Shown here piece after piece: positions 1-64,000 of a DNA stretch of 64,000 bases; positions within the stretch are counted from its first letter, which is position 1; the number at the start of each line of letters is the position of its first letter. The DNA lies in assembly GCF_023161965.1 (NCBI RefSeq), contig NZ_JALNTY010000001.1:850501-914500 (forward strand), read 5' to 3'. The DNA is from Anaerosoma tenue. Its GTDB lineage: Bacteria; Actinomycetota; Coriobacteriia; Anaerosomatales; Anaerosomataceae. The position numbers and the translations under genes are program-made. The notes under the pieces are model-generated. The model was not told where the DNA came from. It saw only the letters and a program-made list of their open reading frames with translations, and made no database searches.

Positions 1-61
1 CGGTCGCGGCCACATAGAACGCCATTGCCAGCCAGAATGCGACGAACGCTACCTCGAGCAC
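1..61 (-). CDS. Cytochrome c assembly-type membrane protein (5' end only)
   Basis: Only the first 20 codons lie in the window; the gene runs off the left edge. A GTG at 61-59 follows a strong GAGGAG ribosome site and reads into a hydrophobic, aromatic-rich segment (FVAFWLAMAFYVAAT). That opening resembles the first membrane helix of ResC/CcsA/CcmF-type heme-handling proteins. It is the last visible gene of the ccm operon and starts 35 bases after the CcmD-like stop. The assignment rests on context and a very short stretch, so another small membrane protein is possible. Confidence 0.4.
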   Translation of the reverse strand, partial: MLEVAFVAFWLAMAFYVAAT

Positions 62-95
62 GGTGCCTCCTCAGTGATGCGCGGTGCCGGTGCCA

Positions 96-293
96 TCACT
101 CGTTGCCGGAACGACGGGCCACTGCGGCCTCAAGCACCTCGAGCTGCCGCGAGAGGGCGCCGAGGCGCTTGAGCGCCATGCCCACGTACACGACCATCCC
201 CGCCCACAGAAGGGCGTAGGCGCCGGCCACGAGCGGCCACTGGGTCAGAACGAGCGAGTAGACCTCTTCGAGCGTGGGATTCACAGCGATCAC
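96..293 (-). CDS. CcmD-like small membrane protein
   Basis: This 65-residue protein has a short N-terminal segment, one membrane helix (about residues 20-40) and a basic C-terminal tail likely to be a helix. Size, topology and position directly after ccmC (4-base overlap) match CcmD, which in System I cytochrome c maturation joins the CcmABC complex and helps release holo-CcmE. CcmD sequences are too short and divergent for a motif-based call, so this rests on topology and synteny. Confidence 0.6.
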   Translation of the reverse strand: MIAVNPTLEEVYSLVLTQWPLVAGAYALLWAGMVVYVGMALKRLGALSRQLEVLEAAVARRSGNE

Positions 294-1219
294 CTCTCCA
301 GCAGGGTCTTGGCCTGTTCGATACGGTCACGCAGCTGCACTTCACCCATCCGCAGCTGGTAGATGGCGTAACCGAGCGCGATCATCCCGATCTGGGCGAC
401 GATGAACGAGATCAGCATCGGCCCCTCGAGCCCGCCGCGTTCGATGACGGGATGGTTCGACGGGATCAGCCGGGTGATGAAGAACGAGATCGGCACGTCG
501 ATGAACGCCAGGATCGAGAACACCGCCCCGTACACCGCCCGGCGCTCCTCATCCTCGACCGAGTTGCGCAGCACGAAGTACGCGACCACGAGCAACGTGA
601 GGATGAAGTAGGTGGTGAGCCGCGGCTCCCAGTCCCACCACACGCCCCATGCCGCCTTGGTCCACAGGATGCCGGTGGCCATCGTGAGGCCCACGAACAC
701 CAACGTGACCTCCATCGAGACACGCCCCTTGGTGTCGTACTCGCGGTTCCGTGTCATGAGGAACCGGACCGCGTAGAACGCGGCGAAGGCGAACACGATG
801 AACGAGATCTCGGCCACCGGGACGTGGAAGTAGAAGATCTTCTGACCCCAATCGGGACGGCCGTACTCCGAGCCGAAGACCGTGGCCGTCTCGAATGTGG
901 CAGCGACGACCGTGACCGTCCCCGAGTCTGTATCCAGCGTCAGGGAGTCTTCGTCGGCGGAGGTGAGCTCGCCCCTGAACGTCTGGCCGCCGTCCCCCAC
1001 CACTTCGACGCGATATCCCACGTAGTTGCCGAGGTACCTCGCTTCGTCGATCGTCTGCTCGAACGGCCCCTTGTACCGGACCGAATCAACCTGCTCGGCC
1101 GTTCTCACGAAGCCGAAATCGGGCACACCGGCCCAGAAGAACGCGCCAAGGAACGCGCCGAGGGTCAGCACGCCTCCAAGCACGAGCGCGATCATCGCTC
1201 TCGTCGTGAGGGACTTCAC
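290..1219 (-). CDS. ccmC: Heme exporter/heme-handling protein CcmC
   Basis: CcmC presents heme to the chaperone CcmE on the outer face of the membrane during System I cytochrome c maturation. The 309-residue protein carries the tryptophan-rich WWD-family motif (WGVWWDWEPRL, near residue 193) flanked by two candidate heme-ligand histidines in FHVP (near 133) and SNHP (near 254). About six membrane helices are visible. It is longer than the usual ~240 residues because roughly 85 residues, rich in beta-type sequence, are inserted between the first helix and the rest. It lies downstream of ccmB and overlaps the ccmD-like gene by 4 bases. Confidence 0.9.
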   Translation of the reverse strand: MKSLTTRAMIALVLGGVLTLGAFLGAFFWAGVPDFGFVRTAEQVDSVRYKGPFEQTIDEARYLGNYVGYRVEVVGDGGQTFRGELTSADEDSLTLDTDSGTVTVVAATFETATVFGSEYGRPDWGQKIFYFHVPVAEISFIVFAFAAFYAVRFLMTRNREYDTKGRVSMEVTLVFVGLTMATGILWTKAAWGVWWDWEPRLTTYFILTLLVVAYFVLRNSVEDEERRAVYGAVFSILAFIDVPISFFITRLIPSNHPVIERGGLEGPMLISFIVAQIGMIALGYAIYQLRMGEVQLRDRIEQAKTLLER

Positions 1220-1255
1220 GGTATGGTCAGCCTCCTATCGAAGACGCGCCGACGC

Positions 1256-1960
1256 TCATGCGCCGACGATGAACTCATACAGACCGTACGATGCGAGGAG
1301 CATGATCACGTCGTATCCTACGACCCACCCCATGCCGGTCCAGAACACCCCCACACCCTCGGCCCCGCCCACGATCGCGCCTCCGGTGGCGATGACCGCC
1401 CCGAGCAGCAGCGGATACATCAACGGGATGAACAGCATCGCGAGAACGAAGTCCTTGCCCGATGTGTTGACCGACATCGTGGCCAGGAGCGTACCCACGC
1501 CGGAGATGCCCACCGAACCCGCCAGCAGGATCAGTGGCAGCAAGGCGAGCGAGGACGCATCCATCTGCTCACCCTGCAGGAACAGGAAGCCGAACACCGG
1601 CAGCGTCAGCAGTTCGACCGCCAGCAGGAAGATGAGGTTGCCGCCTGCCTTGGCGAAGAAGATCACCGGGCGGTCCACGGGCGAGAGCAGGAGCGCCTCG
1701 AGGCACCCCTGATCCTTCTCGTGGACCAGTGAGCGGTTGAGTCCGAGCATCGATGTGAAGATGAAGGCGAGCCAGAGCAGTCCGGCGGCGATGTCACGCG
1801 GATCGAAGCTCGAGCCCGCCTGCGACAGCGCCACGAAGTAGACGACCATCGTGAGCAGGGCGTAGAGGCCCATCGACATGATCATCTCCTTGGTGCGGAG
1901 CTCCATGACGATGTCCTTCCGGAGCATCGCCCGCAACTGCCGTCCGGAGAGTCCGGCCAT
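1256..1960 (-). CDS. ccmB: ABC transporter permease CcmB
   Basis: The 234-residue integral membrane protein has about six hydrophobic helices and the typical CcmB N-terminus, a cytoplasmic basic stretch before the first helix (LRAMLRKDIVMELRTKE). CcmB is the membrane half of the CcmAB ABC complex, which uses ATP hydrolysis to release heme-loaded CcmE from CcmC. The gene abuts the ccmA stop codon, and the length fits the family (about 220-230). No unusual features are seen. Confidence 0.9.
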   Translation of the reverse strand: MAGLSGRQLRAMLRKDIVMELRTKEMIMSMGLYALLTMVVYFVALSQAGSSFDPRDIAAGLLWLAFIFTSMLGLNRSLVHEKDQGCLEALLLSPVDRPVIFFAKAGGNLIFLLAVELLTLPVFGFLFLQGEQMDASSLALLPLILLAGSVGISGVGTLLATMSVNTSGKDFVLAMLFIPLMYPLLLGAVIATGGAIVGGAEGVGVFWTGMGWVVGYDVIMLLASYGLYEFIVGA

Positions 1961-2692
<732 letters not shown>

Positions 2693-2702
2693 ACGACCAC
2701 CC

Positions 2703-4781
<2,079 letters not shown>

Positions 4782-4818
4782 GCATGAGCTCCGTTCTTGA
4801 GAGAGACGATCCTACGTT

Positions 4819-5502
4819 CTACTGAGCCGCCTGATCGAGCGCGACCTCCGTGCACTGGAAGATCCCATCCGCCTCGATCGAGCCGGTGATGACGGCCTTC
4901 GCGCCACCAACGAAATCGTCGGGCAGTCCGCCGCCCCACGCGACGGACAGCGGGTTGTTCGCCGCGGCGTCATCGGCGAGCTGGAAGCGCACCGCCGAGC
5001 CGGCCGGCGCGATCGAACCCTCCACCACGAAGCCGGTGACCTTGACGGTGACCCCCAGGAGCTCGTCCTGGCGGTTGATGGTGTCGTTCACCGTGAGCGC
5101 ACCGGTAGCCGACTCGTACTTGGAGGGGCACTTGGTGACGAGGTACTTGGCGTCGATCGAGCCGTCGTCGGCGAGGACGCCTGTGACGGTGGCCGTCGTG
5201 CCGTCGCCGAACGAGCCCGGCACGACATCGTTCCAGACGATGCGCACGCGGCCCGCGTCTGGCTCTGCACTGTCCTCGATCTCGAAGACGAACGGCGAGG
5301 ATCCGGAGACCCAGGATCCGGCCACCACCTCACCGGAGACCTCCACCTGCTTGCCTACCAGAGACTCGTTGGTGAGCGCCTCGGCGACCGATGCCTTCGT
5401 GGCCGTCCCGCCGCTGAAACCGGCGAACATGATGAGTGCACCCACGGCTACGAAGATCAGGATGGTCACGCCGATGAGACGCTGCTTGGCTCGCTTGTTC
5501 AC
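4819..5502 (-). CDS. ccmE: CxxxY-type heme chaperone CcmE with a second OB-like domain
   Basis: CcmE binds heme covalently and carries it from CcmC to CcmF. The protein has an N-terminal anchor helix (about residues 8-28) and an OB-fold domain with CPSKY at residues 125-129. This is the cysteine (CxxxY) form of the heme-binding motif, in place of the HxxxY of most proteobacterial CcmE. At 227 residues it is clearly longer than usual (~150). The extra C-terminal region (about 147-222) looks like a second OB-fold lacking the CxxxY motif. It is the first gene of the ccm operon visible here. Confidence 0.85.
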   Translation of the reverse strand: MNKRAKQRLIGVTILIFVAVGALIMFAGFSGGTATKASVAEALTNESLVGKQVEVSGEVVAGSWVSGSSPFVFEIEDSAEPDAGRVRIVWNDVVPGSFGDGTTATVTGVLADDGSIDAKYLVTKCPSKYESATGALTVNDTINRQDELLGVTVKVTGFVVEGSIAPAGSAVRFQLADDAAANNPLSVAWGGGLPDDFVGGAKAVITGSIEADGIFQCTEVALDQAAQ

Positions 5503-5620
5503 TCAGCAATCACTCCCTGCCCGCCGCGCGGGCGCGCGGCGACACGATGATGGAGCGCGAGCGGGGCCGGAACCGGCCGCGTGGCGCACCGCGACTACCT
5601 TTACTTGCCTGAACGTTCGA

Positions 5621-5655
5621 ATCGTACCACACGCGCGCTCGTGAGCCACTCACGA
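5621..5655 (-). promoter_or_regulatory. Candidate ccm operon promoter with overlapping palindrome
   Basis: On the minus strand an extended -10 element (TGGTACGAT, hexamer at 5626-5621) lies about 120 bases upstream of ccmE. Immediately upstream, overlapping the -35 position, is a perfect inverted repeat TCGTGAG-CCA-CTCACGA (5639-5655), a possible operator. The rest of 5503-5721 shows no gene and no other clear signal. Confidence 0.35.
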
Positions 5656-5721
5656 ATGGAGAGCGGCGTCGAGCCCGCAGGGCTGCCATGAGCAATCCCT
5701 GTGCCGGGGGAAACGAACGGA

Positions 5722-6486
5722 TCAGGAGTTGCGCTGCCAGACGAGCGCCAGGCCTCTGAGCGTGAGATCGGCGTCGACCTCGCCCACCGTCTCGCATAGC
5801 GGAGCGATCATGCCGGCGAGACCACCGGTGGCGACGACCGCGCACTCGCCCCCCATCTCATCCCACACACGGCGCACGAGTCCGTCGATCATGCTCGCGT
5901 GCCCCATGAGGAGCCCCGCCTGTACCGACTCGCGGGTGTTGCGGCCGATCGCCCGTGACGGCGGCTCGAGATCCACCGCCGAGAGCCGCGCCGCCCGTCG
6001 GAACAGCGCCTCGGCGCTCGTCTCGATCCCCGGCGCGATGGCGCCCCCGAGATAGGCACCCGACCCGTCCACCACATCGAAGGTGGTGGCGGTGCCGAGG
6101 TCGACCACGATGACCGGGGCCCCGAACCCGTCCACGGCTGCCACCGCGTTGACGATCCGGTCGGCGCCTATCTCGTGCGGATTCTCGTATGCGATGGGCA
6201 TGCCGGTCTTCACGCCCGGCCCGATGACGAGGGGCGGCTTGCCCGTGGCGCGATGGGCGAGATCCTCGTACGCGATCGTCAGGGCCGGCACGACCGAGGA
6301 GATCACCACACGTTCGATACCGTCCCACTGCTGCCCGTCGAGCACGAACAGGCCGCCGATGTGCACCCTGATCTCGTCGGCGGTGAGCGTAGGGTCGGTC
6401 GAGACCCGCCAATGGCTCTCGATCCCCGAGGGACCGATCAGACCGAGGACGGTCTGGGTGTTGCCGATATCGACGGCGAGGATCAT
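5722..6486 (-). CDS. coaX: Type III pantothenate kinase
   Basis: CoaX phosphorylates pantothenate, the first step from vitamin B5 to coenzyme A. The 254-residue protein starts with the ASKHA-fold phosphate loop DIGNTQT (residues 5-11) and has the central DLGTATTFD motif and GGAIAPGI, all typical of CoaX. I chose the ATG at 6486 because it sits just before this loop and follows GGAAAGGA; an upstream extension in the same frame is not family-like. The protein fits with panB/panC in the same window. It is divergent from the response regulator at 6627. Confidence 0.92.
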   Translation of the reverse strand: MILAVDIGNTQTVLGLIGPSGIESHWRVSTDPTLTADEIRVHIGGLFVLDGQQWDGIERVVISSVVPALTIAYEDLAHRATGKPPLVIGPGVKTGMPIAYENPHEIGADRIVNAVAAVDGFGAPVIVVDLGTATTFDVVDGSGAYLGGAIAPGIETSAEALFRRAARLSAVDLEPPSRAIGRNTRESVQAGLLMGHASMIDGLVRRVWDEMGGECAVVATGGLAGMIAPLCETVGEVDADLTLRGLALVWQRNS

Positions 6487-6588
6487 GGTCCATCCTTTCC
6501 CTGGCGGCGCCGGCGCGAGGAGCAGACCGGCGGAGCCGAAGCGTGACGACCCGGCAACAGCGTGGACGGCGCCCACGAAGCCCGGTGG

Positions 6589-6620
6589 TATCATCGCGTA
6601 TGACCTCGATACCCGGAGGA
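6589..6620 (+). promoter_or_regulatory. Promoter and ribosome site of the response regulator gene
   Basis: An extended -10 element TGGTATCAT (hexamer 6589-6594) is followed by CGGAGGA at 6614-6620, which places the start at GTG 6627. An in-frame ATG at 6600 almost coincides with the expected transcription start, so a leaderless alternative start cannot be excluded. Confidence 0.4.
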
Positions 6621-6626
6621 CGTACC

Positions 6627-7328
6627 GTGACAACGACACCAGCCCGGATCCTCGTCGTCGATGACGAAGAGTCGATCCTCCAGTTCGTATCCTACAACCT
6701 CCGCAAGGAGGGTTACGAAGTGACCGTGGCCGCCGATGGCGACACGGCCCTCGCGCTTGCGGCCGAGAACCCGTTCGACCTCATCGTGCTCGACATCATG
6801 TTGCCGGGCACCGATGGCTATGAGGTGTGTCGGCGACTCCGCGCTTCGAGCGATACTCCCGTGCTGTTCCTCTCGGCCCGGGACACCGAGCTCGACAAAG
6901 TGGTGGGGCTCGAGCTCGGCGGCGACGACTATCTCGCCAAGCCGTTCGGCGTACGGGAACTGATCGCCCGCGTGAAGGCCCTGCTGCGCAGGAGCGCCGG
7001 GCGTGCGAAAGAGGGTGCCGATGAGGCGCGCACGCTCAAGGCCGCGGGCATCAAGCTCGACGAGGGCTCGCACCTCGCCTATCACGGAGACACCGAGATC
7101 GACCTTACCCCGCGGGAGTTCGAGCTTCTGGCGTGCCTGATGCGGCACGCAGGCCGCGTCCTGTCGCGGGAGCAGCTCCTGAAAGAGGCGTGGGAGTGGC
7201 AGTACGTGGTGGAGACGAAGACGGTGGATACCCACATCAAGCGCCTCCGTGACAAGCTGGCCGCCGCCGGAGTGGACCCCGCCGTCGTGGAGACCGTGCG
7301 CGGCTACGGGTACCGTCTGGCAACGTAG
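6627..7328 (+). CDS. OmpR/PhoP-family response regulator
   Basis: This 233-residue protein has a receiver domain (residues ~7-120: acidic pocket DD at 11-12, phospho-acceptor D56 in LDIMLPG, lysine in LAKPFG) and a C-terminal winged-helix DNA-binding domain (about 140-230, with the LTPREFELL and RGYGYRL hallmarks). It is paired with the histidine kinase 12 bases downstream. Close relatives include PhoP/PhoB, RegX3 and ResD-type regulators; the regulated genes cannot be read from this sequence. The GTG start is supported by a strong upstream GGAGGA. Confidence 0.9.
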   Translation: MTTTPARILVVDDEESILQFVSYNLRKEGYEVTVAADGDTALALAAENPFDLIVLDIMLPGTDGYEVCRRLRASSDTPVLFLSARDTELDKVVGLELGGDDYLAKPFGVRELIARVKALLRRSAGRAKEGADEARTLKAAGIKLDEGSHLAYHGDTEIDLTPREFELLACLMRHAGRVLSREQLLKEAWEWQYVVETKTVDTHIKRLRDKLAAAGVDPAVVETVRGYGYRLAT

Positions 7329-7340
7329 CGGCGGATCGGT

Positions 7341-8777
7341 ATGTCCATCCGCCGCCGCCTCATCGCAGCGTTCCTCGCGGTAGCACTGACGGTAGCGGCT
7401 GCGCTCTCCGTCTACTTCCTCACGGAGCTCGAGGACTACAGCCTCCGGAAGATGGAGGAGCGGCTCACCAGCGAGCAGATGCTGCTGTCGGCCACGGTGA
7501 GCGCACAGATGGCCGCCGCCGGCCGCAGCTCGCTCACCGATGGCCAGGCCGCCTCGCTCGGCGCGGTCCTAGAGTCGGTCGACCAGACGGCCGTCTCACG
7601 GGTGCGCATCCTCGACAGTGACGGCGTCTCGTTGGTGGACTCGGCCAACGAGGACGTGGGCGTGGGATATGCCGAGACCCCCGAGGTGGCTCGCGCCCTT
7701 GTGGGCGAGCGGTCATCGACGCAACGCGCGCTGCCTGACGGGAGGGTCGGGATCTCGGTGGCCGGCCCCATCGTCGTTGACGGACGGGTGACCGGAGCGG
7801 TCTACACATCGGGCGCCACCTTCTCCATCACCACGCTGCTGCGCGAGTACCGCACGGAGGTCGCGATCGTCGCCGCCGTGTTCGTGCTGGTCACGATCGT
7901 GCTCACTGAGACGCTCGCGCGATGGCTGTCCCGTCCTCTGCAGTCGCTCGCCCAGGGCGCTGTGGCGTTCGCCGACGGCGACCACTCAGTGCGCGTCCGG
8001 CCTACCGGCTCCGCCGAGATCCGCGCGCTCGCCGACGCGTTCAACGCGATGGCCGACGAAGTGCAGGCGGCGCTCCTTGAGCTTCGCGAGGAGGAGAGAC
8101 GTAAGTCGCGTTTCGTGTCAGACGTGAGCCACGAGCTTCGAACACCGCTCACCGCCATCCGCGGGGCGGCGGAGACGCTCCTCGACGGCGACGTGCCGGA
8201 GGAGGACGCGCGTCAGTTCCTCTCCACCATCGCTCGTGAGTCGGAGCGGCTCACACGCCTGGCGAACGATCTCATCACGCTGCAGCGTATCGAGGGGGCC
8301 ACGGGCGAGTTGCCGCTCTCGAAGATCGACCTGGAGGTCGTGGCCCGCCAGGCGATCGAGAGCCTTGCGCCCCTCACGGAAGCAAGGAACGTCCGGGTGG
8401 AGGTGACGGGCACCGCCGAACCCGTCCTGGGCGACCGCGACAGACTGCAGCAGGTGCTCGGCAACCTGCTCGACAACGCATCGCGCGTGACTCCCGAGGG
8501 CGGGACCATCGCGGTGGAGCTCGCCACGGAGGACGGCAGGTCGGTCATCCGCGTGATCGACGAAGGTCCGGGCATCGCCGAGAAGGACGCCGAGCGCATC
8601 TTCGACCGCTTCTACCGGGCGCAATCGAGCCGCGATCGCGGCTCCGGAGGAGCCGGCCTGGGACTCGCGATCGTAGCGGCGATCGTGTCATCGCATGGCG
8701 GCACGATTACAGCGGCCGCCCGTCCCGGGAAGGGCACGGTGTTCACGCTGAAGCTGCCCACGATACCGAAGGACTGA
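7341..8777 (+). CDS. Membrane sensor histidine kinase (PhoR-like architecture)
   Basis: The 478-residue kinase has an N-terminal membrane helix, an extracytoplasmic sensor region (about 30-165), a second helix (about 170-192), a HAMP linker, a HisKA dimerisation domain with phospho-acceptor histidine in SHELRTPLTA (near residue 264), and a C-terminal ATPase domain with the N-box (NLLDNAS) and G-boxes (DEGPGIA, GAGLGLAI). It is the cognate partner of the preceding regulator. The sensor region has no family that I can name. Confidence 0.9.
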   Translation: MSIRRRLIAAFLAVALTVAAALSVYFLTELEDYSLRKMEERLTSEQMLLSATVSAQMAAAGRSSLTDGQAASLGAVLESVDQTAVSRVRILDSDGVSLVDSANEDVGVGYAETPEVARALVGERSSTQRALPDGRVGISVAGPIVVDGRVTGAVYTSGATFSITTLLREYRTEVAIVAAVFVLVTIVLTETLARWLSRPLQSLAQGAVAFADGDHSVRVRPTGSAEIRALADAFNAMADEVQAALLELREEERRKSRFVSDVSHELRTPLTAIRGAAETLLDGDVPEEDARQFLSTIARESERLTRLANDLITLQRIEGATGELPLSKIDLEVVARQAIESLAPLTEARNVRVEVTGTAEPVLGDRDRLQQVLGNLLDNASRVTPEGGTIAVELATEDGRSVIRVIDEGPGIAEKDAERIFDRFYRAQSSRDRGSGGAGLGLAIVAAIVSSHGGTITAAARPGKGTVFTLKLPTIPKD

Positions 8778-8780
8778 CCG

Positions 8781-11498
8781 CTAGCCGATGCGGTCCAGCT
8801 CGATCACGGCGTGATCGCCCGCGACCTCGGAGAACACCGCGGCCGTCTCAGGATGGCACGTGAAGAACACGATCTGGCGTTGCTCCGCGAGCTGGGACAC
8901 GGCCTCGGCGGCGCCTCGCCTACGCTCGGGATCGAAGTTCACCAGGACATCGTCCATCAGGACCGGCAGGGCGGCGCCCACGTCACCGAGACGGGCGATC
9001 AAGCCGAGACGGATGGCAAGGTAGAGTTGTTCGGCCGTGCCGCGCGAGAGCAGGTCGGAGGTGTGGGCGGCGGAGTGCGCGTCGAACGCCTCGATACGGC
9101 CGTCGTCGAGCGGCACGCTCAGGCTCGTGTATCGGCCATGCGTCATCGTTGCGAACAGACGACCGGCCTCCCGGACCACCTCGGGCTGCCGCTCGCGCTC
9201 GTACCGCTCCTGCGCCTCGGCAAGGATGCGCGCCGCACAAGCGCGGACGAGATACCGGTCCACGGCGTCGTGGATACGCTCCACCGTACCGGCCTCGGCG
9301 AGGTGAAGCTCCGCCCTCCGCTTCTCGCGAGCGGCCTTCTCGAGACGCCCCTCGAGCCCGCTGATCTCTGAGACGACCTGCTCAAGGGCCTGTGACGCCT
9401 CGCCCTCCTCCTGCCGGGCGGCCTCATGGAGAAGCCGCAGGTCATCGGCGCTCCCGCCCTCGGCAAGATCGAACCGCTCGAGTATCCCGCGAAGGTCTGC
9501 GGCGGCGTTCTCCGCGCGCTCCTGCTCTGCCGCGATACGGGCGTCCGCGTGACGCAGATCCCGTGAGAGGTCCTCCATGCGCGCCACCGCAGCACGCTCG
9601 GCCGCGATGCGCTCCCGCAGGCGGCTCGCCATCAGCGGGAGATCGTCGCGTCTGGGCTGCTTGGACACCGTCACGAACGGCGACACGGCGGCCGCGAACC
9701 GGCCGGTGAACTCGTCCGCGGCGGCCCTGCGCCGCTCCAGGTCCTCCCGGCGCTCCGCCGCAGCGGCCTCGGCGATCCGCGCCTCGCGTGCGTACCCGAG
9801 CACCGCCGCGACCGCGCCAGGCGTGAGGTCACCGTCGAGACCGCGGTCGGCGAGCCATGACGTCCAGAGCGCCATGCGGGTCTCAACCGCCCCTTCAGCC
9901 AGCTTCGCGTCCCGCGCCGCCTCTTCGCGTACCTCGGCGGCCCGCTCGACCGACTCCACCGTGCTCCGCGCCAACTCGAGCGAGCGGCGCATGCGCGCGA
10001 GATCGAGCGGTCCCGCGCTGGCATCCAGACCCAGGATCCGCAGGTAGCCTCGTGCGTCGTCACCGGGTGAACCGGTCGCGCCGGTCCGGGATCTGTACAG
10101 GAACCACGCACCGGCGAGAACGAGCACGACGCCGATGCCGACCGTGACCCATTCGCGCAGGTAGACACCCGTGGCCACTGCGGCCAGCCCCGAAACGAGC
10201 ATCACCATCGACGGGAAGTCGAGGCCGTGCCCGGACGGCGCACGCACGGACGCATACAGCGTTTCGAGCGCATCGAGAGCAGAGAGCCGTTCCGCGATCG
10301 CGTCTTTCGCGTCGGGAGCCACGATGCCGAGCGGCCGCAGCGTCTTCTCAGCCGCCGCCGTTGCCTGTGCCAGCGCTTCTTCGGCCCGCCCGAGCGCCTC
10401 GGTGCGACTCTCGAGCTGCAACCGGAGCCTCTGCAGGTCTTCCCTCGCCTCTTCGATCTCTGTTGCGTCCAGATGCGCGCTGCCGAGCGCGTCGAGCGAT
10501 TCACGCGAGAGACCGCTCCTGCGCGCGGCTTCCTCCGCCTGAGCGGCGGAACGGTCGACGATCGCCTCGGCTTCGACCAGCGACCTGATCGCCTCGATGT
10601 GCGCGGGGGCCTCCTCCAGGAGTGCCTCAAGATCGGGTATCGCGGCGCGCAGCGACTCGTCGATGTCGAGCGACCGCGACTCCTCGTCCAGACGTTTGCG
10701 CTCCTGACGGAGGTGCAGGAGCGCGTCTTCCTGCGCCTCGATCACCGCTCGCCGCTCCTCGGCACGCTCCACCGCAAGCGCGAACTCGGTCGACCGCGCC
10801 CGCGCCCGCTCCAGTCCCTCCCGGAGCTCCGGCAGCCTCGCGCTCAGCGCCGCAAGCGTCTGCTGCTCGCCGACGAGCTGCTCGGCCTCGGCCTTCGAGG
10901 AGCGCAGATCGGATCGCGTCGAGCGGACGTCGGCCAGCAGCAGGTTGAGCTCTCGCTTGCGGCCGGAGGTGACGTAGATGTCTCCGGCCTCCTTCTCGAT
11001 GGCCGTTCGGACCTCGTGCGGGCTCACACGCAGCCCGGCGCTCGCCGCGTACAGTCGCGCCAACACGTCGTCGCCGGCAGCGCGCTGCTCCTCGATCGCG
11101 GCCATCTCATCCAGGCCGAAACCGAAGACGACCCGATAGGCCAGGGCGCTCACGCCCTCGGTGATGTCGCCGAGAAGACCGGGACGATCGTCGCCCCACA
11201 GCGTGTTCGTGTTAACCACGCCGCCGTGCGCGCCCTCGCCCCGCTCGATCACCCACGCACCGTCCGCGTCCTCCATCACGAGTCGCGCAAGCCGGCTGCC
11301 GCCGCCCGGGACGAAGTACCCGGGCTCCTTCATGGCCGCGGTGGGATATCCGAAGAGGACGTGGCGTACCAGCGAGGTGTACGTGGACTTGCCCGCCTCG
11401 TTGGGCCCCAGGACGACGGTCAGCCCGTCGCCCAGGTCGCCGAGCGTGGCGCCCGTGAGACGCCCGTATCGCACCGCCTCTATGCGCCGGAGCCTCAT
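8781..11498 (-). CDS. YhaN-like AAA ATPase (SbcC/Rad50-related)
   Basis: The 905-residue protein has an N-terminal P-loop (GPNEAGKST, about residues 31-39), long coiled-coil-forming charged segments and a C-terminal ATPase half with an ABC-type signature region and Walker B (LPVLMDDVLVNFD). A membrane hairpin sits in the middle (about 433-470) where Rad50/SbcC proteins have a zinc hook; I see no CxxC hook. This layout matches Bacillus YhaN rather than true SbcC. It is translated after the metallophosphoesterase with a 4-base overlap, as in yhaO-yhaN. The likely role is DNA end processing or repair. Confidence 0.8.
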   Translation of the reverse strand: MRLRRIEAVRYGRLTGATLGDLGDGLTVVLGPNEAGKSTYTSLVRHVLFGYPTAAMKEPGYFVPGGGSRLARLVMEDADGAWVIERGEGAHGGVVNTNTLWGDDRPGLLGDITEGVSALAYRVVFGFGLDEMAAIEEQRAAGDDVLARLYAASAGLRVSPHEVRTAIEKEAGDIYVTSGRKRELNLLLADVRSTRSDLRSSKAEAEQLVGEQQTLAALSARLPELREGLERARARSTEFALAVERAEERRAVIEAQEDALLHLRQERKRLDEESRSLDIDESLRAAIPDLEALLEEAPAHIEAIRSLVEAEAIVDRSAAQAEEAARRSGLSRESLDALGSAHLDATEIEEAREDLQRLRLQLESRTEALGRAEEALAQATAAAEKTLRPLGIVAPDAKDAIAERLSALDALETLYASVRAPSGHGLDFPSMVMLVSGLAAVATGVYLREWVTVGIGVVLVLAGAWFLYRSRTGATGSPGDDARGYLRILGLDASAGPLDLARMRRSLELARSTVESVERAAEVREEAARDAKLAEGAVETRMALWTSWLADRGLDGDLTPGAVAAVLGYAREARIAEAAAAERREDLERRRAAADEFTGRFAAAVSPFVTVSKQPRRDDLPLMASRLRERIAAERAAVARMEDLSRDLRHADARIAAEQERAENAAADLRGILERFDLAEGGSADDLRLLHEAARQEEGEASQALEQVVSEISGLEGRLEKAAREKRRAELHLAEAGTVERIHDAVDRYLVRACAARILAEAQERYERERQPEVVREAGRLFATMTHGRYTSLSVPLDDGRIEAFDAHSAAHTSDLLSRGTAEQLYLAIRLGLIARLGDVGAALPVLMDDVLVNFDPERRRGAAEAVSQLAEQRQIVFFTCHPETAAVFSEVAGDHAVIELDRIG

Positions 11499-12751
11499 CG
11501 CCGCTCCTCCGCGAGCAGGCGGTCAAGCGCCAGGTCCCGGGCGCGCGAGATGATGTCCCGACTGTCGACCGGGGGCACGTCCCGTGCGTCGAGAGCGCCG
11601 AGCACCGGGCGCATCACGCCGTCAAGGCACGCTGCTGCCGCTTCCTCGTCCGCCAGCAGGGCGTCGGTGAGCCGGACCAGATCCGCCGCGAAGTCGGATC
11701 CCTCGCGTACGAGATCGAGGTCGAGCGCCGGACGCGTGCGGTCGGTCAGGCGATCGACCCACACCCACGGCTCGCGTTCGAGGCCCGCCGACCGTACATC
11801 GGCGAGCAGGTCGTCAAGGATGCCGCGGCGCGCGAGGGTGGCGTGTGTCTCCGAGCGCCCGTGAAGCTCCAGCCGCACGACTGCGGGGATGCCGTCCGCA
11901 TCCTGAGTTGCCCCGTCCATCGCGGCGACGAGCGCTTCACGGAGATCGTCCACCGTGAGCAGGTCGTCGGCCGCGACTGACGCGGCGTCCCAGATCAGGC
12001 GAGCTGTGGACACCCTCTCGACTGCGGCTCCCGATCCGTCGAGCGTGACGACGAAGCACCCGCGAGGGCCGTGTTCTCCGGGATGCAGCCCCTGGGTGCA
12101 GCCGCTGTACACGATCGGAGGGTCTTCCAGGAGGACTTCGGGCTTGTGGATGTGCCCGAGCGCCCAGTAGTCCATCCGGGCCGCGCGGAGGTCGTCAAGC
12201 GAGCACGGTGCGTATGGCTCATGCCCCGGACGGCCGCCCACGTTCGTGTGGAGCACGCCCACCGCAAGCGCGTCATCGTCCTGCCGGGCGAACCCTAGCG
12301 CGAGATTGGCGGTCTCGGCAGCGGTGCGGAACGAGCGGCCGTATACCGAGCAGATCGGCTCGCCGTCGCGCTCCACCACCACGCGTTCGACCTCATCAGC
12401 CGGGAACACGTGTACGTTGGACGGCATCGCAAGCGCGGCAGAGCGCCCGCTCGCAGGATCGTGATTGCCCCGGGCGATGAAGACCCTGATCCCGGCTTCT
12501 TCCAGCCGCTCGCACGCGTCGCGGAACGCGAACTCCGTTCTGAGCGACCGCTCGGCGCTGTTGTACACGTCGCCTGCGAGCAGCAGGAAATCGACCTCGC
12601 GATCAAGACATGTGGCGACCACCGCGTCGAGCGCCCCGAGCGGCGCCGCCACCAGGTCCTCCCGGACGCGTGGATCGCTGGCGTCGATCCCCTTGAAGGG
12701 GGCATCGAGATGCAGGTCTGCGGCGTGTACGAACCGCACCGGACCGCTCAC
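11495..12751 (-). CDS. YhaO/SbcD-like metallophosphoesterase
   Basis: This is a calcineurin-like nuclease of 418 residues with the metal-binding motifs of the SbcD/Mre11 group in order: FVHAADLHLD (residues ~7-16), LLAGDVYN, ARGNHDPASG, and GHIH further on. It is the predicted nuclease partner of the adjoining YhaN-like ATPase. The C-terminal third (about 290-418) is a variable capping region. The gene begins the two-gene operon; the 81 bases upstream separate it from bioY. Confidence 0.85.
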   Translation of the reverse strand: MSGPVRFVHAADLHLDAPFKGIDASDPRVREDLVAAPLGALDAVVATCLDREVDFLLLAGDVYNSAERSLRTEFAFRDACERLEEAGIRVFIARGNHDPASGRSAALAMPSNVHVFPADEVERVVVERDGEPICSVYGRSFRTAAETANLALGFARQDDDALAVGVLHTNVGGRPGHEPYAPCSLDDLRAARMDYWALGHIHKPEVLLEDPPIVYSGCTQGLHPGEHGPRGCFVVTLDGSGAAVERVSTARLIWDAASVAADDLLTVDDLREALVAAMDGATQDADGIPAVVRLELHGRSETHATLARRGILDDLLADVRSAGLEREPWVWVDRLTDRTRPALDLDLVREGSDFAADLVRLTDALLADEEAAAACLDGVMRPVLGALDARDVPPVDSRDIISRARDLALDRLLAEERR

Positions 12752-12832
12752 TCGCTCTCCCTCCCCGATCGTCAGGCCGACACGACTCCCATAGTAACGG
12801 CGTACCCTGACACGCGACAGACCGAGCTGTCG

Positions 12833-14434
12833 CTAGCCGGCACGGGAGACGCCGATCGGACGGTGCGATGCATCCCCGAGCCCGGCGGCCCGCACGCCGC
12901 GGGCGACCATAAGGGCCACGGCCGCCTTGAGGATGTCCGGAACCATGAACGGCGCGACCGCGACCGGGAACGCCTCGGCCATGGTGGTGCCGGTCACCGT
13001 GGCGAACCGCGACCACCCACAGATGTAGGTCACCGCGATCAGGACCGTCATGGCCAGCAGGTCGCCGGCCACGGCACGGGCGGGCATGGCGTGGGCCACG
13101 GCCCGGCGGATCGCGGCGCCCAACGGAGCGGACACGATGAACCCCGCGATGAACCCGCCCGTGGGGCCGAGCAGCACGCCCGCACCGGATGCACCACCCG
13201 AGAACACCGGCAGGCCGAACACACCCAGTGCCACGTAGACCGCCATCGCCGCGAAGGCCTCCACCGGCGGGAGGACGAGGGCGGCCACCGCCACCACGAG
13301 GACCTGCAACGTCACGGGGACCGGCCCGAGCGGAATGGTGATAAGCGCCCCCGCCGCTACGAGTGCGGCGACCAGCGCGGGTCGTATGAGTGCCGAGGTG
13401 CGACGGGGCGCCATGGATAGCCGATCGTCAATAGGCGTACATTGAGGGTTGACGATAGACGTCCGCCGCCGTGACCGCCAATCGCGGAGCGTGACCTCTC
13501 CCGATACGATCCGCCGCTGGCCATCCTGTGCGTGAAGGACGAGCGCCCCGTCGGGGCCGACTCCCGCCACCCTGCCCTCGGCCACCAGCGAGCCCATGTG
13601 GTCTTTCACGCGCACATCGCATCCGGTGAGCGATGATCGCGCCTCGTACTCCTCCAGGAGCGGCTCGAACCCGCGCGCCAGGAACTCGCGGTACGCCCCG
13701 GCGATCCCGTCGAGGACCGCCGCTGCCACGTCGGCGGAGCCGACCGCCGGCGCAACGTCCCGCACGCGCGTCGCGCCGGGATGCGGGACGTCCGCGACGT
13801 TGATGCCGCACCCGACCACCACCCACTCCACCCGGTCGCTCTCGGCGGCCATCTCGACGAGGATGCCGGCAAGCTTGCGCCCGCGGGATTCCACGTCGTT
13901 CGGCCACTTCAGCAGCACGTCCATGCCGAGCGTGCCGAGACCTCGCGCGAGACCCACCGCCGCGGCAAGCGGCAGCGCGCTGAGCGCCGATGGCGGCAGG
14001 GTGGGGCGCAGGACACACGACACGTACGCGCCGCCGCGGGGAGACTCCCACTGTCGCCCCATCCGTCCGCGACCCTGGGTCTGCGCTGCCGCCGCCACCA
14101 CCGTCCCTTCGGCCGCGCCGGCACGCGCGAGCCGCTTGGCTTCGTCGTTGGTGGATCCGGTCACAGGGCCGCCGAGGCACGACACCCACAAGGCGTCCGC
14201 GAGCCGCGGCCACACTTCCTCCGGGATGCACAGATCGGGGGCGGAAAGCAGCCGGTACCCCACGCGCGGTGACGATGAGATCTCGTACCCGAGCCGCCGG
14301 AGCGCCTCCACATGGCTGTGGACGGCAGCGCGCGAGATACCCAACCCGGCGGCCACCGCCTCACCCGAGACGCCCGCCGTACCCGCCTGTGCGAGCGCTG
14401 CGGCCACTGCCACCCTACGGGACGTCGTGACCAT
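12833..14434 (-). CDS. birA-bioY: Continuous BirA-BioY reading frame: biotin ligase/repressor joined to biotin transporter S component
   Basis: Residues ~5-55 form a winged helix, ~75-320 a biotin-protein ligase domain with the GRGRMGR adenylate loop, and from residue 341 on a complete six-helix BioY, the biotin-specific S component of an ECF transporter. BirA biotinylates carboxylases and represses biotin genes. No stop codon separates the two parts. A BioY of normal length (193 residues) would start at the internal ATG 13414, which has only a weak ribosome site. The linker between them contains a BirA-like operator (13424-13456), so separate expression of bioY is also possible. The birA start is uncertain (ATG 14434 chosen; 14446 and 14464 are alternatives). 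It overlaps the end of dedA. Confidence 0.8.
   Translation of the reverse strand: MVTTSRRVAVAAALAQAGTAGVSGEAVAAGLGISRAAVHSHVEALRRLGYEISSSPRVGYRLLSAPDLCIPEEVWPRLADALWVSCLGGPVTGSTNDEAKRLARAGAAEGTVVAAAAQTQGRGRMGRQWESPRGGAYVSCVLRPTLPPSALSALPLAAAVGLARGLGTLGMDVLLKWPNDVESRGRKLAGILVEMAAESDRVEWVVVGCGINVADVPHPGATRVRDVAPAVGSADVAAAVLDGIAGAYREFLARGFEPLLEEYEARSSLTGCDVRVKDHMGSLVAEGRVAGVGPDGALVLHAQDGQRRIVSGEVTLRDWRSRRRTSIVNPQCTPIDDRLSMAPRRTSALIRPALVAALVAAGALITIPLGPVPVTLQVLVVAVAALVLPPVEAFAAMAVYVALGVFGLPVFSGGASGAGVLLGPTGGFIAGFIVSAPLGAAIRRAVAHAMPARAVAGDLLAMTVLIAVTYICGWSRFATVTGTTMAEAFPVAVAPFMVPDILKAAVALMVARGVRAAGLGDASHRPIGVSRAG
13424..13456. promoter_or_regulatory. Candidate BirA operator
   Basis: A perfect inverted repeat, ATCGTCAA (13424-13431) and TTGACGAT (13449-13456), is separated by 17 bases. 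Half-sites and spacing resemble the biotin-repressor operator family (TTGTnAAC...GTTnACAA) with GC-shifted bases. It lies 10 bases before the bioY start codon, inside the linker of the birA-bioY frame. Since BirA here keeps its DNA-binding domain, feedback control of bioY by biotin is a reasonable inference. Confidence 0.5.
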
Positions 14435-15134
14435 GAGCCTCGCCATCGCCCGACGAGTCCGCACGGGCCTCGTCCGCCTCGTCCTTGGCGGCCCGCTCGG
14501 CTAGCAGATCCACCTTGCGCTCGATGTAGCGGTGGCGGCCCCAGAGCACGAGTCCCACCATCACGACGAGCAGGAGCAGCCCGAACCAGGTGATGTTGCG
14601 GGCCACGGCGATGGCGCGATCGAAGTTGTCGGCGAATATGCGGCCGAGCATGACCATCAACGTCGTGTACATCAGCGCGCCGATGAACGTGTACAGCTCG
14701 AAGATCCATACGCGCATACGCGACACGCCCGCGATCACCGGCACGAAGTTCTTGAAGCCGGCCGCGAAGCGGGAGATGAGGACCGTCTTGTTGCCGTGCT
14801 GCTCGAAGTACTCCTCGGCCGCTACTATGTGCTCCTGGTCGAAGAACTTCCCGCCCCACTTGATGAGCGCCGCGCGGCCCCCGCGCCGCCCGAACCAGTA
14901 CGAGAGGTTGCTCCCGGTCAGAGTCCCCACCATCGAGGAGACCCCCACCAGCCAGGGGTTCAGATGCCCTCCGGCCGAGACGAACCCGGCCGCCATGACG
15001 ACCGTCTCGCCCGGGGTGAACGAACCGATGACGAACAGGTTCTCGGACACGGTGAACGCGATGACGATGAGATGCCCCCAGACATCGAGGAGGCCGAGGA
15101 ACCAGTCGAGAGGCGCGAAGCCGGTCTGGGGCAT
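14415..15134 (-). CDS. DedA-family membrane protein
   Basis: The 239-residue protein has five to six hydrophobic segments and the DedA/SNARE-associated domain landmarks: the re-entrant region SFTPGETVVMAAG, the basic patch FGRRGGRAALIKWG and the RFAAGFKNFVPVIAG segment. DedA proteins act in the membrane; several are undecaprenyl-phosphate or phospholipid flippases, but the substrate of this one is not known. The charged C-terminal tail (about 205-239) is poorly conserved. ATG 15134 touches the stop of the upstream gene, indicating coupling. Confidence 0.85.
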   Translation of the reverse strand: MPQTGFAPLDWFLGLLDVWGHLIVIAFTVSENLFVIGSFTPGETVVMAAGFVSAGGHLNPWLVGVSSMVGTLTGSNLSYWFGRRGGRAALIKWGGKFFDQEHIVAAEEYFEQHGNKTVLISRFAAGFKNFVPVIAGVSRMRVWIFELYTFIGALMYTTLMVMLGRIFADNFDRAIAVARNITWFGLLLLVVMVGLVLWGRHRYIERKVDLLAERAAKDEADEARADSSGDGEAHGHDVP

Positions 15135-15574
15135 CAGGCGCTCCCCTCGGCGGTGGCGGCCCACGCCACCCACTGGTCGTATCGCGGGAACAGCAGCCAC
15201 AGACCGACGAGAGTGACCACGAGCATGGCGTAGTAGTCCCACACCTGACGCGTCATGATCGAGAGCACTGCGCCTATCACCACGGGAGCGATCGCGTAGA
15301 CGACGAGCTTCCACGACAGCGAGGCCATCGCGGCCACATCCAGGGGCGTGCTGGCAGTGTCACGCGTGCGGATGTTCCTGCCCACGACCACCGAGGCGAC
15401 CGCCACCGAGATGAACAGGTACCGCATGGCCCCGCCCGCGGGCACCGGGTCGTCCCACCACGCGGCCGTTGATGCCGCTTGTACGAGCGCGGTGGTCGCA
15501 AGCGGCAGCGCCAGCGTCGGCGCGGCACGCCGCAGCCAGCGGACGTACCCTTCACGAAGGTCCGGCGAGGTCAC
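15134..15574 (-). CDS. Small integral membrane protein of unknown function
   Basis: This 146-residue protein has four predicted membrane helices (about residues 18-36, 47-65, 85-105 and 112-130) and short loops. I do not recognise a family. The GTG at 15574 is preferred because GGGAGA lies just upstream. Its stop codon overlaps the dedA start, so the two are probably translated together. Confidence 0.6.
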   Translation of the reverse strand: MTSPDLREGYVRWLRRAAPTLALPLATTALVQAASTAAWWDDPVPAGGAMRYLFISVAVASVVVGRNIRTRDTASTPLDVAAMASLSWKLVVYAIAPVVIGAVLSIMTRQVWDYYAMLVVTLVGLWLLFPRYDQWVAWAATAEGSA

Positions 15575-15635
15575 TGGTCTCCCTACCCTGCGCAACGGGG
15601 CGGATCCCCGATGCGTGTGCAGAGCGTATCATCCC

Positions 15636-16541
15636 TCACTCCGCATCGAGACCGAAGTCGAGCGGACGCGCCATGGTGAGAGCGCTCGATGAGACGCGGT
15701 CCACCCCTGTGGCCGCGAGCGTCGAGAGCCGCTCGAATGTGATACGCCCCGACGCCTCGGTAAGGCAGTCCCGGTCCCCTGCGGCCTCACGGACCGCGGC
15801 CGCGGCACGGGTCAGCATCTCGTCGTCCATGTTGTCCAGCAACACGTAGTGGGCCCCCGACCGGGCCGCCCCCACGGCCTGCTCGACCGAGTCGGCCTCA
15901 CACTCCACGAGGAGCTCCGGGTGCATCCGCCGCGCCGCCTCCACCGCTGCCGCGACGCTGCCCGCATGCGCGATGTGATTGTCCTTGATGAGCACCATGT
16001 CGTACAGGCCGGTCCGATGGTTCGCCGCACCGCCCACCCTCACCGCGTACTTGGAGAGCGCGCGCAGCCCGGGCATGGTCTTGCGCGTGTCGGTGACCAC
16101 GAGGGACGGACCCGCTTCACGCTGCCACCGCCGCGCCTCGGTGGCGATACCCGAGAGGATCATCAGGATGTCGAGCGCCGTGCGTTCCCCGGCAAGCACC
16201 AGCCGCGCTGAGCCCGTGATCTCAAGGACCGCCTCACCGGGCACGACATCGGCCCCCTCGGCCACGAGCGGGAAGCACTCGGCGGGCGCCACATCCGCCG
16301 CCTGTGCGAGCACCGAGAAGACGCGTTCGACGAGGGGCAGTCCGCAGACCACGCCCGTCTCCCGGGCCACAACGCACCCAGAGAAAGTGACACCGGCGCC
16401 TACAGTCGAGGTGGTGGTGACATCCGCATCGAGCGGCGACCGTGCTCCACGCCGCCCCAGGAAGCGTTCGGGCTGCATCCCCAGGTCCTCCGCGAGCGCC
16501 ATGGCGACCAGGGTGTCGCTGGGAGGGATCGGCGGGTTCAT
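15636..16541 (-). CDS. nadC: Nicotinate-nucleotide pyrophosphorylase (quinolinate phosphoribosyltransferase)
   Basis: NadC converts quinolinate and PRPP to nicotinate mononucleotide, releasing CO2. The 301-residue protein shows the N-terminal helical region with LAEDLG, the basic active-site segment TRKTMPGLRALSKYAVRVGG, KDNHI, and the C-terminal barrel segment with LLDNMD and EASGRI. ATG 16541 was chosen because it overlaps the nadB stop by 4 bases and gives the usual length (about 285-300). It completes the de novo NAD cluster nadA-nadB-nadC. Confidence 0.95.
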   Translation of the reverse strand: MNPPIPPSDTLVAMALAEDLGMQPERFLGRRGARSPLDADVTTTSTVGAGVTFSGCVVARETGVVCGLPLVERVFSVLAQAADVAPAECFPLVAEGADVVPGEAVLEITGSARLVLAGERTALDILMILSGIATEARRWQREAGPSLVVTDTRKTMPGLRALSKYAVRVGGAANHRTGLYDMVLIKDNHIAHAGSVAAAVEAARRMHPELLVECEADSVEQAVGAARSGAHYVLLDNMDDEMLTRAAAAVREAAGDRDCLTEASGRITFERLSTLAATGVDRVSSSALTMARPLDFGLDAE

Positions 16542-18196
16542 CGGACATCCTCGGCGTTGGGGATCGTCTCCGGGCCTTCCACCGGCTCCAGCCACGGCGC
16601 CTCGCCGCGCCGCCAGACCACATGGACCCTCCACGTGGCGTCATCACGGTCCGGATGGTCGGTGCGGAAGTGCGTCCCCCGGCTCTCCTCCCGCAACCGT
16701 GCCGCACCGGTCACCAGCGCGGCGTTCACGAGCAGGTTCCGCGTCTCGATGTCGTGGGGATGCTCTCCGCCGAGCAGGGCCGAGAGGTTCTCGAGTCCCT
16801 CAGCGGCCTTCGCGAGCCCTTCGGCGCTCCGCGTCACCGCCACGTGGTCGCTCATGAGCTGCTGCAGCGCGGGGCGCACGGCACGCGAGTCCGCTGAAGC
16901 GAGCGGCGCGCTCACCCTCGCGTAGATGCGTCCTGGTCGCTGTCTGACACGCTCCCCCTCGAGCACCCGGACGATGCGACGCGAGAACACCAGGCCCTCC
17001 AGGAGCGAGTTGCTCGCCAGCCGATTGGCGCCGTGCAGGCCCGACGCCGCGCACTCTCCCGCAGCGTAGAGCCCCGGCAGCGAACTGCGCCCGTCGATGT
17101 CGGTACGCACGCCGCCCACGAGGTAGTGAGCGGCCGGGGCGACCGGTATGAGGTCGCTCGACAGGTCGTACCCCGCTTCCCTGCAGCCTTCGGTGATCGT
17201 GGGGAACCGGCTTGCCAGGAACCCGGCGCCGAGGTGACGCGCATCGAGCCAGACGTTCGGGCGGCCGCAGCGGTGCATGACCTTCTCGATCTCACGGCTC
17301 ACCACGTCGCGCGGCGCAAGCTCGGCCAGCGGATGGAGGTCGGGCATGAACCGTCTGAGCTCGCAGTCGAGCAGGTGTGCGCCCTCGCCGCGAAGCGCCT
17401 CGGTGATCAGGAACCGTACCGCCGCATCGCTGTCGAGCGCCGTGGGGTGGAACTGGATGAACTCCATGTCGGCGATCTCCGCGCCGGCCCGCCATGCCGC
17501 CGCCACGCCGTCCCCGGTGGCGACACCCGGGTTCGTCGTCACGCGGTAGGCCTGACCGGAACCGCCCGTGGCGAGGATGATGGCGTCGGCGATCAGCGCC
17601 ATGGTGGCATGGCTGCCGCGATCCATCACCACGGCGCCCACGCACCGGTCTCCCTCCGTGAGCAGGTCCACCAGGAAGGCGTCTTCGACCAGCCGGATAC
17701 CCTCGGTGCGCCTCACCACGGCGGAGAGCGTGTCCTGGACCTGAGCGCCCGTCGCATCCCCTGAATGCAGCACCCGCGGCAGACTATGACCGCCCTCACG
17801 CGCGAGTGCGACCTTGCCCGTGACGCCGCGGTCGAACCGGACACCGAGGTCCTGGAGCTCCGCTAGCGCCTCGGCGGCCTCTCCCACCACCGCGCGCACC
17901 ACCTCGCTGTCACACAGCCCCTGCCCCACCACCAGGGTGTCGGCCAGGTGCAGGTCCACGGAGTCGGCCTCTCCCACCGCTCCGGCGATCCCGCCCTGCG
18001 CGTACCACGTGTTGGCGTCGGTGACCTCGGACTTCGTCACGAGCGTGACGCCGCCGAGCCGCGACGCGTGCAGGGCTGCTGTGAGCCCGGCGATCCCGGA
18101 CCCGATGACGAGCACCCCCGTGCGTTCCACGGGCATGGCATCGGTATCGAAGGAGACGACGTAACGCGTATCCAGCACCGCGGGAACGGTGTCCAT
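16538..18196 (-). CDS. nadB: L-aspartate oxidase
   Basis: NadB oxidises L-aspartate to iminoaspartate, the substrate of NadA, using FAD and either oxygen or fumarate as acceptor. The 552-residue protein has the dinucleotide-binding motif GSGIAGL near residue 33, the succinate-dehydrogenase-like FAD region (TWYAQGGIAGAVG), a FHPTAL active-site segment and the C-terminal helical domain. Length is typical of the family. It overlaps nadC by 4 bases and follows nadA by 9. Confidence 0.94.
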   Translation of the reverse strand: MDTVPAVLDTRYVVSFDTDAMPVERTGVLVIGSGIAGLTAALHASRLGGVTLVTKSEVTDANTWYAQGGIAGAVGEADSVDLHLADTLVVGQGLCDSEVVRAVVGEAAEALAELQDLGVRFDRGVTGKVALAREGGHSLPRVLHSGDATGAQVQDTLSAVVRRTEGIRLVEDAFLVDLLTEGDRCVGAVVMDRGSHATMALIADAIILATGGSGQAYRVTTNPGVATGDGVAAAWRAGAEIADMEFIQFHPTALDSDAAVRFLITEALRGEGAHLLDCELRRFMPDLHPLAELAPRDVVSREIEKVMHRCGRPNVWLDARHLGAGFLASRFPTITEGCREAGYDLSSDLIPVAPAAHYLVGGVRTDIDGRSSLPGLYAAGECAASGLHGANRLASNSLLEGLVFSRRIVRVLEGERVRQRPGRIYARVSAPLASADSRAVRPALQQLMSDHVAVTRSAEGLAKAAEGLENLSALLGGEHPHDIETRNLLVNAALVTGAARLREESRGTHFRTDHPDRDDATWRVHVVWRRGEAPWLEPVEGPETIPNAEDVR

Positions 18197-18205
18197 GACG
18201 CGCCC

Positions 18206-19123
18206 CTATCCGATCGACGTCATACGCTCCAGTGACGCACGGGCGGCATCGGCCACGTCGCGTGGCACCGTCACACGCCCCGTCATGCCCTCGAGGGCGT
18301 CGCGCACGTCCTCGAGCCGTGTCAGCTTCATGTCGGCACAGACCATCGGCGGCGTGAGGCCCACGAAGCGCTTCGCGGGCGCCACTTTGGCGAGACCGGT
18401 GAGCAGTCCCGCCTCGGTCACGACGATCACGGTATCCGCATCGCTCACCTCCACCCACCGCAGCATCTGGCTCGTGGAGAGCACGGCGTCAGCCTCGGCG
18501 CTGACCTCAGGCCTGCACTCGGGATGAGCGATGACCGGTGCACCGGGATGCTCCTCCCGCGCCCTGAGGACGGTCTCCAGCGAGACCGTGTCGTGGACCG
18601 GACAGCAGCCGTCCCACACGCTCACCTCGACCTCGGACACCTGTCCCGCGACCCAGCGCCCCAGATTCCTGTCGGGGCCGAAGAGCACGCGCGACACGCC
18701 AAGCGAGCGCACCACCTCGACCGCGTTGGCCGACGTGCAGCACACGTCGGTGAGCGCTTTCACCTCGGCCGAGGAGTTCACGTACATCACCACGGGCACG
18801 CCGGGGTTCCCGGCCTTCCACGCCGCAAGCTGCTCCGCGGTGATCATGTCGGCCATCGGGCAGCCCGCCTCCGGCACCGGCAGGAGCACCGTCTTGTCCG
18901 GAGCCAGGATGGCCGCCGTCTCGGCCATGAACCGCACGCCCGCGAGCACGATCACCTCGGCGTCCGAGGCCGCCGCGAGCCGGGCGAGCTCGAGCGAGTC
19001 GCCCACCACGTCGGCGACCGCCTGCACCTCCGCGGCCTGATAGTTGTGCGCGAGGATCGTGGCGCGACGCTCGCGCACCAATGCCCGGACCTCCGTCATG
19101 AGCGCTTCAGCCGAGCCGGACAC
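18206..19123 (-). CDS. nadA: Quinolinate synthase A
   Basis: NadA condenses iminoaspartate with dihydroxyacetone phosphate to quinolinate and needs an oxygen-sensitive [4Fe-4S] cluster. Three cysteines expected to hold the cluster are visible in EAGCPMAD, VCCTSANAV and HPECRPEV. The ILAHNYQ N-terminal motif and VRFMAETA are also present. At 305 residues it belongs to the shorter NadA class. The gene directly follows panC with no gap. Confidence 0.95.
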   Translation of the reverse strand: MSGSAEALMTEVRALVRERRATILAHNYQAAEVQAVADVVGDSLELARLAAASDAEVIVLAGVRFMAETAAILAPDKTVLLPVPEAGCPMADMITAEQLAAWKAGNPGVPVVMYVNSSAEVKALTDVCCTSANAVEVVRSLGVSRVLFGPDRNLGRWVAGQVSEVEVSVWDGCCPVHDTVSLETVLRAREEHPGAPVIAHPECRPEVSAEADAVLSTSQMLRWVEVSDADTVIVVTEAGLLTGLAKVAPAKRFVGLTPPMVCADMKLTRLEDVRDALEGMTGRVTVPRDVADAARASLERMTSIG

Positions 19124-19975
19124 CTAGCCCACCTCCAGTGCGATGTTGTCGATGAGACGCGTCCCGCCCACCCGCGCAGCCACCAACGCGCGAGCCGGGC
19201 GGTCGCTCAAAGCCGTGATCGGCTCCAGCGTGACGGCGTCGACCACTGCCGCGTACTCGATCTCGGCCAGCTCTTCCGAGGCGACCGTGTCACGCATCGC
19301 GCCCGCCACCACCGCCGCGTCGCGCTCGCCGTCGAGCACGAGCGTCTCGGCCGTACGGAGCGAGCGGTAGAGCACGGTCGCCGCATGCCGTTCCTCAGAG
19401 GAAAGGTAGACGTTGCGGCTGGAGAGCGCGAGTCCGTCGCACTCGCGAACGGTGGGACAGCCGATCACCTTCACCGGCAGGTCGAGGTCGCGAGCCATCG
19501 CGCGGACGATCGTGAGCTGCTGGTAGTCCTTCTCGCCGAAGAACGCCAGATCGGGGAGCGCGATCGAGAACAGCTTGGTCACCACGGTGCACATGCCGGA
19601 GAAGTGTCCGGGCCTGACCGCTCCTTCGAGCACTCCGCCGAGCGGCCCGGGGTCGACCGTGACCGCTGCGTCGGAGGCGTACATGATCTCGGGGGTGGGG
19701 GCGAACACGAGGTCCACGCCTTCCGCGCCGAGCAGGTCCATGTCGCGCTCGATGTCGCGCGGGTACGCCTCGAAGTCCTCCTCGGGACCGAACTGCGTGG
19801 GGTTGACGAACACCGAGACGACCACGTAGTCGGCACGGTCCCTGGCGGCGCTCACGAGCGACAGATGCCCCTCGTGCAGCGCACCCATCGTGGGAACGAG
19901 CGCCACGCGCTTTCCCTCGCGGCGCGCCTCGGCCACCGCCTGCCGGACCTCCTGCTTCGACGCCAGGCGCTCCAC
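19124..19975 (-). CDS. panC: Pantothenate synthetase
   Basis: PanC joins pantoate and beta-alanine at the expense of ATP to form pantothenate. The 283-residue protein has the adenylating motifs VPTMGALHEGHLSL (residues ~26-39), VSVFVNPTQF, FGEKDYQQL and LSSRNVYLS. The GTG at 19975 is used because it lies one base after the panB stop with GAGGGGGA upstream; a longer frame to 20269 has no family-like sequence. Confidence 0.95.
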   Translation of the reverse strand: MERLASKQEVRQAVAEARREGKRVALVPTMGALHEGHLSLVSAARDRADYVVVSVFVNPTQFGPEEDFEAYPRDIERDMDLLGAEGVDLVFAPTPEIMYASDAAVTVDPGPLGGVLEGAVRPGHFSGMCTVVTKLFSIALPDLAFFGEKDYQQLTIVRAMARDLDLPVKVIGCPTVRECDGLALSSRNVYLSSEERHAATVLYRSLRTAETLVLDGERDAAVVAGAMRDTVASEELAEIEYAAVVDAVTLEPITALSDRPARALVAARVGGTRLIDNIALEVG

Positions 19976-19976
19976 G

Positions 19977-20861
19977 TCACTCCCCCTCGCCGGTGAACGG
20001 CACCATGCGGTCGAGCTCGGCGGCCACTTCGGCGTCCAGGTGCGTCGACTGCTCCTCGGCCGGGAACGCACCCGAGCGCACGTCGGAGGAGTACTCCGCA
20101 AGTGCTGCTGTGATCGCCTCGCCGATCTCCGCATACCGCCGTGCATGACGTGGCGTGAAATCGCCGATGCCGAGGAGGTCATGGAAGACCTGCACCTGAC
20201 CGTCGCACGCGGCGCCGGCGCCGATGCCGATCGTGGGGATGGTGAGCTCCTCGGAGATGAGACGCGCAAGCTCGACAGGCACCAGCTCCAGCACCACGGC
20301 GAACGCGCCCGCGGCCTCGAGCGTCAGGCAGTCCTCCACGAGATCCACCGCGCTCTCGGTGTCCTTGCCCTGCGTCTTATAGCCGCCGAAGACGTTGACC
20401 GACTGCGGCGTTAGGCCCACGTGACCCATCACGGGGATGCCCGTGTCCACCAGGACGTTCACGAGGTCGGCGACCTCCACGCCGCCTTCGAGCTTCACGG
20501 CCTGCGCGCTGCCCTCCACCAGCAGCCGCCCGGCGTTGCGCACGGCCTCGTCGATGCTCACCTGGTAGCTGAGGAACGGCAGGTCCGCCACCACGAGCGC
20601 GCGCGATGCGCCCCGCGAGACCGCCGCCGTTGCGCGCACCATGTCGCTCATGGTCACCGGCAGGGTCGAGTCGTATCCGAGCACGGTCATGCCGAGCGAG
20701 TCGCCCACGAGGATCGCGTCGACGCCGGCGGCGTCCGCCGCACGGGCGCCGGGCGCGTCGTACGCGGTGACCATGACGATGCGCTCACCCGCGGCCTTCA
20801 TCTCGGCAAGCCGTGTCGTCGTGACGCGCGCAGCGCGCTTGTTCGACGGTGTCGTGCTCAT
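19977..20861 (-). CDS. panB: 3-methyl-2-oxobutanoate hydroxymethyltransferase
   Basis: PanB transfers a hydroxymethyl group from 5,10-methylene-tetrahydrofolate to alpha-ketoisovalerate to make ketopantoate. The 294-residue protein shows the metal-binding VGDSLGM and DLPFLSYQ segments, the active-site VKLEGG and MGHVGLTPQ, and IGIGAG. It is a little longer than the usual ~265 through both ends. It needs folate, made by the folE/P/K genes 0.1-2.4 kb upstream, so the gene order is functionally coherent. Confidence 0.95.
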   Translation of the reverse strand: MSTTPSNKRAARVTTTRLAEMKAAGERIVMVTAYDAPGARAADAAGVDAILVGDSLGMTVLGYDSTLPVTMSDMVRATAAVSRGASRALVVADLPFLSYQVSIDEAVRNAGRLLVEGSAQAVKLEGGVEVADLVNVLVDTGIPVMGHVGLTPQSVNVFGGYKTQGKDTESAVDLVEDCLTLEAAGAFAVVLELVPVELARLISEELTIPTIGIGAGAACDGQVQVFHDLLGIGDFTPRHARRYAEIGEAITAALAEYSSDVRSGAFPAEEQSTHLDAEVAAELDRMVPFTGEGE

Positions 20862-20954
20862 AGCGCTCCTTCCCTGCGGTACCGGCCCTCCCGGGTCCGG
20901 GCCGCCTTCTGAGATGGAGCACGAGTATACACCGCACCGTATGCGGGGCCGGTC

Positions 20955-21788
20955 TCAGTCGCCGTCGGGCCCGCCTCGCACATCGTCCTCGTCGATGACG
21001 ACGGGCGCCGAGCGGACCTCGTCGAGCAGCGTCCGCGCCCGGTCGGCATAGCGTGACGGCACGAGCAGCTTGTACGTGCGCGGCATGAGGTAGAGGTTGT
21101 ACTCCTCGGCAGGTGGCAGCGGGTCCCACGCGATGGGGATCCCCTCCTGCTCGAGTACCGACGCTTCGAAGCGGAGCTGTGTGGCGTAGGTGAGACCGCC
21201 CGCCACGTTGAACTGCGAGGACGCCACCTGCTCCCAGGAGTCCTCGCCGCCGCCATCGGCGGCATGCACGCGTGCGGGCAGCGGCGTACGGTCCTCGTAG
21301 CCCGGCACCGGGCCGAGCACGCGGGACACACGGCCCTCCGTCGCCCCCTCGCGTGCGATCGCCGAGCCGTCGGGCCACCGTACGTCGGGCGCTATCTCCA
21401 GCAGCGGCGTCACCGCGAAGTCGCGCTCCGCGAGCCGCGGATGCGGGATCTCGAGGGCGGGCGTCTCCCACTCCTCGTCGCCGTAGAGCAGGATGTCGAT
21501 GTCGATCACACGCGGACCGTAGCGCACGCCCGCTGTACGGCCGAGTCCCGCCTCCAGCTCCTTGAGCGCCACGAGCAGGCGATCGGCGGGGATCGCCGTG
21601 TCGACGCGCGCCACCGTGTTGGCGAACGCGGGCTGATCGGTCACACCCCACGGCTCCGACTCCACCACGTTGGCCACTGCGAGCACGTACGTGGCGTCCA
21701 GCGCAGCGATCCCATCGAGCGCGCGCCCGAGCGTGGCCATGCGATCGCCCAGGTTGCAGCCCAGTCCGAGGAAGACGTCAGCGCTCAT
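20955..21788 (-). CDS. folK: HPPK (FolK) with a C-terminal accessory domain
   Basis: Residues 1-160 are 6-hydroxymethyl-7,8-dihydropterin pyrophosphokinase: LGCNLGDR at the start, ESEPWGVTDQPAFANTV, GPRVIDIDILLYG and HPRLAERDFAV. FolK pyrophosphorylates the pterin before FolP acts. Normal FolK ends near 160-170 residues. Here about 110 more follow, with the pattern of a DUF2007-like small domain (YATQLRFEASVLEQEGIPIAWD near residues 195-215, then LYLMPRTYKLLVPSRYADRARTLL). That extra domain is a tentative match only. The gene overlaps folP by 11 bases. Confidence 0.88.
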   Translation of the reverse strand: MSADVFLGLGCNLGDRMATLGRALDGIAALDATYVLAVANVVESEPWGVTDQPAFANTVARVDTAIPADRLLVALKELEAGLGRTAGVRYGPRVIDIDILLYGDEEWETPALEIPHPRLAERDFAVTPLLEIAPDVRWPDGSAIAREGATEGRVSRVLGPVPGYEDRTPLPARVHAADGGGEDSWEQVASSQFNVAGGLTYATQLRFEASVLEQEGIPIAWDPLPPAEEYNLYLMPRTYKLLVPSRYADRARTLLDEVRSAPVVIDEDDVRGGPDGD

Positions 21789-22647
21789 CGCCGACCCCCT
21801 CTACGCCCGTGATCGCTCCGAGCATCGCAAGCGACTCGGCGGTGGCGGAGACGTCGTGCACGCGCACCACGTCGGCGCCATGGCTGGCCGACCACAGCGC
21901 CACGGCCGTGCTCCCGTGCACCCGCTCGGACGGCGTCGCCACCCCGGTGACCTCACCGATGAACCGCTTGCGCGACGCCCCGACGAGCACCGGATAGCCG
22001 AGTGAGGCGATCTCGTCCAGCCGCCGCAGCAGCTCAAGGTTGTGCGCTGTGGTCTTTCCGAACCCCAGACCGGGGTCCACCGCGATGCGCCCGGGCGCCA
22101 CGCCGGCCTCCTCGAGCATCCGCGCCTGGACGCCCAGGTACTCACGCACCTCGGCCACCACGTCGTCGTAGCGGGGCTCGGCCTGCATCGTCTTAGGCTC
22201 GCCGAGCATATGCATCACCACGAGTCCCGCATCGCATGCGGCGGCCACCGCCACCATGGCGGGGTCGCGAAAACCGGAGACGTCGTTCACGATGCTCGCC
22301 CCCGCGGCAACGCACGCCTCGGCCACCTCGGCCCGGCGGGTGTCCACCGAGAGCGGGACGTCGAGGCCGTGCGCAAGCGCCTCCACCACCGGCACCGTAC
22401 GCGCCAGCTCGTCGACCACGCTCACCGGGTCGGAACCCGGACGCGTCGACTCGCCGCCCACGTCCACTATGTCGGCGCCCTCAAGCGCCAGCCCTTTGCC
22501 GTGCCGGAGCGCCGCGACCGCGTCGGCGTGCTCACCGCCATCGGAGAAGGAGTCGGGAGTGACGTTGAGGATGCCCATCACCAGGCAGCGGTCGAGGACG
22601 AGCGAGAAGCGCCCACACCGCCAGACGCGCGCGCCGGGGACGCTCAT
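21778..22647 (-). CDS. folP: Dihydropteroate synthase
   Basis: FolP condenses the FolK product with p-aminobenzoate to dihydropteroate and is the sulfonamide target. The 289-residue TIM-barrel protein has MGILNVTPDSFSDGG (residues ~24-38), DVGGESTRPGS, INDVSGF, DPGLGFGKT and GASRKRF. These are all the standard pterin- and pyrophosphate-binding loops. It sits between folE (4 bases upstream) and folK (overlapping). Confidence 0.95.
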   Translation of the reverse strand: MSVPGARVWRCGRFSLVLDRCLVMGILNVTPDSFSDGGEHADAVAALRHGKGLALEGADIVDVGGESTRPGSDPVSVVDELARTVPVVEALAHGLDVPLSVDTRRAEVAEACVAAGASIVNDVSGFRDPAMVAVAAACDAGLVVMHMLGEPKTMQAEPRYDDVVAEVREYLGVQARMLEEAGVAPGRIAVDPGLGFGKTTAHNLELLRRLDEIASLGYPVLVGASRKRFIGEVTGVATPSERVHGSTAVALWSASHGADVVRVHDVSATAESLAMLGAITGVEGVGDER

Positions 22648-22651
22648 CGGC

Positions 22652-23218
22652 CTACCTCGCGCCCTTGATGAGGCTCATCGCCTCGGCCCTCGTTGCGGCG
22701 TTCCGCTCGAAGATGCCGCGCACCGCCGAGGTGGTGGTCACCGTGCCCGGCTTGCGCACGCCCCGCATCGACATGCACAGGTGCTCGGCCTCGATCACCA
22801 CGAGCACGCCGGTAGGGTCGAGCTGATCGAGGAGCGTGTCCGCGATCTGGGAGGTGAGCCGCTCCTGCACCTGCGGGCGCTTGGCGAAGACGTCCACCAC
22901 GCGCGCGATCTTGGAGAGCCCGCAGATGCGTCCGTGCTTGCCCGGGATGTACGCCACATGCGCCTTGCCGAGGAACGGCACCAGGTGATGCTCGCACACC
23001 GAGTACAGCGGGATGTCCCTGATGAGCACCATCTCCTGATGGCCCTCGTTGAACGTCACCGTGAAGTGCTCCGCCGGATCCTGCTCGAGCCCTGAGAAGA
23101 TCTCCTCGTACATGTTCGCCACGCGGCGCGGGGTGTCGAGAAGCCCTTCACGCGCCGTGTCCTCGCCGATGCCTTCGAGGATGAGTCGGACGCCTTGCTC
23201 GATACGGATGCGGTCCAT
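22652..23218 (-). CDS. folE: GTP cyclohydrolase I
   Basis: FolE opens the GTP ring to give dihydroneopterin triphosphate, the first folate-specific step. The 188-residue protein has the zinc ligands in [11 protein letters not shown] and [10 protein letters not shown] and the active-site [11 protein letters not shown] 23218 was chosen over an upstream in-frame ATG at 23299 because it gives the standard length and starts at the conserved first helix. It is the first gene of the folE-folP-folK-panB-panC-nadA-nadB-nadC run. Confidence 0.95.
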
Positions 23219-23329
23219 CGGGGCTCCAGAGTGGTCGGGGGTGTCGGAACCACCAGTATCCACCATCTGACAAGCGCGGCGAAAGGCTGCCTGTCGCACC
23301 CGCTGTCGCGCGCCCGGGTGTGCGCCGAT

Positions 23330-24247
23330 CTAGAAGAGCGCCTTCGCGATGGAGACCACGGCCGGGCCGAGGATCACGATGAGCGTGGCGGGGAGGATGC
23401 ACAGCACCAGCGGGAACACGATCTTCACCGGCGTCTTCTGCGCCTGCTCCTCGGCCCTCTGGCGGCGTGTCAGGCGCATCTCCTTCGACTGCACGCGCAA
23501 GACGTTGGCGATCGGTATGCCGAGCTGCTCGGCCTGCACCACCGCGGTGGCGAAGGTGTTGAGCTCGGACACGTCGGTGCGCGCCGTCAGACGCTTCAGC
23601 GCGTCTCCACGCGAAGAACCGGCCTGGATCTCCTGGAGCATACGCGCGAACTCGTGCGCCAGCGGCCCGTGCGACATCCGCACTATCTTGGCGATCGCCT
23701 GATCGAACCCGAGCCCGGCCTCCACGCTGATCGTCAGCATGTCGAGCATGTCGGGCAGCTCGATCCTGATCTGCCGCTGTCGCCGTGACACCGCGGCAGA
23801 GAGCCACGCATCCGGAAGCCAGTACGACGCCACGCATACGACGATGCCCACGAGCCACGCGAATGCCGAGGCGCGTGAGAGCACCGCCAGCGCCAGCACG
23901 AGTCCGGTCACGAAGATAGCGGAGAGGGCCTTGAGACCGAGGAACCGGCCGACGTCTATGCCGCCGGGGTTACCCGCGAGCGTCAACTGGGTGCGGATGC
24001 GGTCGCTCACACCCTTTGGCGCCGCCGCCGCGACACCGTCTCGCACACGTGACCATCCGGGCGACAGCACGCGGTCGGCGAACGGTCGCAACTGCGGGTG
24101 AGCCACACCGGCCTCGACCGTCTCGTAGGCGGTGAGTCCGGCCAATCGCTTGCTGACCGACCGCTCCTCGGAGAAGAACGTGGACAGCACGACCCAGACG
24201 ATCAGGCCGATCGAGAGGAACAACAGCAGCGCGACCGCGTACTCCAT
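23330..24247 (-). CDS. tadC: Tad pilus inner-membrane protein TadC
   Basis: This 305-residue GspF/T2SSF-domain protein has an N-terminal helix, a central pair (about residues 100-150) and C-terminal helices around a cytoplasmic region with LPDMLDMLTISVEAGLGFDQAI and SRGDALKRLT. TadC pairs with TadB as the membrane platform on which the TadA ATPase drives Flp pilin polymerisation. It is the last gene of the Tad operon. Confidence 0.9.
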   Translation of the reverse strand: MEYAVALLLFLSIGLIVWVVLSTFFSEERSVSKRLAGLTAYETVEAGVAHPQLRPFADRVLSPGWSRVRDGVAAAAPKGVSDRIRTQLTLAGNPGGIDVGRFLGLKALSAIFVTGLVLALAVLSRASAFAWLVGIVVCVASYWLPDAWLSAAVSRRQRQIRIELPDMLDMLTISVEAGLGFDQAIAKIVRMSHGPLAHEFARMLQEIQAGSSRGDALKRLTARTDVSELNTFATAVVQAEQLGIPIANVLRVQSKEMRLTRRQRAEEQAQKTPVKIVFPLVLCILPATLIVILGPAVVSIAKALF

Positions 24248-24248
24248 A

Positions 24249-26150
24249 TCACACCTCGATCGTCACGATGTTGCGAAGCCACACGGCCCCGACGACGAGC
24301 AACGTGGACCCGATCGCGATCATGACCAGGCCGGGCACGGTGGTGAAAAGCCCGAGCATGTACGCGGGATTCAACACGGAGAGCGTGAACACAAGCACGA
24401 ACGGCAGCACGAGCAGGATCCAGGCCGAGAGCCGCCCCTCGGCCGTGAGGCCCGAGATCTGCCGCTTCAGCGCACCGCGGTCGCGGATCGTGGCGGCTAC
24501 CACGTCGAGGACCTCGGCGAGATTGCCGCCCACGTCGCGCTGTATGCCGATGGCGGTGACGGCCCATGAGAAGTCCTCGCTCTGCGTGCGCCGCGCCACT
24601 GTCTCCAGCGCCTCTTCCACCGACCTGCCGAGGCGTACCTCGGTCTGCGCGCGGGCGAACTCGGAGGAGACGGGAGGGCTCATCTGCTCGACCACGAGAT
24701 CGATGGACTGCTGAAGACCCCATCCTGCCCGGAGCGCACCTGCGATGAGGTTCAGCACGTCGGGCAACTGCGCCTCGAACGCGGCGTGGCGACTCCTGAT
24801 GCGCGCATCCACCACGATCAGCGGCACGATCACGGCTGCCACCACCACGAGGATGCCGACGAGCACGCTGCCGCTCACCCACATCGCCAACACGCCGGCG
24901 ACGATCACGATGGCCAGGTGCATCACGATGTACTCGGTAGGCCGCAGCGGCCAGCCCGCCCGGTCGAGCTGCTCGTACACGAACGTGTTGATGCCGCGTT
25001 TGCCGGCAACGTAGTCCACCGCTCCCATGACCGAGGACGTCACACGGCTCGAGTACTGCTCGGCCACGTCACCGCCCTCGGCGCCCTCCTGCATCTGGTC
25101 GTAGTATCTGATACGGTCGAGCGCGCTCTTGGGACGCACGAGCACGAGCGCCACCCCCGCTACGAGCGCGAACACCGACACGAACACGAGGGCTCCCGCC
25201 CCCGCCAACGTGACGATGCTCGCCGGCGGCACCGGATCGAGCGTTCGAACCTCCCGCTCGGAGGACGCGTCGAACAGCGGGTTGGGCACGAGCGTGGAGC
25301 CGGTACGGGCGCTATCGCCCTCACCGAAGGTGATCTGCACGTCGATATCCTTGGTGGACGGCCTGCGGCTCACGAACGTGACGTCCCACGTGGTCTGCAG
25401 CCCGCGCGCCAGGTCCTGGTACACCTCCGTGAGCGCGTCGGCTTCCGCAACCCCCACGAAGCGCCCACCGGTCTGCGCCGCGATCGTCTCGAGCACCCCG
25501 GCGTCGGCCTCGGCAGAGGGGAGCGCCACCACCAGCACGGGTACGCCCGCCGATCGGAGCGCTTTGACCGCGTCGTCCAGCGTGGTCCTGCTCACGGTGT
25601 CACCGCCGTCGGACAGCACCACCGCGATGGGCCGCTCCACGCCGGCAAGCGCGGCTTCGTCGGCCGTGAGGCGCAGCGCGTCGTAGAGGGCGGTCTCACC
25701 GCGCGCTTCGAGCGCGTCCACACCCGTGCCCACCGCTGCGGCGTCCACGCCTCCGATCGGCGCCACCACCCGCGCCGTCTCGGAGAAGGCCAGCACCGCC
25801 ACGCGGGAACCGTTCTGCAGCTCCTCCACGAAAGCGAGCGCGGCCGACTTGGCCGCGTCGAGCGAGGCGCCGCGCATCGAGCCGCTCGTGTCGACCACCA
25901 GGAAGACGTCCATCGGGTCAGCCTCGACCGCCTCGGCCGAGAGGATCTCGGCTTCATGCCCGTTCTCGAGGATGCGGAAGTCGCCGGCGTCGGCGCCGTC
26001 GCCCGCTGGCACGTCCACCTGCATCCACACGCGGGGGAACTCCGCCACGCTCACGTGGCGCACCACGAGGCTGTCACCCTGCGCGAACGCGACACCCGCG
26101 CTGCACACCAGAGCCGCCACGAGCGCGATGGATGCGATCCGCCGACGCAC
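24249..26150 (-). CDS. tadB: vWA domain-TadB fusion
   Basis: The 633-residue protein has a signal peptide (residues 1-23), then an extracytoplasmic von Willebrand A domain (about 80-255) with a complete MIDAS start DTSGS (87-91). A membrane helix (about 307-335) and a T2SSF/TadB domain (about 440-600, LPDVLNLIAGALRAGWGLQQSI) follow, flanked by helices. TadB is the partner of TadC. The vWA domain could bind matrix or pilus components through a metal ion. The reading frame is unbroken, so it is a real fusion rather than two genes. Confidence 0.88.
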   Translation of the reverse strand: MRRRIASIALVAALVCSAGVAFAQGDSLVVRHVSVAEFPRVWMQVDVPAGDGADAGDFRILENGHEAEILSAEAVEADPMDVFLVVDTSGSMRGASLDAAKSAALAFVEELQNGSRVAVLAFSETARVVAPIGGVDAAAVGTGVDALEARGETALYDALRLTADEAALAGVERPIAVVLSDGGDTVSRTTLDDAVKALRSAGVPVLVVALPSAEADAGVLETIAAQTGGRFVGVAEADALTEVYQDLARGLQTTWDVTFVSRRPSTKDIDVQITFGEGDSARTGSTLVPNPLFDASSEREVRTLDPVPPASIVTLAGAGALVFVSVFALVAGVALVLVRPKSALDRIRYYDQMQEGAEGGDVAEQYSSRVTSSVMGAVDYVAGKRGINTFVYEQLDRAGWPLRPTEYIVMHLAIVIVAGVLAMWVSGSVLVGILVVVAAVIVPLIVVDARIRSRHAAFEAQLPDVLNLIAGALRAGWGLQQSIDLVVEQMSPPVSSEFARAQTEVRLGRSVEEALETVARRTQSEDFSWAVTAIGIQRDVGGNLAEVLDVVAATIRDRGALKRQISGLTAEGRLSAWILLVLPFVLVFTLSVLNPAYMLGLFTTVPGLVMIAIGSTLLVVGAVWLRNIVTIEV

Positions 26151-26152
26151 CG

Positions 26153-27514
26153 CTATCGCCTCGCCGGCGCCTGGTACTCGAAGAGGTTCGCGGGGAGCGC
26201 GATACCCATGTCTTCGAGCCTGCGGGTGAACTTGGGCCGTAGGCCCGTGGACTTCAGGTGGCCGAGATGCTTGCCCGCTTCATCAACCCCCATCGAGTAG
26301 TCGAAGTAGAAGATGTCCTGCAGCACGATCGTGTCGCCTTCCATGCCCTCCACCTCGGCGACCTTGACCACGCGGCGACTGCCGTCGCGGAGTCGCGCGA
26401 GGTGCACGAGGAGGTCGAACGCAGAGGCCGCCTGCTCGCGGATGGCACGTACGGGCAGGTCGTAGCCCGCCATGAGCACCATCGTCTCGATGCGTGAGAG
26501 CGCGTCGCGCGGGGAGTTGGCGTGGACCGTGGAGAGCGACCCGTCGTGGCCCGTGTTCATCGCCTGCAGCATGTCGAGCGCTTCCCCGCCGCGCACCTCG
26601 CCCACGATGATGCGGTCGGGACGCATACGCAGGGTGTTGCGCACGAGATCGCGTATCGTGACCTGCCCGGTCCCTTCGATGTTGGGCGGACGCGACTCCA
26701 GCCGGAGCACATGCTCCTGGTGCAACTGAAGCTCGGCGGCGTCCTCCACCGTGATGATCCGCTCGTCCCCTGGCACGTACTGCGAGACCACATTGAGCAG
26801 CGTCGTCTTGCCAGTGCCGGTGCCGCCGCTTATGAGCACGTTCAGACGGCCGCGCACGCACGCCTCGAGGAACTCGGCCAGGCTCTCGCTCATCGTCCCG
26901 AACCCGATGAGATCCTCGATGGTGAACGGCTCCCGTGAGAACTTGCGGATCGTGAGCATCGGTCCGTTCACCGCGAGCGGCGCGATGATCGCGTTCACGC
27001 GCGAGCCGTCGGGCAGCCGCGCGTCCACCATCGGGGACGCCTCATCGATGCGTCTGCCCACCTGGCTCACGATCTTGTCGATGATGCGCAACAGGTGTCG
27101 CTCGTCGAGGAACCGGCGCTGCGTCTCGTGGATACGCCCCCCGCGCTCGATGTAGATGCTGTCGGGGTTGTTCACCATCACCTCGGTGATGGTGGGGTCG
27201 TCGATCAGCGACTGGATCGGACCGTAGCCGAGTATGTTGTCGAGCACGTTCCCGGCGATCTCTCGACGGTCTGCGGCCGACAGCGGCGCCGTCTCCTTGG
27301 CCAGGAGCTCGTTCAGCTTCCGCTCGATCTGCTGCCGAAGTCCCACGTCGGATTCCGTGGTGGCCTCGAGACGCGGACCGAGTTCCTCCACGAGCAGGTA
27401 ATGGATGTTGCGCTCGATCTCGTCGCGCACCGAAGCGCTCATGTCGGTCGACTCGGGACTCCCGTTCTCTATCTGCTCGATCCCGCTTGCCGTGAGCCGC
27501 GATCTAAGCGACAT
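26153..27514 (-). CDS. cpaF: Tad pilus secretion ATPase (TadA/CpaF)
   Basis: The 453-residue hexameric ATPase powers Flp pilus assembly. It has the CpaF N-terminal helical domain, the [21 protein letters not shown] segment, Walker [12 protein letters not shown], the Asp box [11 protein letters not shown], Walker [16 protein letters not shown] and the His box. ATG 27514 follows GAGGGGG and gives a small overlap with tadZ; an in-frame upstream ATG at 27571 lies deep inside tadZ. The operon is continuous with tadB (2-base gap). Confidence 0.93.
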
Positions 27515-28661
27515 CGCCCTGCGCCCCCTCCCGCTCCGCCACGATCGCTTTCGCGGTCTCCTGCAGCACACGCGCCGGCTGGCTGCGCGGCGCGTCCAGC
27601 ACCACCGGCACGCCCTTGTTCACCGAACGCGGCACCTGCAGGTCGGATGGCAGCCGGTACTTGATCGGCATGCCGATGGCGTGCTCGACCTCCTCGACCT
27701 TGAGGAACACCTTGCTGTCGGCCCTGTTGAGCATGATGTCCACGAGCGTGCCGTTGTATCCGAGCTGCCGTAGCTTCTGGAGCGACACCCGGCTGTTCTT
27801 CACCGAGGCCACGTCCATCATCGTCACAACCACCACGCGGTCGCTACGGTCGAGCGCGGTCAGCACCGCCTCGTCCAGCGAGGGCGGGGTATCGATGATC
27901 ACGTAGTCGAACATGGTCACCAGCAGCCCGATGATCCGGTCTATCCTGCTGGCGGTCACGATCTCGGCGTCTTCAGGAAGCGTCGGCGCCAGGAGCGCGT
28001 GCACGCCCGACGAGTGCTCCACCATGAAGCCGCGGAGCATCTCGGCATCGAGGCGGTCACCGCTCTGCACGGCGCCCACGATCGTCTGTACCGGCTCGAG
28101 GCCGAGCATGATACCCACATCGCCGAACTGGAGGTCGAGATCGACCAGCGCGACCGACTTGTCGAGGCCGGCGAGCGCCACCGCCACGTTCGACGCCACC
28201 ACGGTCTTCCCCACGCCGCCTTTCATGCTGAGCACCGTGACGACGTGGCCTTTCTGCGGCGTCGCCCCGGGCTCATCGCTCGCGCCCAGCCGCCGACGCG
28301 CTCTGCGGAGCGCCTCTTCGAGCACCGACGTGGTCTCGACCGAAGGCGCACCGGACGGCACGACGTCGTCCACCCCGGCGCGGAGCGCGGCGTGAAGCAG
28401 CTCCCGTGTGACTTCCGAGGGCGCGAGCACCACGCCGATCCGGCTTCCCTCGTCCCTGATCTCGCGCACCGAGACGAGTGCGTCGTCGAGGTCGACGCCC
28501 GGGCCCACCACGAGCAGGTGGACGCCGCCCGCGCGCACCTGCTTGCATGCCTCGGTCAGTCCCGACGCTCTCGTCACCTGGGTGTCCGGAACCTGCACGA
28601 GAGCCTTGGAGACCGTCTGCGCGTAGGCGGACTGCGTGTCGCATACGAGGATCGACATCAT
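27504..28661 (-). CDS. cpaE: Pilus localisation ATPase TadZ/CpaE
   Basis: This is a MinD/ParA-type protein of 385 residues. An N-terminal receiver-like domain (about 1-125) lacks the usual acidic pocket. It is followed by a P-loop ATPase domain with the deviant Walker A motif SMKGGVGKT, VDLDLQFGDVG and a C-terminal helical end. TadZ/CpaE is known to position the Tad machine at a pole or other site in the cell. The ATG at 28661 or 28658 could be used. Confidence 0.9.
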   Translation of the reverse strand: MMSILVCDTQSAYAQTVSKALVQVPDTQVTRASGLTEACKQVRAGGVHLLVVGPGVDLDDALVSVREIRDEGSRIGVVLAPSEVTRELLHAALRAGVDDVVPSGAPSVETTSVLEEALRRARRRLGASDEPGATPQKGHVVTVLSMKGGVGKTVVASNVAVALAGLDKSVALVDLDLQFGDVGIMLGLEPVQTIVGAVQSGDRLDAEMLRGFMVEHSSGVHALLAPTLPEDAEIVTASRIDRIIGLLVTMFDYVIIDTPPSLDEAVLTALDRSDRVVVVTMMDVASVKNSRVSLQKLRQLGYNGTLVDIMLNRADSKVFLKVEEVEHAIGMPIKYRLPSDLQVPRSVNKGVPVVLDAPRSQPARVLQETAKAIVAEREGAQGDVA

Positions 28662-28670
28662 CGCAGCCCC

Positions 28671-29447
28671 CTACTCGAACAGCGTCGTGAGCGACCTGCC
28701 GGGCGCCTCGGGGGGCGTTTCGGCGGTGGCCGGCAGGAGCGTAATCCAGACGCTCCCGACCTCCTCACCGAAGATGAGCTTCTCCGCATCGGCCGGAGAG
28801 ACGGCGAGCGTCATGACCGAGGGGACTTCGTTCGGCGTGTTCGACGAGACCAGCGCGCCTCCTCCGTCCCCTTCCGCGTCCTGTGTGGCGGTCTCCGCCG
28901 TGAGAGCAGCGCCCATCGCAACGACTCTCGCCTCGGGGAGCAGCAACCTGGTGACCTTGCCGCCTTCGCTCTCTTCGTCGTCTTCATCCGCGTTCTCGAT
29001 GGTCACGAACACCGCGACACGGTCGCCGGGACGCACCATGCCCGAGATGCCGCGGACCTCGTCGACCGGTATCGCGATCGCGACCTGATCACCCGGGACC
29101 GAATACGCAAGACCGGCTGCACTCGGCAGGGAGAAGCGAGCCGTGGTCACCTGCTCGCCCTTCGAGAGCGGGGTGTTGAGCACCTGCCCCTCGATCGCTC
29201 GTGCGCTCGAGATGGCATCAGCCGCCACGTAGCGTTGGGGCACCTCCTCGAGGAGGATCATCTCTCCCGCCACGAGCTCCTCGGCGGAGAGGCCGCGCGG
29301 GATGTCCTCCTGCGCTACCAGCACTTCCACCGGCTCGCTCGATGCGGCCACCTCGCTCCGGGCGCTGTTGATGTAGTCCACCGCGAGCACCGTTGCCACA
29401 CCCGCCAGGACCAGGGCTATCACGATCACGATCGCTTTGGCCCGCAT
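28671..29447 (-). CDS. cpaB: Flp pilus assembly protein CpaB/RcpC
   Basis: The 258-residue protein has one N-terminal membrane helix (about residues 4-24) and a periplasmic SAF domain (about 40-105: AQEDIPRGLSAEELV, PLSKGEQV), then a RcpC-type region. CpaB/RcpC influences pilus stability or outer assembly. A low-complexity acidic stretch (ADEDDEESEGG) lies near the middle. ATG 29447 has GGGGGGAGG upstream and replaces the longer frame starting at 29465. Confidence 0.85.
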   Translation of the reverse strand: MRAKAIVIVIALVLAGVATVLAVDYINSARSEVAASSEPVEVLVAQEDIPRGLSAEELVAGEMILLEEVPQRYVAADAISSARAIEGQVLNTPLSKGEQVTTARFSLPSAAGLAYSVPGDQVAIAIPVDEVRGISGMVRPGDRVAVFVTIENADEDDEESEGGKVTRLLLPEARVVAMGAALTAETATQDAEGDGGGALVSSNTPNEVPSVMTLAVSPADAEKLIFGEEVGSVWITLLPATAETPPEAPGRSLTTLFE

Positions 29448-29477
29448 TGTGCCTCCCCCCGTCATCCGTGTGCCCGC

Positions 29478-31055
29478 TTAGAACTCCAGATGCTCGCTGG
29501 TGAGATGGACCGCCTCGATCACGAGCCCGCCAGCGGGCGGGTCGTCGGTGACGAGCCACCCCGGCGCCGTCCACTCCACGAACCTGCCCACTACCGGATC
29601 TTTGTGGCCGGGCAAGGGCTCCTCGATCAGGAAGGTCGCGAAACCCACGATGCGCACCGGCTTGCGGCCCAGCACGTCCTGCATCCGCTCCACGACAGGG
29701 ACGATCATCACCTGTTTCGTGTTCGGCCGATCCGCCGCCTCCCACTCCGCGAGGGTGAGCATGTCCACCCCGGCGAGCCGGTCCGCGATACCCTTGCTCG
29801 TCTTCTGAGCCATGTCACCGGGCTCGACGTCGACCATGTCGTTGATGTGCACCGCGAACTCGATGTCCCCGACGATGCAGTCGCCGTAGGCATCGGCGCC
29901 AGGCCCGAACGGTGGAAGCGGCGTGTCCGGATACCCGCAATCCGAGTGATCCAGCGTGCCGAACGCAAGGGCCCCGAAGCTGCCCGGCGTGATCGACTCA
30001 CCGCCCTCGACCTTGAGCTCGTACTGCACGTTGTACTCGAAATCGAGCGTCTTCACGCTTACGGCCACGCTCTCACCCGGGCGGACCGCAGCGGGATGCG
30101 CCTGGACGTCTTCAAAGATGTAGCTCGACGGCCGCAGCAGCAGCGTGCATGCTGCGGTCTCACCCTTCTTGCCACCGAGCTGGACCGTGAGATCCTGGTG
30201 CTCGGCGGGGTGGAGCTTGGCCGGATAGGCCACGGGCACGTTGGCTTCATACGCACCCGAGAGCTGCAAGACCAACTGCACGGAAGCCGCGCCCGCCTGC
30301 GCCGTGAGGGTCTCCCCGGGCTCGAGCGGCTCGCTGAGACGAACAGTCACACGCACCGACGGATCACCCTCGGTGAGCGTGGTGCTGTCCACATCCATCG
30401 CGATGATCCGGCCCGCCGGGTCGAGGGCGCCGACGGTCACGATCGCCGGGAACTCCTCGGTGAAGCCCTGGGCGTTGGTCGCGCGCAGGTCGAGCGGGCC
30501 GGGGCTGACCGATGAGAAGGTCCTGGTCCAGTAGCCGTCAGCACCCTCTGAGAACTCCAACCACGGACCACCGCCGATGCTCCCGGTGAGCTCGCCGATC
30601 CGGAGGATGGTGAGCCCGAACGGCACCGGCGACTTGGCGCCTGCCAGGAATCCCACCTTGGCGACCGACTGCGCCCGAATGAGCGTCGTCCCCCGGTTGA
30701 GGATGAAGTGGGACAGGAACACGGGTGCGTCAGTCTCACACGTCACTTTCACGTAGTCGGCGCCGATCTCGGTCTCGGCGACTCGTGAGACCGGCGACGC
30801 ATCGAGCGGGGTGGTGAAGTTGCCGTCAGCGAACGAGCTCACCGCCTGCTCGATCGCGACCGTTCCCGCCGCCTCCGAAAGCTCCCGGCATCCGGCGAGC
30901 GCCGCCGCGTCGGCCGCCGACTGCAGCTGGCGCTTGGCCGTGTACCAGAACCCAACGTCCACAGCGAGAGCCGCGAACGCCACGATGACGAGGAGCACGA
31001 TGGCGAAGGTCACCGCCACAGCGCCCGAATCGTCTGAGAACCACCGCCTGGACAT
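29478..31055 (-). CDS. TadG-like pilus protein with a large ectodomain
   Basis: The 525-residue protein begins with a pilin-like segment (DDSGAVAVTFAIVLLVIVAFAALAV, about residues 7-33) of the TadG type. YTAKRQLQSAADAAALAG follows, the standard TadG-related motif. The remaining ~450 residues are extracytoplasmic and rich in beta-strand-type sequence with scattered cysteines, and I recognise no family in them. TadG/TadE/TadF minor pilins prime Flp pilus assembly. ATG 31055 was selected because it sits 5 bases after the tadE stop with GGAG upstream. Confidence 0.75.
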   Translation of the reverse strand: MSRRWFSDDSGAVAVTFAIVLLVIVAFAALAVDVGFWYTAKRQLQSAADAAALAGCRELSEAAGTVAIEQAVSSFADGNFTTPLDASPVSRVAETEIGADYVKVTCETDAPVFLSHFILNRGTTLIRAQSVAKVGFLAGAKSPVPFGLTILRIGELTGSIGGGPWLEFSEGADGYWTRTFSSVSPGPLDLRATNAQGFTEEFPAIVTVGALDPAGRIIAMDVDSTTLTEGDPSVRVTVRLSEPLEPGETLTAQAGAASVQLVLQLSGAYEANVPVAYPAKLHPAEHQDLTVQLGGKKGETAACTLLLRPSSYIFEDVQAHPAAVRPGESVAVSVKTLDFEYNVQYELKVEGGESITPGSFGALAFGTLDHSDCGYPDTPLPPFGPGADAYGDCIVGDIEFAVHINDMVDVEPGDMAQKTSKGIADRLAGVDMLTLAEWEAADRPNTKQVMIVPVVERMQDVLGRKPVRIVGFATFLIEEPLPGHKDPVVGRFVEWTAPGWLVTDDPPAGGLVIEAVHLTSEHLEF

Positions 31056-31060
31056 CGTTC

Positions 31061-31444
31061 TCACTCCAGTCTCTGAACGGCTGCGCTGCTGATCGAAGCA
31101 GGCAGCACCACGTCCGGGATAGGCACGAGCTGGGTCCGGACGTACGTGATACGAACGCGAACGGAATCGCTCGCGGGATTGTCGATGGCAAGAGTGACGC
31201 GTGCGGGATCCAGGCCGGGGGCCGCGCCGATCGCGTGCGCCTCCACCGTTTCCGCTGTGGCGCCGAGCGCCGCCCACCGCACGCCCTCGCGGGCGGCATG
31301 GGCGACTGAGACGTATTCGAAGAACGTGTAGCCGAACTGGATCACCGCGAAGATCAGCGTGAAGAGGAGCAGCGCGACGAGCGCGAACTCGACGGCGGCT
31401 GCACCGTCGTCATGGTGACGCGTACGTCCTTCTGCGCTGCCCAT
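31061..31444 (-). CDS. tadE: Minor pilin TadE
   Basis: The 127-residue protein has an acidic/polar start, the TadE prepilin-like segment DDGAAAVEFALVALLLFTLIFAVIQFG (about residues 12-38) and the C-terminal AREGVRWAALG that many TadE-like proteins share. TadE is a pseudopilin needed for Flp pilus biogenesis. ATG 31444 follows GGGGGGA at the right distance; the longer frame to 31525 would run through the hairpin at 31478-31523. Confidence 0.85.
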   Translation of the reverse strand: MGSAEGRTRHHDDGAAAVEFALVALLLFTLIFAVIQFGYTFFEYVSVAHAAREGVRWAALGATAETVEAHAIGAAPGLDPARVTLAIDNPASDSVRVRITYVRTQLVPIPDVVLPASISSAAVQRLE

Positions 31445-31477
31445 GGTCCCCCCAAGGACCTCGTCGGCCTCATGACC

Positions 31478-31523
31478 GGGGCCCAGTCGTAGCCGGATGC
31501 ACCGATAGCGACGACTGGGCCCC
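31478..31523 (-). terminator. Hairpin between flp and tadE
   Basis: A perfect 13-base inverted repeat (GGGGCCCAGTCGT at 31478-31490 and its complement at 31511-31523) with a 20-base loop lies after the flp stop codon. There is no T-run after it, so it may act as a partial terminator or an RNA-stabilising end. Either would let flp be made in excess over the downstream tad genes. Confidence 0.5.
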
Positions 31524-31563
31524 ACTCAACACGCGCCAGCGCCCGAAGGCGCAGGCACTGTCA

Positions 31564-31749
31564 TCAGGTGCTGATCGCGAGCTCCTCTGCAATGAAGTCG
31601 AAGATCGCGTCCAGGTTCGTCCCTACGAGCGCTACCGCAGCAATAATCACCACGGCGATCAGCGCGACCATCAGGCCGTACTCGACTGCCGTCGCGCCCT
31701 CGTCGCGCTCAAAGAAGTTCCGCGTCCGGACATACAGCTTGGTCAACAT
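31564..31749 (-). CDS. flp: Flp-type major pilin
   Basis: The 61-residue prepilin has a short basic leader, the cleavage site DEG/ATAVEYGL (Flp motif: G, then E+5 and Y) and a hydrophobic helix of ~22 residues (LMVALIAVVIIAAVALVG), ending in a short acidic tail. It is the structural subunit of the Tad pilus and the first gene of the operon. ATG 31749 is preferred to the GTG at 31758 because the GGAGG ribosome site overlaps that GTG. No prepilin peptidase (TadV/CpaA) gene is in the window. Confidence 0.92.
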   Translation of the reverse strand: MLTKLYVRTRNFFERDEGATAVEYGLMVALIAVVIIAAVALVGTNLDAIFDFIAEELAIST

Positions 31750-31893
31750 GCGAAACACCTCCCCCCGCTCCCGCGAGTCTGTCAGACACCTCCGACGGCT
31801 CCGATCGGGAGCCGGCGGAGCGCCGCGCTTCCCAGAAGACCGTCCATCTACTAGAGAGTGTCCCCCGTCACAGAGTGCTGACTAGCCGCTTAT

Positions 31894-31925
31894 GGTATGA
31901 GCAAAGGATGAGATCGGCTCATACC
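31894..31925. repeat. 9-base inverted repeat upstream of flp
   Basis: GGTATGAGC (31894-31902) and GCTCATACC (31917-31925) form a perfect inverted repeat with a 14-base loop, in the 204-base gap between the response regulator stop and flp. It could be a terminator for the regulator gene or an operator for the pilus promoter. No T-run follows on either strand, which favours a binding site slightly. Nothing else is evident in 31750-31953. Confidence 0.4.
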
Positions 31926-31953
31926 GATGGGGGATGCCGAGGCTGCGAACGGC

Positions 31954-32622
31954 CTACCCGGCGTCACCGTCCGGTGACGCGACCAGCCCTGCCCGCACCG
32001 CGACGAGCGCCGCCTGGGTGCGATCGGGGGTCCCCATCTTGCGGAGGATGTGGCTCACGTGCGTCTTGACCGTGGCCTCGCTGATCCACAGGGCATGCGC
32101 GATCTGCTTGTTGCCCATCCCCTCGGCCATGAGTTGCAGCACCTCGAGCTCGCGGTCCGAGAAGCGCGACCGCAACTCCTCGTCAGGGTCGGGACCCCGA
32201 TCGGGCTGCCCCGCGATCACCCGGGCGGCGATCTTGGAATCGAACACGGCCTGTCCCTCGGCCATAGCACGCACCGCCTGGACCACCAGCTCCGGGCGTG
32301 TGTCCTTGAGGATGTAACCCCCGGCGCCCGCAGCGAGCACCCCGAAGACCTCGTCGTCGTCACCGAAGCTGGTGAGCACCAGCACCGACACGTCCGGCTC
32401 GCGCTCCTTGATGAGTCTGCACGCTTCGATCCCGCCGATGCCCGGCATCCTGAGATCGAGCAACACCAGGTCCACCTGCTCGGACCCCACGGCGGCCACA
32501 GCGCCCTCACCGTCCGGCGACTCCCCCACGACCTCGATGTCCGACTCGTCCTCAAGCAGCATGCGCAGCGCATACCGCACCAGTTCGTGATCATCGGCGA
32601 TGAAGACACGGATCGGATCCAT
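31954..32622 (-). CDS. NarL/LuxR-type response regulator
   Basis: This 222-residue protein has a receiver domain with DD at 10-11, phospho-acceptor D56 in LLDLRMPG and K in ILKDTRP. A LuxR-type helix-turn-helix follows (about 155-215: LSDREL-like FSDRELEVLQLMAEGMGNKQIA and ATVKTHVSHI). ATG 32622 overlaps the kinase stop (TGATG) with GGAGGAG upstream. It is the partner of the kinase at 32622-33824. Its position just before the flp gene makes the pilus operon a possible target, which is inference only. Confidence 0.92.
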   Translation of the reverse strand: MDPIRVFIADDHELVRYALRMLLEDESDIEVVGESPDGEGAVAAVGSEQVDLVLLDLRMPGIGGIEACRLIKEREPDVSVLVLTSFGDDDEVFGVLAAGAGGYILKDTRPELVVQAVRAMAEGQAVFDSKIAARVIAGQPDRGPDPDEELRSRFSDRELEVLQLMAEGMGNKQIAHALWISEATVKTHVSHILRKMGTPDRTQAALVAVRAGLVASPDGDAG

Positions 32623-33824
32623 CACTCCTCCTTCAGAGGAAGCACCGCACGGACCACCGTGCCCGTACCGGGCTCGCTCGAGACCTCCAGCCACCCGCCT
32701 TCGGCGGCCATCCGCTCCCGCATGTTGCGCAGCCCTGTGCCGGTCCCCTCGAGCCGGGGCTCCGTCCCCCCGTGCACGATCCCGTTGCCGTCGTCGCTGA
32801 CAGTGAGCGCCACCACGCCCGGCGCGTAGACGATCCGCACCGCGATCCGTCCGCCACCCGAATGCCGCACCGCGTTGCTCACGGCCTCCTTGCCCACCCG
32901 GTACAGACACGCCTCGTGCGACGGCCTCAGACCGCATGCCTGCCCCTCCACCTCCACGACTCCCCGCACGCCGCTCCCGCGGGTGGCTTCGCTGACCCAG
33001 TTGCGCACCGAGTCCACCAATCCCATCTCCTGGAGCTTCACGGGCCGGAGATCGTAGATGAGGCGACGCAGGTCGCTCGCGCTCGCGCTGAGCTGCCCCT
33101 CCAGGTCCTCCAGGGTCTGTCTGGCCTGCGCGGGATCCTTCATCACCTGCTTCTTGGCGAGTTCGAGTCCGAGCGAGACCGAGAACAGCGACTGGGAGAT
33201 GCCGTCGTGCATCTCGCGTGCGATGCGTTCACGCTCGCCGGCCAGCATCGCGTAGCGTCCCTCCTCCGCCAGACGCGCGTTCGCTATGGATACGGCAGCG
33301 AACGCGCCGAGGATGGAGAGGAACGCCGAGTGCTCGGGCAGCAGCGAGTGGTCGAGAGCGTTGATCGCGATGAGGATGCCGAGGGGCTCGCTGTGCACGC
33401 GCACGGGTACGGCGAGCAGCCACGCCCCCCGCTCACGGTCCACCTCGAACGTCGGGTGGCCCTCGCTGAAGACCTCCTCGGCGATCTCCGTGAGATGCTG
33501 CCCCCACCACGCCTGGACGTGCGTGTCGCGAGCGCCACGGACCACCAGCGTGGCCTCGTCCATCACCGGGCCGTCGGCGTACTCGTCCACGAGGCAGATG
33601 GCCACCTTCTCGGTGCTCGTGAAGGACTTGGCCGCATCCACGATCACCGTCATCACGTCACGGACGGTACGCGCCGAGGAGATGGATTCAGACGTCGAGG
33701 TCAGCGCATCGACCAACGCCTGCTGCGCTACGGGGGTCCTGGGCAGCAGGTCACGCTCCCGCGCCCGGATGCGGTTCGGCCAGATCCTGTGGATGGTCCC
33801 GCGCAGATGCCCCTGCTCCGCCAC
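32622..33824 (-). CDS. Cytosolic GAF-domain histidine kinase (HisKA_3 type)
   Basis: The 400-residue kinase has a GAF-like sensor domain (about residues 40-185), a HisKA_3 dimerisation/phosphotransfer domain with the histidine in REMHDGISQS (near 204), and a C-terminal ATPase domain (NAVRHS, DDGNGI, GTGLRNMRERM). There is no membrane helix, so the signal is intracellular, for instance redox or a small ligand. I see no heme- or cluster-binding cysteine motif in the GAF domain. It is cotranscribed with the following NarL-type regulator. Confidence 0.88.
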   Translation of the reverse strand: MAEQGHLRGTIHRIWPNRIRARERDLLPRTPVAQQALVDALTSTSESISSARTVRDVMTVIVDAAKSFTSTEKVAICLVDEYADGPVMDEATLVVRGARDTHVQAWWGQHLTEIAEEVFSEGHPTFEVDRERGAWLLAVPVRVHSEPLGILIAINALDHSLLPEHSAFLSILGAFAAVSIANARLAEEGRYAMLAGERERIAREMHDGISQSLFSVSLGLELAKKQVMKDPAQARQTLEDLEGQLSASASDLRRLIYDLRPVKLQEMGLVDSVRNWVSEATRGSGVRGVVEVEGQACGLRPSHEACLYRVGKEAVSNAVRHSGGGRIAVRIVYAPGVVALTVSDDGNGIVHGGTEPRLEGTGTGLRNMRERMAAEGGWLEVSSEPGTGTVVRAVLPLKEE

Positions 33825-33899
33825 GCTTTCACGGCCCCTCTCCGCGCCGTCTGTATGTTGGTACCCAAACGCGCGGAAGGGCTTCGTGATGGCGGTGGC

Positions 33900-34811
33900 C
33901 TAGCTGCCGACGCCCATCCTCTCCGCCAGCCATGCGGCCGTCGCTCGGACACCGTCCATACCCGGCGTGTCCGGGAAGGCGAACTCCTCACCGCGAGCGA
34001 GCCGCTCGGGCAACGCCGCCAACTCGGCATCGAACGGGACCTCGGCCACGAGGTCGAGTCCCTCGGCGGCCATCCGCTCACGTATCCGGCGAGCGCCTGA
34101 AGCCGAGAGATCCGCCTTGTTGAGCACGACGGCCACGGGCAGATCGAACCGCCGAGCAAGCGTCACGAGCCTCATGAGGTCGTGTTCCCCGGAGAGGGTC
34201 GGCTCTGTGACGGCTACCACCAGGTCCGTGCCGGTGAGCGCGGCGATAGCAGGACACCCCACGCCGGGAGGGCCGTCGATCCACATCCGGTCGATACCGT
34301 GCTCCACGCCGATCGCGTCGGCGCGTGTGCGCACCTCGGTGACCAGCTTGCCCGAGAGATCCTCGCCCGCAACGAGCTGGCCGAACGCCATCGGGCCGAT
34401 GACCGTCTCGGCCGTGTGGACCTCACCCGCACGCGACTGCTCCATCGTGATGGCGTCGTGCGGGCACGCCGGCACGCACGCCCCGCATCCCTCACAGGCC
34501 CACGGGTCGATCACAAACGCGCGCGTGCGCCAGAAGTCTTCATCAGCAGCGATCGCCTCGAACCGGCAGACCGGCTGGCAGGCGCCGCATCCCCGGCAGG
34601 CATCCGCATCGATCACGGCCTTCGAGCCGCCTGCGAACGGCTCGCTGCCGGTCACGGTGGCCCGGAGCGCGATCGGCAGGTTGGCCGCCTCCACGTCGCA
34701 GTCGGCCAGCACCAGCGGCCCGTCTTCCGCGGCAAGACGGGCGGTGATCGCCGTGAACGTGGTCTTGCCGGTGCCTCCCTTGCCCGACGCGAACACCACT
34801 CGCCGCATCAC
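33900..34811 (-). CDS. MinD-superfamily ATPase with inserted 2x[4Fe-4S] ferredoxin domain (second of two)
   Basis: The 303-residue protein starts with a deviant Walker A motif (SGKGGTGKTT, residues ~9-18). About residues 66-125 form a ferredoxin insert with CRGCGACQPVC and CEGCGACVPAC, enough cysteines for two [4Fe-4S] clusters. The ATPase domain then resumes (WIDGPPGVGCPAI, NKADL). Such MinD/Mrp-type fusions (COG1149) are widespread in anaerobes and their role is not established; Fe-S or metallocofactor handling is the usual guess. It overlaps the first copy by 4 bases. Confidence 0.85.
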   Translation of the reverse strand: MMRRVVFASGKGGTGKTTFTAITARLAAEDGPLVLADCDVEAANLPIALRATVTGSEPFAGGSKAVIDADACRGCGACQPVCRFEAIAADEDFWRTRAFVIDPWACEGCGACVPACPHDAITMEQSRAGEVHTAETVIGPMAFGQLVAGEDLSGKLVTEVRTRADAIGVEHGIDRMWIDGPPGVGCPAIAALTGTDLVVAVTEPTLSGEHDLMRLVTLARRFDLPVAVVLNKADLSASGARRIRERMAAEGLDLVAEVPFDAELAALPERLARGEEFAFPDTPGMDGVRATAAWLAERMGVGS

Positions 34812-35722
34812 GCCTCCTCCTCCGCGAGCTCGCGAACGGCGCTCAGCAGCCCGCCGAACCAGGCGGCTCCGTCCGGATGCTCGTCGATCACCAATCCACC
34901 GTCCGCGTACACCTCGGCGACACGCCGGTCGAACGGTATCCGCGCAAGGATGGGGATGCTCTCTCCGGCGCAGTAGGCCGCCACGTCGGCCGAGCCGGCC
35001 CCGTCCCGGTTGATCACAACGCCGAGCGGGATACCCATGTCCCGGCCGAGGGCGACCGCGAGCTCAAGGTCATGCATGCCGAACGGCGTGGGCTCGGTCA
35101 CCAGCACCAGCACGTCGGCATCGCGCACACCGGCCACGGCCGAACACGCCACCCCCGGCGACGCGTCGAGTATGGTGACCGCCCGGTTGAAGACCGCGGC
35201 CCGCTTCCGTGCGGCCCTGATGACCGTGGGCGCCTTCACCTCACCGATGTCCAGCCTGGCGGTCACCACGTCCACGCCTGTCGGCGCCGTCAGCGCACCG
35301 CCCACGGACCCCCACTCCACCTCGCCCACCCTGGCGGGCCGTTCGCTCAGAGCACCAGGACGGCACACGCGAACGCACGCGCCGCAGTTGTGGCACAACT
35401 CGGGGAAGACGATGACCTTGCTGCCGAGAATGCGTATGGCGCCGTACGCGCATGTGCGACGACACGCGCCGCAGAGCGTGCACGCGCTCTCGTCCACCAC
35501 CGGGAGCGGCACTTCCACGGGACTCGCCTGTGGCGCGTCAGGCGCCAGGAACAGCGCGTCGTTGGGTGCGTCCGCATCGCAGTCAACGAGCGCCACAGGC
35601 GAGCCCGATCGGGCCGCGGCTACCGCGAGGTTGGTGGCCACGAGCGTCTTGCCCGTGCCCCCCTTGCCCGACGCGATCGCTACGGTGATCCGCCCCACAT
35701 GCGGTGCCGAGTGTGCGGTCAT
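34808..35722 (-). CDS. MinD-superfamily ATPase with inserted 2x[4Fe-4S] ferredoxin domain (first of two)
   Basis: This paralogue (304 residues) of the next gene has the same order: Walker A SGKGGTGKT (about residues 18-26), DCDADAPN, a ferredoxin insert (about 78-130) with CTLCGACRRTC and CHNCGACVRVC, then DASPGVACSAV and NRDGAG. The two are clearly related but divergent, so they may form a heterodimer, as this ATPase class dimerises around ATP. It starts 1 base after the NifX-like stop. Confidence 0.85.
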   Translation of the reverse strand: MTAHSAPHVGRITVAIASGKGGTGKTLVATNLAVAAARSGSPVALVDCDADAPNDALFLAPDAPQASPVEVPLPVVDESACTLCGACRRTCAYGAIRILGSKVIVFPELCHNCGACVRVCRPGALSERPARVGEVEWGSVGGALTAPTGVDVVTARLDIGEVKAPTVIRAARKRAAVFNRAVTILDASPGVACSAVAGVRDADVLVLVTEPTPFGMHDLELAVALGRDMGIPLGVVINRDGAGSADVAAYCAGESIPILARIPFDRRVAEVYADGGLVIDEHPDGAAWFGGLLSAVRELAEEEA

Positions 35723-35723
35723 G

Positions 35724-36107
35724 CTAGTGCCCGCCGCACACGAACGAAGGGTCGATCACGTCCACCTCGCCGGTGGCGACCTTCTCCGCAACGGCCCCGA
35801 CCTGCGGGATGGTGGTGTCGAAGTACACGGTGATGCCCACGTCGTTGAAGCCCGCGAGCGGCCTGCCGCCGATACCGCCCACCACGAGCGCGTTCACACC
35901 CTCGCCCTTGAGCAGGTTCACCGGGCGGAGACAGCCGCCCTCCATGTGCGGCGGGTTGTCCACCACCCTCGTGGCCACGATCGAGCCGCCCTCGATCTCC
36001 ACGATCGTGAAGCAGTCGCAGCGGCCGAAATGGCCCGACCGCTCACCCTCGAGACCGCCCGCGCCGTTGGTGGGCACCGCCAGTACGATCCGTCCGTTGT
36101 CGCTCAC
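35724..36107 (-). CDS. NifX/NifB-type dinitrogenase-cofactor-like protein with cysteines
   Basis: The 127-residue protein matches the NifX/NafY-like fold used to carry FeMo-cofactor precursors: HFGRCDCF near residue 26, a central VVDNPPHMEGGC and VGGIGGRP. It ends in FVCGGH. The clustered Cys and His residues could bind a metal or Fe-S cluster. No nitrogenase genes are present in the window, so a role in another Fe-S or metal cofactor is likely. It is encoded between the other NifX-like gene and the paired ATPases. Confidence 0.8.
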   Translation of the reverse strand: MSDNGRIVLAVPTNGAGGLEGERSGHFGRCDCFTIVEIEGGSIVATRVVDNPPHMEGGCLRPVNLLKGEGVNALVVGGIGGRPLAGFNDVGITVYFDTTIPQVGAVAEKVATGEVDVIDPSFVCGGH

Positions 36108-36132
36108 GTGTGTGTCCCTTCGTCGGCCGGCG

Positions 36133-36492
36133 TCAGCCGGCGTGCGCTTCCCCTGCCTCGGTCAACTCCCGCAGCTCTCCTGCTTCCAGCGCCGTGAGAG
36201 CGTCCTTGACGGTCTTGCCGCTACCCTCGTAGCCCGGGATGCCCGCCGCCTTGAGGGCGTTGAACGCGTTCGGGCCGAGGTGACCGGTCACGACCGCCTC
36301 GACCTGATGATCAGACATCAACTCGGCCGCACCGATGCCCGCACCGCCCGTGGCGCCCTTGTTCACCGCGTTGTCCACCACCTCGATGCCGTCGCTGCCG
36401 GTGTCGGCGATGATGAAGTACTGTGCGCGCCCGAAACGCTGGTCCACCATGGCGTCGAGAGTGGATCCGAGAGCCGAGACCGCTACCTTCAT
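36133..36492 (-). CDS. NifX-like protein without cysteines
   Basis: The 119-residue NifX-type domain protein (MKVAVSALGSTLDAMVDQRFGRAQYFII, ADTGSDGIEVVDN, EAVVTGHLGPNAF) lacks cysteine. It is the upstream neighbour and presumed paralogue of the cysteine-bearing protein at 35724. ATG 36492 was chosen because it starts right at the conserved MKVAV strand. Together they may bind the two faces of one cofactor, or one may be regulatory. Confidence 0.8.
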   Translation of the reverse strand: MKVAVSALGSTLDAMVDQRFGRAQYFIIADTGSDGIEVVDNAVNKGATGGAGIGAAELMSDHQVEAVVTGHLGPNAFNALKAAGIPGYEGSGKTVKDALTALEAGELRELTEAGEAHAG

Positions 36493-36517
36493 GACAACCT
36501 CCCTGTCCGTGACCCGG

Positions 36518-36991
36518 CTACGCCGGGGATGAAGCGGAGCGAGCGACATCGATCAGCACGTCGAGTGCGTGCCGCCGCTCCTCCAGATGACCGATCCAAT
36601 GCTCGAGCAGCAGGCGCCCGTCTTCCGTGATGCTGTACGAGCGGCGCTGGGGGCCCGAGTCGCCCTCTTCCCATCGCGACACCACGAACCCGTCACTCTC
36701 CAGACGGCGAAGGATGCGGTAGAGGCCGCCGATATCGGGCACGACCTCGCCGTCCGTCATCTCCTCGACCGCGTGCGCGAGATCGTAGCCGTGTCCCTCC
36801 GATCGCACTAGGGCTGCGAGCAGCGCGGGTTCCACGAAGGCGCCCCGCCCGCCGGCCGCGCCGCGACGTGTGCCATCAACCGACTCGCAACACCTGCGGC
36901 GCCTGCAGCCGTCGTCCGTGGCCGCCGCGTCTCCAGGCGCTTGCGTCGCGGGTGCGTCTTGCTGTCGTCCGGTCAGATCGCCGGGGCACAT
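36518..36991 (-). CDS. PadR-family regulator with cysteine-containing N-terminal extension
   Basis: Residues ~50-157 are a PadR winged helix (EPALLAALVRSEGHGYDLA, GGLYRILRRLESDGFVVSRWE, RSYSITEDGRLLLEHW). PadR proteins are usually ~110 residues and dimeric. This one carries an extra ~45-residue start with Cys2 and a CxxxxCC cluster (residues ~29-35). That makes sensing of a metal, Fe-S cluster or redox state plausible. ATG 36991 follows GGAAGGA. It heads the NifX/MinD-ferredoxin operon, and its promoter carries a palindrome (37019-37037). Confidence 0.85.
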   Translation of the reverse strand: MCPGDLTGRQQDAPATQAPGDAAATDDGCRRRRCCESVDGTRRGAAGGRGAFVEPALLAALVRSEGHGYDLAHAVEEMTDGEVVPDIGGLYRILRRLESDGFVVSRWEEGDSGPQRRSYSITEDGRLLLEHWIGHLEERRHALDVLIDVARSASSPA

Positions 36992-37018
36992 GATCGTCCT
37001 TCCGTGGACTCGAACTGC

Positions 37019-37051
37019 TATATGTATAAGACATATATCTGACGGGGTCAA
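37019..37051 (-). promoter_or_regulatory. padR operon promoter with overlapping PadR-type operator
   Basis: On the minus strand TTGACC (37051-37046) and TATACA (37028-37023) are separated by 17 bases. A perfect inverted repeat TATATGT-ATAAG-ACATATA (37019-37037) covers the -10 and part of the spacer, an AT-rich island in GC-rich DNA. It contains the ATGT...ACAT half-sites typical of PadR operators, with a shorter 5-base centre than the classic 8. Autorepression by the adjacent PadR is inferred. Confidence 0.65.
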
Positions 37052-37096
37052 TCGAATCGCTGTGCACCGTCGGGTGAAGTGCCCGGAGCAACGAGC

Positions 37097-37123
37097 GAGG
37101 CGCCGCCCATCGGACGACGCCTC
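37097..37123 (-). terminator. Possible terminator after ftsH
   Basis: GAGGCG (37097-37102) pairs with CGCCTC (37118-37123), with further GC pairing inside, 45 bases after the ftsH stop. No T-run follows on the minus strand, so termination strength is uncertain. Confidence 0.35.
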
Positions 37124-37167
37124 GTCTGATCACATCCTGTGGCGCCCGTCACGCACGCCAGCGCGCG

Positions 37168-39177
<2,010 letters not shown>

Positions 39178-39200
39178 GCGTAACGACTCCTTGTCCGCCG

Positions 39201-39758
39201 TCAGTCGGCGTAGATCTCATGTTTCAGTACCCCGATATACGGAAGGTTCCTATACCGCTCGGCATAATCCAGACCGTACCCCACCACGAACTCGTCGGGC
39301 ACGGTGAATCCAACGTACGCGCACTCGATAGGCACCTGCTGCTTGTCTTCCTTCTCGAGCAGCGTGACCACCTCTAGGCTCTTGGGCTTGCGGGACGCGA
39401 GGTTGCGCAAGAGATACTTGAGCGTAAGGCCGGTGTCGAGGATGTCCTCGACCACGAGCACGTCGCGTCCCTCGATGTCCTCGTCGAGGTCTTTCAGGAT
39501 CCGCACCACGCCCGACGACTTGGTCGTGGATCCGTAACTGGAGACGGCCATGAAGTCCAGCTCCACCGGGCCTTCGATCGCGCGGGCCAGGTCGGCCACG
39601 AACAGCGACGCGCCGCGGAGCACGGCCACGAGCAACAGCGGACGGTCACTCCCGGCATACCGCTCCGAGATCTCCTGCCCGAGCTCGGCCACCCGCCGCG
39701 TGATCTCCTCTTCGGCGATGATCACGCGATCGATGTCGTCGTGGATGCTCATGCTCAC
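39201..39758 (-). CDS. hpt: Hypoxanthine phosphoribosyltransferase
   Basis: Hpt salvages hypoxanthine and guanine using PRPP. The 185-residue protein has the PRPP-binding motif VLVVEDILDTGLTL (about residues 93-106), LLLVAVLRGASLF and the C-terminal FVVGYGLDYAERYRNLPYIG. It lies between tilS (6-base gap) and ftsH, the arrangement known from Bacillus. The start could be ATG 39758 or the second ATG, two codons later. Confidence 0.95.
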   Translation of the reverse strand: MSMSIHDDIDRVIIAEEEITRRVAELGQEISERYAGSDRPLLLVAVLRGASLFVADLARAIEGPVELDFMAVSSYGSTTKSSGVVRILKDLDEDIEGRDVLVVEDILDTGLTLKYLLRNLASRKPKSLEVVTLLEKEDKQQVPIECAYVGFTVPDEFVVGYGLDYAERYRNLPYIGVLKHEIYAD

Positions 39759-39764
39759 TCCCCG

Positions 39765-41186
39765 TCACGCTGTCGGACCGTCACTACCCGAAGATGGCCG
39801 CCGCCACACGATATCGGCCACGCGGCGCGTCTCCGGCGTCACCCGGCACTGGTCGGCCGGCCGCACGCCCGCCAACCACACGATCTCTCCTGCGCTTCTC
39901 ACCACCGGCGTCGCCTGCCGCAGGCGCCTCGGCACCTTGGCATCCACCAGGATGTCCGAGACCTTCTTCGTACCCCACATGCCGAGCGGACGCATGCGAT
40001 CACCTTCAAGCGGCACGTCGACCACAAGCGGCCAGACGACCGCATCGGCGTCGATGGACACCTGGTCGGGCCCGGTGACGTGCGCACCCGCCTCACCTTG
40101 TGTGCATTCCAGCGTGCCCGCCGGGCCCAGATCGAGCCTGTCCGGACAGTGGAGCAAGCCCGGTACCAGAACGGGGACATCGGAGTCCTTGCGAGAAATT
40201 CTAAGTGTATCGTACTCGACCTCCGCCCGCAGACCGAACGGCAGATCGCGGGCGAAGCCCGGATCGCCGATTCCGTCCACCAGGGCCTCTGAGTGCTCGA
40301 ACTCCAGACGTGATGCTTCCGGGAAGGCCGCGAGCACCGCCGCCCGCACGGTGCGTCGCGCCATCGGCCGCGAGAGCGTCTGCACGGGCGCGCGGTCGAT
40401 CACCAGCACGCCATGTTCGACCCGGGTGAAGTCACGGGCGAACGCGTCGGCCATCTCGGCCAGGAGCGCATCCTCATCGGCAAGCACGGTCATCGTCCGC
40501 AGGGCCGAGCGGGCGAACCCCGGATCGCGCTCTTCGATCACCGGAAGCAGCTCGTGCCGGACCCACGAACGCTCACGGCTCGTATCGGCGTTCGTGGCGT
40601 CCTCGCGCCACTCCTGGCCGAGCGATGCGAGGTATCCGGTCACGTCGGTCCGGCGTGCATCGATGAGCGGACGAACCACGCGCCCGCGAACCGGGGCGAT
40701 AGAGCTCAGGCCGCCCTTCCCCGCCCCCGACACGAGGCGGGCGAGGAAGGTCTCGATCCGGTCGTCCGCGGTGTGCGCCACCGCGATCCGTCCGGCCGTG
40801 CGCGGCGCGCCGAAGGCGTCGCAACGCGCGTCGAGCTCGCTCTCTGCGAACCGGTAGCGGATGCGCCGCCCGGCGTCCTCGAGATTGAGCCCCTCGGCGT
40901 CGGCGTATCCACTAACATCGTGGCGCACCACCGTGCACTCCACGCCCAGCCGCGCGCACAGCTCGCGCACCCAGGCCTCATCGGCGTCGGACTCCGATCC
41001 ACGGAGGCCGTGGTTCACGTGCAGCACCGACAACGCCGCGACCTGCCGGAGCTCGCCTGCGGCGAGGAGCCGTAGCAGCGCGACCGAGTCGGCTCCCCCG
41101 CTCACCATGGCCAGCACGACGCAGCCGTCGTCGAACATCTCGTGACGGTCGACGCTGGCGCGGGCGATATCGGTGATCGTCGTCAT
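39765..41186 (-). CDS. tilS: tRNA(Ile)-lysidine synthase
   Basis: TilS ATP-dependently modifies the wobble C34 of tRNA-Ile(CAU) to lysidine, changing it to read AUA. The 473-residue protein has the PP-loop VSGGADSVALL (residues ~29-39), NHGLRGSESDADE, the VAHTADDRIETFL motif and an extended C-terminal domain with the small TilS_C segment (GMWGTKKVSDILVDAKVPRRLR). ATG 41186 is used, since a long N-terminal extension of the frame into the fdh leader is not TilS-like. Confidence 0.94.
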   Translation of the reverse strand: MTTITDIARASVDRHEMFDDGCVVLAMVSGGADSVALLRLLAAGELRQVAALSVLHVNHGLRGSESDADEAWVRELCARLGVECTVVRHDVSGYADAEGLNLEDAGRRIRYRFAESELDARCDAFGAPRTAGRIAVAHTADDRIETFLARLVSGAGKGGLSSIAPVRGRVVRPLIDARRTDVTGYLASLGQEWREDATNADTSRERSWVRHELLPVIEERDPGFARSALRTMTVLADEDALLAEMADAFARDFTRVEHGVLVIDRAPVQTLSRPMARRTVRAAVLAAFPEASRLEFEHSEALVDGIGDPGFARDLPFGLRAEVEYDTLRISRKDSDVPVLVPGLLHCPDRLDLGPAGTLECTQGEAGAHVTGPDQVSIDADAVVWPLVVDVPLEGDRMRPLGMWGTKKVSDILVDAKVPRRLRQATPVVRSAGEIVWLAGVRPADQCRVTPETRRVADIVWRRPSSGSDGPTA

Positions 41187-41377
41187 AGGACCAGGGTAGA
41201 GTGCCAGGACGATAAGCGCCACAGTCGCGCGGGACGCGCCGCACGATGACCAGTCACCGGGCAGGATTCGTAAGCTCGGATAATGATGCATAAGATGTGG
41301 CACTGTACGAATATTGAAGGGTTCACCGTATGTGGAACGAATAGCCCGGATTGGGGGCATTCTGTAGCGCAGACACT
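41187..41377. other. Intergenic region upstream of tilS and of the fdh promoter
   Basis: This stretch between the tilS start and the fdh promoter has no gene. It should hold the tilS-hpt-ftsH promoter on the minus strand, but I see no convincing hexamer pair there. It is more AT-rich than its surroundings around 41280-41340. Confidence 0.5.
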
Positions 41378-41407
41378 TTGCAACTTCTGTTACACATGTG
41401 ATACGCT
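41378..41407 (+). promoter_or_regulatory. Promoter of the formate dehydrogenase operon leader
   Basis: TTGCAA (41378-41383) and TACGCT (41402-41407) are separated by 18 bases, with a TG before the -10 (TGATACGCT, extended -10). Transcription would start near 41413-41416. That gives a ~320-base untranslated leader before fdhG. Confidence 0.5.
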
Positions 41408-41413
41408 CTGCGC

Positions 41414-41535
41414 CTGGTAAGGGGGTAGCGTGAGAGTCGGCATACTCTGCGCATCGAACAGGACAGTGCACGACGAGCGTCACGGTCGCGCCGCATAGGC
41501 GGCTGCCCGTGGCGTTTTTTTGTCGTGCACTGTCC
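41414..41535 (+). ncRNA. Structured leader RNA with intrinsic terminator inside a 14-base inverted repeat
   Basis: After the promoter comes a small hairpin (AGAGT/ACTCT, 41433-41448). A GC-rich hairpin (41478-41485 pairing 41507-41514, with an inner GCCGC/GCGGC stem) then ends in seven T's (41515-41521), a textbook plus-strand intrinsic terminator. A perfect 14-base repeat, GGACAGTGCACGAC (41461-41474) and its complement (41522-41535), encloses it; the 3' arm is made only if transcription passes the T-run. The leader precedes the selenocysteine formate dehydrogenase genes. It could be a riboswitch or attenuator, or a separate small RNA. I cannot match it to a known class. Confidence 0.5.
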
Positions 41536-41736
41536 GGCGGGCACCCGGCCGCCGCGTTCTCTCTTACCACGAGACCTTGTCATGACGGGGGTCTGCACGC
41601 AGACCCATGCAGCCCGGGGCCCAGGGGGGCCGTCCGGGAAGCGTGATGCGAGCGAGGAAGGAGGTGCAGCGAGAACGCTCCAACGTGGTTCGACACATTC
41701 GAATCCGATCACAGACGTGAAGTAGGGAGGGAAAGC
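41536..41736 (+). other. Remainder of the fdh leader
   Basis: The 3' part of the leader is untranslated as far as I can see. It holds a strong hairpin GGGTCTG-CACG-CAGACCC (41589-41606), a run of G/C-rich sequence (41610-41638) and the fdhG ribosome site AGGGAGGG just before the GTG at 41737. The hairpin may be part of an antiterminator or expression platform. No credible ORF is present. Confidence 0.4.
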
Positions 41737-44700
41737 GTGAACCTTTCGAGGCGAGGATTCTTCAAGCTCACCGGTGCGTCATTCGCCGCCGGTGCGCTGG
41801 CCGAGCTGTTCGGCCCCTCGAACGCGTTCGCTGCTGATGAGGTTCCGGAGATGCGTATCGCCGGGGCCACGGAGTCGACATCGATCTGCTGCTACTGCGG
41901 TGTCGGCTGCGGGATGGTCCTGTCCGTCAAGGATGGCGAGCTCATCAACCTTGAGGGCGACCCGGACCACCCCATCAACAGAGGCGCGTTGTGTTCAAAG
42001 GGCAATGCCCAGTTCAACATCCGCAACGTCTACGATCCCGAGACCGGTGAGCTCATGCTCAACCCGGCTCGCGTCACCAAGGTGAAGTACCGCGCACCTA
42101 AGGCGACCGAGTGGGAAGAGGTCGAGTGGGATTGGGCGATCACGGAGATCGCGAAGCGCGTCAAGGCGACCCGTGACGCGAACTACACCGCCGTCGATGA
42201 GAACGGCGTGACCGTCAACCGGTGCGAAGCCATCGGTAACCTCGGCGGCGCGGCGCTTGACGGCGAAGAGGGCTACGTGGTGCAGAAACTCGCGCGCGCG
42301 CTCGGCGTGACGTGGATCGAACACCAGGCCCGTATATGACACAGCGCCACGGTCCAAGGTTTGGGCCAATCATTCGGGCGCGGTGCCATGACGAACCACT
42401 GGGTGGACCTCAAGAACTCTGACGTCGTGATGGTCAACGGCAGTAACGCCGCAGAGAACCACCCGATCTCCATGAAGTGGGTGCAGGAAGCGAAGAACGC
42501 CGGTGGCAAGCTGATCGTGGTCGACCCGCGCTTCAGCAGGAGCGCCGCGGTCGCCGATCTCTATGCCCCGATCCGTACCGGCACCGACATCGCCTTCTAC
42601 GGCGGCTTCTTCAATTACATCATGGAGAACGGTCTGTACCACGAGGAGTACGTCAAGAACTACACGAACGCGTCCTACATCGTGAAGGAATCGTACTCGT
42701 TCGAAGACGGCCTCTTCTCGGGCTACGACGACTCCAAGCGCAAGTACGACGCCACCGCGTGGGCATACGAGGTGGACGAGGAAGCGCCATGGGACACGTC
42801 GGAGACAGGCGCGTACTCATGGGTCAACAAGCCGGGCACGCCGGCTTTCGCTCCGCCGGTCTACAAGAAGGCGAAGACCGACCCCACGCTCCAGGATCCG
42901 CGCTGCGTCTGGCAGCTCATGAAGAAGCACTTCTCCCGCTACACGCCGGAGCTCGTCTCTTCGATCACCGGTATGCCGCAGGACGTCATGCTCCAGGTGT
43001 GGGACCTCTATGGCAGCACCGGTCAGCCCGGCAAGGCCGGCACGATCATGTACGCGATGGGGCAGACGCAGCACACGTACGGCTCGCAGAACGTGCGCTC
43101 GATGGCGATCATGCAGCTCCTGCTCGGCAACATGGGTATCTGCGGCGGTGGCGTGAACGCGCTCCGTGGCGAGTCGAACGTTCAGGGTTCGACCGACATG
43201 GCGATGCTGTTCCACATCATCCCCGGCTACAACCCCACGCCGAAGGCTGCTGATCACCCCACGCTAGCCGCGTACTTCGAGAAGACCACGGTGCCCAACG
43301 GCTACTGGACCAACCGGCCCAAGTTCATCGTGAGCTACCTCAAGGAGCTCTACGGCGACTACGCCACGCTCGAGAACGACTACGCGTATGACATGATGCC
43401 CAAGCTCGACGGCACCAACCACAGCCATATCGCGATGTTCGAGCACATGGAAGCCGGCAAGATGGAGGGTCTGTTCCTCTGGGGTCAGAACCCGGCCGTT
43501 GGTGGCCCGAACTGCTCCCAGGAGCGCAGGGCCATGGAGAAGCTGAAGTGGATGGTTTCGATCGACCTCTGGGAGACCGAGACCGCCATCTTCTGGAGCG
43601 ACAAGGCCAACGTCGATCCCACCACGATCGACACCGAGGTCTTCATGCTCCCCGCCGCTTGCCACTACGAGAAGTCGGGCGAGGTCGCGAACTCGGGTCG
43701 CTGGATCCAGTGGCGCTACAAGGCCGTCGAGCCTCCCGGAGAGGCCAAGGACGACCTCGAGATCGCAACCGAGATCTACCTCAAGATCAAGGATCTCTAC
43801 GAGGCCGAGGGTGGCGCGAACCCCGAGCAGATCACCAAGCTCAACTGGGACTACCTGGACGCAGACGGTCACGCCGACGTCCGCAAGGTAGCCCGCGCGA
43901 TCAACGGCTACACCGTGGCGGACAACACGTTGGTGGCGAACTTCACCAAGCTCGGCGCCGACGGCACCACCGCATGTGGTAACTGGATCTACAGCGGCTA
44001 CTACAACAAGGAGGAGAGCTGGGAGGATCCGTCCACCCAGCCCACCGGTGCACGCGACAACACCGACAACCCGGGCGATGGCCTGGAGAAGCCGATCGGT
44101 TCGTATCTCGGCTGGTCGTTCGCGTGGCCTGTCAACCGCCGCATCATCTACAACCGCGCTTCAGCGGATCCCTCGGGCAAGCCCTACAACGAGGACAAGG
44201 TCATCGTTGCGTGGGATGGCGAGAAGTGGCTCCGCAACGACGTGCCCGACTTCGGCTGGAACAAGGTGCTGCCTGACGGCACCAACCAGGCGATCCCGCC
44301 CAACACCACCGCGTTCATGATGAACGCCGAGGGTGTCAGCCGGTTCTTCGCCTCGGGCAACGCCGATGGTCCCTTCCCGGAGCACTACGAGCCCTTCGAG
44401 TCCCCGGTGGAGAACCAGATGTCGAGCACGCAGTTCAACCCGGCCGCAGTGGTGGTCGAGTCGGCTGCGAAGACGCGCGGCACGTACGAGGACTTCCCGA
44501 TCGTCATGACCACCTTCCGTCTCACGGAGCACTGGCAGACCGGCGGTCTCACCCGCAACCTGCCGTGGCTCGTCGAGACCATGCCCAAGATGTTCGTCGA
44601 GCTCTCCAAGGAGCTCGCCGAGGAGAAGGGCATCGTCTCCGGCGATAACGTGGTCATCCAGAACAACCGCGGTGCGATCACGGCGTTCGCCATGGTCACC

Positions 44701-44892
44701 AACCGCATCAAGTCGCTCGACGTTGCGGGCAAGAAGATCCACCAGATCGCCGCTCCGTGGCACTGGGGCTACGGCTCCACCTGCTCCGTGGGTGGTATGG
44801 CCAACGACCTGACCCCGAACGTCGGTGATGCGAACACCTGGATCCCCGAGTACAAGTCGTTCCTGGTCGATATCCGGAAGCAGGAGGTGTGA
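41737..44892 (+). CDS. fdnG: Formate dehydrogenase catalytic subunit, Tat-exported selenoprotein
   Basis: The frame has one internal TGA (42337-42339, codon 201) that must be read as selenocysteine: it falls in the family's active-site motif R-I-U-H-S, where relatives have U or C. Including it, the protein is 1051 residues, as for FdnG/FdoG. It starts with a Tat signal (SRRGFFK), then CxxCxxxC plus a later Cys (about residues 49-90) for a [4Fe-4S] cluster, followed by the molybdopterin domains (SFGRGAMTNHW, GGVNALRGESNVQG, C-terminal HWGYG). It oxidises formate with a Mo or W bis-MGD cofactor outside the membrane. GTG 41737 has AGGGAGGG upstream. Without recoding it would look like two genes. 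Confidence 0.96.
42337..42381 (+). promoter_or_regulatory. Bacterial SECIS element of formate dehydrogenase
   Basis: Directly after the TGA, GCGCC (42344-42348) pairs with GGCGC (42377-42381). Inside, GGTCC (42351-42355) pairs with GGGCC (42363-42367) around the loop AAGGTTT. Distance to the TGA and the GGU-containing loop resemble the SelB-binding hairpin of E. coli fdhF. This supports selenocysteine insertion rather than termination. Confidence 0.75.
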
Positions 44893-44895
44893 TAA

Positions 44896-45720
44896 ATGGC
44901 TGAGACGGCAATCATGTACGACAGCTCCAAGTGCACCGCCTGCAAGGGTTGCCAGGTGGCGTGCAAGCAGTGGAACCAGCTTCCTTCTCCACTGTCGAGT
45001 GAGTTGTTCGAGTACACGGAGAGCTTCCAGGCTCCGAGAGACCTCGGTTCGAACACCTGGCTGATCATCAACTTCAGCGAGGAAGACAAAGAGATCGGGA
45101 TCGACTGGAACTTCATGCGCAACTCGTGCTTCCACTGCACGGATGCCGCGTGTGAGATGGCCTGCCCCGTGGGCGCCATCTCCCACAAGGACAACGGCGC
45201 GGTCGTGATCGATCAGGACAAGTGCATCGGATGTCGCTACTGCGTGGCGTCCTGCCCGTTCGATGTCCCGCGCTGGGACGAGGCCAAGAACAAGACCTTC
45301 AAGTGCTGGCAGTGCTTCGACCGCACCTCGGCCGGACGCGCGCCCGCATGCGTGAGCACCTGCCCCACCGACGCCCTGCAGTTCGGCGATCGTGCGGAGA
45401 TGCTCGGTCTGGCCAGGGAGCGTGTGAGCGAACTCAAGGCAGCTGGATTCGACAAGGCTGAGATCTACGGCGAGGACGAGCTCGGCGGCCTCCACACCAT
45501 CGTGGTGGCTCACCGGGGTCTCGAGGCCCACGGCCTCATCCGCGACCCGAAGATCGGTCTCACCGACTTCTGGCAGTTCCTTAAGCCGCTCGGCGCCATC
45601 GGCGCTGGCGCGACCGTTCTCGGTCTCGGCTTCTCGTACTTCATGGCACGCGACTACGATCGCGGCGAGTACTCGTACGATGAGGCGACCGACACCGTGT
45701 CCGTCAAGGAGGTGGAATAG
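44896..45720 (+). CDS. fdnH: Formate dehydrogenase iron-sulfur subunit
   Basis: This 274-residue FdnH-like subunit has four cysteine clusters for four [4Fe-4S] centres: CTACKGCQVAC, CFHCTDAACEMAC, CIGCRYCVASC and CWQCFDRTSAGRAPAC...C. One C-terminal membrane helix (about residues 223-245, FLKPLGAIGAGATVLGLGF) anchors it. It carries electrons from the catalytic subunit to the cytochrome b subunit. It starts 3 bases after fdnG and overlaps the next gene by 1 base. Confidence 0.95.
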   Translation: MAETAIMYDSSKCTACKGCQVACKQWNQLPSPLSSELFEYTESFQAPRDLGSNTWLIINFSEEDKEIGIDWNFMRNSCFHCTDAACEMACPVGAISHKDNGAVVIDQDKCIGCRYCVASCPFDVPRWDEAKNKTFKCWQCFDRTSAGRAPACVSTCPTDALQFGDRAEMLGLARERVSELKAAGFDKAEIYGEDELGGLHTIVVAHRGLEAHGLIRDPKIGLTDFWQFLKPLGAIGAGATVLGLGFSYFMARDYDRGEYSYDEATDTVSVKEVE

Positions 45721-46397
45721 TGAGGTACATCCAAAGGCATAGCGCGTTCGCACGCGGCCTTCACTGGATCCACACCATCGCCTGCTTGTCGCTGTTCGCG
45801 ACCGGACTGATCCTCTTCATTCCGTCCGTGGCGGCGGCCGTTGGCACGGCTACGGTCCAGGGCGCGCGCATGGTCCATCGCGTGATGGCTGTGATCTTCA
45901 TCGTGGCTCCGATCGTGTCCATGATCATCAGCCCCAAGGGCTTCGTCCACCTGTGGAACAGCCTGTTCTTCAAGTGGGATGCTGACGACAAGGAGTTCAT
46001 GAAGAAGTTCTTCCCGTACTTGCTCTTCGGCGCGAAGCAGCACATGCCGCCGCAGAAGATCAACAAGTCGGGTCAGGGTGCTGTCGACGGCGTGCTGATC
46101 TTCGCCTCCGTCTTCATCTCCCTCACCGGTGTGGTGCTGTGGTGGCCGGAGTTCTTCGGCGGCCCCACCAGCGGGCTGTTCCAGTGGAGCCTCGTGCTGC
46201 ACTCCGGCCTCATGATCCTCATCGGGGTCATCATGCTCGCGCACATCTACCTGGGCGCTGGCATCTTCCAGCCGTACAAGGGTTCCGGCAAGCTGATGTT
46301 CGGCAACGGTCGCGTGACCGAGTCGGATGCTCTGTACCACTGGGGCCACTGGGCCAAGGACGAGCTCAAGAAGGGCGACAATGTGATCGTGGAGTAA
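45720..46397 (+). CDS. fdnI: Formate dehydrogenase cytochrome b556 subunit
   Basis: The 225-residue protein has four membrane helices and the histidines expected for two b hemes (RGLHWIHT near residue 15, MVHRVMAV near 57, LVLHSGLM near 160 and MLAHIYLG near 173). FdnI passes electrons from formate to the quinone pool and can generate a proton-motive force. The GTG start overlaps the fdnH stop (TAGTG), so translation is coupled. It is the last gene before the terminator at 46425. Confidence 0.92.
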   Translation: MRYIQRHSAFARGLHWIHTIACLSLFATGLILFIPSVAAAVGTATVQGARMVHRVMAVIFIVAPIVSMIISPKGFVHLWNSLFFKWDADDKEFMKKFFPYLLFGAKQHMPPQKINKSGQGAVDGVLIFASVFISLTGVVLWWPEFFGGPTSGLFQWSLVLHSGLMILIGVIMLAHIYLGAGIFQPYKGSGKLMFGNGRVTESDALYHWGHWAKDELKKGDNVIVE

Positions 46398-46424
46398 CCC
46401 TCCACAACGTTCGCCCAGCACGAC

Positions 46425-46460
46425 GAGAGGGCCGGATCCCGACGGGGATCCGGCCCTCTC
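46425..46460. terminator. Terminator between the fdh operon and the convergent lipoprotein gene
   Basis: A perfect 16-base inverted repeat (46425-46440 and 46445-46460) with a GACG loop lies 27 bases after the fdnI stop and 32 bases before the end of the minus-strand gene. It is a strong bidirectional hairpin, though no long T-run follows. Confidence 0.7.
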
Positions 46461-46492
46461 CCTACGCCCCCCTTCGGGGAGCGATACGCGTG

Positions 46493-46942
46493 CTACTCGG
46501 CCTCGGTGCCGCCCGTCGTGGGAATCTCCTCGCGGGGACCTGCCGATTCACCGGTGACATCGGCGATGCCACGCTCGATGAAGGTCACCATGTTCTCCTC
46601 GGTGGCCGCCCCTGCAACGCGGTCGAGCTCGTTGCCCTCACCATCGAGCAACACGAACGTCGGAGTGATGAACACGCCGAACTCATCGGCCTTCGCAAGG
46701 CCTTCGGGCGTGGAGACGTCCACGATCTCGAACTCCTGGATCTGGGGCTCATACTCCTCGCGCAGACTGTCCACCGTGGGCTCCATGGCCTGGCAGAACG
46801 GACAGTCCGGGTCGAAGAACTGGATGAAGTGCAGCGGCGCCTTCTCCTCCGCCTCGGTCCCCGACCCGTCACACCCGGCGAGTCCGAGCACCAGCATCGC
46901 GGACAGGGCCAACGCCAGCACAACGATTACCGATCGCCTCAT
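46493..46942 (-). CDS. Thioredoxin-like lipoprotein with CPFC active site
   Basis: The 149-residue protein has a lipoprotein signal (lipobox LAGC, about residues 21-24), a linker, then a thioredoxin fold with the redox motif CPFC (DPDCPFCQAM) and a cis-proline segment (VFITPTFVLL). The C-terminal tail is acidic and Gly/Thr-rich. It should work outside the membrane as a disulfide or selenenyl-sulfide reductant. It shares an orientation with the selenocysteine peroxiredoxin 63 bases upstream, so it is a plausible electron donor to it. Confidence 0.85.
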   Translation of the reverse strand: MRRSVIVVLALALSAMLVLGLAGCDGSGTEAEEKAPLHFIQFFDPDCPFCQAMEPTVDSLREEYEPQIQEFEIVDVSTPEGLAKADEFGVFITPTFVLLDGEGNELDRVAGAATEENMVTFIERGIADVTGESAGPREEIPTTGGTEAE

Positions 46943-47005
46943 GACACCCTCCCATCGTGCCGCGCAGCGCGCGGCGTCCCCTTACCATTCCTTCTCCGGC
47001 CCTGG

Positions 47006-47602
47006 CTACTGGCCCGACTGCTCTTGGTACAGGTCGTCGACCTCGACCTTCATCGCCTCCACGTCACGCGGCTCGTTGAGCCCTGTGTGCTGCGTGAAAC
47101 GCACCACACCCTCCTTGTCGATCAGGAAGCTCCAGCGATTCGCGATCTTGGTTCGGGGACTGAACGCTCCGTATGCCGGCATGACCGTCCTGTCCCAGTC
47201 GGACAGGAGATCGAACGGGAGCTCCAATTGCTTACGGAACTCGGCGTGCGAGGCCCATCCGTCAGCGCTGATGCCGAAGACCTCTGTGTCGCGCTCCTGG
47301 AAGTACTCGTAGTTGTCACGGTACCCGGACAGCTCCCCTTCTCAAACAGGAGTGAAATCGGCGGGATAGAACACGAGGATCACGTTCTTCACGCCCTTGT
47401 AGTCAGACAGCGCGACGGTGGACTGCTCCTGGTTCTTGAGACGGAAGTCGGGCGCCACCGTGCCCACTTCCAGCCCGTTCTGCTCGCCGACATCGCCGTT
47501 GTCGGCACTGCCAGATCCGCTCTCTCCCGCGCTGCAACCACCGATCGCCAGTACGGCGGTCACAGCAACGGCGACGATGAGAACGACCGACTTCGCCCTC
47601 AT
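47006..47602 (-). CDS. Selenocysteine peroxiredoxin, lipoprotein
   Basis: The frame contains one TGA (47342-47344, codon 87) and otherwise reads through 198 residues to TAG. The TGA stands exactly at the peroxidatic position of the peroxiredoxin motif PxxxTxxC, here PADFTPV-U. Sequence on both sides fits AhpC/TSA-type peroxiredoxins (VAPDFRLKNQE before; VFGISADGWASHAEFRKQL and LLSDWD after). A lipoprotein signal with IGGC (about residues 20-23) puts it outside the membrane. No resolving cysteine is obvious, so it would be a 1-Cys(Sec) type that needs an outside reductant. Read as ordinary code it would be two broken ORFs. Confidence 0.85.
47311..47344 (-). promoter_or_regulatory. Candidate SECIS element of the peroxiredoxin
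   Basis: Seven bases after the TGA, AGCTGTC (47334-47328) can pair with GACAACT (47317-47311), with one mismatch, around a 10-base loop (CGGGTACCGT) that can form a short inner stem. Position and size suit a bacterial SECIS hairpin. Weaker than the fdnG element; SelB recognition is inferred. Confidence 0.5.
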
Positions 47603-47752
47603 GCCCCATCACCCCCTGCCAAGGTGTAAAATGGCCCGGTTGGCCTGTTTCTCATTGTAACCCCCTGGACCCGCATCCGGCACATGCGACTCGGCTTCAC
47701 CAGGGTGGTACCGGCCAGGGTAAGGGACCCAACAGAAGCCATTGGAGGTACT

Positions 47753-48649
47753 ATGACCAACGCCGCACGCAGTAAGGCGATCGAGCACTACGTCGCCGCA
47801 CGACCCGACTTCGAGCAGCAACTCGGATTCTTCGAAGCACTGTGGGCCGCCCAGGACGAGATCGCCACAGACGCGGTCGAGTACGCGCCAGCTTCCACCG
47901 AGGAGACCGTCAGCGCGCTGCGCAAGACGCGCACGCTCTTCTCACTCGTTCCACCCACGATCCCGCTCGAGCCCTATCGCGCCGCAGTGCGGCGCATCGC
48001 GGGACTGATGGCCGAGCGCGCCGGACTCCCGGAGGAGCAGAGCGCGGGCCTCGTAGAGGCGGATCTCGCGGACGCCATCTCCGAGGAGGGCCTCGATGCG
48101 ATGCTCTCCGGCTTCGACGCCTTCGTGAGCGCTGTGATGGCCGAGGTTGATGACGACCGCCTTACCGAACCGCTGGTGTTCTTCGTCCTGTCCGAGGCGG
48201 CCACGCCGTTCTTGCGTCAGCCCGCCGCCGATGCGGTGAAGGCCGCCGGCGACTTCGACTGGCTCCAATACGACTCCGGACTGTGTCCCGTATGCGGCAC
48301 TCCCGCTGCCTCAGGCGTGGTCCGCGATGAGGGCGAGCTGCAGGGTGGCCGCAGGTGGCTGAGCTGCCCCACCTGCCGCACGCAGTGGGAGTACGCCCGC
48401 GTGCGCTGTGCGCGATGCGGCCATCGTGAGCAGGCCAACCTCGAGTATCTCTACGACGAGCACGACCCCGGACACCGGCTCCACACCTGCAAGAAGTGCA
48501 ACGGGTACATCCCGGTGACGTTCGAGAAGCAGACCACCGTGATCGCCGTCCCAGAGGTCGAAGAGGTCATCATGGTCCCGCTGGAGCAGGTGGCCACGTC
48601 GCGCGGCCTCTCCCCTCTCGGCGACGATGTGACCGAGACCGCCAACTAG
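47753..48649 (+). CDS. fdhE: Formate dehydrogenase accessory protein FdhE
   Basis: FdhE is required for maturation of Tat-exported formate dehydrogenases in E. coli. The 298-residue protein has the helical N-terminal part and a C-terminal half with four CxxC pairs (CPVC, CPTC, CARC, CKKC), which form two rubredoxin/zinc-ribbon-like modules. ATG 47753 has GGAGG at the proper distance. It is divergent from the selenocysteine peroxiredoxin and lies downstream of the formate dehydrogenase operon with its own start. Confidence 0.92.
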   Translation: MTNAARSKAIEHYVAARPDFEQQLGFFEALWAAQDEIATDAVEYAPASTEETVSALRKTRTLFSLVPPTIPLEPYRAAVRRIAGLMAERAGLPEEQSAGLVEADLADAISEEGLDAMLSGFDAFVSAVMAEVDDDRLTEPLVFFVLSEAATPFLRQPAADAVKAAGDFDWLQYDSGLCPVCGTPAASGVVRDEGELQGGRRWLSCPTCRTQWEYARVRCARCGHREQANLEYLYDEHDPGHRLHTCKKCNGYIPVTFEKQTTVIAVPEVEEVIMVPLEQVATSRGLSPLGDDVTETAN

Positions 48650-48670
48650 GACCAGCGCGAACGCGCATGA

Positions 48671-48710
48671 CGAACCGCCTGCGGCCAGCCTGCGGGCGGT
48701 TCGTTCTTGT
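48671..48710 (+). terminator. Terminator after fdhE
   Basis: CGAACCGCC (48671-48679) pairs with GGCGGTTCG (48695-48703), with additional inner pairing, and is followed by TTCTTGT. It is a typical intrinsic terminator 22 bases after the fdhE stop, separating it from nfeD. Confidence 0.75.
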
Positions 48711-48758
48711 GCTCTCTCGGGTACTCTTGTGTAAGTACCTCTGACAAGGAGGAGTCGC

Positions 48759-49214
48759 ATGGACGTGTGGTTCTGGATCTGGGCCGCGCTTGCGGCCGTA
48801 TTGATCGTGGGCGAGATCTTCACCGCCGGGTTCTTCCTGCTGCCGTTCGGACTGGGCGCGGCCGCTGCCGCGGTCCTGGCGCTCGTGGGTGCCTCGATCG
48901 GCTGGCAATGGGGCGTCTTCCTCGCCCTGTCCGCCGTGCTCCTGCTCAGTCTGCGGCGCTTCGCCGACAAGATCACGCACGAACCTCCCGAGAAGGTCGG
49001 TGTCGACCGGCTCATCGGCAAGGAGGGCGTCGTCATCGAGACGATCGAGCCTGGTGACGGCACCGGCCGCGTGCGCATCGAGCGCGAAGAGTGGCGGGCC
49101 GACTCGGCCGGGGGCCAGAGCCTCGCAGTGGGCGCGCATGTCGCTGTGGAGCGCGTCTCCGGAACGCACCTGATCGTACGAGCGGCACACGAGATCGCCG
49201 AGACAAAGGAGTAG
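48759..49214 (+). CDS. NfeD-like membrane protein
   Basis: This short NfeD (151 residues) has three to four hydrophobic helices (about residues 5-70) and a C-terminal OB-fold domain (about 80-145, [21 protein letters not shown]...GTHLIV). NfeD proteins act with stomatin/SPFH partners; the neighbour at 49217 (2-base gap) is one. The AGGAGG ribosome site is before ATG 48759. Their role is thought to be membrane microdomain or protein quality control. Confidence 0.88.
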
Positions 49215-49216
49215 CC

Positions 49217-50140
49217 ATGGAAGGCGCGATCGCATTCGTCATCTTCTTCGGCCTGATCGTCCTATCGGTCCTGTTCATCTGGGCGATCGCCGGTATCCGC
49301 ATAGTGCGCCCGTACGAGAAGGGCCTGATCGAGCGGCTCGGCAAGTACCAGCGCACAGCCGACTCGGGTCTCACCATCATCGTGCCGGTCATCGACAAGA
49401 TGACCAAGGTGGATATGCGCGAGAACGTCGTCGACGTGCCGCCGCAGGAGGTCATCACCAAGGACAACGTCGTGGTGACCGTGGACGCCGTGGTCTACTA
49501 CGAGGCCACCGACCCGGTGAAGCTCGTCTACAACGTGGCGAACTTCTACCTCGCGGCCACCAAGCTCGCCCAGACCAACCTGCGTAACGTGATCGGCGAG
49601 ATGCAGCTGGACGAGTCGCTCACCAGCCGCGAGCAGATCAACGCCGCCCTGCGGCAGATCCTCGACGACGCCACCGACAAGTGGGGCGTGCGTATCGTGC
49701 GAGTGGAGCTGCAGCGCATCGAGCCGCCGGTGGACGTGACCGAAGCGATGCACCGTCAGATGAAGGCCGAGCGCACCCGCCGTGCCGTCATCCTCGAGGC
49801 CGACGGAGACAAGCAGGCCGCGATCACCCGTGCCGAGGGCTCCAAGCAGTCGGCGATCCTCGAGGCCGAGGGCCAGGCGGAAGCGATCAAGCGCGTGGCG
49901 GAGGCCGACAAGTTCCAGAAGCTCACGGTGGCCGAGGGCGAAGCGCTCGCCATCAAGAGCGTGTTCGGCGCCATCCACGAGGGCGACCCCAGCAACGACC
50001 TCATCGCCATCCGCTACCTGGAGGCGCTCAAGGCCATCGCCGACGGACCCGCCAACAAGGTGTTCCTGCCGATGGAGGTCTCCGGGATCATGGGCTCGAT
50101 CGGCGGGATCGCGGAGCTGTTCAAGGAGAAGACGGAGTAG
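49217..50140 (+). CDS. SPFH/stomatin-like protein
   Basis: The 307-residue protein has an N-terminal membrane helix (about residues 5-25), an SPFH domain ([44 protein letters not shown]) and a C-terminal coiled-coil/helix with alanine/glutamate repeats ([33 protein letters not shown]). It belongs to the stomatin/slipin group, which oligomerises in the membrane and works with NfeD. ATG 49217 has AAAGGAG upstream, 2 bases after the nfeD stop. Confidence 0.92.
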
Positions 50141-50162
50141 GGCCTCACGCGGAGGTCGCGGG

Positions 50163-51437
50163 CTACGGCAGCTGCGACATCGGATGGCAGTTGAGGCAGA
50201 GATCGTCGTACTCCTCAACGAGCATCCGGCGGTTCTCGGTCTCGTGCGGGAAGTTCTGGAACATCGGGTTGTCCGCGGTCGCGGTCGTCCACTCCGAGAG
50301 TGTCCAGTCCCACACGACACCATCGCCATACTCCACAACGAACGGCTCGGCCCGCGCAGAGCCGTCGGCTGCAAGGTCCCCTACGTAACGGCTGTCCTCG
50401 TGACACTGCTGGCAGATGGGGTAGTGACCGTCCTGACCGCCGTCCCCGGTGGTGCGTGGATACGGCATCAGATAGCCCCGGTTGCCGAGGTCGAACACGG
50501 CGCTCCCGTGCAGTGATGGCGCGACCGACGTCGTCCTGCCGAGTCCGTCGATCACGGTGTTCGACGTCAGCACGTCCACGGCGTCGAGCACCGGGAGCGC
50601 GTCATAGACATACGTGGTCTCCACCGGATGGTTATGCACCGGCCCATCGGATCCGCGACCTGCATGGCACGCAAGACACCACTCGCTGCCGTACTCTGCA
50701 ACGGATCCCGTAGCGCCGCCTGGTGAACGACGCAACAGCTTCGTCGAGGTGGGGTTGGAGAGATGGTAAACGGGTTCGTCGAGCGGAGCATCGTCCCGGT
50801 TGGCGGCGCGGACCCTCACGCGCTCTCCCGTGAACGGCGCCACCACATCGGCGCCGTGAGGGCTGTGGCAGTCGGTGCAGACGAGGAAACCGCTCGCGCC
50901 GCTGAACACCCGTGTGTCGTCGCTACCGCCAGAGATCGGATCCCCGCCGGGCACCACGTTCGTGACGTCGATGCGATGCCCTCCGCCGGAAGCCGCCCCC
51001 GTTCGCGCCGCCACTGTGCCGTACACTCCCCAGCCGCCCGTTCCATCGTGGCAGGTCTCGCATGTCGCCTTGATGGTCGCGGCAGGGAGCAGCAGGACAG
51101 CGTTGGCGGGCGACTTGTGGACCGTGTGGCAGTTCTGACACTTGCTCGTGGTCGTCGTGTAGCCCTGATGGGGTCCAGCCTTCTCGGCGAACGAGTAGCC
51201 CAGCGAGCCATCGGCGCCGTGACACTCGGTGCAATCGCCCGCGGACGGATCGATGGTCGGAAGAGGATCGAAATCGTCATGGCACGTCCAGCATGAGTAC
51301 CCGTCACCTGTGATGTCGTTGGGCTCGCGATAGGCGTGCGCGTGCGGACCGCACGTCGCCAAGAGGCCCAGGGCGACAGTGACTATGGCGCACGCCCGTA
51401 CAACGGGCGTGCGGAAGCGGCTCGCGCTGGTGACCAT
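50163..51437 (-). CDS. Secreted octaheme c-type cytochrome
   Basis: The 424-residue protein has a signal peptide (about residues 1-35) and eight CxxCH heme-binding motifs (CWTCH, CTECH, CQNCH, CETCH, CTDCH, CLACH, CQQCH, CLNCH). Large spacer regions between some of them make it an extended multiheme protein. I cannot name a family. It would carry electrons extracytoplasmically, possibly to extracellular or periplasmic acceptors. The ccm operon at the left end would mature it. No other cytochrome subunit lies beside it. Confidence 0.88.
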   Translation of the reverse strand: MVTSASRFRTPVVRACAIVTVALGLLATCGPHAHAYREPNDITGDGYSCWTCHDDFDPLPTIDPSAGDCTECHGADGSLGYSFAEKAGPHQGYTTTTSKCQNCHTVHKSPANAVLLLPAATIKATCETCHDGTGGWGVYGTVAARTGAASGGGHRIDVTNVVPGGDPISGGSDDTRVFSGASGFLVCTDCHSPHGADVVAPFTGERVRVRAANRDDAPLDEPVYHLSNPTSTKLLRRSPGGATGSVAEYGSEWCLACHAGRGSDGPVHNHPVETTYVYDALPVLDAVDVLTSNTVIDGLGRTTSVAPSLHGSAVFDLGNRGYLMPYPRTTGDGGQDGHYPICQQCHEDSRYVGDLAADGSARAEPFVVEYGDGVVWDWTLSEWTTATADNPMFQNFPHETENRRMLVEEYDDLCLNCHPMSQLP

Positions 51438-51535
51438 GTTCCCCCTGTTAGGTGCAGCCCCGCTGCCAGTACCTGTTCGGCGCTGACGTCCGTGCTCCTG
51501 CAGGATACCGTAACGTTCGCTCGAAGTCCCTGCGG

Positions 51536-52210
51536 CTACGCGGCCATCACCACGAACACAAGGCCGTCCCGAGCGACGACCGGATACGTCCGTACATCGG
51601 CATCAGGATGGTCCGTGTGCCCCGTTCGGACGTCGTACCGCCAACCATGCCATGGGCACATCACCTCGTAGCCGTCGAGCGTGCCGCCGGAAAGCGGCCC
51701 GAACGCGTGAAGGCATACATTGGAGAGCGCGAAGAACTCGTCACCCACGCGGGCGACCGCTATGTCGGTGGTGCCGATCTTCACCAGCTTCATGGAGCCG
51801 GACGGGATATCGGCCACCCGGCAGACGGGCACCTCCACGGGCGTGCCGGGCTCGGGCTCCTCGATCACGCCGAGCAGCGCATCGGGGTCCTCCACGTCGC
51901 TCCGCACGAACAGCCCGCACCAACACTTGCCCATACCCGCGAACCGCACCGCGTGGAACACGATGCAGGGGCAGACGATGCGCGCATCCTCCTTGGGGTT
52001 GCCGGTGCGCATGCGGCACGGGCAGTACACATCGCCGGTCTCCTCGAGGATCTCGAGTTCCGATGAGAGCACGGCATCCACGAACTCGACATCGGGGTTG
52101 AACACGTAGCCGAGCGATGCCGCATACGGCCCCATGTACGCCTTGAGGTCCTCCGCCGAGGTCCCGGGCGCGAAGCGTCGGCGCACCGGACGGTCGTCTT
52201 CCCCGCTCAC
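51536..52210 (-). CDS. Ferredoxin-thioredoxin reductase catalytic domain fused to a Rieske domain
   Basis: Residues 1-110 carry the FTR catalytic-chain cysteines CPC (63-65), CPC (80-82) and CWC (96-98). These hold a [4Fe-4S] cluster next to a redox disulfide. Residues ~125-224 form a Rieske domain with C166-x-H168 and C185-x2-H188 for a [2Fe-2S] cluster. The 224-residue protein lacks a signal peptide, so it is cytosolic. The Rieske part might replace ferredoxin as electron input. The gene overlaps the upstream glutaredoxin-like gene by 4 bases, which suggests that the glutaredoxin is its substrate. Confidence 0.85.
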   Translation of the reverse strand: MSGEDDRPVRRRFAPGTSAEDLKAYMGPYAASLGYVFNPDVEFVDAVLSSELEILEETGDVYCPCRMRTGNPKEDARIVCPCIVFHAVRFAGMGKCWCGLFVRSDVEDPDALLGVIEEPEPGTPVEVPVCRVADIPSGSMKLVKIGTTDIAVARVGDEFFALSNVCLHAFGPLSGGTLDGYEVMCPWHGWRYDVRTGHTDHPDADVRTYPVVARDGLVFVVMAA

Positions 52211-52452
52211 AGGTCCAGCTGCTTCTTCATCGCCGCCTTGTTGAAGCCCACGATCACCTCGTCGCCGACCAGCAGCACCGGGAACGAGGTGCCACCCGAC
52301 AGCCGCTTCACCTCGGCCACCACGGTCGTCCGCTCATCGCCCTCGAGCAGGTCGACGTCGATGGCGTCGTACTCGACCTCGTTGTCATCGAGGTACTTCT
52401 TCGTCATCCGGCAGTACGGGCAGGTGGAAAGCGCATACAACATGACGGACAC
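52207..52452 (-). CDS. Glutaredoxin-like protein (CPYC)
   Basis: This 81-residue glutaredoxin/NrdH-type thioredoxin-fold protein has STCPYCRMTKKYL (residues ~9-21) and the cis-proline SFPVLLVGDEVIVGFN. It is probably reduced by, or works with, the FTR-Rieske protein whose start overlaps its stop. In organisms with FTR, thioredoxin-fold partners take electrons from the FTR disulfide. Confidence 0.9.
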   Translation of the reverse strand: MSVMLYALSTCPYCRMTKKYLDDNEVEYDAIDVDLLEGDERTTVVAEVKRLSGGTSFPVLLVGDEVIVGFNKAAMKKQLDL

Positions 52453-52479
52453 GGCTGCCTCCTTGCGTGGGTCGGCTTG

Positions 52480-52836
52480 TCAGTTCGTGAACGTGCTGAC
52501 AGGCGGTTCGTCCTTCTCCATCTCGATCTTGCGCCAATGGTAGAGATACAGAGGCCCTGCGATGACCACGAGCGCGATGTTGCCGGCGAGGTCGAGCACT
52601 CCCTGGCGCGTGGACTGCGCCTGCCAGCGACGCTGCTGCTCCTCGATGTCCGCCTCGGTCATCTCCCCGCCGACCTTCACCGGCGCATAGGGGTCGAAGT
52701 ACGCCCCCGGGTCGGGATACGCAAGCTCGACGGCGGTGCGGACCACGCCGGCGGCCCCGACGATCACCATGATGAGCGTGATCAGGCATACGACGTACAG
52801 ATAGATGTTCCTCAGCGACCACCGGGCGTCTGACAC
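52480..52836 (-). CDS. Small membrane protein, tandem paralogue 2 (DUF5671-like, tentative)
   Basis: The 118-residue protein has two membrane helices (about residues 12-30 and 80-98), a conserved start RWSLRNIYLY and a conserved YHWRKIE near the end. It is clearly paralogous to the gene at 52850, with which it is in tandem (13-base gap). GTG 52836 is used because it matches the paralogue's N-terminus and follows GAGAGGGTGG. The function is unknown. Confidence 0.75.
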   Translation of the reverse strand: MSDARWSLRNIYLYVVCLITLIMVIVGAAGVVRTAVELAYPDPGAYFDPYAPVKVGGEMTEADIEEQQRRWQAQSTRQGVLDLAGNIALVVIAGPLYLYHWRKIEMEKDEPPVSTFTN

Positions 52837-52849
52837 GGCAACCACCCTC

Positions 52850-53212
52850 TCACGCCGCGCCGGGGGCGGCAGGCTCTGTGGACCGGGGCTTCTCCAGCTC
52901 GATCTTGCGCCAGTGGTAGACGTAGATGGGGCCCGCGATGAAGACGTACGACAGGCTGCCGACGAGCGAAATCACCGCATATCGCCTGGCCGAGTCCTCC
53001 TGGGTCTTCTGCTGGCTCTCCCACTCCTCGTCGCTGTAGAGCGGGTCGCCCTCCTCGTCCACAGGCCGCTCCATGTAGTAGCCCGGGTCCGGATAGATCA
53101 TGTCAACGATGCTCCGCACCGCCGTTGCCGCGCCCACGATCACCATGATGAGCGTGATCAGGCAAACCAGATACAGGTAGATGTTCCTGAGCGACCACCG
53201 ATCGTTCGCCAT
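52850..53212 (-). CDS. Small membrane protein, tandem paralogue 1 (DUF5671-like, tentative)
   Basis: The 120-residue protein has the same two-helix layout and the same RWSLRNIYLYLVCLITLIMVI start and YHWRKIELEK end as its neighbour. The intervening acidic region differs (DEEGDPLYSDEEWES). ATG 53212 follows GAGGAGCG. A local duplication is clear; the function is not. It is divergent from the hydrolase gene at 53390. Confidence 0.8.
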   Translation of the reverse strand: MANDRWSLRNIYLYLVCLITLIMVIVGAATAVRSIVDMIYPDPGYYMERPVDEEGDPLYSDEEWESQQKTQEDSARRYAVISLVGSLSYVFIAGPIYVYHWRKIELEKPRSTEPAAPGAA

Positions 53213-53344
53213 CACGCGCTCCTCGTCGTTCCGGGTGCCGGCGCCGCGCACCCCGCGCGGACCGAACGGACGTGTGGATGTCCGTGTTGCGAGTGTATTC
53301 CCCCAGCGGGCCGGAGAGCCACACCACATGTCAGGCGGACGCGG

Positions 53345-53399
53345 TACAATCCCTCGCATGTCCAAGCACATCACCATCGAGGCGCACCGGTGCGCCTGA
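53345..53399 (+). promoter_or_regulatory. Promoter and 13-codon upstream ORF of the hydrolase gene
   Basis: A -10 element TACAAT (53345-53350) would start transcription at about 53357, one base before an ATG (53358) opening a 13-codon ORF (MSKHITIEAHRCA, stop 53397-53399). The mini-ORF would be leaderless and overlaps the GTG (53390) of the hydrolase, hinting at translational coupling. No good -35 element is visible. Confidence 0.35.
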
Positions 53400-54157
53400 C
53401 CATTCTCGCCTCCGGTTCGTCCGGCAATGCGGCCCTCGTCGAGTCGGGCGGACGGGCCATACTCCTGGATGCGGGCATCTCGGCCCGGGAGACGCTGCGC
53501 CGCCTCACCGTGGCGGGCGGCGCCGACGCGCGCATCGAGGCGATCGTGCTCACCCACGAGCACTCCGACCACGTGCGCGGCGTCCGGGTGCTCGCACGCA
53601 AGCTCGGCGTACCCGTCTACGGCACTGCCGGCACGCTCCAGGCGATCGCGAGCTCGCTTGCCGACGTGCCGGAGACCGTGACGATAGACCGTCGCGACCG
53701 GTTCTCCCTGGCCGGCATGAAGATCACGGTGTTTCCGAGCGCTCACGACGCCGCAGACCCATGCGGGTACGGCTTCGAGAGCAGACGGGGGCATCGTGTG
53801 GTGGTCACCACCGATACGGGCGTGATCACCGCCGAGGCCGCCGAGGTTCTCGCAGGCGCTCATGTGATCGGCATCGAGGCCAACCACGACCGCCTGATGC
53901 TCGACACCGGGCCGTATCCACCGTTCCTCAAACGGCGGATCGCGGGAGGCACCGGCCACCTCTCCAACGACGCCGCCGCGGACGCCCTCAGGGCCGCTGC
54001 ATGGCGCGGGCTCTCGCAGGTCTTCGCGATGCACATCTCGGAGCAGAACAACTCCCCGCAGGCGGCCCAGACGGCTCTTGCGCGCACGCTCCGCAGCCAG
54101 TCGCAGACGGCGCTCGAGATTGTGTGCCGGGGGCAGATCGCGGGCTGCTCGCTCTAG
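53390..54157 (+). CDS. MBL-fold hydrolase (WalJ/YycJ-like)
   Basis: The 255-residue metallo-beta-lactamase-fold protein has ILASGSSGNA near the start, the metal-binding THEHSDH (about residues 56-62), a second histidine in PSAHDAAD, and TDTGV and EANHD motifs. This pattern is that of the YycJ/WalJ group of predicted nucleases/hydrolases. The GTG start overlaps an upstream 13-codon ORF. It converges with the cobalamin adenosyltransferase gene (4-base overlap of ends). Confidence 0.85.
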   Translation: MRLTILASGSSGNAALVESGGRAILLDAGISARETLRRLTVAGGADARIEAIVLTHEHSDHVRGVRVLARKLGVPVYGTAGTLQAIASSLADVPETVTIDRRDRFSLAGMKITVFPSAHDAADPCGYGFESRRGHRVVVTTDTGVITAEAAEVLAGAHVIGIEANHDRLMLDTGPYPPFLKRRIAGGTGHLSNDAAADALRAAAWRGLSQVFAMHISEQNNSPQAAQTALARTLRSQSQTALEIVCRGQIAGCSL

Positions 54158-54684
54158 AACTCGATCCCCTTGCGAGCCGCCACGCCCTGATCGAACGGAT
54201 GCTTCACCAGCGTCATCTCCGTCACGAGGTCCGCTCGCTCGATGACGGGCTCCGGGGCTCCCCGCCCCGTGAGCACCACTTCCACCGTGGGATAGCGTGC
54301 ATCGAGCACCGCGAGCACGTCGTCGGTCTCCACGAGGCCGTATCGCATCGCCACGTTGATCTCATCCAGCACCACGAGGTCGTACCGGTCGCCGGAGAGG
54401 GCGTCTTTGGCGATCGACCACGCCTCGGCCGCAGCGGCACGGTCATCGTCATGGATGCCATCGCCGAGGAGACCGGTGGGGCGCTCGGCAGGACGCTCCA
54501 CGCGCACGCCCATACGCTCCAGCACGCCAAGCTCGCTCGAACGGTCGCCGCCCTTGACGAACTGCACGAACGCCACGCGCAGCCCCGCACCCGCCGCCCG
54601 GACGGCAAGCCCCACCGATGCGGTCGTCTTGCCCTTGGCGTCTCCTGTGTAGACCTGTATCAGCCCGCGCTCGAGCGCTGCCAT
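54154..54684 (-). CDS. cobO: Cob(I)yrinic acid a,c-diamide adenosyltransferase
   Basis: The CobO/BtuR-type adenosyltransferase (176 residues) transfers an adenosyl group from ATP to reduced corrinoid. It has the P-loop GDAKGKTTASVGL (residues ~14-26), FVKGGDRSSEL, LVVLDEINVAMRYGL and TGRGAPEP. ATG 54684 overlaps the BtuD stop by 1 base. It is the last gene of the cobalamin-riboswitch operon and would convert imported corrinoid to the coenzyme form. Confidence 0.92.
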   Translation of the reverse strand: MAALERGLIQVYTGDAKGKTTASVGLAVRAAGAGLRVAFVQFVKGGDRSSELGVLERMGVRVERPAERPTGLLGDGIHDDDRAAAAEAWSIAKDALSGDRYDLVVLDEINVAMRYGLVETDDVLAVLDARYPTVEVVLTGRGAPEPVIERADLVTEMTLVKHPFDQGVAARKGIEF

Positions 54685-55946
54685 CACGCCTCCGTCCGTA
54701 TGAGGCGCTCCACAGCGCCCGCCGCCTCTGCTTCTGTGTCTACCCGCACCGCCCCATGCGCGAGCGCCGTCTCCCAGAGACGGGTCGCCACGCCGCCGGT
54801 GAAGTCGCGGCCGCCGTCCATCCCGCCCACCAGCACGAGCGGCCGCCCGCTCGCGACCGCCGCGTCCAGATTGGGCAGGTTGGCGCCGCCGAAGGGTGTT
54901 GGACAGACCACGACGCACGCACAGCGGCCGTAGCCCTCGCGGACACGGATCGACTCCGCTTCGCCGATCTGCCCGAACGCGGGCAGCAGCTCGATCACCG
55001 CGCCCACGGCCTCGGCCACGGCCTGATCCACGTCGCCCTGGTTGAGCGCGCCCGCGTACAGCGGATGGCCGGCGAGCGCGAGCTGCCGCATGATGCCCGC
55101 ACCCGTCCCGGAGCCGCAGACGAGACCCACCGGGGGCCCGGCCACAGCCGGAGCGAGGTCGGCGCCACGCACCACCGGGGTCACCGCCACGCTCCCCGTG
55201 ACAGGATCGGTGCGCACCACGGCCCTCACGCCGAAGACATCGGAGACCACTTGCGCATCAAGCGCTTCGGCCGGGGGCGCCGGAGAGGTGACCCCTCCGT
55301 CCGCCACGATGCTTATGCGGTCCGCATAACGCGCAGCCAGGCCGAGGTCGTGGAACACGCCGAGGACCGCCATGCCGTCATCGGTGAGCGAGCGCACCAG
55401 CTCGAGCACCTGGAGCGCGTGGTTGAGGTCGAGGTGGCTCGTGGGCTCGTCGAGCAGCAGCACGCGCGGCTGCTGCGCGAGCGCCTGCGCGAGCGTGAGC
55501 CGCTGCAGGTCGCCGCCCGAGAGCTCATCGGCGGCCTCATCGGCCAGACGGGCGGTGTCGGTGCGTGCCATCACGTCGTCCACGATCGCACTGTCAGCCG
55601 GACCCGGATCCGCCAGCCTCCCGAGGTGCGCGTGGCGTCCCATCTCCACATACGCGCGCGCTGTGAACGCGAAGGACGCGGCCTGCGTCTGCGGCACCAC
55701 GCCCACCAGTCGCGCCCGCTCCCGCTCGGCCATACGCACGAGGGAGACACCATCCCACGTGATGTCGCCCGCGGTGACCGTGGCGTTGCCCGTGACGGCG
55801 CGCAGCAACGTGGACTTCCCCGCCCCGTTGGGGCCCACGAGCCCCACGAACTCGCCGGGGGCCACCGCGAACGAGGCGCCCGTCACCACGGCGCGCTCCC
55901 CGTATCCCACTGACGCATCGCGGAACTCGAGCGCGTGGCCGCTCAT
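54684..55946 (-). CDS. btuD: Cobalamin ABC transporter ATPase BtuD with C-terminal extension
   Basis: Residues 1-~250 are a FepC/BtuD-type ATPase: Walker A GPNGAGKSTLL (about 38-48), signature LSGGDLQRLTLAQAL, Walker B VLLLDEPTSHLD and the H-loop FHDL. About 170 further residues form an additional domain with VGLVCGSGTGAGIMRQL, REGYGRCACVVVCPTPFGG and RPLVLVGGMDGG. I do not recognise that domain; it may be a corrinoid- or nucleotide-binding regulator. The protein starts inside the btuC stop (ATGA), and the cobO start follows directly. Confidence 0.88.
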   Translation of the reverse strand: MSGHALEFRDASVGYGERAVVTGASFAVAPGEFVGLVGPNGAGKSTLLRAVTGNATVTAGDITWDGVSLVRMAERERARLVGVVPQTQAASFAFTARAYVEMGRHAHLGRLADPGPADSAIVDDVMARTDTARLADEAADELSGGDLQRLTLAQALAQQPRVLLLDEPTSHLDLNHALQVLELVRSLTDDGMAVLGVFHDLGLAARYADRISIVADGGVTSPAPPAEALDAQVVSDVFGVRAVVRTDPVTGSVAVTPVVRGADLAPAVAGPPVGLVCGSGTGAGIMRQLALAGHPLYAGALNQGDVDQAVAEAVGAVIELLPAFGQIGEAESIRVREGYGRCACVVVCPTPFGGANLPNLDAAVASGRPLVLVGGMDGGRDFTGGVATRLWETALAHGAVRVDTEAEAAGAVERLIRTEA

Positions 55947-56968
55947 CGCGCACGCTCTTTGCGAAGCAGGATCCACAGGAAGAACGGGCCGCCGGCGAGC
56001 GCCGTGACGATGCCTACGGGGATCTCCACGGGCGCAAGGACGATGCGCGCCAGGAGGTCGGCCACCACGAGCACGATCGCCCCTGCGAGCACCGAGGCGG
56101 GCAGCAGCAACCGGTGCCGGGGACCGAGCGCGAGTCGCACCATATGCGGCGTCATGAGGCCCACGAAGCCGATGAGACCCGAGACCGACACGGCGCCTGC
56201 CACGACGAGCGAGGCCGATGCCAGCACCACCATCTTGAACCGCTCCACCGACACGCCCAGCTGCCCCGCACGCTCGTCGCCGAGGAGCATGAGGTCGAGC
56301 TCGCGATGGTAGAGCGCGGGGACCACCGAGCCGATCGCGAGCATCACCGTGAGCGTGCCCACGTGCTCCCACGAGCGGTTCTGCAGTCCGCCCATCATCC
56401 AGAAGACGACGCTCGTCATCGACTCGCGATCCGACACCAGCACGAACGAGGTGAGCGCCGAGAGGATGTAGGAGACCGCCATGCCGGCGAGCAGCAGCGA
56501 CGTTGGGTCGATACGACCACGGCGCGAAGCGAGCCGCACGACAAGCAGCATCGTGAGCCCCGCCCCCACGAACGCTCCTGCCGGTACGCCGATAGCGCGC
56601 AGCGCGTAGCTCGAGCCGAGCGCGTACATCGCGAGCGTGGCGCCAAGCCCCGCCCCCGACGACACGCCGAGGATGTACGGGTCGGCGAGCGGGTTGCGGA
56701 AGAGCGCCTGGTAGAGCACGCCCGCCAGCGCCAGCGCGGCGCCCACGAGCGCGGCCAGGAGGACTCGCGGCAGCCGCAACTCCATCACCACGGCGTCGGA
56801 AAGCGCGCTCCCCTCGCCCGCGATTGCGCGCCCCACCGCCCCGACGACCTCCCCCGGCGAGATCGGCACCGCGCCGAACCCCACGCCCGCGATGATGGCG
56901 AGCGCGAGCACCACGGCGAGCCCCGTGATGACGGCTGCGGTACGCGATCTGCCGGGGACGGGCGTCAT
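55943..56968 (-). CDS. btuC: Cobalamin ABC transporter permease BtuC
   Basis: The 341-residue FecCD-family permease has about ten membrane helices and the conserved RLPRVLLAALVGAALALAG-type coupling region (near residue 65). NPLADPYILGVSSGAGLGA is typical for this class. It works with BtuF (3 bases upstream) and BtuD (4-base overlap). The riboswitch upstream of the operon supports corrinoid as the substrate over siderophore. Confidence 0.92.
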   Translation of the reverse strand: MTPVPGRSRTAAVITGLAVVLALAIIAGVGFGAVPISPGEVVGAVGRAIAGEGSALSDAVVMELRLPRVLLAALVGAALALAGVLYQALFRNPLADPYILGVSSGAGLGATLAMYALGSSYALRAIGVPAGAFVGAGLTMLLVVRLASRRGRIDPTSLLLAGMAVSYILSALTSFVLVSDRESMTSVVFWMMGGLQNRSWEHVGTLTVMLAIGSVVPALYHRELDLMLLGDERAGQLGVSVERFKMVVLASASLVVAGAVSVSGLIGFVGLMTPHMVRLALGPRHRLLLPASVLAGAIVLVVADLLARIVLAPVEIPVGIVTALAGGPFFLWILLRKERAR

Positions 56969-56971
56969 CGG

Positions 56972-57904
56972 CTACTCGTCGAACGCTTCGGGATGGAGCG
57001 CCTCGGCGATCAGGCGGAGTCCCTCGGCTATACGCGGACCGGGTCGGCTCACCAGGTTGTCATCGAGCACGTAGACCCTGCCTGATGCCACCGCACTGAT
57101 GGCGTCGAACCCGGGACGGCCCTCGATGTCGCTCGGGTCGCTCATCGAGCCGAGCGTGGCGAGGTAGACGTCGGGGTCGGCCTGCACGAGTTGCTCCACC
57201 GAGTACGCCACGTAGCCCTCCTCGGTGACCACGTTCTCGCCGCCGGCGTGCTCGATCAGGTCGTTCAGCAGCGTCCCTGAGCCCACCGTGAAGAGCGGGT
57301 CCTGCGCGATCTCCAGGAAGCACCGCACCGGTGCGCCCTCTACCCGCTCGCCAATGTCCTCCACCTGCAATTCGATGGAAGCCACGGTGTCCGCCGCCGC
57401 CTCAGACTCGCCGATCACCTCGCCCACGGTCTCGATCGCGCGGCACACGCCGTCGATGTCCTGCGGGTCGATCACCACCACCGACGCGCCCAGCGCCTCG
57501 AGCTGCCCCACCACCTCGGCCTGCACCCCGGTGGTCAGGAGCACCACATCGGGATCGAGCGCCGCGATCGCCTCGAGATTGGGGCCGATGAAGTCGCCCA
57601 CCTTCTCGATGTCGGCCACCTCAGCGGGATAGTCGCAGTACGTGGTGACTCCCACCAACCGGTCGAGCGCGCCCAACTCGGCCACGATCTCGGTGTTGGC
57701 GGGCGCCAGGCTCACGATGCGCGCTGGTCGCGCCGCGATCGTCACCTCACGTCCCACGTCGTCGGTCACCGTCACGGGGAATGCGGCCCCGGGAGAGGCC
57801 GCCTCTTCCGGCTCCGCGCCGCCGCTGCAGCCGGTGAGCGCGGTGAGCGCCACCAGGAGCAGTGCGGTCCATACAGCGATACCGGTTCGGACCGTTCGTG
57901 CCAT
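56972..57904 (-). CDS. btuF: Cobalamin-binding lipoprotein BtuF
   Basis: The 310-residue periplasmic-binding-protein homologue has a lipoprotein signal (LTGC, about residues 22-25), the ARPARIVSLAPANTEIVAELGALDRLVGVT segment characteristic of BtuF/FepB, and the long connecting helix of the class III binding proteins. It captures cobalamin outside the membrane and delivers it to BtuC. It is the first gene after the riboswitch, with AAGGAGG before ATG 57904. Confidence 0.92.
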   Translation of the reverse strand: MARTVRTGIAVWTALLLVALTALTGCSGGAEPEEAASPGAAFPVTVTDDVGREVTIAARPARIVSLAPANTEIVAELGALDRLVGVTTYCDYPAEVADIEKVGDFIGPNLEAIAALDPDVVLLTTGVQAEVVGQLEALGASVVVIDPQDIDGVCRAIETVGEVIGESEAAADTVASIELQVEDIGERVEGAPVRCFLEIAQDPLFTVGSGTLLNDLIEHAGGENVVTEEGYVAYSVEQLVQADPDVYLATLGSMSDPSDIEGRPGFDAISAVASGRVYVLDDNLVSRPGPRIAEGLRLIAEALHPEAFDE

Positions 57905-57957
57905 CGTTCCTCCTTGCGTCTCAAGCCTGCACTTCGGCCGAAGTACTGACGCGCCCC

Positions 57958-58001
57958 GGACACGAAGAAGACCCTCGCCTGATGGCGGGGTCTCCGTGTC
58001 C
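57958..58001 (-). promoter_or_regulatory. Expression-platform hairpin between riboswitch and btuF
   Basis: GGACACG...GGCG-type sequence at 58001-57984 pairs imperfectly but extensively with 57979-57958 around a 4-base loop. A second palindrome, ACTTCGGCCGAAGT, lies at 57931-57944. No T-run follows either hairpin, so control is more likely at translation (RBS access) than by intrinsic termination. Confidence 0.45.
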
Positions 58002-58069
58002 GAGGTCTCGGTCTCGAAGCGCTGGCTCGAGCGCTGCGATCATGCCTCGTACCACGAAGGCCGCGTCGC

Positions 58070-58182
58070 ACGGTGTAGGCAGGTCTCCTGGCTCGAGGCT
58101 CGTTCGCCTCTCACAGTGGCGGGTCCGCGCCGGACTTGCACCGGCTTCCCTATTCTCCCGGTCTCCCGGGCACCTACGCCGT
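58070..58182 (-). ncRNA. Cobalamin riboswitch aptamer
   Basis: Minus-strand RNA shows the conserved B12 elements in order: AATAGGGAAGCCGGTGCAAG, then GCCACTG, then the B12 box AGGAGACCTGCC (58093-58077 region). The ends pair as a closing stem: ACGGCGTAGG (58182-58173) with CCTACACCGT (58079-58070), with one mismatch. It controls the following btuF-btuC-btuD-cobO operon, expected to shut it off when cobalamin is plentiful. Confidence 0.93.
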
Positions 58183-58199
58183 CTTCGGTTGTCCCGGCC

Positions 58200-58228
58200 A
58201 TCATAGACCTCTCGCCGAGGCCTGAGAA
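58200..58228 (-). promoter_or_regulatory. Promoter of the cobalamin operon
   Basis: On the minus strand TTCTCA (58228-58223) and TATGAT (58205-58200) are 17 bases apart, placing the start near 58193, just upstream of the riboswitch aptamer. Confidence 0.55.
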
Positions 58229-58292
58229 GTGCGGACCGTTCGGGCGCGCCGGTGAGCCGACGACCGGCGACATCGGCGCTCGCACAAACCGT

Positions 58293-58298
58293 TACAAT
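58293..58298 (+). promoter_or_regulatory. -10 element for the SPT-like gene
   Basis: TACAAT at 58293-58298, the same hexamer as before the hydrolase gene, lies 50 bases upstream of ATG 58348. A clear -35 element is not visible. The ribosome site GAAAGG sits just before the ATG. Confidence 0.4.
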
Positions 58299-58347
58299 GG
58301 TGCGACGGCGCTCTGCCGGGGGGCACATACCCGCACGAAAGGCTCAC

Positions 58348-59547
58348 ATGGACATCTTCCAGAAGACTACCGACTTCACCGAGGCGCGGGCGGCGCGGGC
58401 GTCGGGCTACTACCCGTATTTCCAGGTGATCGAGTCGGAGTCGGACTCCAGCGTCTTCATCGACGGCCAGGAACTGGTGATGCTCGGCTCCAACAACTAC
58501 CTCGGCCTCACCACGCACCCGCACGTGCGCGAGCGGGCCGCCGAGGCGCTCGCCGCATACGGCACCTCATGCACGGGATCGCGCCTGCTCAACGGCAACC
58601 TCGACATCCACGAGGAGCTGGAGGAGCGGCTGGCGCGGTTCGTGGGCAAGGAGCGCGCGCTCGTGTTCTCCACCGGCTTTGGCGCCAACATCGGCACGAT
58701 CTCGGCGATCGCGGGCCGGCACGACACCGTGGTGATCGACAAGGACGACCACGCCAGCATCTACGACGGCTGCAAGCTCAGCTACGCCAAAGTGGAGCGC
58801 TTCGACCACAACAGCGTCGACGGCCTCCGGGCCGCTCTCGACCGCGCCTCGCGCAACGCCAACGGCAACGGCGGCGCCCTCGTGGTGGTGGACGGCGTGT
58901 TCTCGATGGAGGGCGACATCGCGCCCCTGCCCGAGATGCTGCCGGTGCTGCGCGAATATGGCGCTCGGATCATGGTCGACGACGCGCACGCGTCGGGTGT
59001 GCTCGGGCCGCAGGGCAACGGCACCGCGGCCCACTTCGGCGTGACGGACGACGTGGACCTGATCATGGGGACGTTCTCCAAGAGCTTCGCCTCGCTCGGC
59101 GGCTTCATCGCCGGCGACGAGCTCGTGATCGACTTCATCAAGCACAACTCGCGGCCGTTCATCTTCTCGGCGGCCATGGCGCCCCCCAGCGTGGGCGCAT
59201 GCCTCGGTGCGCTCGACGTGATGGAGAGCGAGCCGCAACACCGCGAGCGGCTCTGGAAGGTCGTAGACCGGATGCAGGCCGGGTATCGCGAGCTGGGCTT
59301 CAACACCGGCACGAGCGAGACGCCGGTCATCCCGATCATCCTCGGCGACGAGATGCTCGTGTTCGAGTTCTGGCGCCGGCTGCTGGGCGAGGGCGTTTTC
59401 GTGAACCCGGTGCGTCCGCCGGCGGTGCCCCAGGGGCGCGCGCTGCTGCGCACGAGCTACATGGCAACGCACACAGACGCGCAGATGGAGCGGGTGCTCG
59501 AGGCGTTCGCCAAGGTGGGGCGGGAGCTCGGAGTGCTGCCCGCGTAG
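58348..59547 (+). CDS. AONS-family PLP enzyme, probably serine palmitoyltransferase-like
   Basis: This 399-residue alpha-oxoamine synthase has SNNYLGLTTHP, FSTGFGANIG, the H in DHASIYDGCKL, the Asp in DDAHASGVLG and the PLP lysine in GTFSKSFASLGGF. All residues expected for acyl-CoA plus amino-acid condensation are there. HASIYDGC is the form typical of bacterial serine palmitoyltransferases; KBL and BioF usually differ there. Biotin appears to be imported (BioY), and neighbouring genes act on lipids, which both favour a sphingoid-base enzyme. BioF or KBL remain possible. ATG 58348 has GAAAGG upstream. Confidence 0.8.
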   Translation: MDIFQKTTDFTEARAARASGYYPYFQVIESESDSSVFIDGQELVMLGSNNYLGLTTHPHVRERAAEALAAYGTSCTGSRLLNGNLDIHEELEERLARFVGKERALVFSTGFGANIGTISAIAGRHDTVVIDKDDHASIYDGCKLSYAKVERFDHNSVDGLRAALDRASRNANGNGGALVVVDGVFSMEGDIAPLPEMLPVLREYGARIMVDDAHASGVLGPQGNGTAAHFGVTDDVDLIMGTFSKSFASLGGFIAGDELVIDFIKHNSRPFIFSAAMAPPSVGACLGALDVMESEPQHRERLWKVVDRMQAGYRELGFNTGTSETPVIPIILGDEMLVFEFWRRLLGEGVFVNPVRPPAVPQGRALLRTSYMATHTDAQMERVLEAFAKVGRELGVLPA

Positions 59548-59550
59548 CGG

Positions 59551-60180
59551 CTACTCGCTCGTCGGCTGCTCGACGCTGCCCCGGCGCGCCACCAGGATCA
59601 CGATCGCCAGCGCCGCCACCGCGATGCTGCCCACCATGCCGAAGAACCCCACGATGAACGCCGGGTCGCCCGAACTGAAGACCGGGCTGTCGGGGTGGAA
59701 GAGGTTGGGCAGCACGAGCACGAGGTACCAGAGCGTCCCGGCCAGTAGCGCGTCGAGCGCCGCCGGCACCTTGGGATGGTCGAAGATGAGCTGCAGCGCG
59801 AGGATCACGATCGCCGCGGCCAGGATGCCGAAGGTCATCAGCAGTCGCGGCTCGTCCCACAGGATGCCGCCCCACAGAAGCTGCATCGACAGGATGCCGA
59901 GCACGGTGTTCACCACCCACAGCGGCAGCGAGAACCAGCGGAACGCCTCGGCCCAGCGGACGGCTCCCTTCGCGCCGAGCACGTATGCGATGCCGAGGAC
60001 GCCGGCCAGCGTGAAGGTGCCCATGTTCACCCAGGTGGACGCGCCGTGGAACATCACGAAGCGCACCATCGTACCGAGCCTCGCATCGGGCGGGATGCTC
60101 AGGATCGAGACGGCGCAGCCCACCACGGCGATCGCGATGGCTGCATAGAGCGCGGTGCGGGTGGTCTTGACGAGCGGCAC
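59551..60180 (-). CDS. Orphan CcmC/CcsA-type WWD-domain membrane protein
   Basis: The 209-residue protein has six membrane helices and a tryptophan-rich WWD-like loop LLWGGILWDEPRLLMTF (near residue 110). Histidines in FHGAST (near 44) and LFHPDS flank it, the arrangement of the CcmC/CcsA heme-handling family. It lies far from the ccm operon and next to lipid genes. It may handle heme for another enzyme, or be a redundant CcmC. GTG 60180 is chosen because of GGAGGAG upstream. Confidence 0.75.
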   Translation of the reverse strand: MPLVKTTRTALYAAIAIAVVGCAVSILSIPPDARLGTMVRFVMFHGASTWVNMGTFTLAGVLGIAYVLGAKGAVRWAEAFRWFSLPLWVVNTVLGILSMQLLWGGILWDEPRLLMTFGILAAAIVILALQLIFDHPKVPAALDALLAGTLWYLVLVLPNLFHPDSPVFSSGDPAFIVGFFGMVGSIAVAALAIVILVARRGSVEQPTSE

Positions 60181-60334
60181 GGGGTCTCCTCCGACGATGG
60201 GCGCCGCCGGATCGCGGCGCACAGGTGTGGTGCTGGGGCACGGTCAGGGGCATTCTACCAGGACAGCGGCGCTGACCGGACGCGCGGGTCCCGGGTAAGC
60301 GCCGAACGGCCGCCGTGCGGTCGCCACCTGCAGG

Positions 60335-61207
60335 CTACGCGCGCCTTCGCGCCTTGCGGCGGAGCCGTGGCAGCGCGGCGCGCATCGCGATCTCCCCCTG
60401 CTCGACGGCGAACGCGACCCGGCCGTACTCGATGCCGGCGAGGTCGTGGACCTCCGGCGAGATGGCCACGTCGGCCTCGCGAACCGCGTAGTGCGCGAGC
60501 CGCCCCTCGAACGCCTCGGACACCGCGCCGAGCACGTCGAGCCCCGACGTGCCCCGTTCCACCGTGCCGTTGCCGGTGACCACGGCATGGAGGTCCTTCA
60601 GCTTCACCGCGCCGAGCTCGTCCTTCTCCTGGGGCAGCCCCACCGTGCCCGAGCCGCAGACCTCGACCGCGAGCACGGTCTGTCCGCCGAGGTTCCGGGC
60701 GAGACTCACGGGAACCGGCTCGGACACATAGCCGTCGACGAGGAGCATGCCGTCCATCCGCACCGGCACGAGCGCGAGCGGCACCGAGATGCTGGCCCTG
60801 ACCGCGCTGATGAGGTCCCCCGAGGTGAAACGCACCGGCACGTTGCGCACGAGATCGGTGGCCACGCACCCAAAGGGCATCTCGAGTTCCTCGAACGTCT
60901 CGGGCAGATGCTTCCGCAGGAACTCCTGCACCTTCTGTCCCGAGAAGACCGCGCCCTTGCTGAGGGCGATCTCGCCGACGCCGGTCACCGAACCGGGGTC
61001 GAAGTCGAGTGCGATCCGCTCGATCTCGTCTGCGGGGATGCCGGCCGCGTAGAAGGCGCCCACGAGCGCACCCATGCTGGTGCCCGCGATCACATCCGGG
61101 CGCAGCCCCTCGGCCTCGAGCACCTTGAGCACGCCGATGTGCGCGAGTCCGCGCGCGGCGCCGCTACCGAGCGCGAGCCCGATACGCCTTGGCCCGAACA
61201 ACGACAT
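60335..61207 (-). CDS. Patatin-like phospholipase/acyl hydrolase
   Basis: The 290-residue protein has the patatin domain: oxyanion glycine loop GSGAARGLAHIGVL (residues ~14-27), nucleophile GTSMG (near 44) and the catalytic aspartate in VDGYV (near 158). It is of the RssA/NTE-type bacterial patatins, which cleave acyl groups from lipids. It starts 6 bases after the CDP-alcohol phosphatidyltransferase gene, so both probably act in the same lipid pathway. Substrate unknown. Confidence 0.88.
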   Translation of the reverse strand: MSLFGPRRIGLALGSGAARGLAHIGVLKVLEAEGLRPDVIAGTSMGALVGAFYAAGIPADEIERIALDFDPGSVTGVGEIALSKGAVFSGQKVQEFLRKHLPETFEELEMPFGCVATDLVRNVPVRFTSGDLISAVRASISVPLALVPVRMDGMLLVDGYVSEPVPVSLARNLGGQTVLAVEVCGSGTVGLPQEKDELGAVKLKDLHAVVTGNGTVERGTSGLDVLGAVSEAFEGRLAHYAVREADVAISPEVHDLAGIEYGRVAFAVEQGEIAMRAALPRLRRKARRRA

Positions 61208-61213
61208 CGTCGC

Positions 61214-61909
61214 TCACTCCCCGATCCTGGCCAACTTCACCGCATACTGCCATGACGTCACGAGGAATACCCCGGACAGCGCGATCGCAAGCACGATGCC
61301 GATGATGTCGAAGGGAAGCAGGTCGCCAAGAAGGGGCGCGCCGCTCACGAGAGGCGTGAGGAACCATCCCTCGGCGAACATGATCGCGATGTTCACGGCC
61401 ACGATGATCGCGCGCATCTCCGTGGGGCCGAACGTGCCGAAGCTGATCTTGAACACACCGTCCACGGCGGTGCGGATGTAGACGTGCACCGACATGAGCA
61501 GGTAGCCGATCATGGCGAAAGCCGCGATGTCGAGGCGCAGGAACGGCGACATCCCGATGCCGATGATCGTGAGGAACTCGGTGACCGCGTCCACGGTGTG
61601 ATCGATGTAGAAGCCGAAGCGCGGACGCTCGATCTTGCGGTAGCGCGCGAGCGTGCCATCGAGGCTGTCGCCCACCCAGTTCACGAAGAAGCCTGCCGAG
61701 GCGAACAGCAACCACCACACGCTCTGACCCGAGAGCCAGTAGCCGGCGAAACACATGGCCGAGCCCACCACGCCGAGGCCGGTGAGGAAGTCCGGTGTCA
61801 CCCACCGCGGGGCGCGGGCGGCCATCCACTGCAGCGCGGGCCGCTCGAGCGGACCGAGGAGCGTCTGGTTCACGCGGGTGTGCTTCTTGATGTCATTGGT
61901 CTCGGACAT
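61214..61909 (-). CDS. CDP-alcohol phosphatidyltransferase family protein
   Basis: The 231-residue membrane protein has six helices and the CDP-alcohol phosphotransferase signature DSLDGTLAR...G...D...D (near residues 80-104; the first gap is 9 rather than the usual 8 residues). Such enzymes move a phospho-alcohol from a CDP-linked donor to another alcohol, as in phosphatidylinositol or phosphatidylglycerol synthesis. The acceptor here is not known. ATG 61909 follows AAGGAGA. Confidence 0.87.
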   Translation of the reverse strand: MSETNDIKKHTRVNQTLLGPLERPALQWMAARAPRWVTPDFLTGLGVVGSAMCFAGYWLSGQSVWWLLFASAGFFVNWVGDSLDGTLARYRKIERPRFGFYIDHTVDAVTEFLTIIGIGMSPFLRLDIAAFAMIGYLLMSVHVYIRTAVDGVFKISFGTFGPTEMRAIIVAVNIAIMFAEGWFLTPLVSGAPLLGDLLPFDIIGIVLAIALSGVFLVTSWQYAVKLARIGE

Positions 61910-62030
61910 GCAGGCTCTCCTTGCTGGTGGTGCGTGGATGATGATCCGGCGCGGCCGGACGGCCGGAAGCCCTGTCAGAAGCGTACCGCACCCGCGCCCG
62001 GACGTGTGCACGGGATCGGGCGGCGGCGCA

Positions 62031-62927
62031 TCATGGCGCCTCCACGTCGGGCCACACCACGTGGGGCATGGACCACTGGACGGGGTCCTCTGTGATCCAG
62101 CGCTCCACCGGGGCGAGCACCGCCTCGGCGTTGGCGCGCAAGACATCGGAGGTGGGGCGGTCGCCCACCATCGGGACCGGATCGGCCTGCAGGAGCTCGT
62201 AGCGGCCGTCGGGCCTCCGCCGGCCAGTCATGGGAACGACCGGCACGCCCGCGCGCATGGCCAGGCGCACGTGCAGGAGCGGGAGCGGCGCGGGGCGGCC
62301 GAAGAAGCGCGGCTGCACCTTGTCGGGCTCCGGCAACGGGCGGTCCAGGCCGGTGAGCACCGACGAACCCGACGCGAGACGCCGCGCCGCGGTCTTGAGC
62401 GAGTCCATCGACACCGGGGTGACCTCGAAACCCGCCCGGTTGCGCATCTCGTTCTGCCACTGATAGCTGCCGCCGGGGTCGGCCACGGAGAGCACCTGCA
62501 TCCGCCATCCGTTTCGGCCCAGCAGGCGTCCCACCAGGTCGAAGTTGCCCATGTGCGCGCCCACATAGACGAACGGACCGTCGGTGCGGTCGCGCTCGAT
62601 AAACGCGTGGAACGCCTCGTCGCGCACCACCGCGGCGTCCTCGGCGGCGTCCCTGCCGAGGACCCGGTAGAGGTCGTAGAGGAAGAGCGCCATCGCACGC
62701 ACGTTCTCGGCCACGGCGGCATCGAGGGCGTCGCCCGTGAGCGTGCCGCCAGAGGCGACGTACTGGTTGGTGCGTGACGCCCTCGCGAGCGCGGAGTCGG
62801 GATCGCGGGCGATCCGGCGGGCCGCCGCCGACGCGAGAGTGCGGGCGAAGCCGGGTGGCGCCACACGCGCCGCCCCCACCGCAACGCGCATCCCCGCACG
62901 ACCTATGACAGCTGCCACACGCCTCAC
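62031..62927 (-). CDS. Lysophospholipid acyltransferase of the LpxL/PatA type
   Basis: The 298-residue protein has the HxxxxD acyltransferase motif HMGNFD (near residue 125) and a following RRP/phosphate-binding region. Sequence outside the motif matches the LpxL/HtrB superfamily, which in actinobacteria includes the mannoside acyltransferase PatA. The start is uncertain; GTG 62927 is preferred for AAGGA upstream and length, with ATG 62993 a longer option. It is followed 121 bases on by the CDP-alcohol phosphatidyltransferase gene and diverges from the GNAT-like gene at 63010. Confidence 0.8.
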   Translation of the reverse strand: MRRVAAVIGRAGMRVAVGAARVAPPGFARTLASAAARRIARDPDSALARASRTNQYVASGGTLTGDALDAAVAENVRAMALFLYDLYRVLGRDAAEDAAVVRDEAFHAFIERDRTDGPFVYVGAHMGNFDLVGRLLGRNGWRMQVLSVADPGGSYQWQNEMRNRAGFEVTPVSMDSLKTAARRLASGSSVLTGLDRPLPEPDKVQPRFFGRPAPLPLLHVRLAMRAGVPVVPMTGRRRPDGRYELLQADPVPMVGDRPTSDVLRANAEAVLAPVERWITEDPVQWSMPHVVWPDVEAP

Positions 62928-63009
62928 GCGTCCTTCCCGGATATCAGCACAGTGTACCAGCACCACACGCAGTGCTACGCTCGTTCGCGACACCTGCGAA
63001 GGAGGAGCG

Positions 63010-64000
63010 ATGAACGAGGCGGCCGGCCCGCTCCGGATCGACGAGATCCCGCTCGGGGACCCGCGGATGAAGGAGTTCGTGGCGTTTCACTGGAAGCTCT
63101 ACGAGGGCAACACGCACTGGGTCCCGCAGTTCGACGCAGACCTCCTCGGCAACAGGCTCCTCGGCCTCACCGGACTTCTCACGCCGCAGCACCCGTACCA
63201 CAAGTCGTCGGTCGCCACGCACTTCCTGGCCCTGCGCGGCAAGGAGACCGTGGGGCGCATCTCGGTGGTGGTGAACAACCGCTTCAACGAGTACTACGAC
63301 GTGCGCGTGGCGTTCTTCGGCTTCTTCGAGTTCGTGGAGGACTACGCGGTGGCCGAGGCGCTGCTGGATGCCGCGCGCGAGTGGGCCACCCGCCACGGGG
63401 CCACCGTGATGCGTGGGCCGGGCGAGTACTGCAACATCACCCATGAGCGGCAGGGCTGCCTGATCGACGGCTTCGATCAGGACGTGTACGTGGAGCACAC
63501 ATGGAACCCGCCGTATTACCAGGAGTTCATCGAGCGGTACGGCTGCGAGAAGGCGATGGACTACCACGCGTACATCATCGACCTCTCGAAGCCGATCACC
63601 GACCGGCTCGACAAGGTGGCCGACGGGGTGCGCCACCGGGGCCACCTCGAGGTGCGCCCGCTCGACATGTCGCGGTTCAACGAGGACCTCAAGCTCGTGA
63701 TCGACATCTACAACCAGGCCTGGGCGCAGAACTGGGGCTTCCTGCCGATCACCGAGTGGGAAGTGGACGCGCTGGTGGAGGCGCTGAAGCCCATCATCGA
63801 CCCGGGCCTCTGCCGGTTCGCCTACTACAAAGGCGAGCCGATCGCCGTGCTCGGCGCGTTCCCCGACCCCAACTACGCCACCCGGCCGCGCTGGAAGCTC
63901 TACGGCGACAGCGACTACGCCCGCATCGCGCGGCTGTTCGCCACGCGTCGCTCGATCCCCCGCGTGAGGCTCATCTTCTTCGGCATCCTGCCGGGGTTCC
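63010..64000 (+). CDS. YghO-like GNAT-fold protein (3' end outside window)
   Basis: The visible 330 residues show a GNAT-type acyltransferase fold of the YghO-like family: AFHWKLYEGNTHWVPQ near residue 20, VGRISVVVNN, FGFFEFVEDY, RGPGEYCN and NPPYYQEFIERYG. The gene continues past the right edge. Members of the GNAT fold include the bacterial ceramide synthase bCerS, so, with the SPT-like gene 4 kb upstream, an N-acyltransferase role in sphingolipid synthesis is conceivable. GGAGGAG precedes ATG 63010. Confidence 0.7.
   Translation, partial: MNEAAGPLRIDEIPLGDPRMKEFVAFHWKLYEGNTHWVPQFDADLLGNRLLGLTGLLTPQHPYHKSSVATHFLALRGKETVGRISVVVNNRFNEYYDVRVAFFGFFEFVEDYAVAEALLDAAREWATRHGATVMRGPGEYCNITHERQGCLIDGFDQDVYVEHTWNPPYYQEFIERYGCEKAMDYHAYIIDLSKPITDRLDKVADGVRHRGHLEVRPLDMSRFNEDLKLVIDIYNQAWAQNWGFLPITEWEVDALVEALKPIIDPGLCRFAYYKGEPIAVLGAFPDPNYATRPRWKLYGDSDYARIARLFATRRSIPRVRLIFFGILPGF

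Follow-up and report, generated by a model that had tools for sequence, protein, structure and literature searches.

A lineage-restricted mRNA leader with a covarying 5' hairpin and a predicted terminator precedes the formate dehydrogenase operon of Anaerosoma tenue

The 64,000-nucleotide stretch of Anaerosoma tenue DNA analyzed here (the window) carries a formate dehydrogenase operon on the forward strand. The operon comprises fdhA (41737-44892), encoding the catalytic subunit with a molybdopterin domain and an in-frame TGA read as selenocysteine, fdhB (44896-45720) for the Fe-S subunit (Fer4_11) and fdhC (45720-46397) for the cytochrome b subunit (Ni_hydr_CYTB). A separate fdhE-like gene is located farther downstream of fdhABC. 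The in-frame TGA lies at 42337-42339, where a SECIS_3 match below the gathering score was also found. Ahead of fdhABC we identified a leader of 320 nt, whose other neighbour is a divergent gene which, from its translation, we take to be tilS. Across the window, Rfam models matched at gathering score just once, at 58061-58192 on the reverse strand, where a cobalamin riboswitch (RF00174) was found with 88.3 bits.

A preliminary description of the locus had proposed a riboswitch or attenuator, based on a good promoter and a terminator with seven T's inside a perfect 14-base inverted repeat. The repeat and the terminator were recovered as described. The arms at 41461-41474 and 41522-41535 are 14 nt long and 100% complementary, and they form the sole inverted repeat of at least 12 nt in the region 41200-42000. 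They enclose a hairpin (H2, 41478-41514) followed by seven T's (T7, 41515-41521), which mark the predicted 3' end of an attenuated transcript. Folding of the RNA from 41455 to 41540 gave -57.9 kcal/mol compared to -33.4 +/- 3.3 kcal/mol for shuffled sequences (z -7.45), and none of 200 shuffles was as stable. The fold of the whole leader showed a z of -4.5, with 0 of 100 shuffles reaching its stability. The combination of a hairpin and a T-rich tail seen in the window was equalled by 1% of 200 shuffles (P 0.01). H2 escaped the automatic terminator scan, which accepts loops of 3-8 nt; what the scan reported was a weaker site at 41535-41554. The promoter claim held in part. A sigma-70 consensus scan of 41000-42200 found no promoter, whereas an extended -10 element (TGATACGCT, 41399-41407, TGNTAnnnT in the alignment) is located 12-13 nt upstream of a G-run in all nine leaders described below, which supports a transcription start near 41414. 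The sequence TTGCAA at 41378-41383 may serve as a weak -35. The terminator hairpin sits about 65 nt downstream of the predicted start, and H2 with T7 represents a predicted intrinsic terminator lying downstream of the promoter and ahead of the first gene, the arrangement expected of an attenuator. A genome-wide repeat or mobile element was ruled out, as the leader is present as a single copy in its own genome; the 14-mer of the inverted repeat was not enriched within the window.

In related genomes, a DNA search with the leader matched 7 of 61 genomes and a strict pattern search 4 of 27 genomes of the family. FdhA was present in 21 of 69 Anaerosomatales (Coriobacteriia) genomes at E 1e-30. The leader precedes the orthologous fdhA in nine of the 69, namely in the window's genome (G000), its near-identical relative G003 (97% identical over 441 nt), G001, G020, G016, G010, G008, G017 and G009. 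These genomes belong to five genera of one family and provide eight distinct leader sequences, which is a small set. All nine loci with an fdhA identity of at least 79% carry the leader. It was found before none of 12 more distant fdhA genes (55-74% identical), where the model of the 5' hairpin H1 scored at most 12 bits, and two of these 12 loci (L029 and L034) start too near fdhA to hold the leader. The H1 model R1, built from the nine leader sequences, gave nine matches with 56.6-64.7 bits across 396 genomes of the class, the next best reaching 22.7 bits. Since R1 was built from them, the nine leaders score high by construction, and the result lies in the gap to the rest. In a sample of 396 genomes of the phylum, only the window's own genome was found with R1 at E 1e-4. 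Moreover, a wider pattern scan of contigs yielded at least 119 stretches. Scoring the 80 listed with R1 gave one true match, L125 of Anaerosomatales bacterium Yes46-06, with 59.6 bits, while the next among the 80 matches listed had 17.8 bits. A search of the literature found no paper on this fdh leader.

The alignment of related fdh leaders suggested in the preliminary description revealed conservation among nine homologous leaders and covariation in H1. In this alignment (A1) the 5'-terminal GGUAAGGGGGU, termed P0, is conserved and is followed by H1 (41427-41451), a bulged hairpin with the layout CGNN-bulge-GAGAA-CCGGCA-UUCUC-NNCG which holds the leader start codon. The loop, (C/U)CGGCA, is nearly invariant as CCGGCA across the leaders. 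We found 93.1% of 72 cells of H1 to be paired, and two pairs show changes on both sides; the variable outer pairs are U-A, C-G, U-G and G-C, A-U, G-U, U-A. The covariation value of 0.246, compared to 0.156 for shuffled alignments, was reached by 7 of 500 shuffles. Taken by itself, the number of pairs changed on both sides (two) was matched in 155 of 500 shuffles. As GAGAA-N6-TTCTC lies about 15-35 nt downstream of the start, which is a usual place for repressor sites, H1 could also be regarded as an inverted repeat in the DNA, that is, as an operator overlapping the transcription start and read by a repressor. However, the outer pairs of H1 covary only if the one-nucleotide bulge is included: the bulge-free palindrome pairs just 56.9% of the cells, which speaks for an RNA structure and against a DNA palindrome. 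G-U pairs are present in addition, and an operator would leave the terminator and the long-range helix P1 described below unexplained. This explanation is disfavoured by the bulge-free pairing result, and we consider it very improbable.

A hairpin followed by at least five T's in nine nucleotides was detected at leader nt 99-119 in six of the nine leaders (G000, G003, G020, G008, G017 and G009). These six represent four genera, and each hairpin was significant against 200 shuffles (P <= 0.035). As the stems differ in sequence, it is the place and the type of the hairpin that are kept and not its letters. No terminator-like hairpin was found at this position in G016 (P 0.15), G001 and G010. Intrinsic termination is accordingly not universal, because these three leaders are without a convincing T-tract after H2, and in them Rho or translation could play a part. 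The perfect 14-nt repeat with T7 is confined to G000 and G003 and, judged from the nine sequences, is not the conserved part of the leader. Such a restriction is what one would expect of a mere strong hairpin or an insulating terminator without any regulatory role, but other genera have a similar hairpin in the corresponding position, and both H1 and P0 are conserved. Furthermore, tilS is divergent, so that no upstream gene on the plus strand ends at the leader. We regard a purely insulating function as scarcely credible.

A possible start codon (GTG, ATG or TTG) is found a few nucleotides 3' of the G-run in all nine leaders. In the window it opens a leader ORF of 22 codons running from GTG to TAG (41430-41498). 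The ORFs range from 22 to 88 codons and cross H1 in two reading frames (MRTGIL/MRVGIL or MREPAF), and a conserved leader peptide was rejected on this ground. In three leaders a 3-nt insertion before H1 is accompanied by a start codon two columns further upstream. The openness of the ORFs exceeded that of shuffles at P 0.029, which is weak evidence given eight non-independent sequences; here, as in the ensemble, duplex and strand-swap analyses of P1, G003 was excluded as near-identical to G000. The stop codon of the window's leader ORF is placed in the apical loop of H2, and H2 would be expected to be blocked by a ribosome positioned there. A second Shine-Dalgarno-like element, AAGGAGGTG, was seen in the alignment of related leaders and lies at 41658-41666, about 70 nt upstream of fdhA. 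It is without an obvious start codon, and similar elements occur in related leaders. The leader ORFs of G001, G016, G010 and G008 end 66-72 nt before fdhA, at or beside this element.

The 5' end of the transcript is also predicted to engage in a long-range helix, P1. Its 5' strand, UGGUAAGGGGG (41415-41425), is conserved in A1 and pairs in the ensemble; the AAGGGGGU portion of this strand also resembles a Shine-Dalgarno sequence of the leader ORF. The 3' strand, CUCUCUUACCA (41559-41569), lies downstream of the terminator and was located by the fold of G003, the duplex analysis and the ensemble. Pairing between the 5' G-run and leader nt 110-165 is seen in the predicted ensemble of eight of eight leaders, with probabilities of 0.57-1.0. 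In five of eight leaders the most favourable duplex formed by the 5' strand beat shuffled partners at P<0.05; this duplex is positioned elsewhere in G001, which belongs to the five, and in G010. P1 strands taken from the same leader reached -24.8 kcal/mol on average versus -22.7 kcal/mol for swapped strands (permutation p 0.017, uncorrected for kinship). The two strands are complementary in all leaders, with few compensatory changes. According to the predicted folds, H1 can lose its 5' arm to an extended P1. This displacement is almost complete in G016 and G008, where the ensemble probability of H1 is about 0.02, and partial in G020 (0.6) and G009 (about 0.4); in G001, G010 and G017 the H1 probability is near 1. 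Directly 3' of P1 lies H3, in which GAAGACG is invariant in the six leaders aligned. In G000, G003 and G001, no equivalent of H3 was evident by eye.

With regard to known regulatory RNAs, the leader matched no Rfam family. A scan of 41350-41760 against Rfam 15 gave a best score of 16.5 bits (E 1.7), compared to a gathering score of 42. For the Moco riboswitch family RF01055 (gathering score 36), no match was obtained in the nine leaders at E up to 5 or in the window's leader at E up to 10. The earlier remark that no Moco riboswitch core could be recognized was thus borne out at gathering as well as permissive thresholds. A SECIS model did not match the leader either, as it would in a SECIS-like leader of the selAB type, and SECIS_3 matched only in the region of the TGA/TGC codon. 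The Moco riboswitch, SECIS and any other Rfam family were rejected as the identity of the leader by these searches. The leader shares with the bacterial SECIS element (SECIS_3, RF01989) a hairpin within a selenoprotein mRNA; in contrast, the SECIS_3 match is intragenic, at the TGA codon, and the leader persists before enzymes with cysteine.

According to its published description, the Moco/tungsten cofactor riboswitch controls genes for Mo/W enzymes or transporters and may use a terminator (PMC2408646). Similar to our leader, RF01055 occurs in front of fdhA in related operons of the Anaerosomatales. Matches lie beside fdhA in seven sister loci outside the leader group, on the coding strand upstream of the fdh operon in L027, L031, L032 and L033 and on the opposite, divergent strand in L023, L024 and L025. 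In the leader genomes, however, RF01055 sits at other loci in eight of nine cases (the ninth genome, G003, is 70% complete), mostly before what we presume from translations to be ABC-type oxyanion transporter genes. Formate, Mo/W cofactor and selenium status had been named as natural signals. The case for a Mo/W signal is weakened because eight of the nine genomes already have RF01055 elsewhere. Selenium as a dedicated signal also lost ground: the orthologous FdhA codon is TGA in seven of nine genomes and TGC (cysteine) in G008 and G017, and a dedicated selenium switch is unlikely since two of nine enzymes use Cys in place of Sec. G017 and G009 share one genus, within which a Sec/Cys exchange is seen. 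That each genome has a single copy of the leader points to a signal specific to the fdh operon.

These comparisons also bear on a true riboswitch, in which P0 and H1, with P1 and H3, would bind a small molecule such as formate, a folate or redox cofactor, or Moco in a novel manner, and the ligand would set the balance between H1 and extended P1 and hence termination or ribosome access. Such a function could explain the near-invariant unpaired letters in the H1 loop, in P0 and in GAAGACG of H3 (six aligned leaders) as well as the competing structures and the placement before one metabolic operon. Moreover, four related fdh loci carry a same-strand Moco riboswitch, which the leader may thus have replaced. 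On the other hand, the leader occurs once per genome with no second operon, which is unusual for cofactor riboswitches, its conserved core is small, and Mo/W sensing is already served by RF01055 elsewhere in eight of nine genomes. We consider a true riboswitch unlikely. More doubtful still is the specific proposal of a new small riboswitch class of one Anaerosomatales lineage, with formate or a metabolite linked to it as the ligand, that has replaced the Moco riboswitch ahead of formate dehydrogenase.

Alternatively, termination could be set by an RNA-binding protein that recognizes H1, for example an antiterminator or a product of the operon. A bulged hairpin with a near-invariant loop at the extreme 5' end would suit such a protein, the single target in each genome is in keeping with a dedicated regulator, and a sequence of partial similarity (GGGGGUGACCGGCA in G016, AGGAGGUGACCGGCG in G020) is repeated at the second Shine-Dalgarno-like element. 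Nevertheless, no regulator was found, and a protein site appears improbable to about the same degree as a true riboswitch.

Taken as a sequence-based conclusion, the leader is a real cis-regulatory element absent from Rfam 15, and its role as a cis-regulatory leader acting by premature termination is well supported. Within the original alternative of riboswitch or attenuator, the homologues, the covariation in H1, the terminator-like hairpin of six of the nine leaders and the lack of an Rfam match favour an attenuator-type leader, whereas a small-molecule aptamer is a candidate only. Attenuation is the best-supported mode and ribosome coupling the preferred mechanism. In full, we propose a lineage-restricted cis-acting mRNA which controls fdhABC by premature termination coupled to ribosomes through the short ORF starting in H1, a model that we give an even chance of being correct.

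In the mechanism that we infer, including the direction of the response and its signal, transcription would start at about 41414 and H1 would fold first. H2 and T7 would then stop polymerases near 41515-41521. Escape would most likely require a ribosome to initiate at the GUG in H1 and to proceed into the 5' arm of H2, where its presence would prevent the terminator from folding. Similar mechanisms operate in the pyrBI and ampC leaders of E. coli, which are ribosome-coupled attenuators in which a ribosome on the leader prevents terminator folding. As in these systems, a leader start site lies shortly before an intrinsic terminator. In contrast to them, the start codon here is part of a covarying hairpin with a near-invariant loop, a distal strand can close off this codon, and the lengths and frames of the leader ORFs vary. 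After escape, the 3' strand of P1 would emerge, pair with the 5' end and could displace H1, by which the leader start site would be closed again. The level of readthrough would be set by whatever stabilises or opens H1 with its loop CCGGCA.

The same enzyme is thus preceded by a Moco riboswitch in related operons and by a different structured leader here, which offers an entry to the exchange of regulatory RNAs. In an order of subsurface bacteria, the leader also provides a candidate attenuator of compact size that may respond to formate, redox state or translation. A report on Anaerosomatales isolates describes formate as an electron donor for their growth (PMC9686372). Finally, G016 carries four Moco riboswitches in its genome, two of which are arranged in tandem about 260 nt apart (G016:C13:118030-118152 and 118416-118536).

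Follow-up and report, generated by a model that had tools for sequence, protein, structure and literature searches.

Does the open frame that joins a ferredoxin:thioredoxin reductase (FTR) catalytic chain to a Rieske domain in Anaerosoma tenue encode a genuine protein, and, if so, what could a Rieske cluster do for such an enzyme? The locus lies in the window, by which we mean the whole stretch of 64,000 nucleotides that was analysed, in a genome of 2.1 Mb that is 99% complete; its features are collected in the table below. The whole protein is read from one open frame. It scores 69.5 bits against the Pfam cut-off of 22 for FeThRed_B and carries the six cysteines in CPC/CPC/CxC arrangement, as is characteristic of an FTR catalytic chain; its C-terminal part scores 76.5 bits against the cut-off of 20.3 for Rieske and holds the complete CxH...CxxH ligand pattern. 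The preliminary description had placed six FTR cysteines and four Rieske ligands intact in one 224-residue protein, and its coordinates, frame and residues proved right.

Features of the fusion locus, in positions of the window
Feature	Position	Strand	Evidence
FTR catalytic chain-Rieske fusion protein, 224 aa, GTG start	51536..52210	-	ORF, 40 homologues, 57 genomes
FTR catalytic domain, residues 21-110, PF02943 FeThRed_B	51881..52150	-	Pfam E 3e-19
Rieske [2Fe-2S] domain, C-terminal, residues 127-209, PF00355	51584..51832	-	Pfam E 1.5e-21
CPC: C63 (cluster ligand by homology), C65 (redox-active by homology)	52016..52024	-	Invariant in alignment
CPC: C80, C82 (cluster ligands by homology)	51965..51973	-	Invariant in alignment
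CWC: C96 ligand, W97, C98 redox-active (by homology)	51917..51925	-	W97 in 40/40
Rieske ligands C166-x-H168	51707..51715	-	Invariant in alignment
Rieske ligands C185-P-W-H188	51647..51658	-	Invariant in alignment
Glutaredoxin-like protein, 81 aa, CPYC residues 11-14 (52411-52422)	52207..52452	-	Pfam, 39 loci
Small predicted membrane protein, DUF5671-like	52480..52845	-	27 bp upstream of Grx

The FTR part matched the FTR-like structures 4tpu and 7pwe, and the Foldseek matches of the Rieske part are dioxygenase ferredoxins (7pwe is also in the Foldseek list); in fold and ligands the C-terminal domain resembles the Rieske ferredoxins of the CarAc and BphA3 type (1vck, 2e4p and 5bok). The latter are stand-alone oxygenase carriers, whereas the fusion is the sole Rieske match in its genome. 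It also scores below the NCBIfam cut-off of every named Rieske equivalog (HcaC, NirD, AndAb and MocE), and it reaches 40.6 bits against a cut-off of 160 for NF041072, the FtrB double selenoprotein with two selenocysteines, in place of which the fusion has cysteine throughout. An AlphaFold2 model built with 34 sequences had a mean pLDDT of 85.8 and a pTM of 0.79, figures that describe overall confidence, and was least confident at the N-terminus and around residues 51-80. The protein presumably binds both a [2Fe-2S] and a [4Fe-4S] cluster.

The fusion is conserved and clade-wide. An exact-pattern scan of 84,980 species genomes, which might miss distant Rieske-FTR fusions beyond the order, retrieved 40 relatives matching across both domains, with best-segment identities of 58-75%. 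In the alignment of the window protein and its homologues (n=40, leaving aside the broken frame of locus L038), all ten residues C63, C65, C80, C82, C96, C98, C166, H168, C185 and H188 are invariant, as are W97 and the Rieske stretch CPWHGWRYD (40/40); a chance occurrence of the ligand residues is thereby ruled out. An FTR match was found in 57 of the 69 genomes of the order searched, some of the other 12 being incomplete, and the in-frame fusion was read in every one of these 57, a set that overlaps the 40 loci of the contig scan; the copy in genome G101 has an in-frame TGA. Because the same fusion recurs in 57/57 FTR-bearing genomes and the ligands are kept in 40 sequences, a frame or sequencing error is excluded. 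The reading of the frame as two genes joined by a sequencing or assembly error, which the preliminary description had itself named as what would overturn it, is thus vanishingly improbable. As the close relatives of the window genome are labelled Coriobacteriia or Actinobacteria MAGs, and one of them Anaerosomatales, we infer that the order carrying the fusion is that of the Anaerosomatales (OPB41), which has cultured members in Anaerosoma and Parvivirga. These bacteria are strict anaerobes, and those in culture are catalase-positive (PMC9686372). The frame of L038 (positions 4977-5651; genome shared with L234 and G101) is interrupted by a TGA exactly at the codon of the catalytic C65 (CPU); this is either a selenocysteine or a one-base error, and the contig name gives a coverage of 1.6.

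The gene directly upstream of the fusion encodes a glutaredoxin (Grx) with a CPYC motif, which scores 56.3 bits against a cut-off of 22.9 (PF00462), is placed among Grx/NrdH-like families and is the sole match to the Grx model in its genome. As had been described, the two genes overlap: the Grx stop codon runs into the start codon of the fusion over 4 bp (GTGA), and this overlap is kept in most of the aligned loci. In each of the 39 other loci whose contig extends far enough, the gene immediately upstream is Grx (the contig of L023 is cut). Beyond this pair, no other redox gene was found to be conserved at all loci, and among the neighbours checked there is no conserved reductase or ferredoxin gene beside the pair. 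A DUF5671-like homologue stands upstream of Grx in 22/40 loci, window included, and is a possible operon member; in the window, two small predicted membrane protein genes, the DUF5671-like one and another at 52850-53212 (-), stand in tandem there and are ~53-55% identical. A search of 51300-53400 yielded no sigma-70-like promoter. Downstream of the fusion lies a multiheme c-type cytochrome gene (50163-51437, -), which few relatives keep; with a homologue in just four other loci, it was rejected as a partner. The upstream cobalamin/ABC and metallo-beta-lactamase genes and the downstream SPFH/NfeD genes, all named by eye, occur at some loci only and have no redox role; they too were set aside as partners and are read as background synteny.

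The coupling to Grx is a known arrangement, not a new one. The solved 7pwe, a natural Grx/ferredoxin disulfide reductase fusion from Desulfotalea psychrophila, matches both the window Grx and the FTR part, which makes the coupling one of a known kind, although its Grx is fused in frame, its chain has 196 residues and it has no Rieske domain. We read the best 30 loci from FTR searches in each of three phyla, namely the window's own, that of a Deltaproteobacterium and that of a Nitrospira. Grx stands directly upstream in 99/102 distinct FTRs with a C[Y/W/F]C last motif and is adjacent in 0/12 distinct FTRs with CHC, values that are not population frequencies since the sample consists of the best-scoring loci of three phyla; of the three C[Y/W/F]C FTRs lacking Grx, one (L080) begins near a contig edge. 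Grx coupling is therefore general among C[YWF]C FTRs, and the idea that it is peculiar to the Rieske fusion was dropped. The two kinds also fall apart in the FTR tree, and the fusion, with Grx immediately upstream on the same strand, fits the Grx-linked branch. CHC-type copies occur in five genomes of the order (six loci) and have neither a Rieske domain nor a Grx match alongside. These second FTR loci (L224, L225, L226, L229, L233 and L235) have a different C-terminal extension, and at L226 the gene beside the FTR looks, by eye, like a BcrA/BadF-type dehydratase activator.

The last motif of plant and cyanobacterial FTR is CHC, and that enzyme works with a separate variable subunit and draws on ferredoxin to reduce thioredoxin. 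The fusion shares its CPC...CPC...C-x-C [4Fe-4S]/disulfide core, but has Trp in place of the His between the last two cysteines in 40/40 sequences, a Grx neighbour and a fused Rieske domain. CPC/CPC/CWC, which the preliminary description had given as the FTR set, is accordingly a departure from the canonical one, of a kind common to other Grx-linked FTRs. Within the genomes sampled, the residue in the last C-x-C is a sequence marker that parts Grx-linked from plant-type FTRs.

Many CYC FTRs among the loci read carry a C-terminal rubredoxin, some of them two in tandem. The structure 4tpu, which we take to be a Methanosarcina acetivorans protein named 'ferredoxin disulfide reductase', belongs to this rubredoxin class, as its match to L193 covers both domains (E 2e-58). 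Like the fusion, it consists of an FTR catalytic chain followed by a one-electron Fe domain and has a non-His last motif, and bacterial members of its class have Grx adjoining; unlike the fusion, it has rubredoxin where the fusion has Rieske, CYC where the fusion has CWC, and an FTR part of another lineage. A tree of the FTR part places the Rieske fusions in one group (support 93/87) outside the rubredoxin-fusion group, and the stand-alone CWC FTRs L115 and L173 join them at 100/99; the deep forks are weak, as only 92 columns were available. The tree thus indicates a single origin of the Rieske fusion in a separate lineage of CWC FTRs, and the two fusions, which share the C-terminal place, look independent since the tree puts them apart. 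Given that the slot is that of rubredoxin and the origin single, we regard the fusion as a domain swap specific to this clade, by which a disulfide reductase of the known Grx-linked kind gained a new port for single electrons. In some CYC rubredoxin FTRs an in-frame TGA falls at the last redox cysteine; in the Actinomycetota FTRs L181, L191, L194, L197 and L198 this TGA (CYU) is followed by one or two rubredoxin domains. Selenoproteins of the FTR kind have been described before (PMC2398784; see also family NF041072).

Outside the order we did not find the combination. A search of 198 genomes of the phylum with a whole-fusion model gave full-length matches only in the four sampled genomes of the window's family, the matches listed for the rest covering the Rieske part alone or the FTR part alone, and no Rieske domain was fused to FTR among the ~90 loci read (best 30 per phylum). 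In the Nitrospira phylum, FTR matches in G688, G698, G707, G716, G724 and G731 lie inside ~625-aa open frames, possible large FTR fusions. A literature search, which did not reach key subscription papers, found no published description of an FTR-Rieske fusion; work on the Methanosarcina ferredoxin disulfide reductase may list further fusion classes.

Read most simply, the Rieske domain serves a Grx-reducing FTR as its electron port. As the best explanation of these data, it is a built-in one-electron port that takes over the role otherwise played by a separate variable subunit of FTR or, in the relatives, by a rubredoxin domain, and the fusion is probably a Grx-reducing enzyme of the ferredoxin-disulfide-reductase type, from the Grx-linked, non-plant branch. 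A soluble low-potential donor, probably ferredoxin, would reduce the Rieske [2Fe-2S] cluster, from which electrons would pass singly to the [4Fe-4S] cluster beside C65-C98; after two electrons, the C65/C98 dithiol would reduce the CPYC disulfide of the co-translated Grx, which could then reduce cell proteins. In this scheme the electron direction, the donor, Grx as the direct partner and the targets are all putative. Since fusion and Grx are both conserved in the order, and 7pwe shows that such a pair can be physically joined, they plausibly form one electron path. To this extent the self-contained path proposed earlier stands; its further claim, that the path works without a separate ferredoxin, does not, because in the closest solved relative, of the 4tpu class, the rubredoxin in the same place is reported to be fed by ferredoxin, so that the Rieske domain may simply be a docking relay. 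Nor did we find support for a path starting at a reductase, given the neighbourhood described above.

Several observations sit uneasily with the Rieske domain as an inward port. One is the lack of a conserved reductase or ferredoxin gene beside the pair among the neighbours checked. Rieske proteins of the bc1 type have HGS in the ligand loop and extra cysteines; the loop here reads HGW and has neither that Ser nor the disulfide cysteines, which suggests a potential of ~-100 to -150 mV. This is usual for Rieske ferredoxins, and FTR disulfides lie at ~-300 mV. Transfer from Rieske to FTR would therefore be locally uphill, and with a port so poorly matched to the disulfide at -300 mV, electrons may run the other way or be gated. 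The window genome also encodes a complete NADPH thioredoxin reductase, which scores over the curated cut-off and leaves the need for a fusion/Grx path unclear. The enzyme could instead run in reverse: Grx dithiols would be oxidised via the FTR cluster, and electrons would leave for an acceptor through the Rieske domain, whose potential is higher, which would make the fusion a thiol oxidase or an electron sink under oxidative stress. Both kinds of fused port, the Rieske domain and the rubredoxin of the relatives, are indeed domain types usually of higher potential than FTR disulfides, and the HGW loop points to a Rieske of the roughly -150 mV kind; we nevertheless consider this unlikely, as a rubredoxin-type relative, 4tpu, is reportedly a ferredoxin-driven disulfide reductase, the neighbours checked include no conserved acceptor gene, and cytoplasmic disulfide formation is unusual. 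Equally doubtful is the broader proposal that this clade-wide FTR with a high-potential Rieske port acts as a thiol-oxidising outlet, or as a gated valve, between the Grx pool and a one-electron partner, with its cluster reversed relative to every characterised FTR.

A Rieske domain that carries no catalytic electrons, and instead turns the FTR-Grx pair on and off in response to redox state or oxygen, would suit a genome in which the fusion, as the sole Rieske protein, serves no other Rieske chain and bulk disulfide reduction is covered by the NADPH thioredoxin reductase. The same slot in relatives holds rubredoxin, an electron carrier, which favours transfer over sensing and leaves such a gate quite improbable. 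We hold it very improbable that the pair is an NrdH-type supply line to the class III ribonucleotide reductase, as has reportedly been found in Methanosarcina barkeri. The family placement of Grx and the presence of NrdD in 7 of 13 relatives searched would fit this, but no NrdD match (PF13597) was found in the window genome (99% complete) or in the fusion-bearing G010, G022 and G057 (97-99% complete), and the enzyme was accordingly rejected as a general target.

The Grx-reducing FTR with a Rieske port thus remains the reading that we prefer. Since a Rieske port usually lies well above the disulfide potential, the gathering of two electrons by FTR and the direction of transfer become directly testable, in a single soluble protein of 25 kDa whose partner is encoded by the adjoining gene. 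More generally, FTR catalytic chains seem to take different one-electron ports: a variable subunit in plants, rubredoxin in the 4tpu class, and Rieske here.
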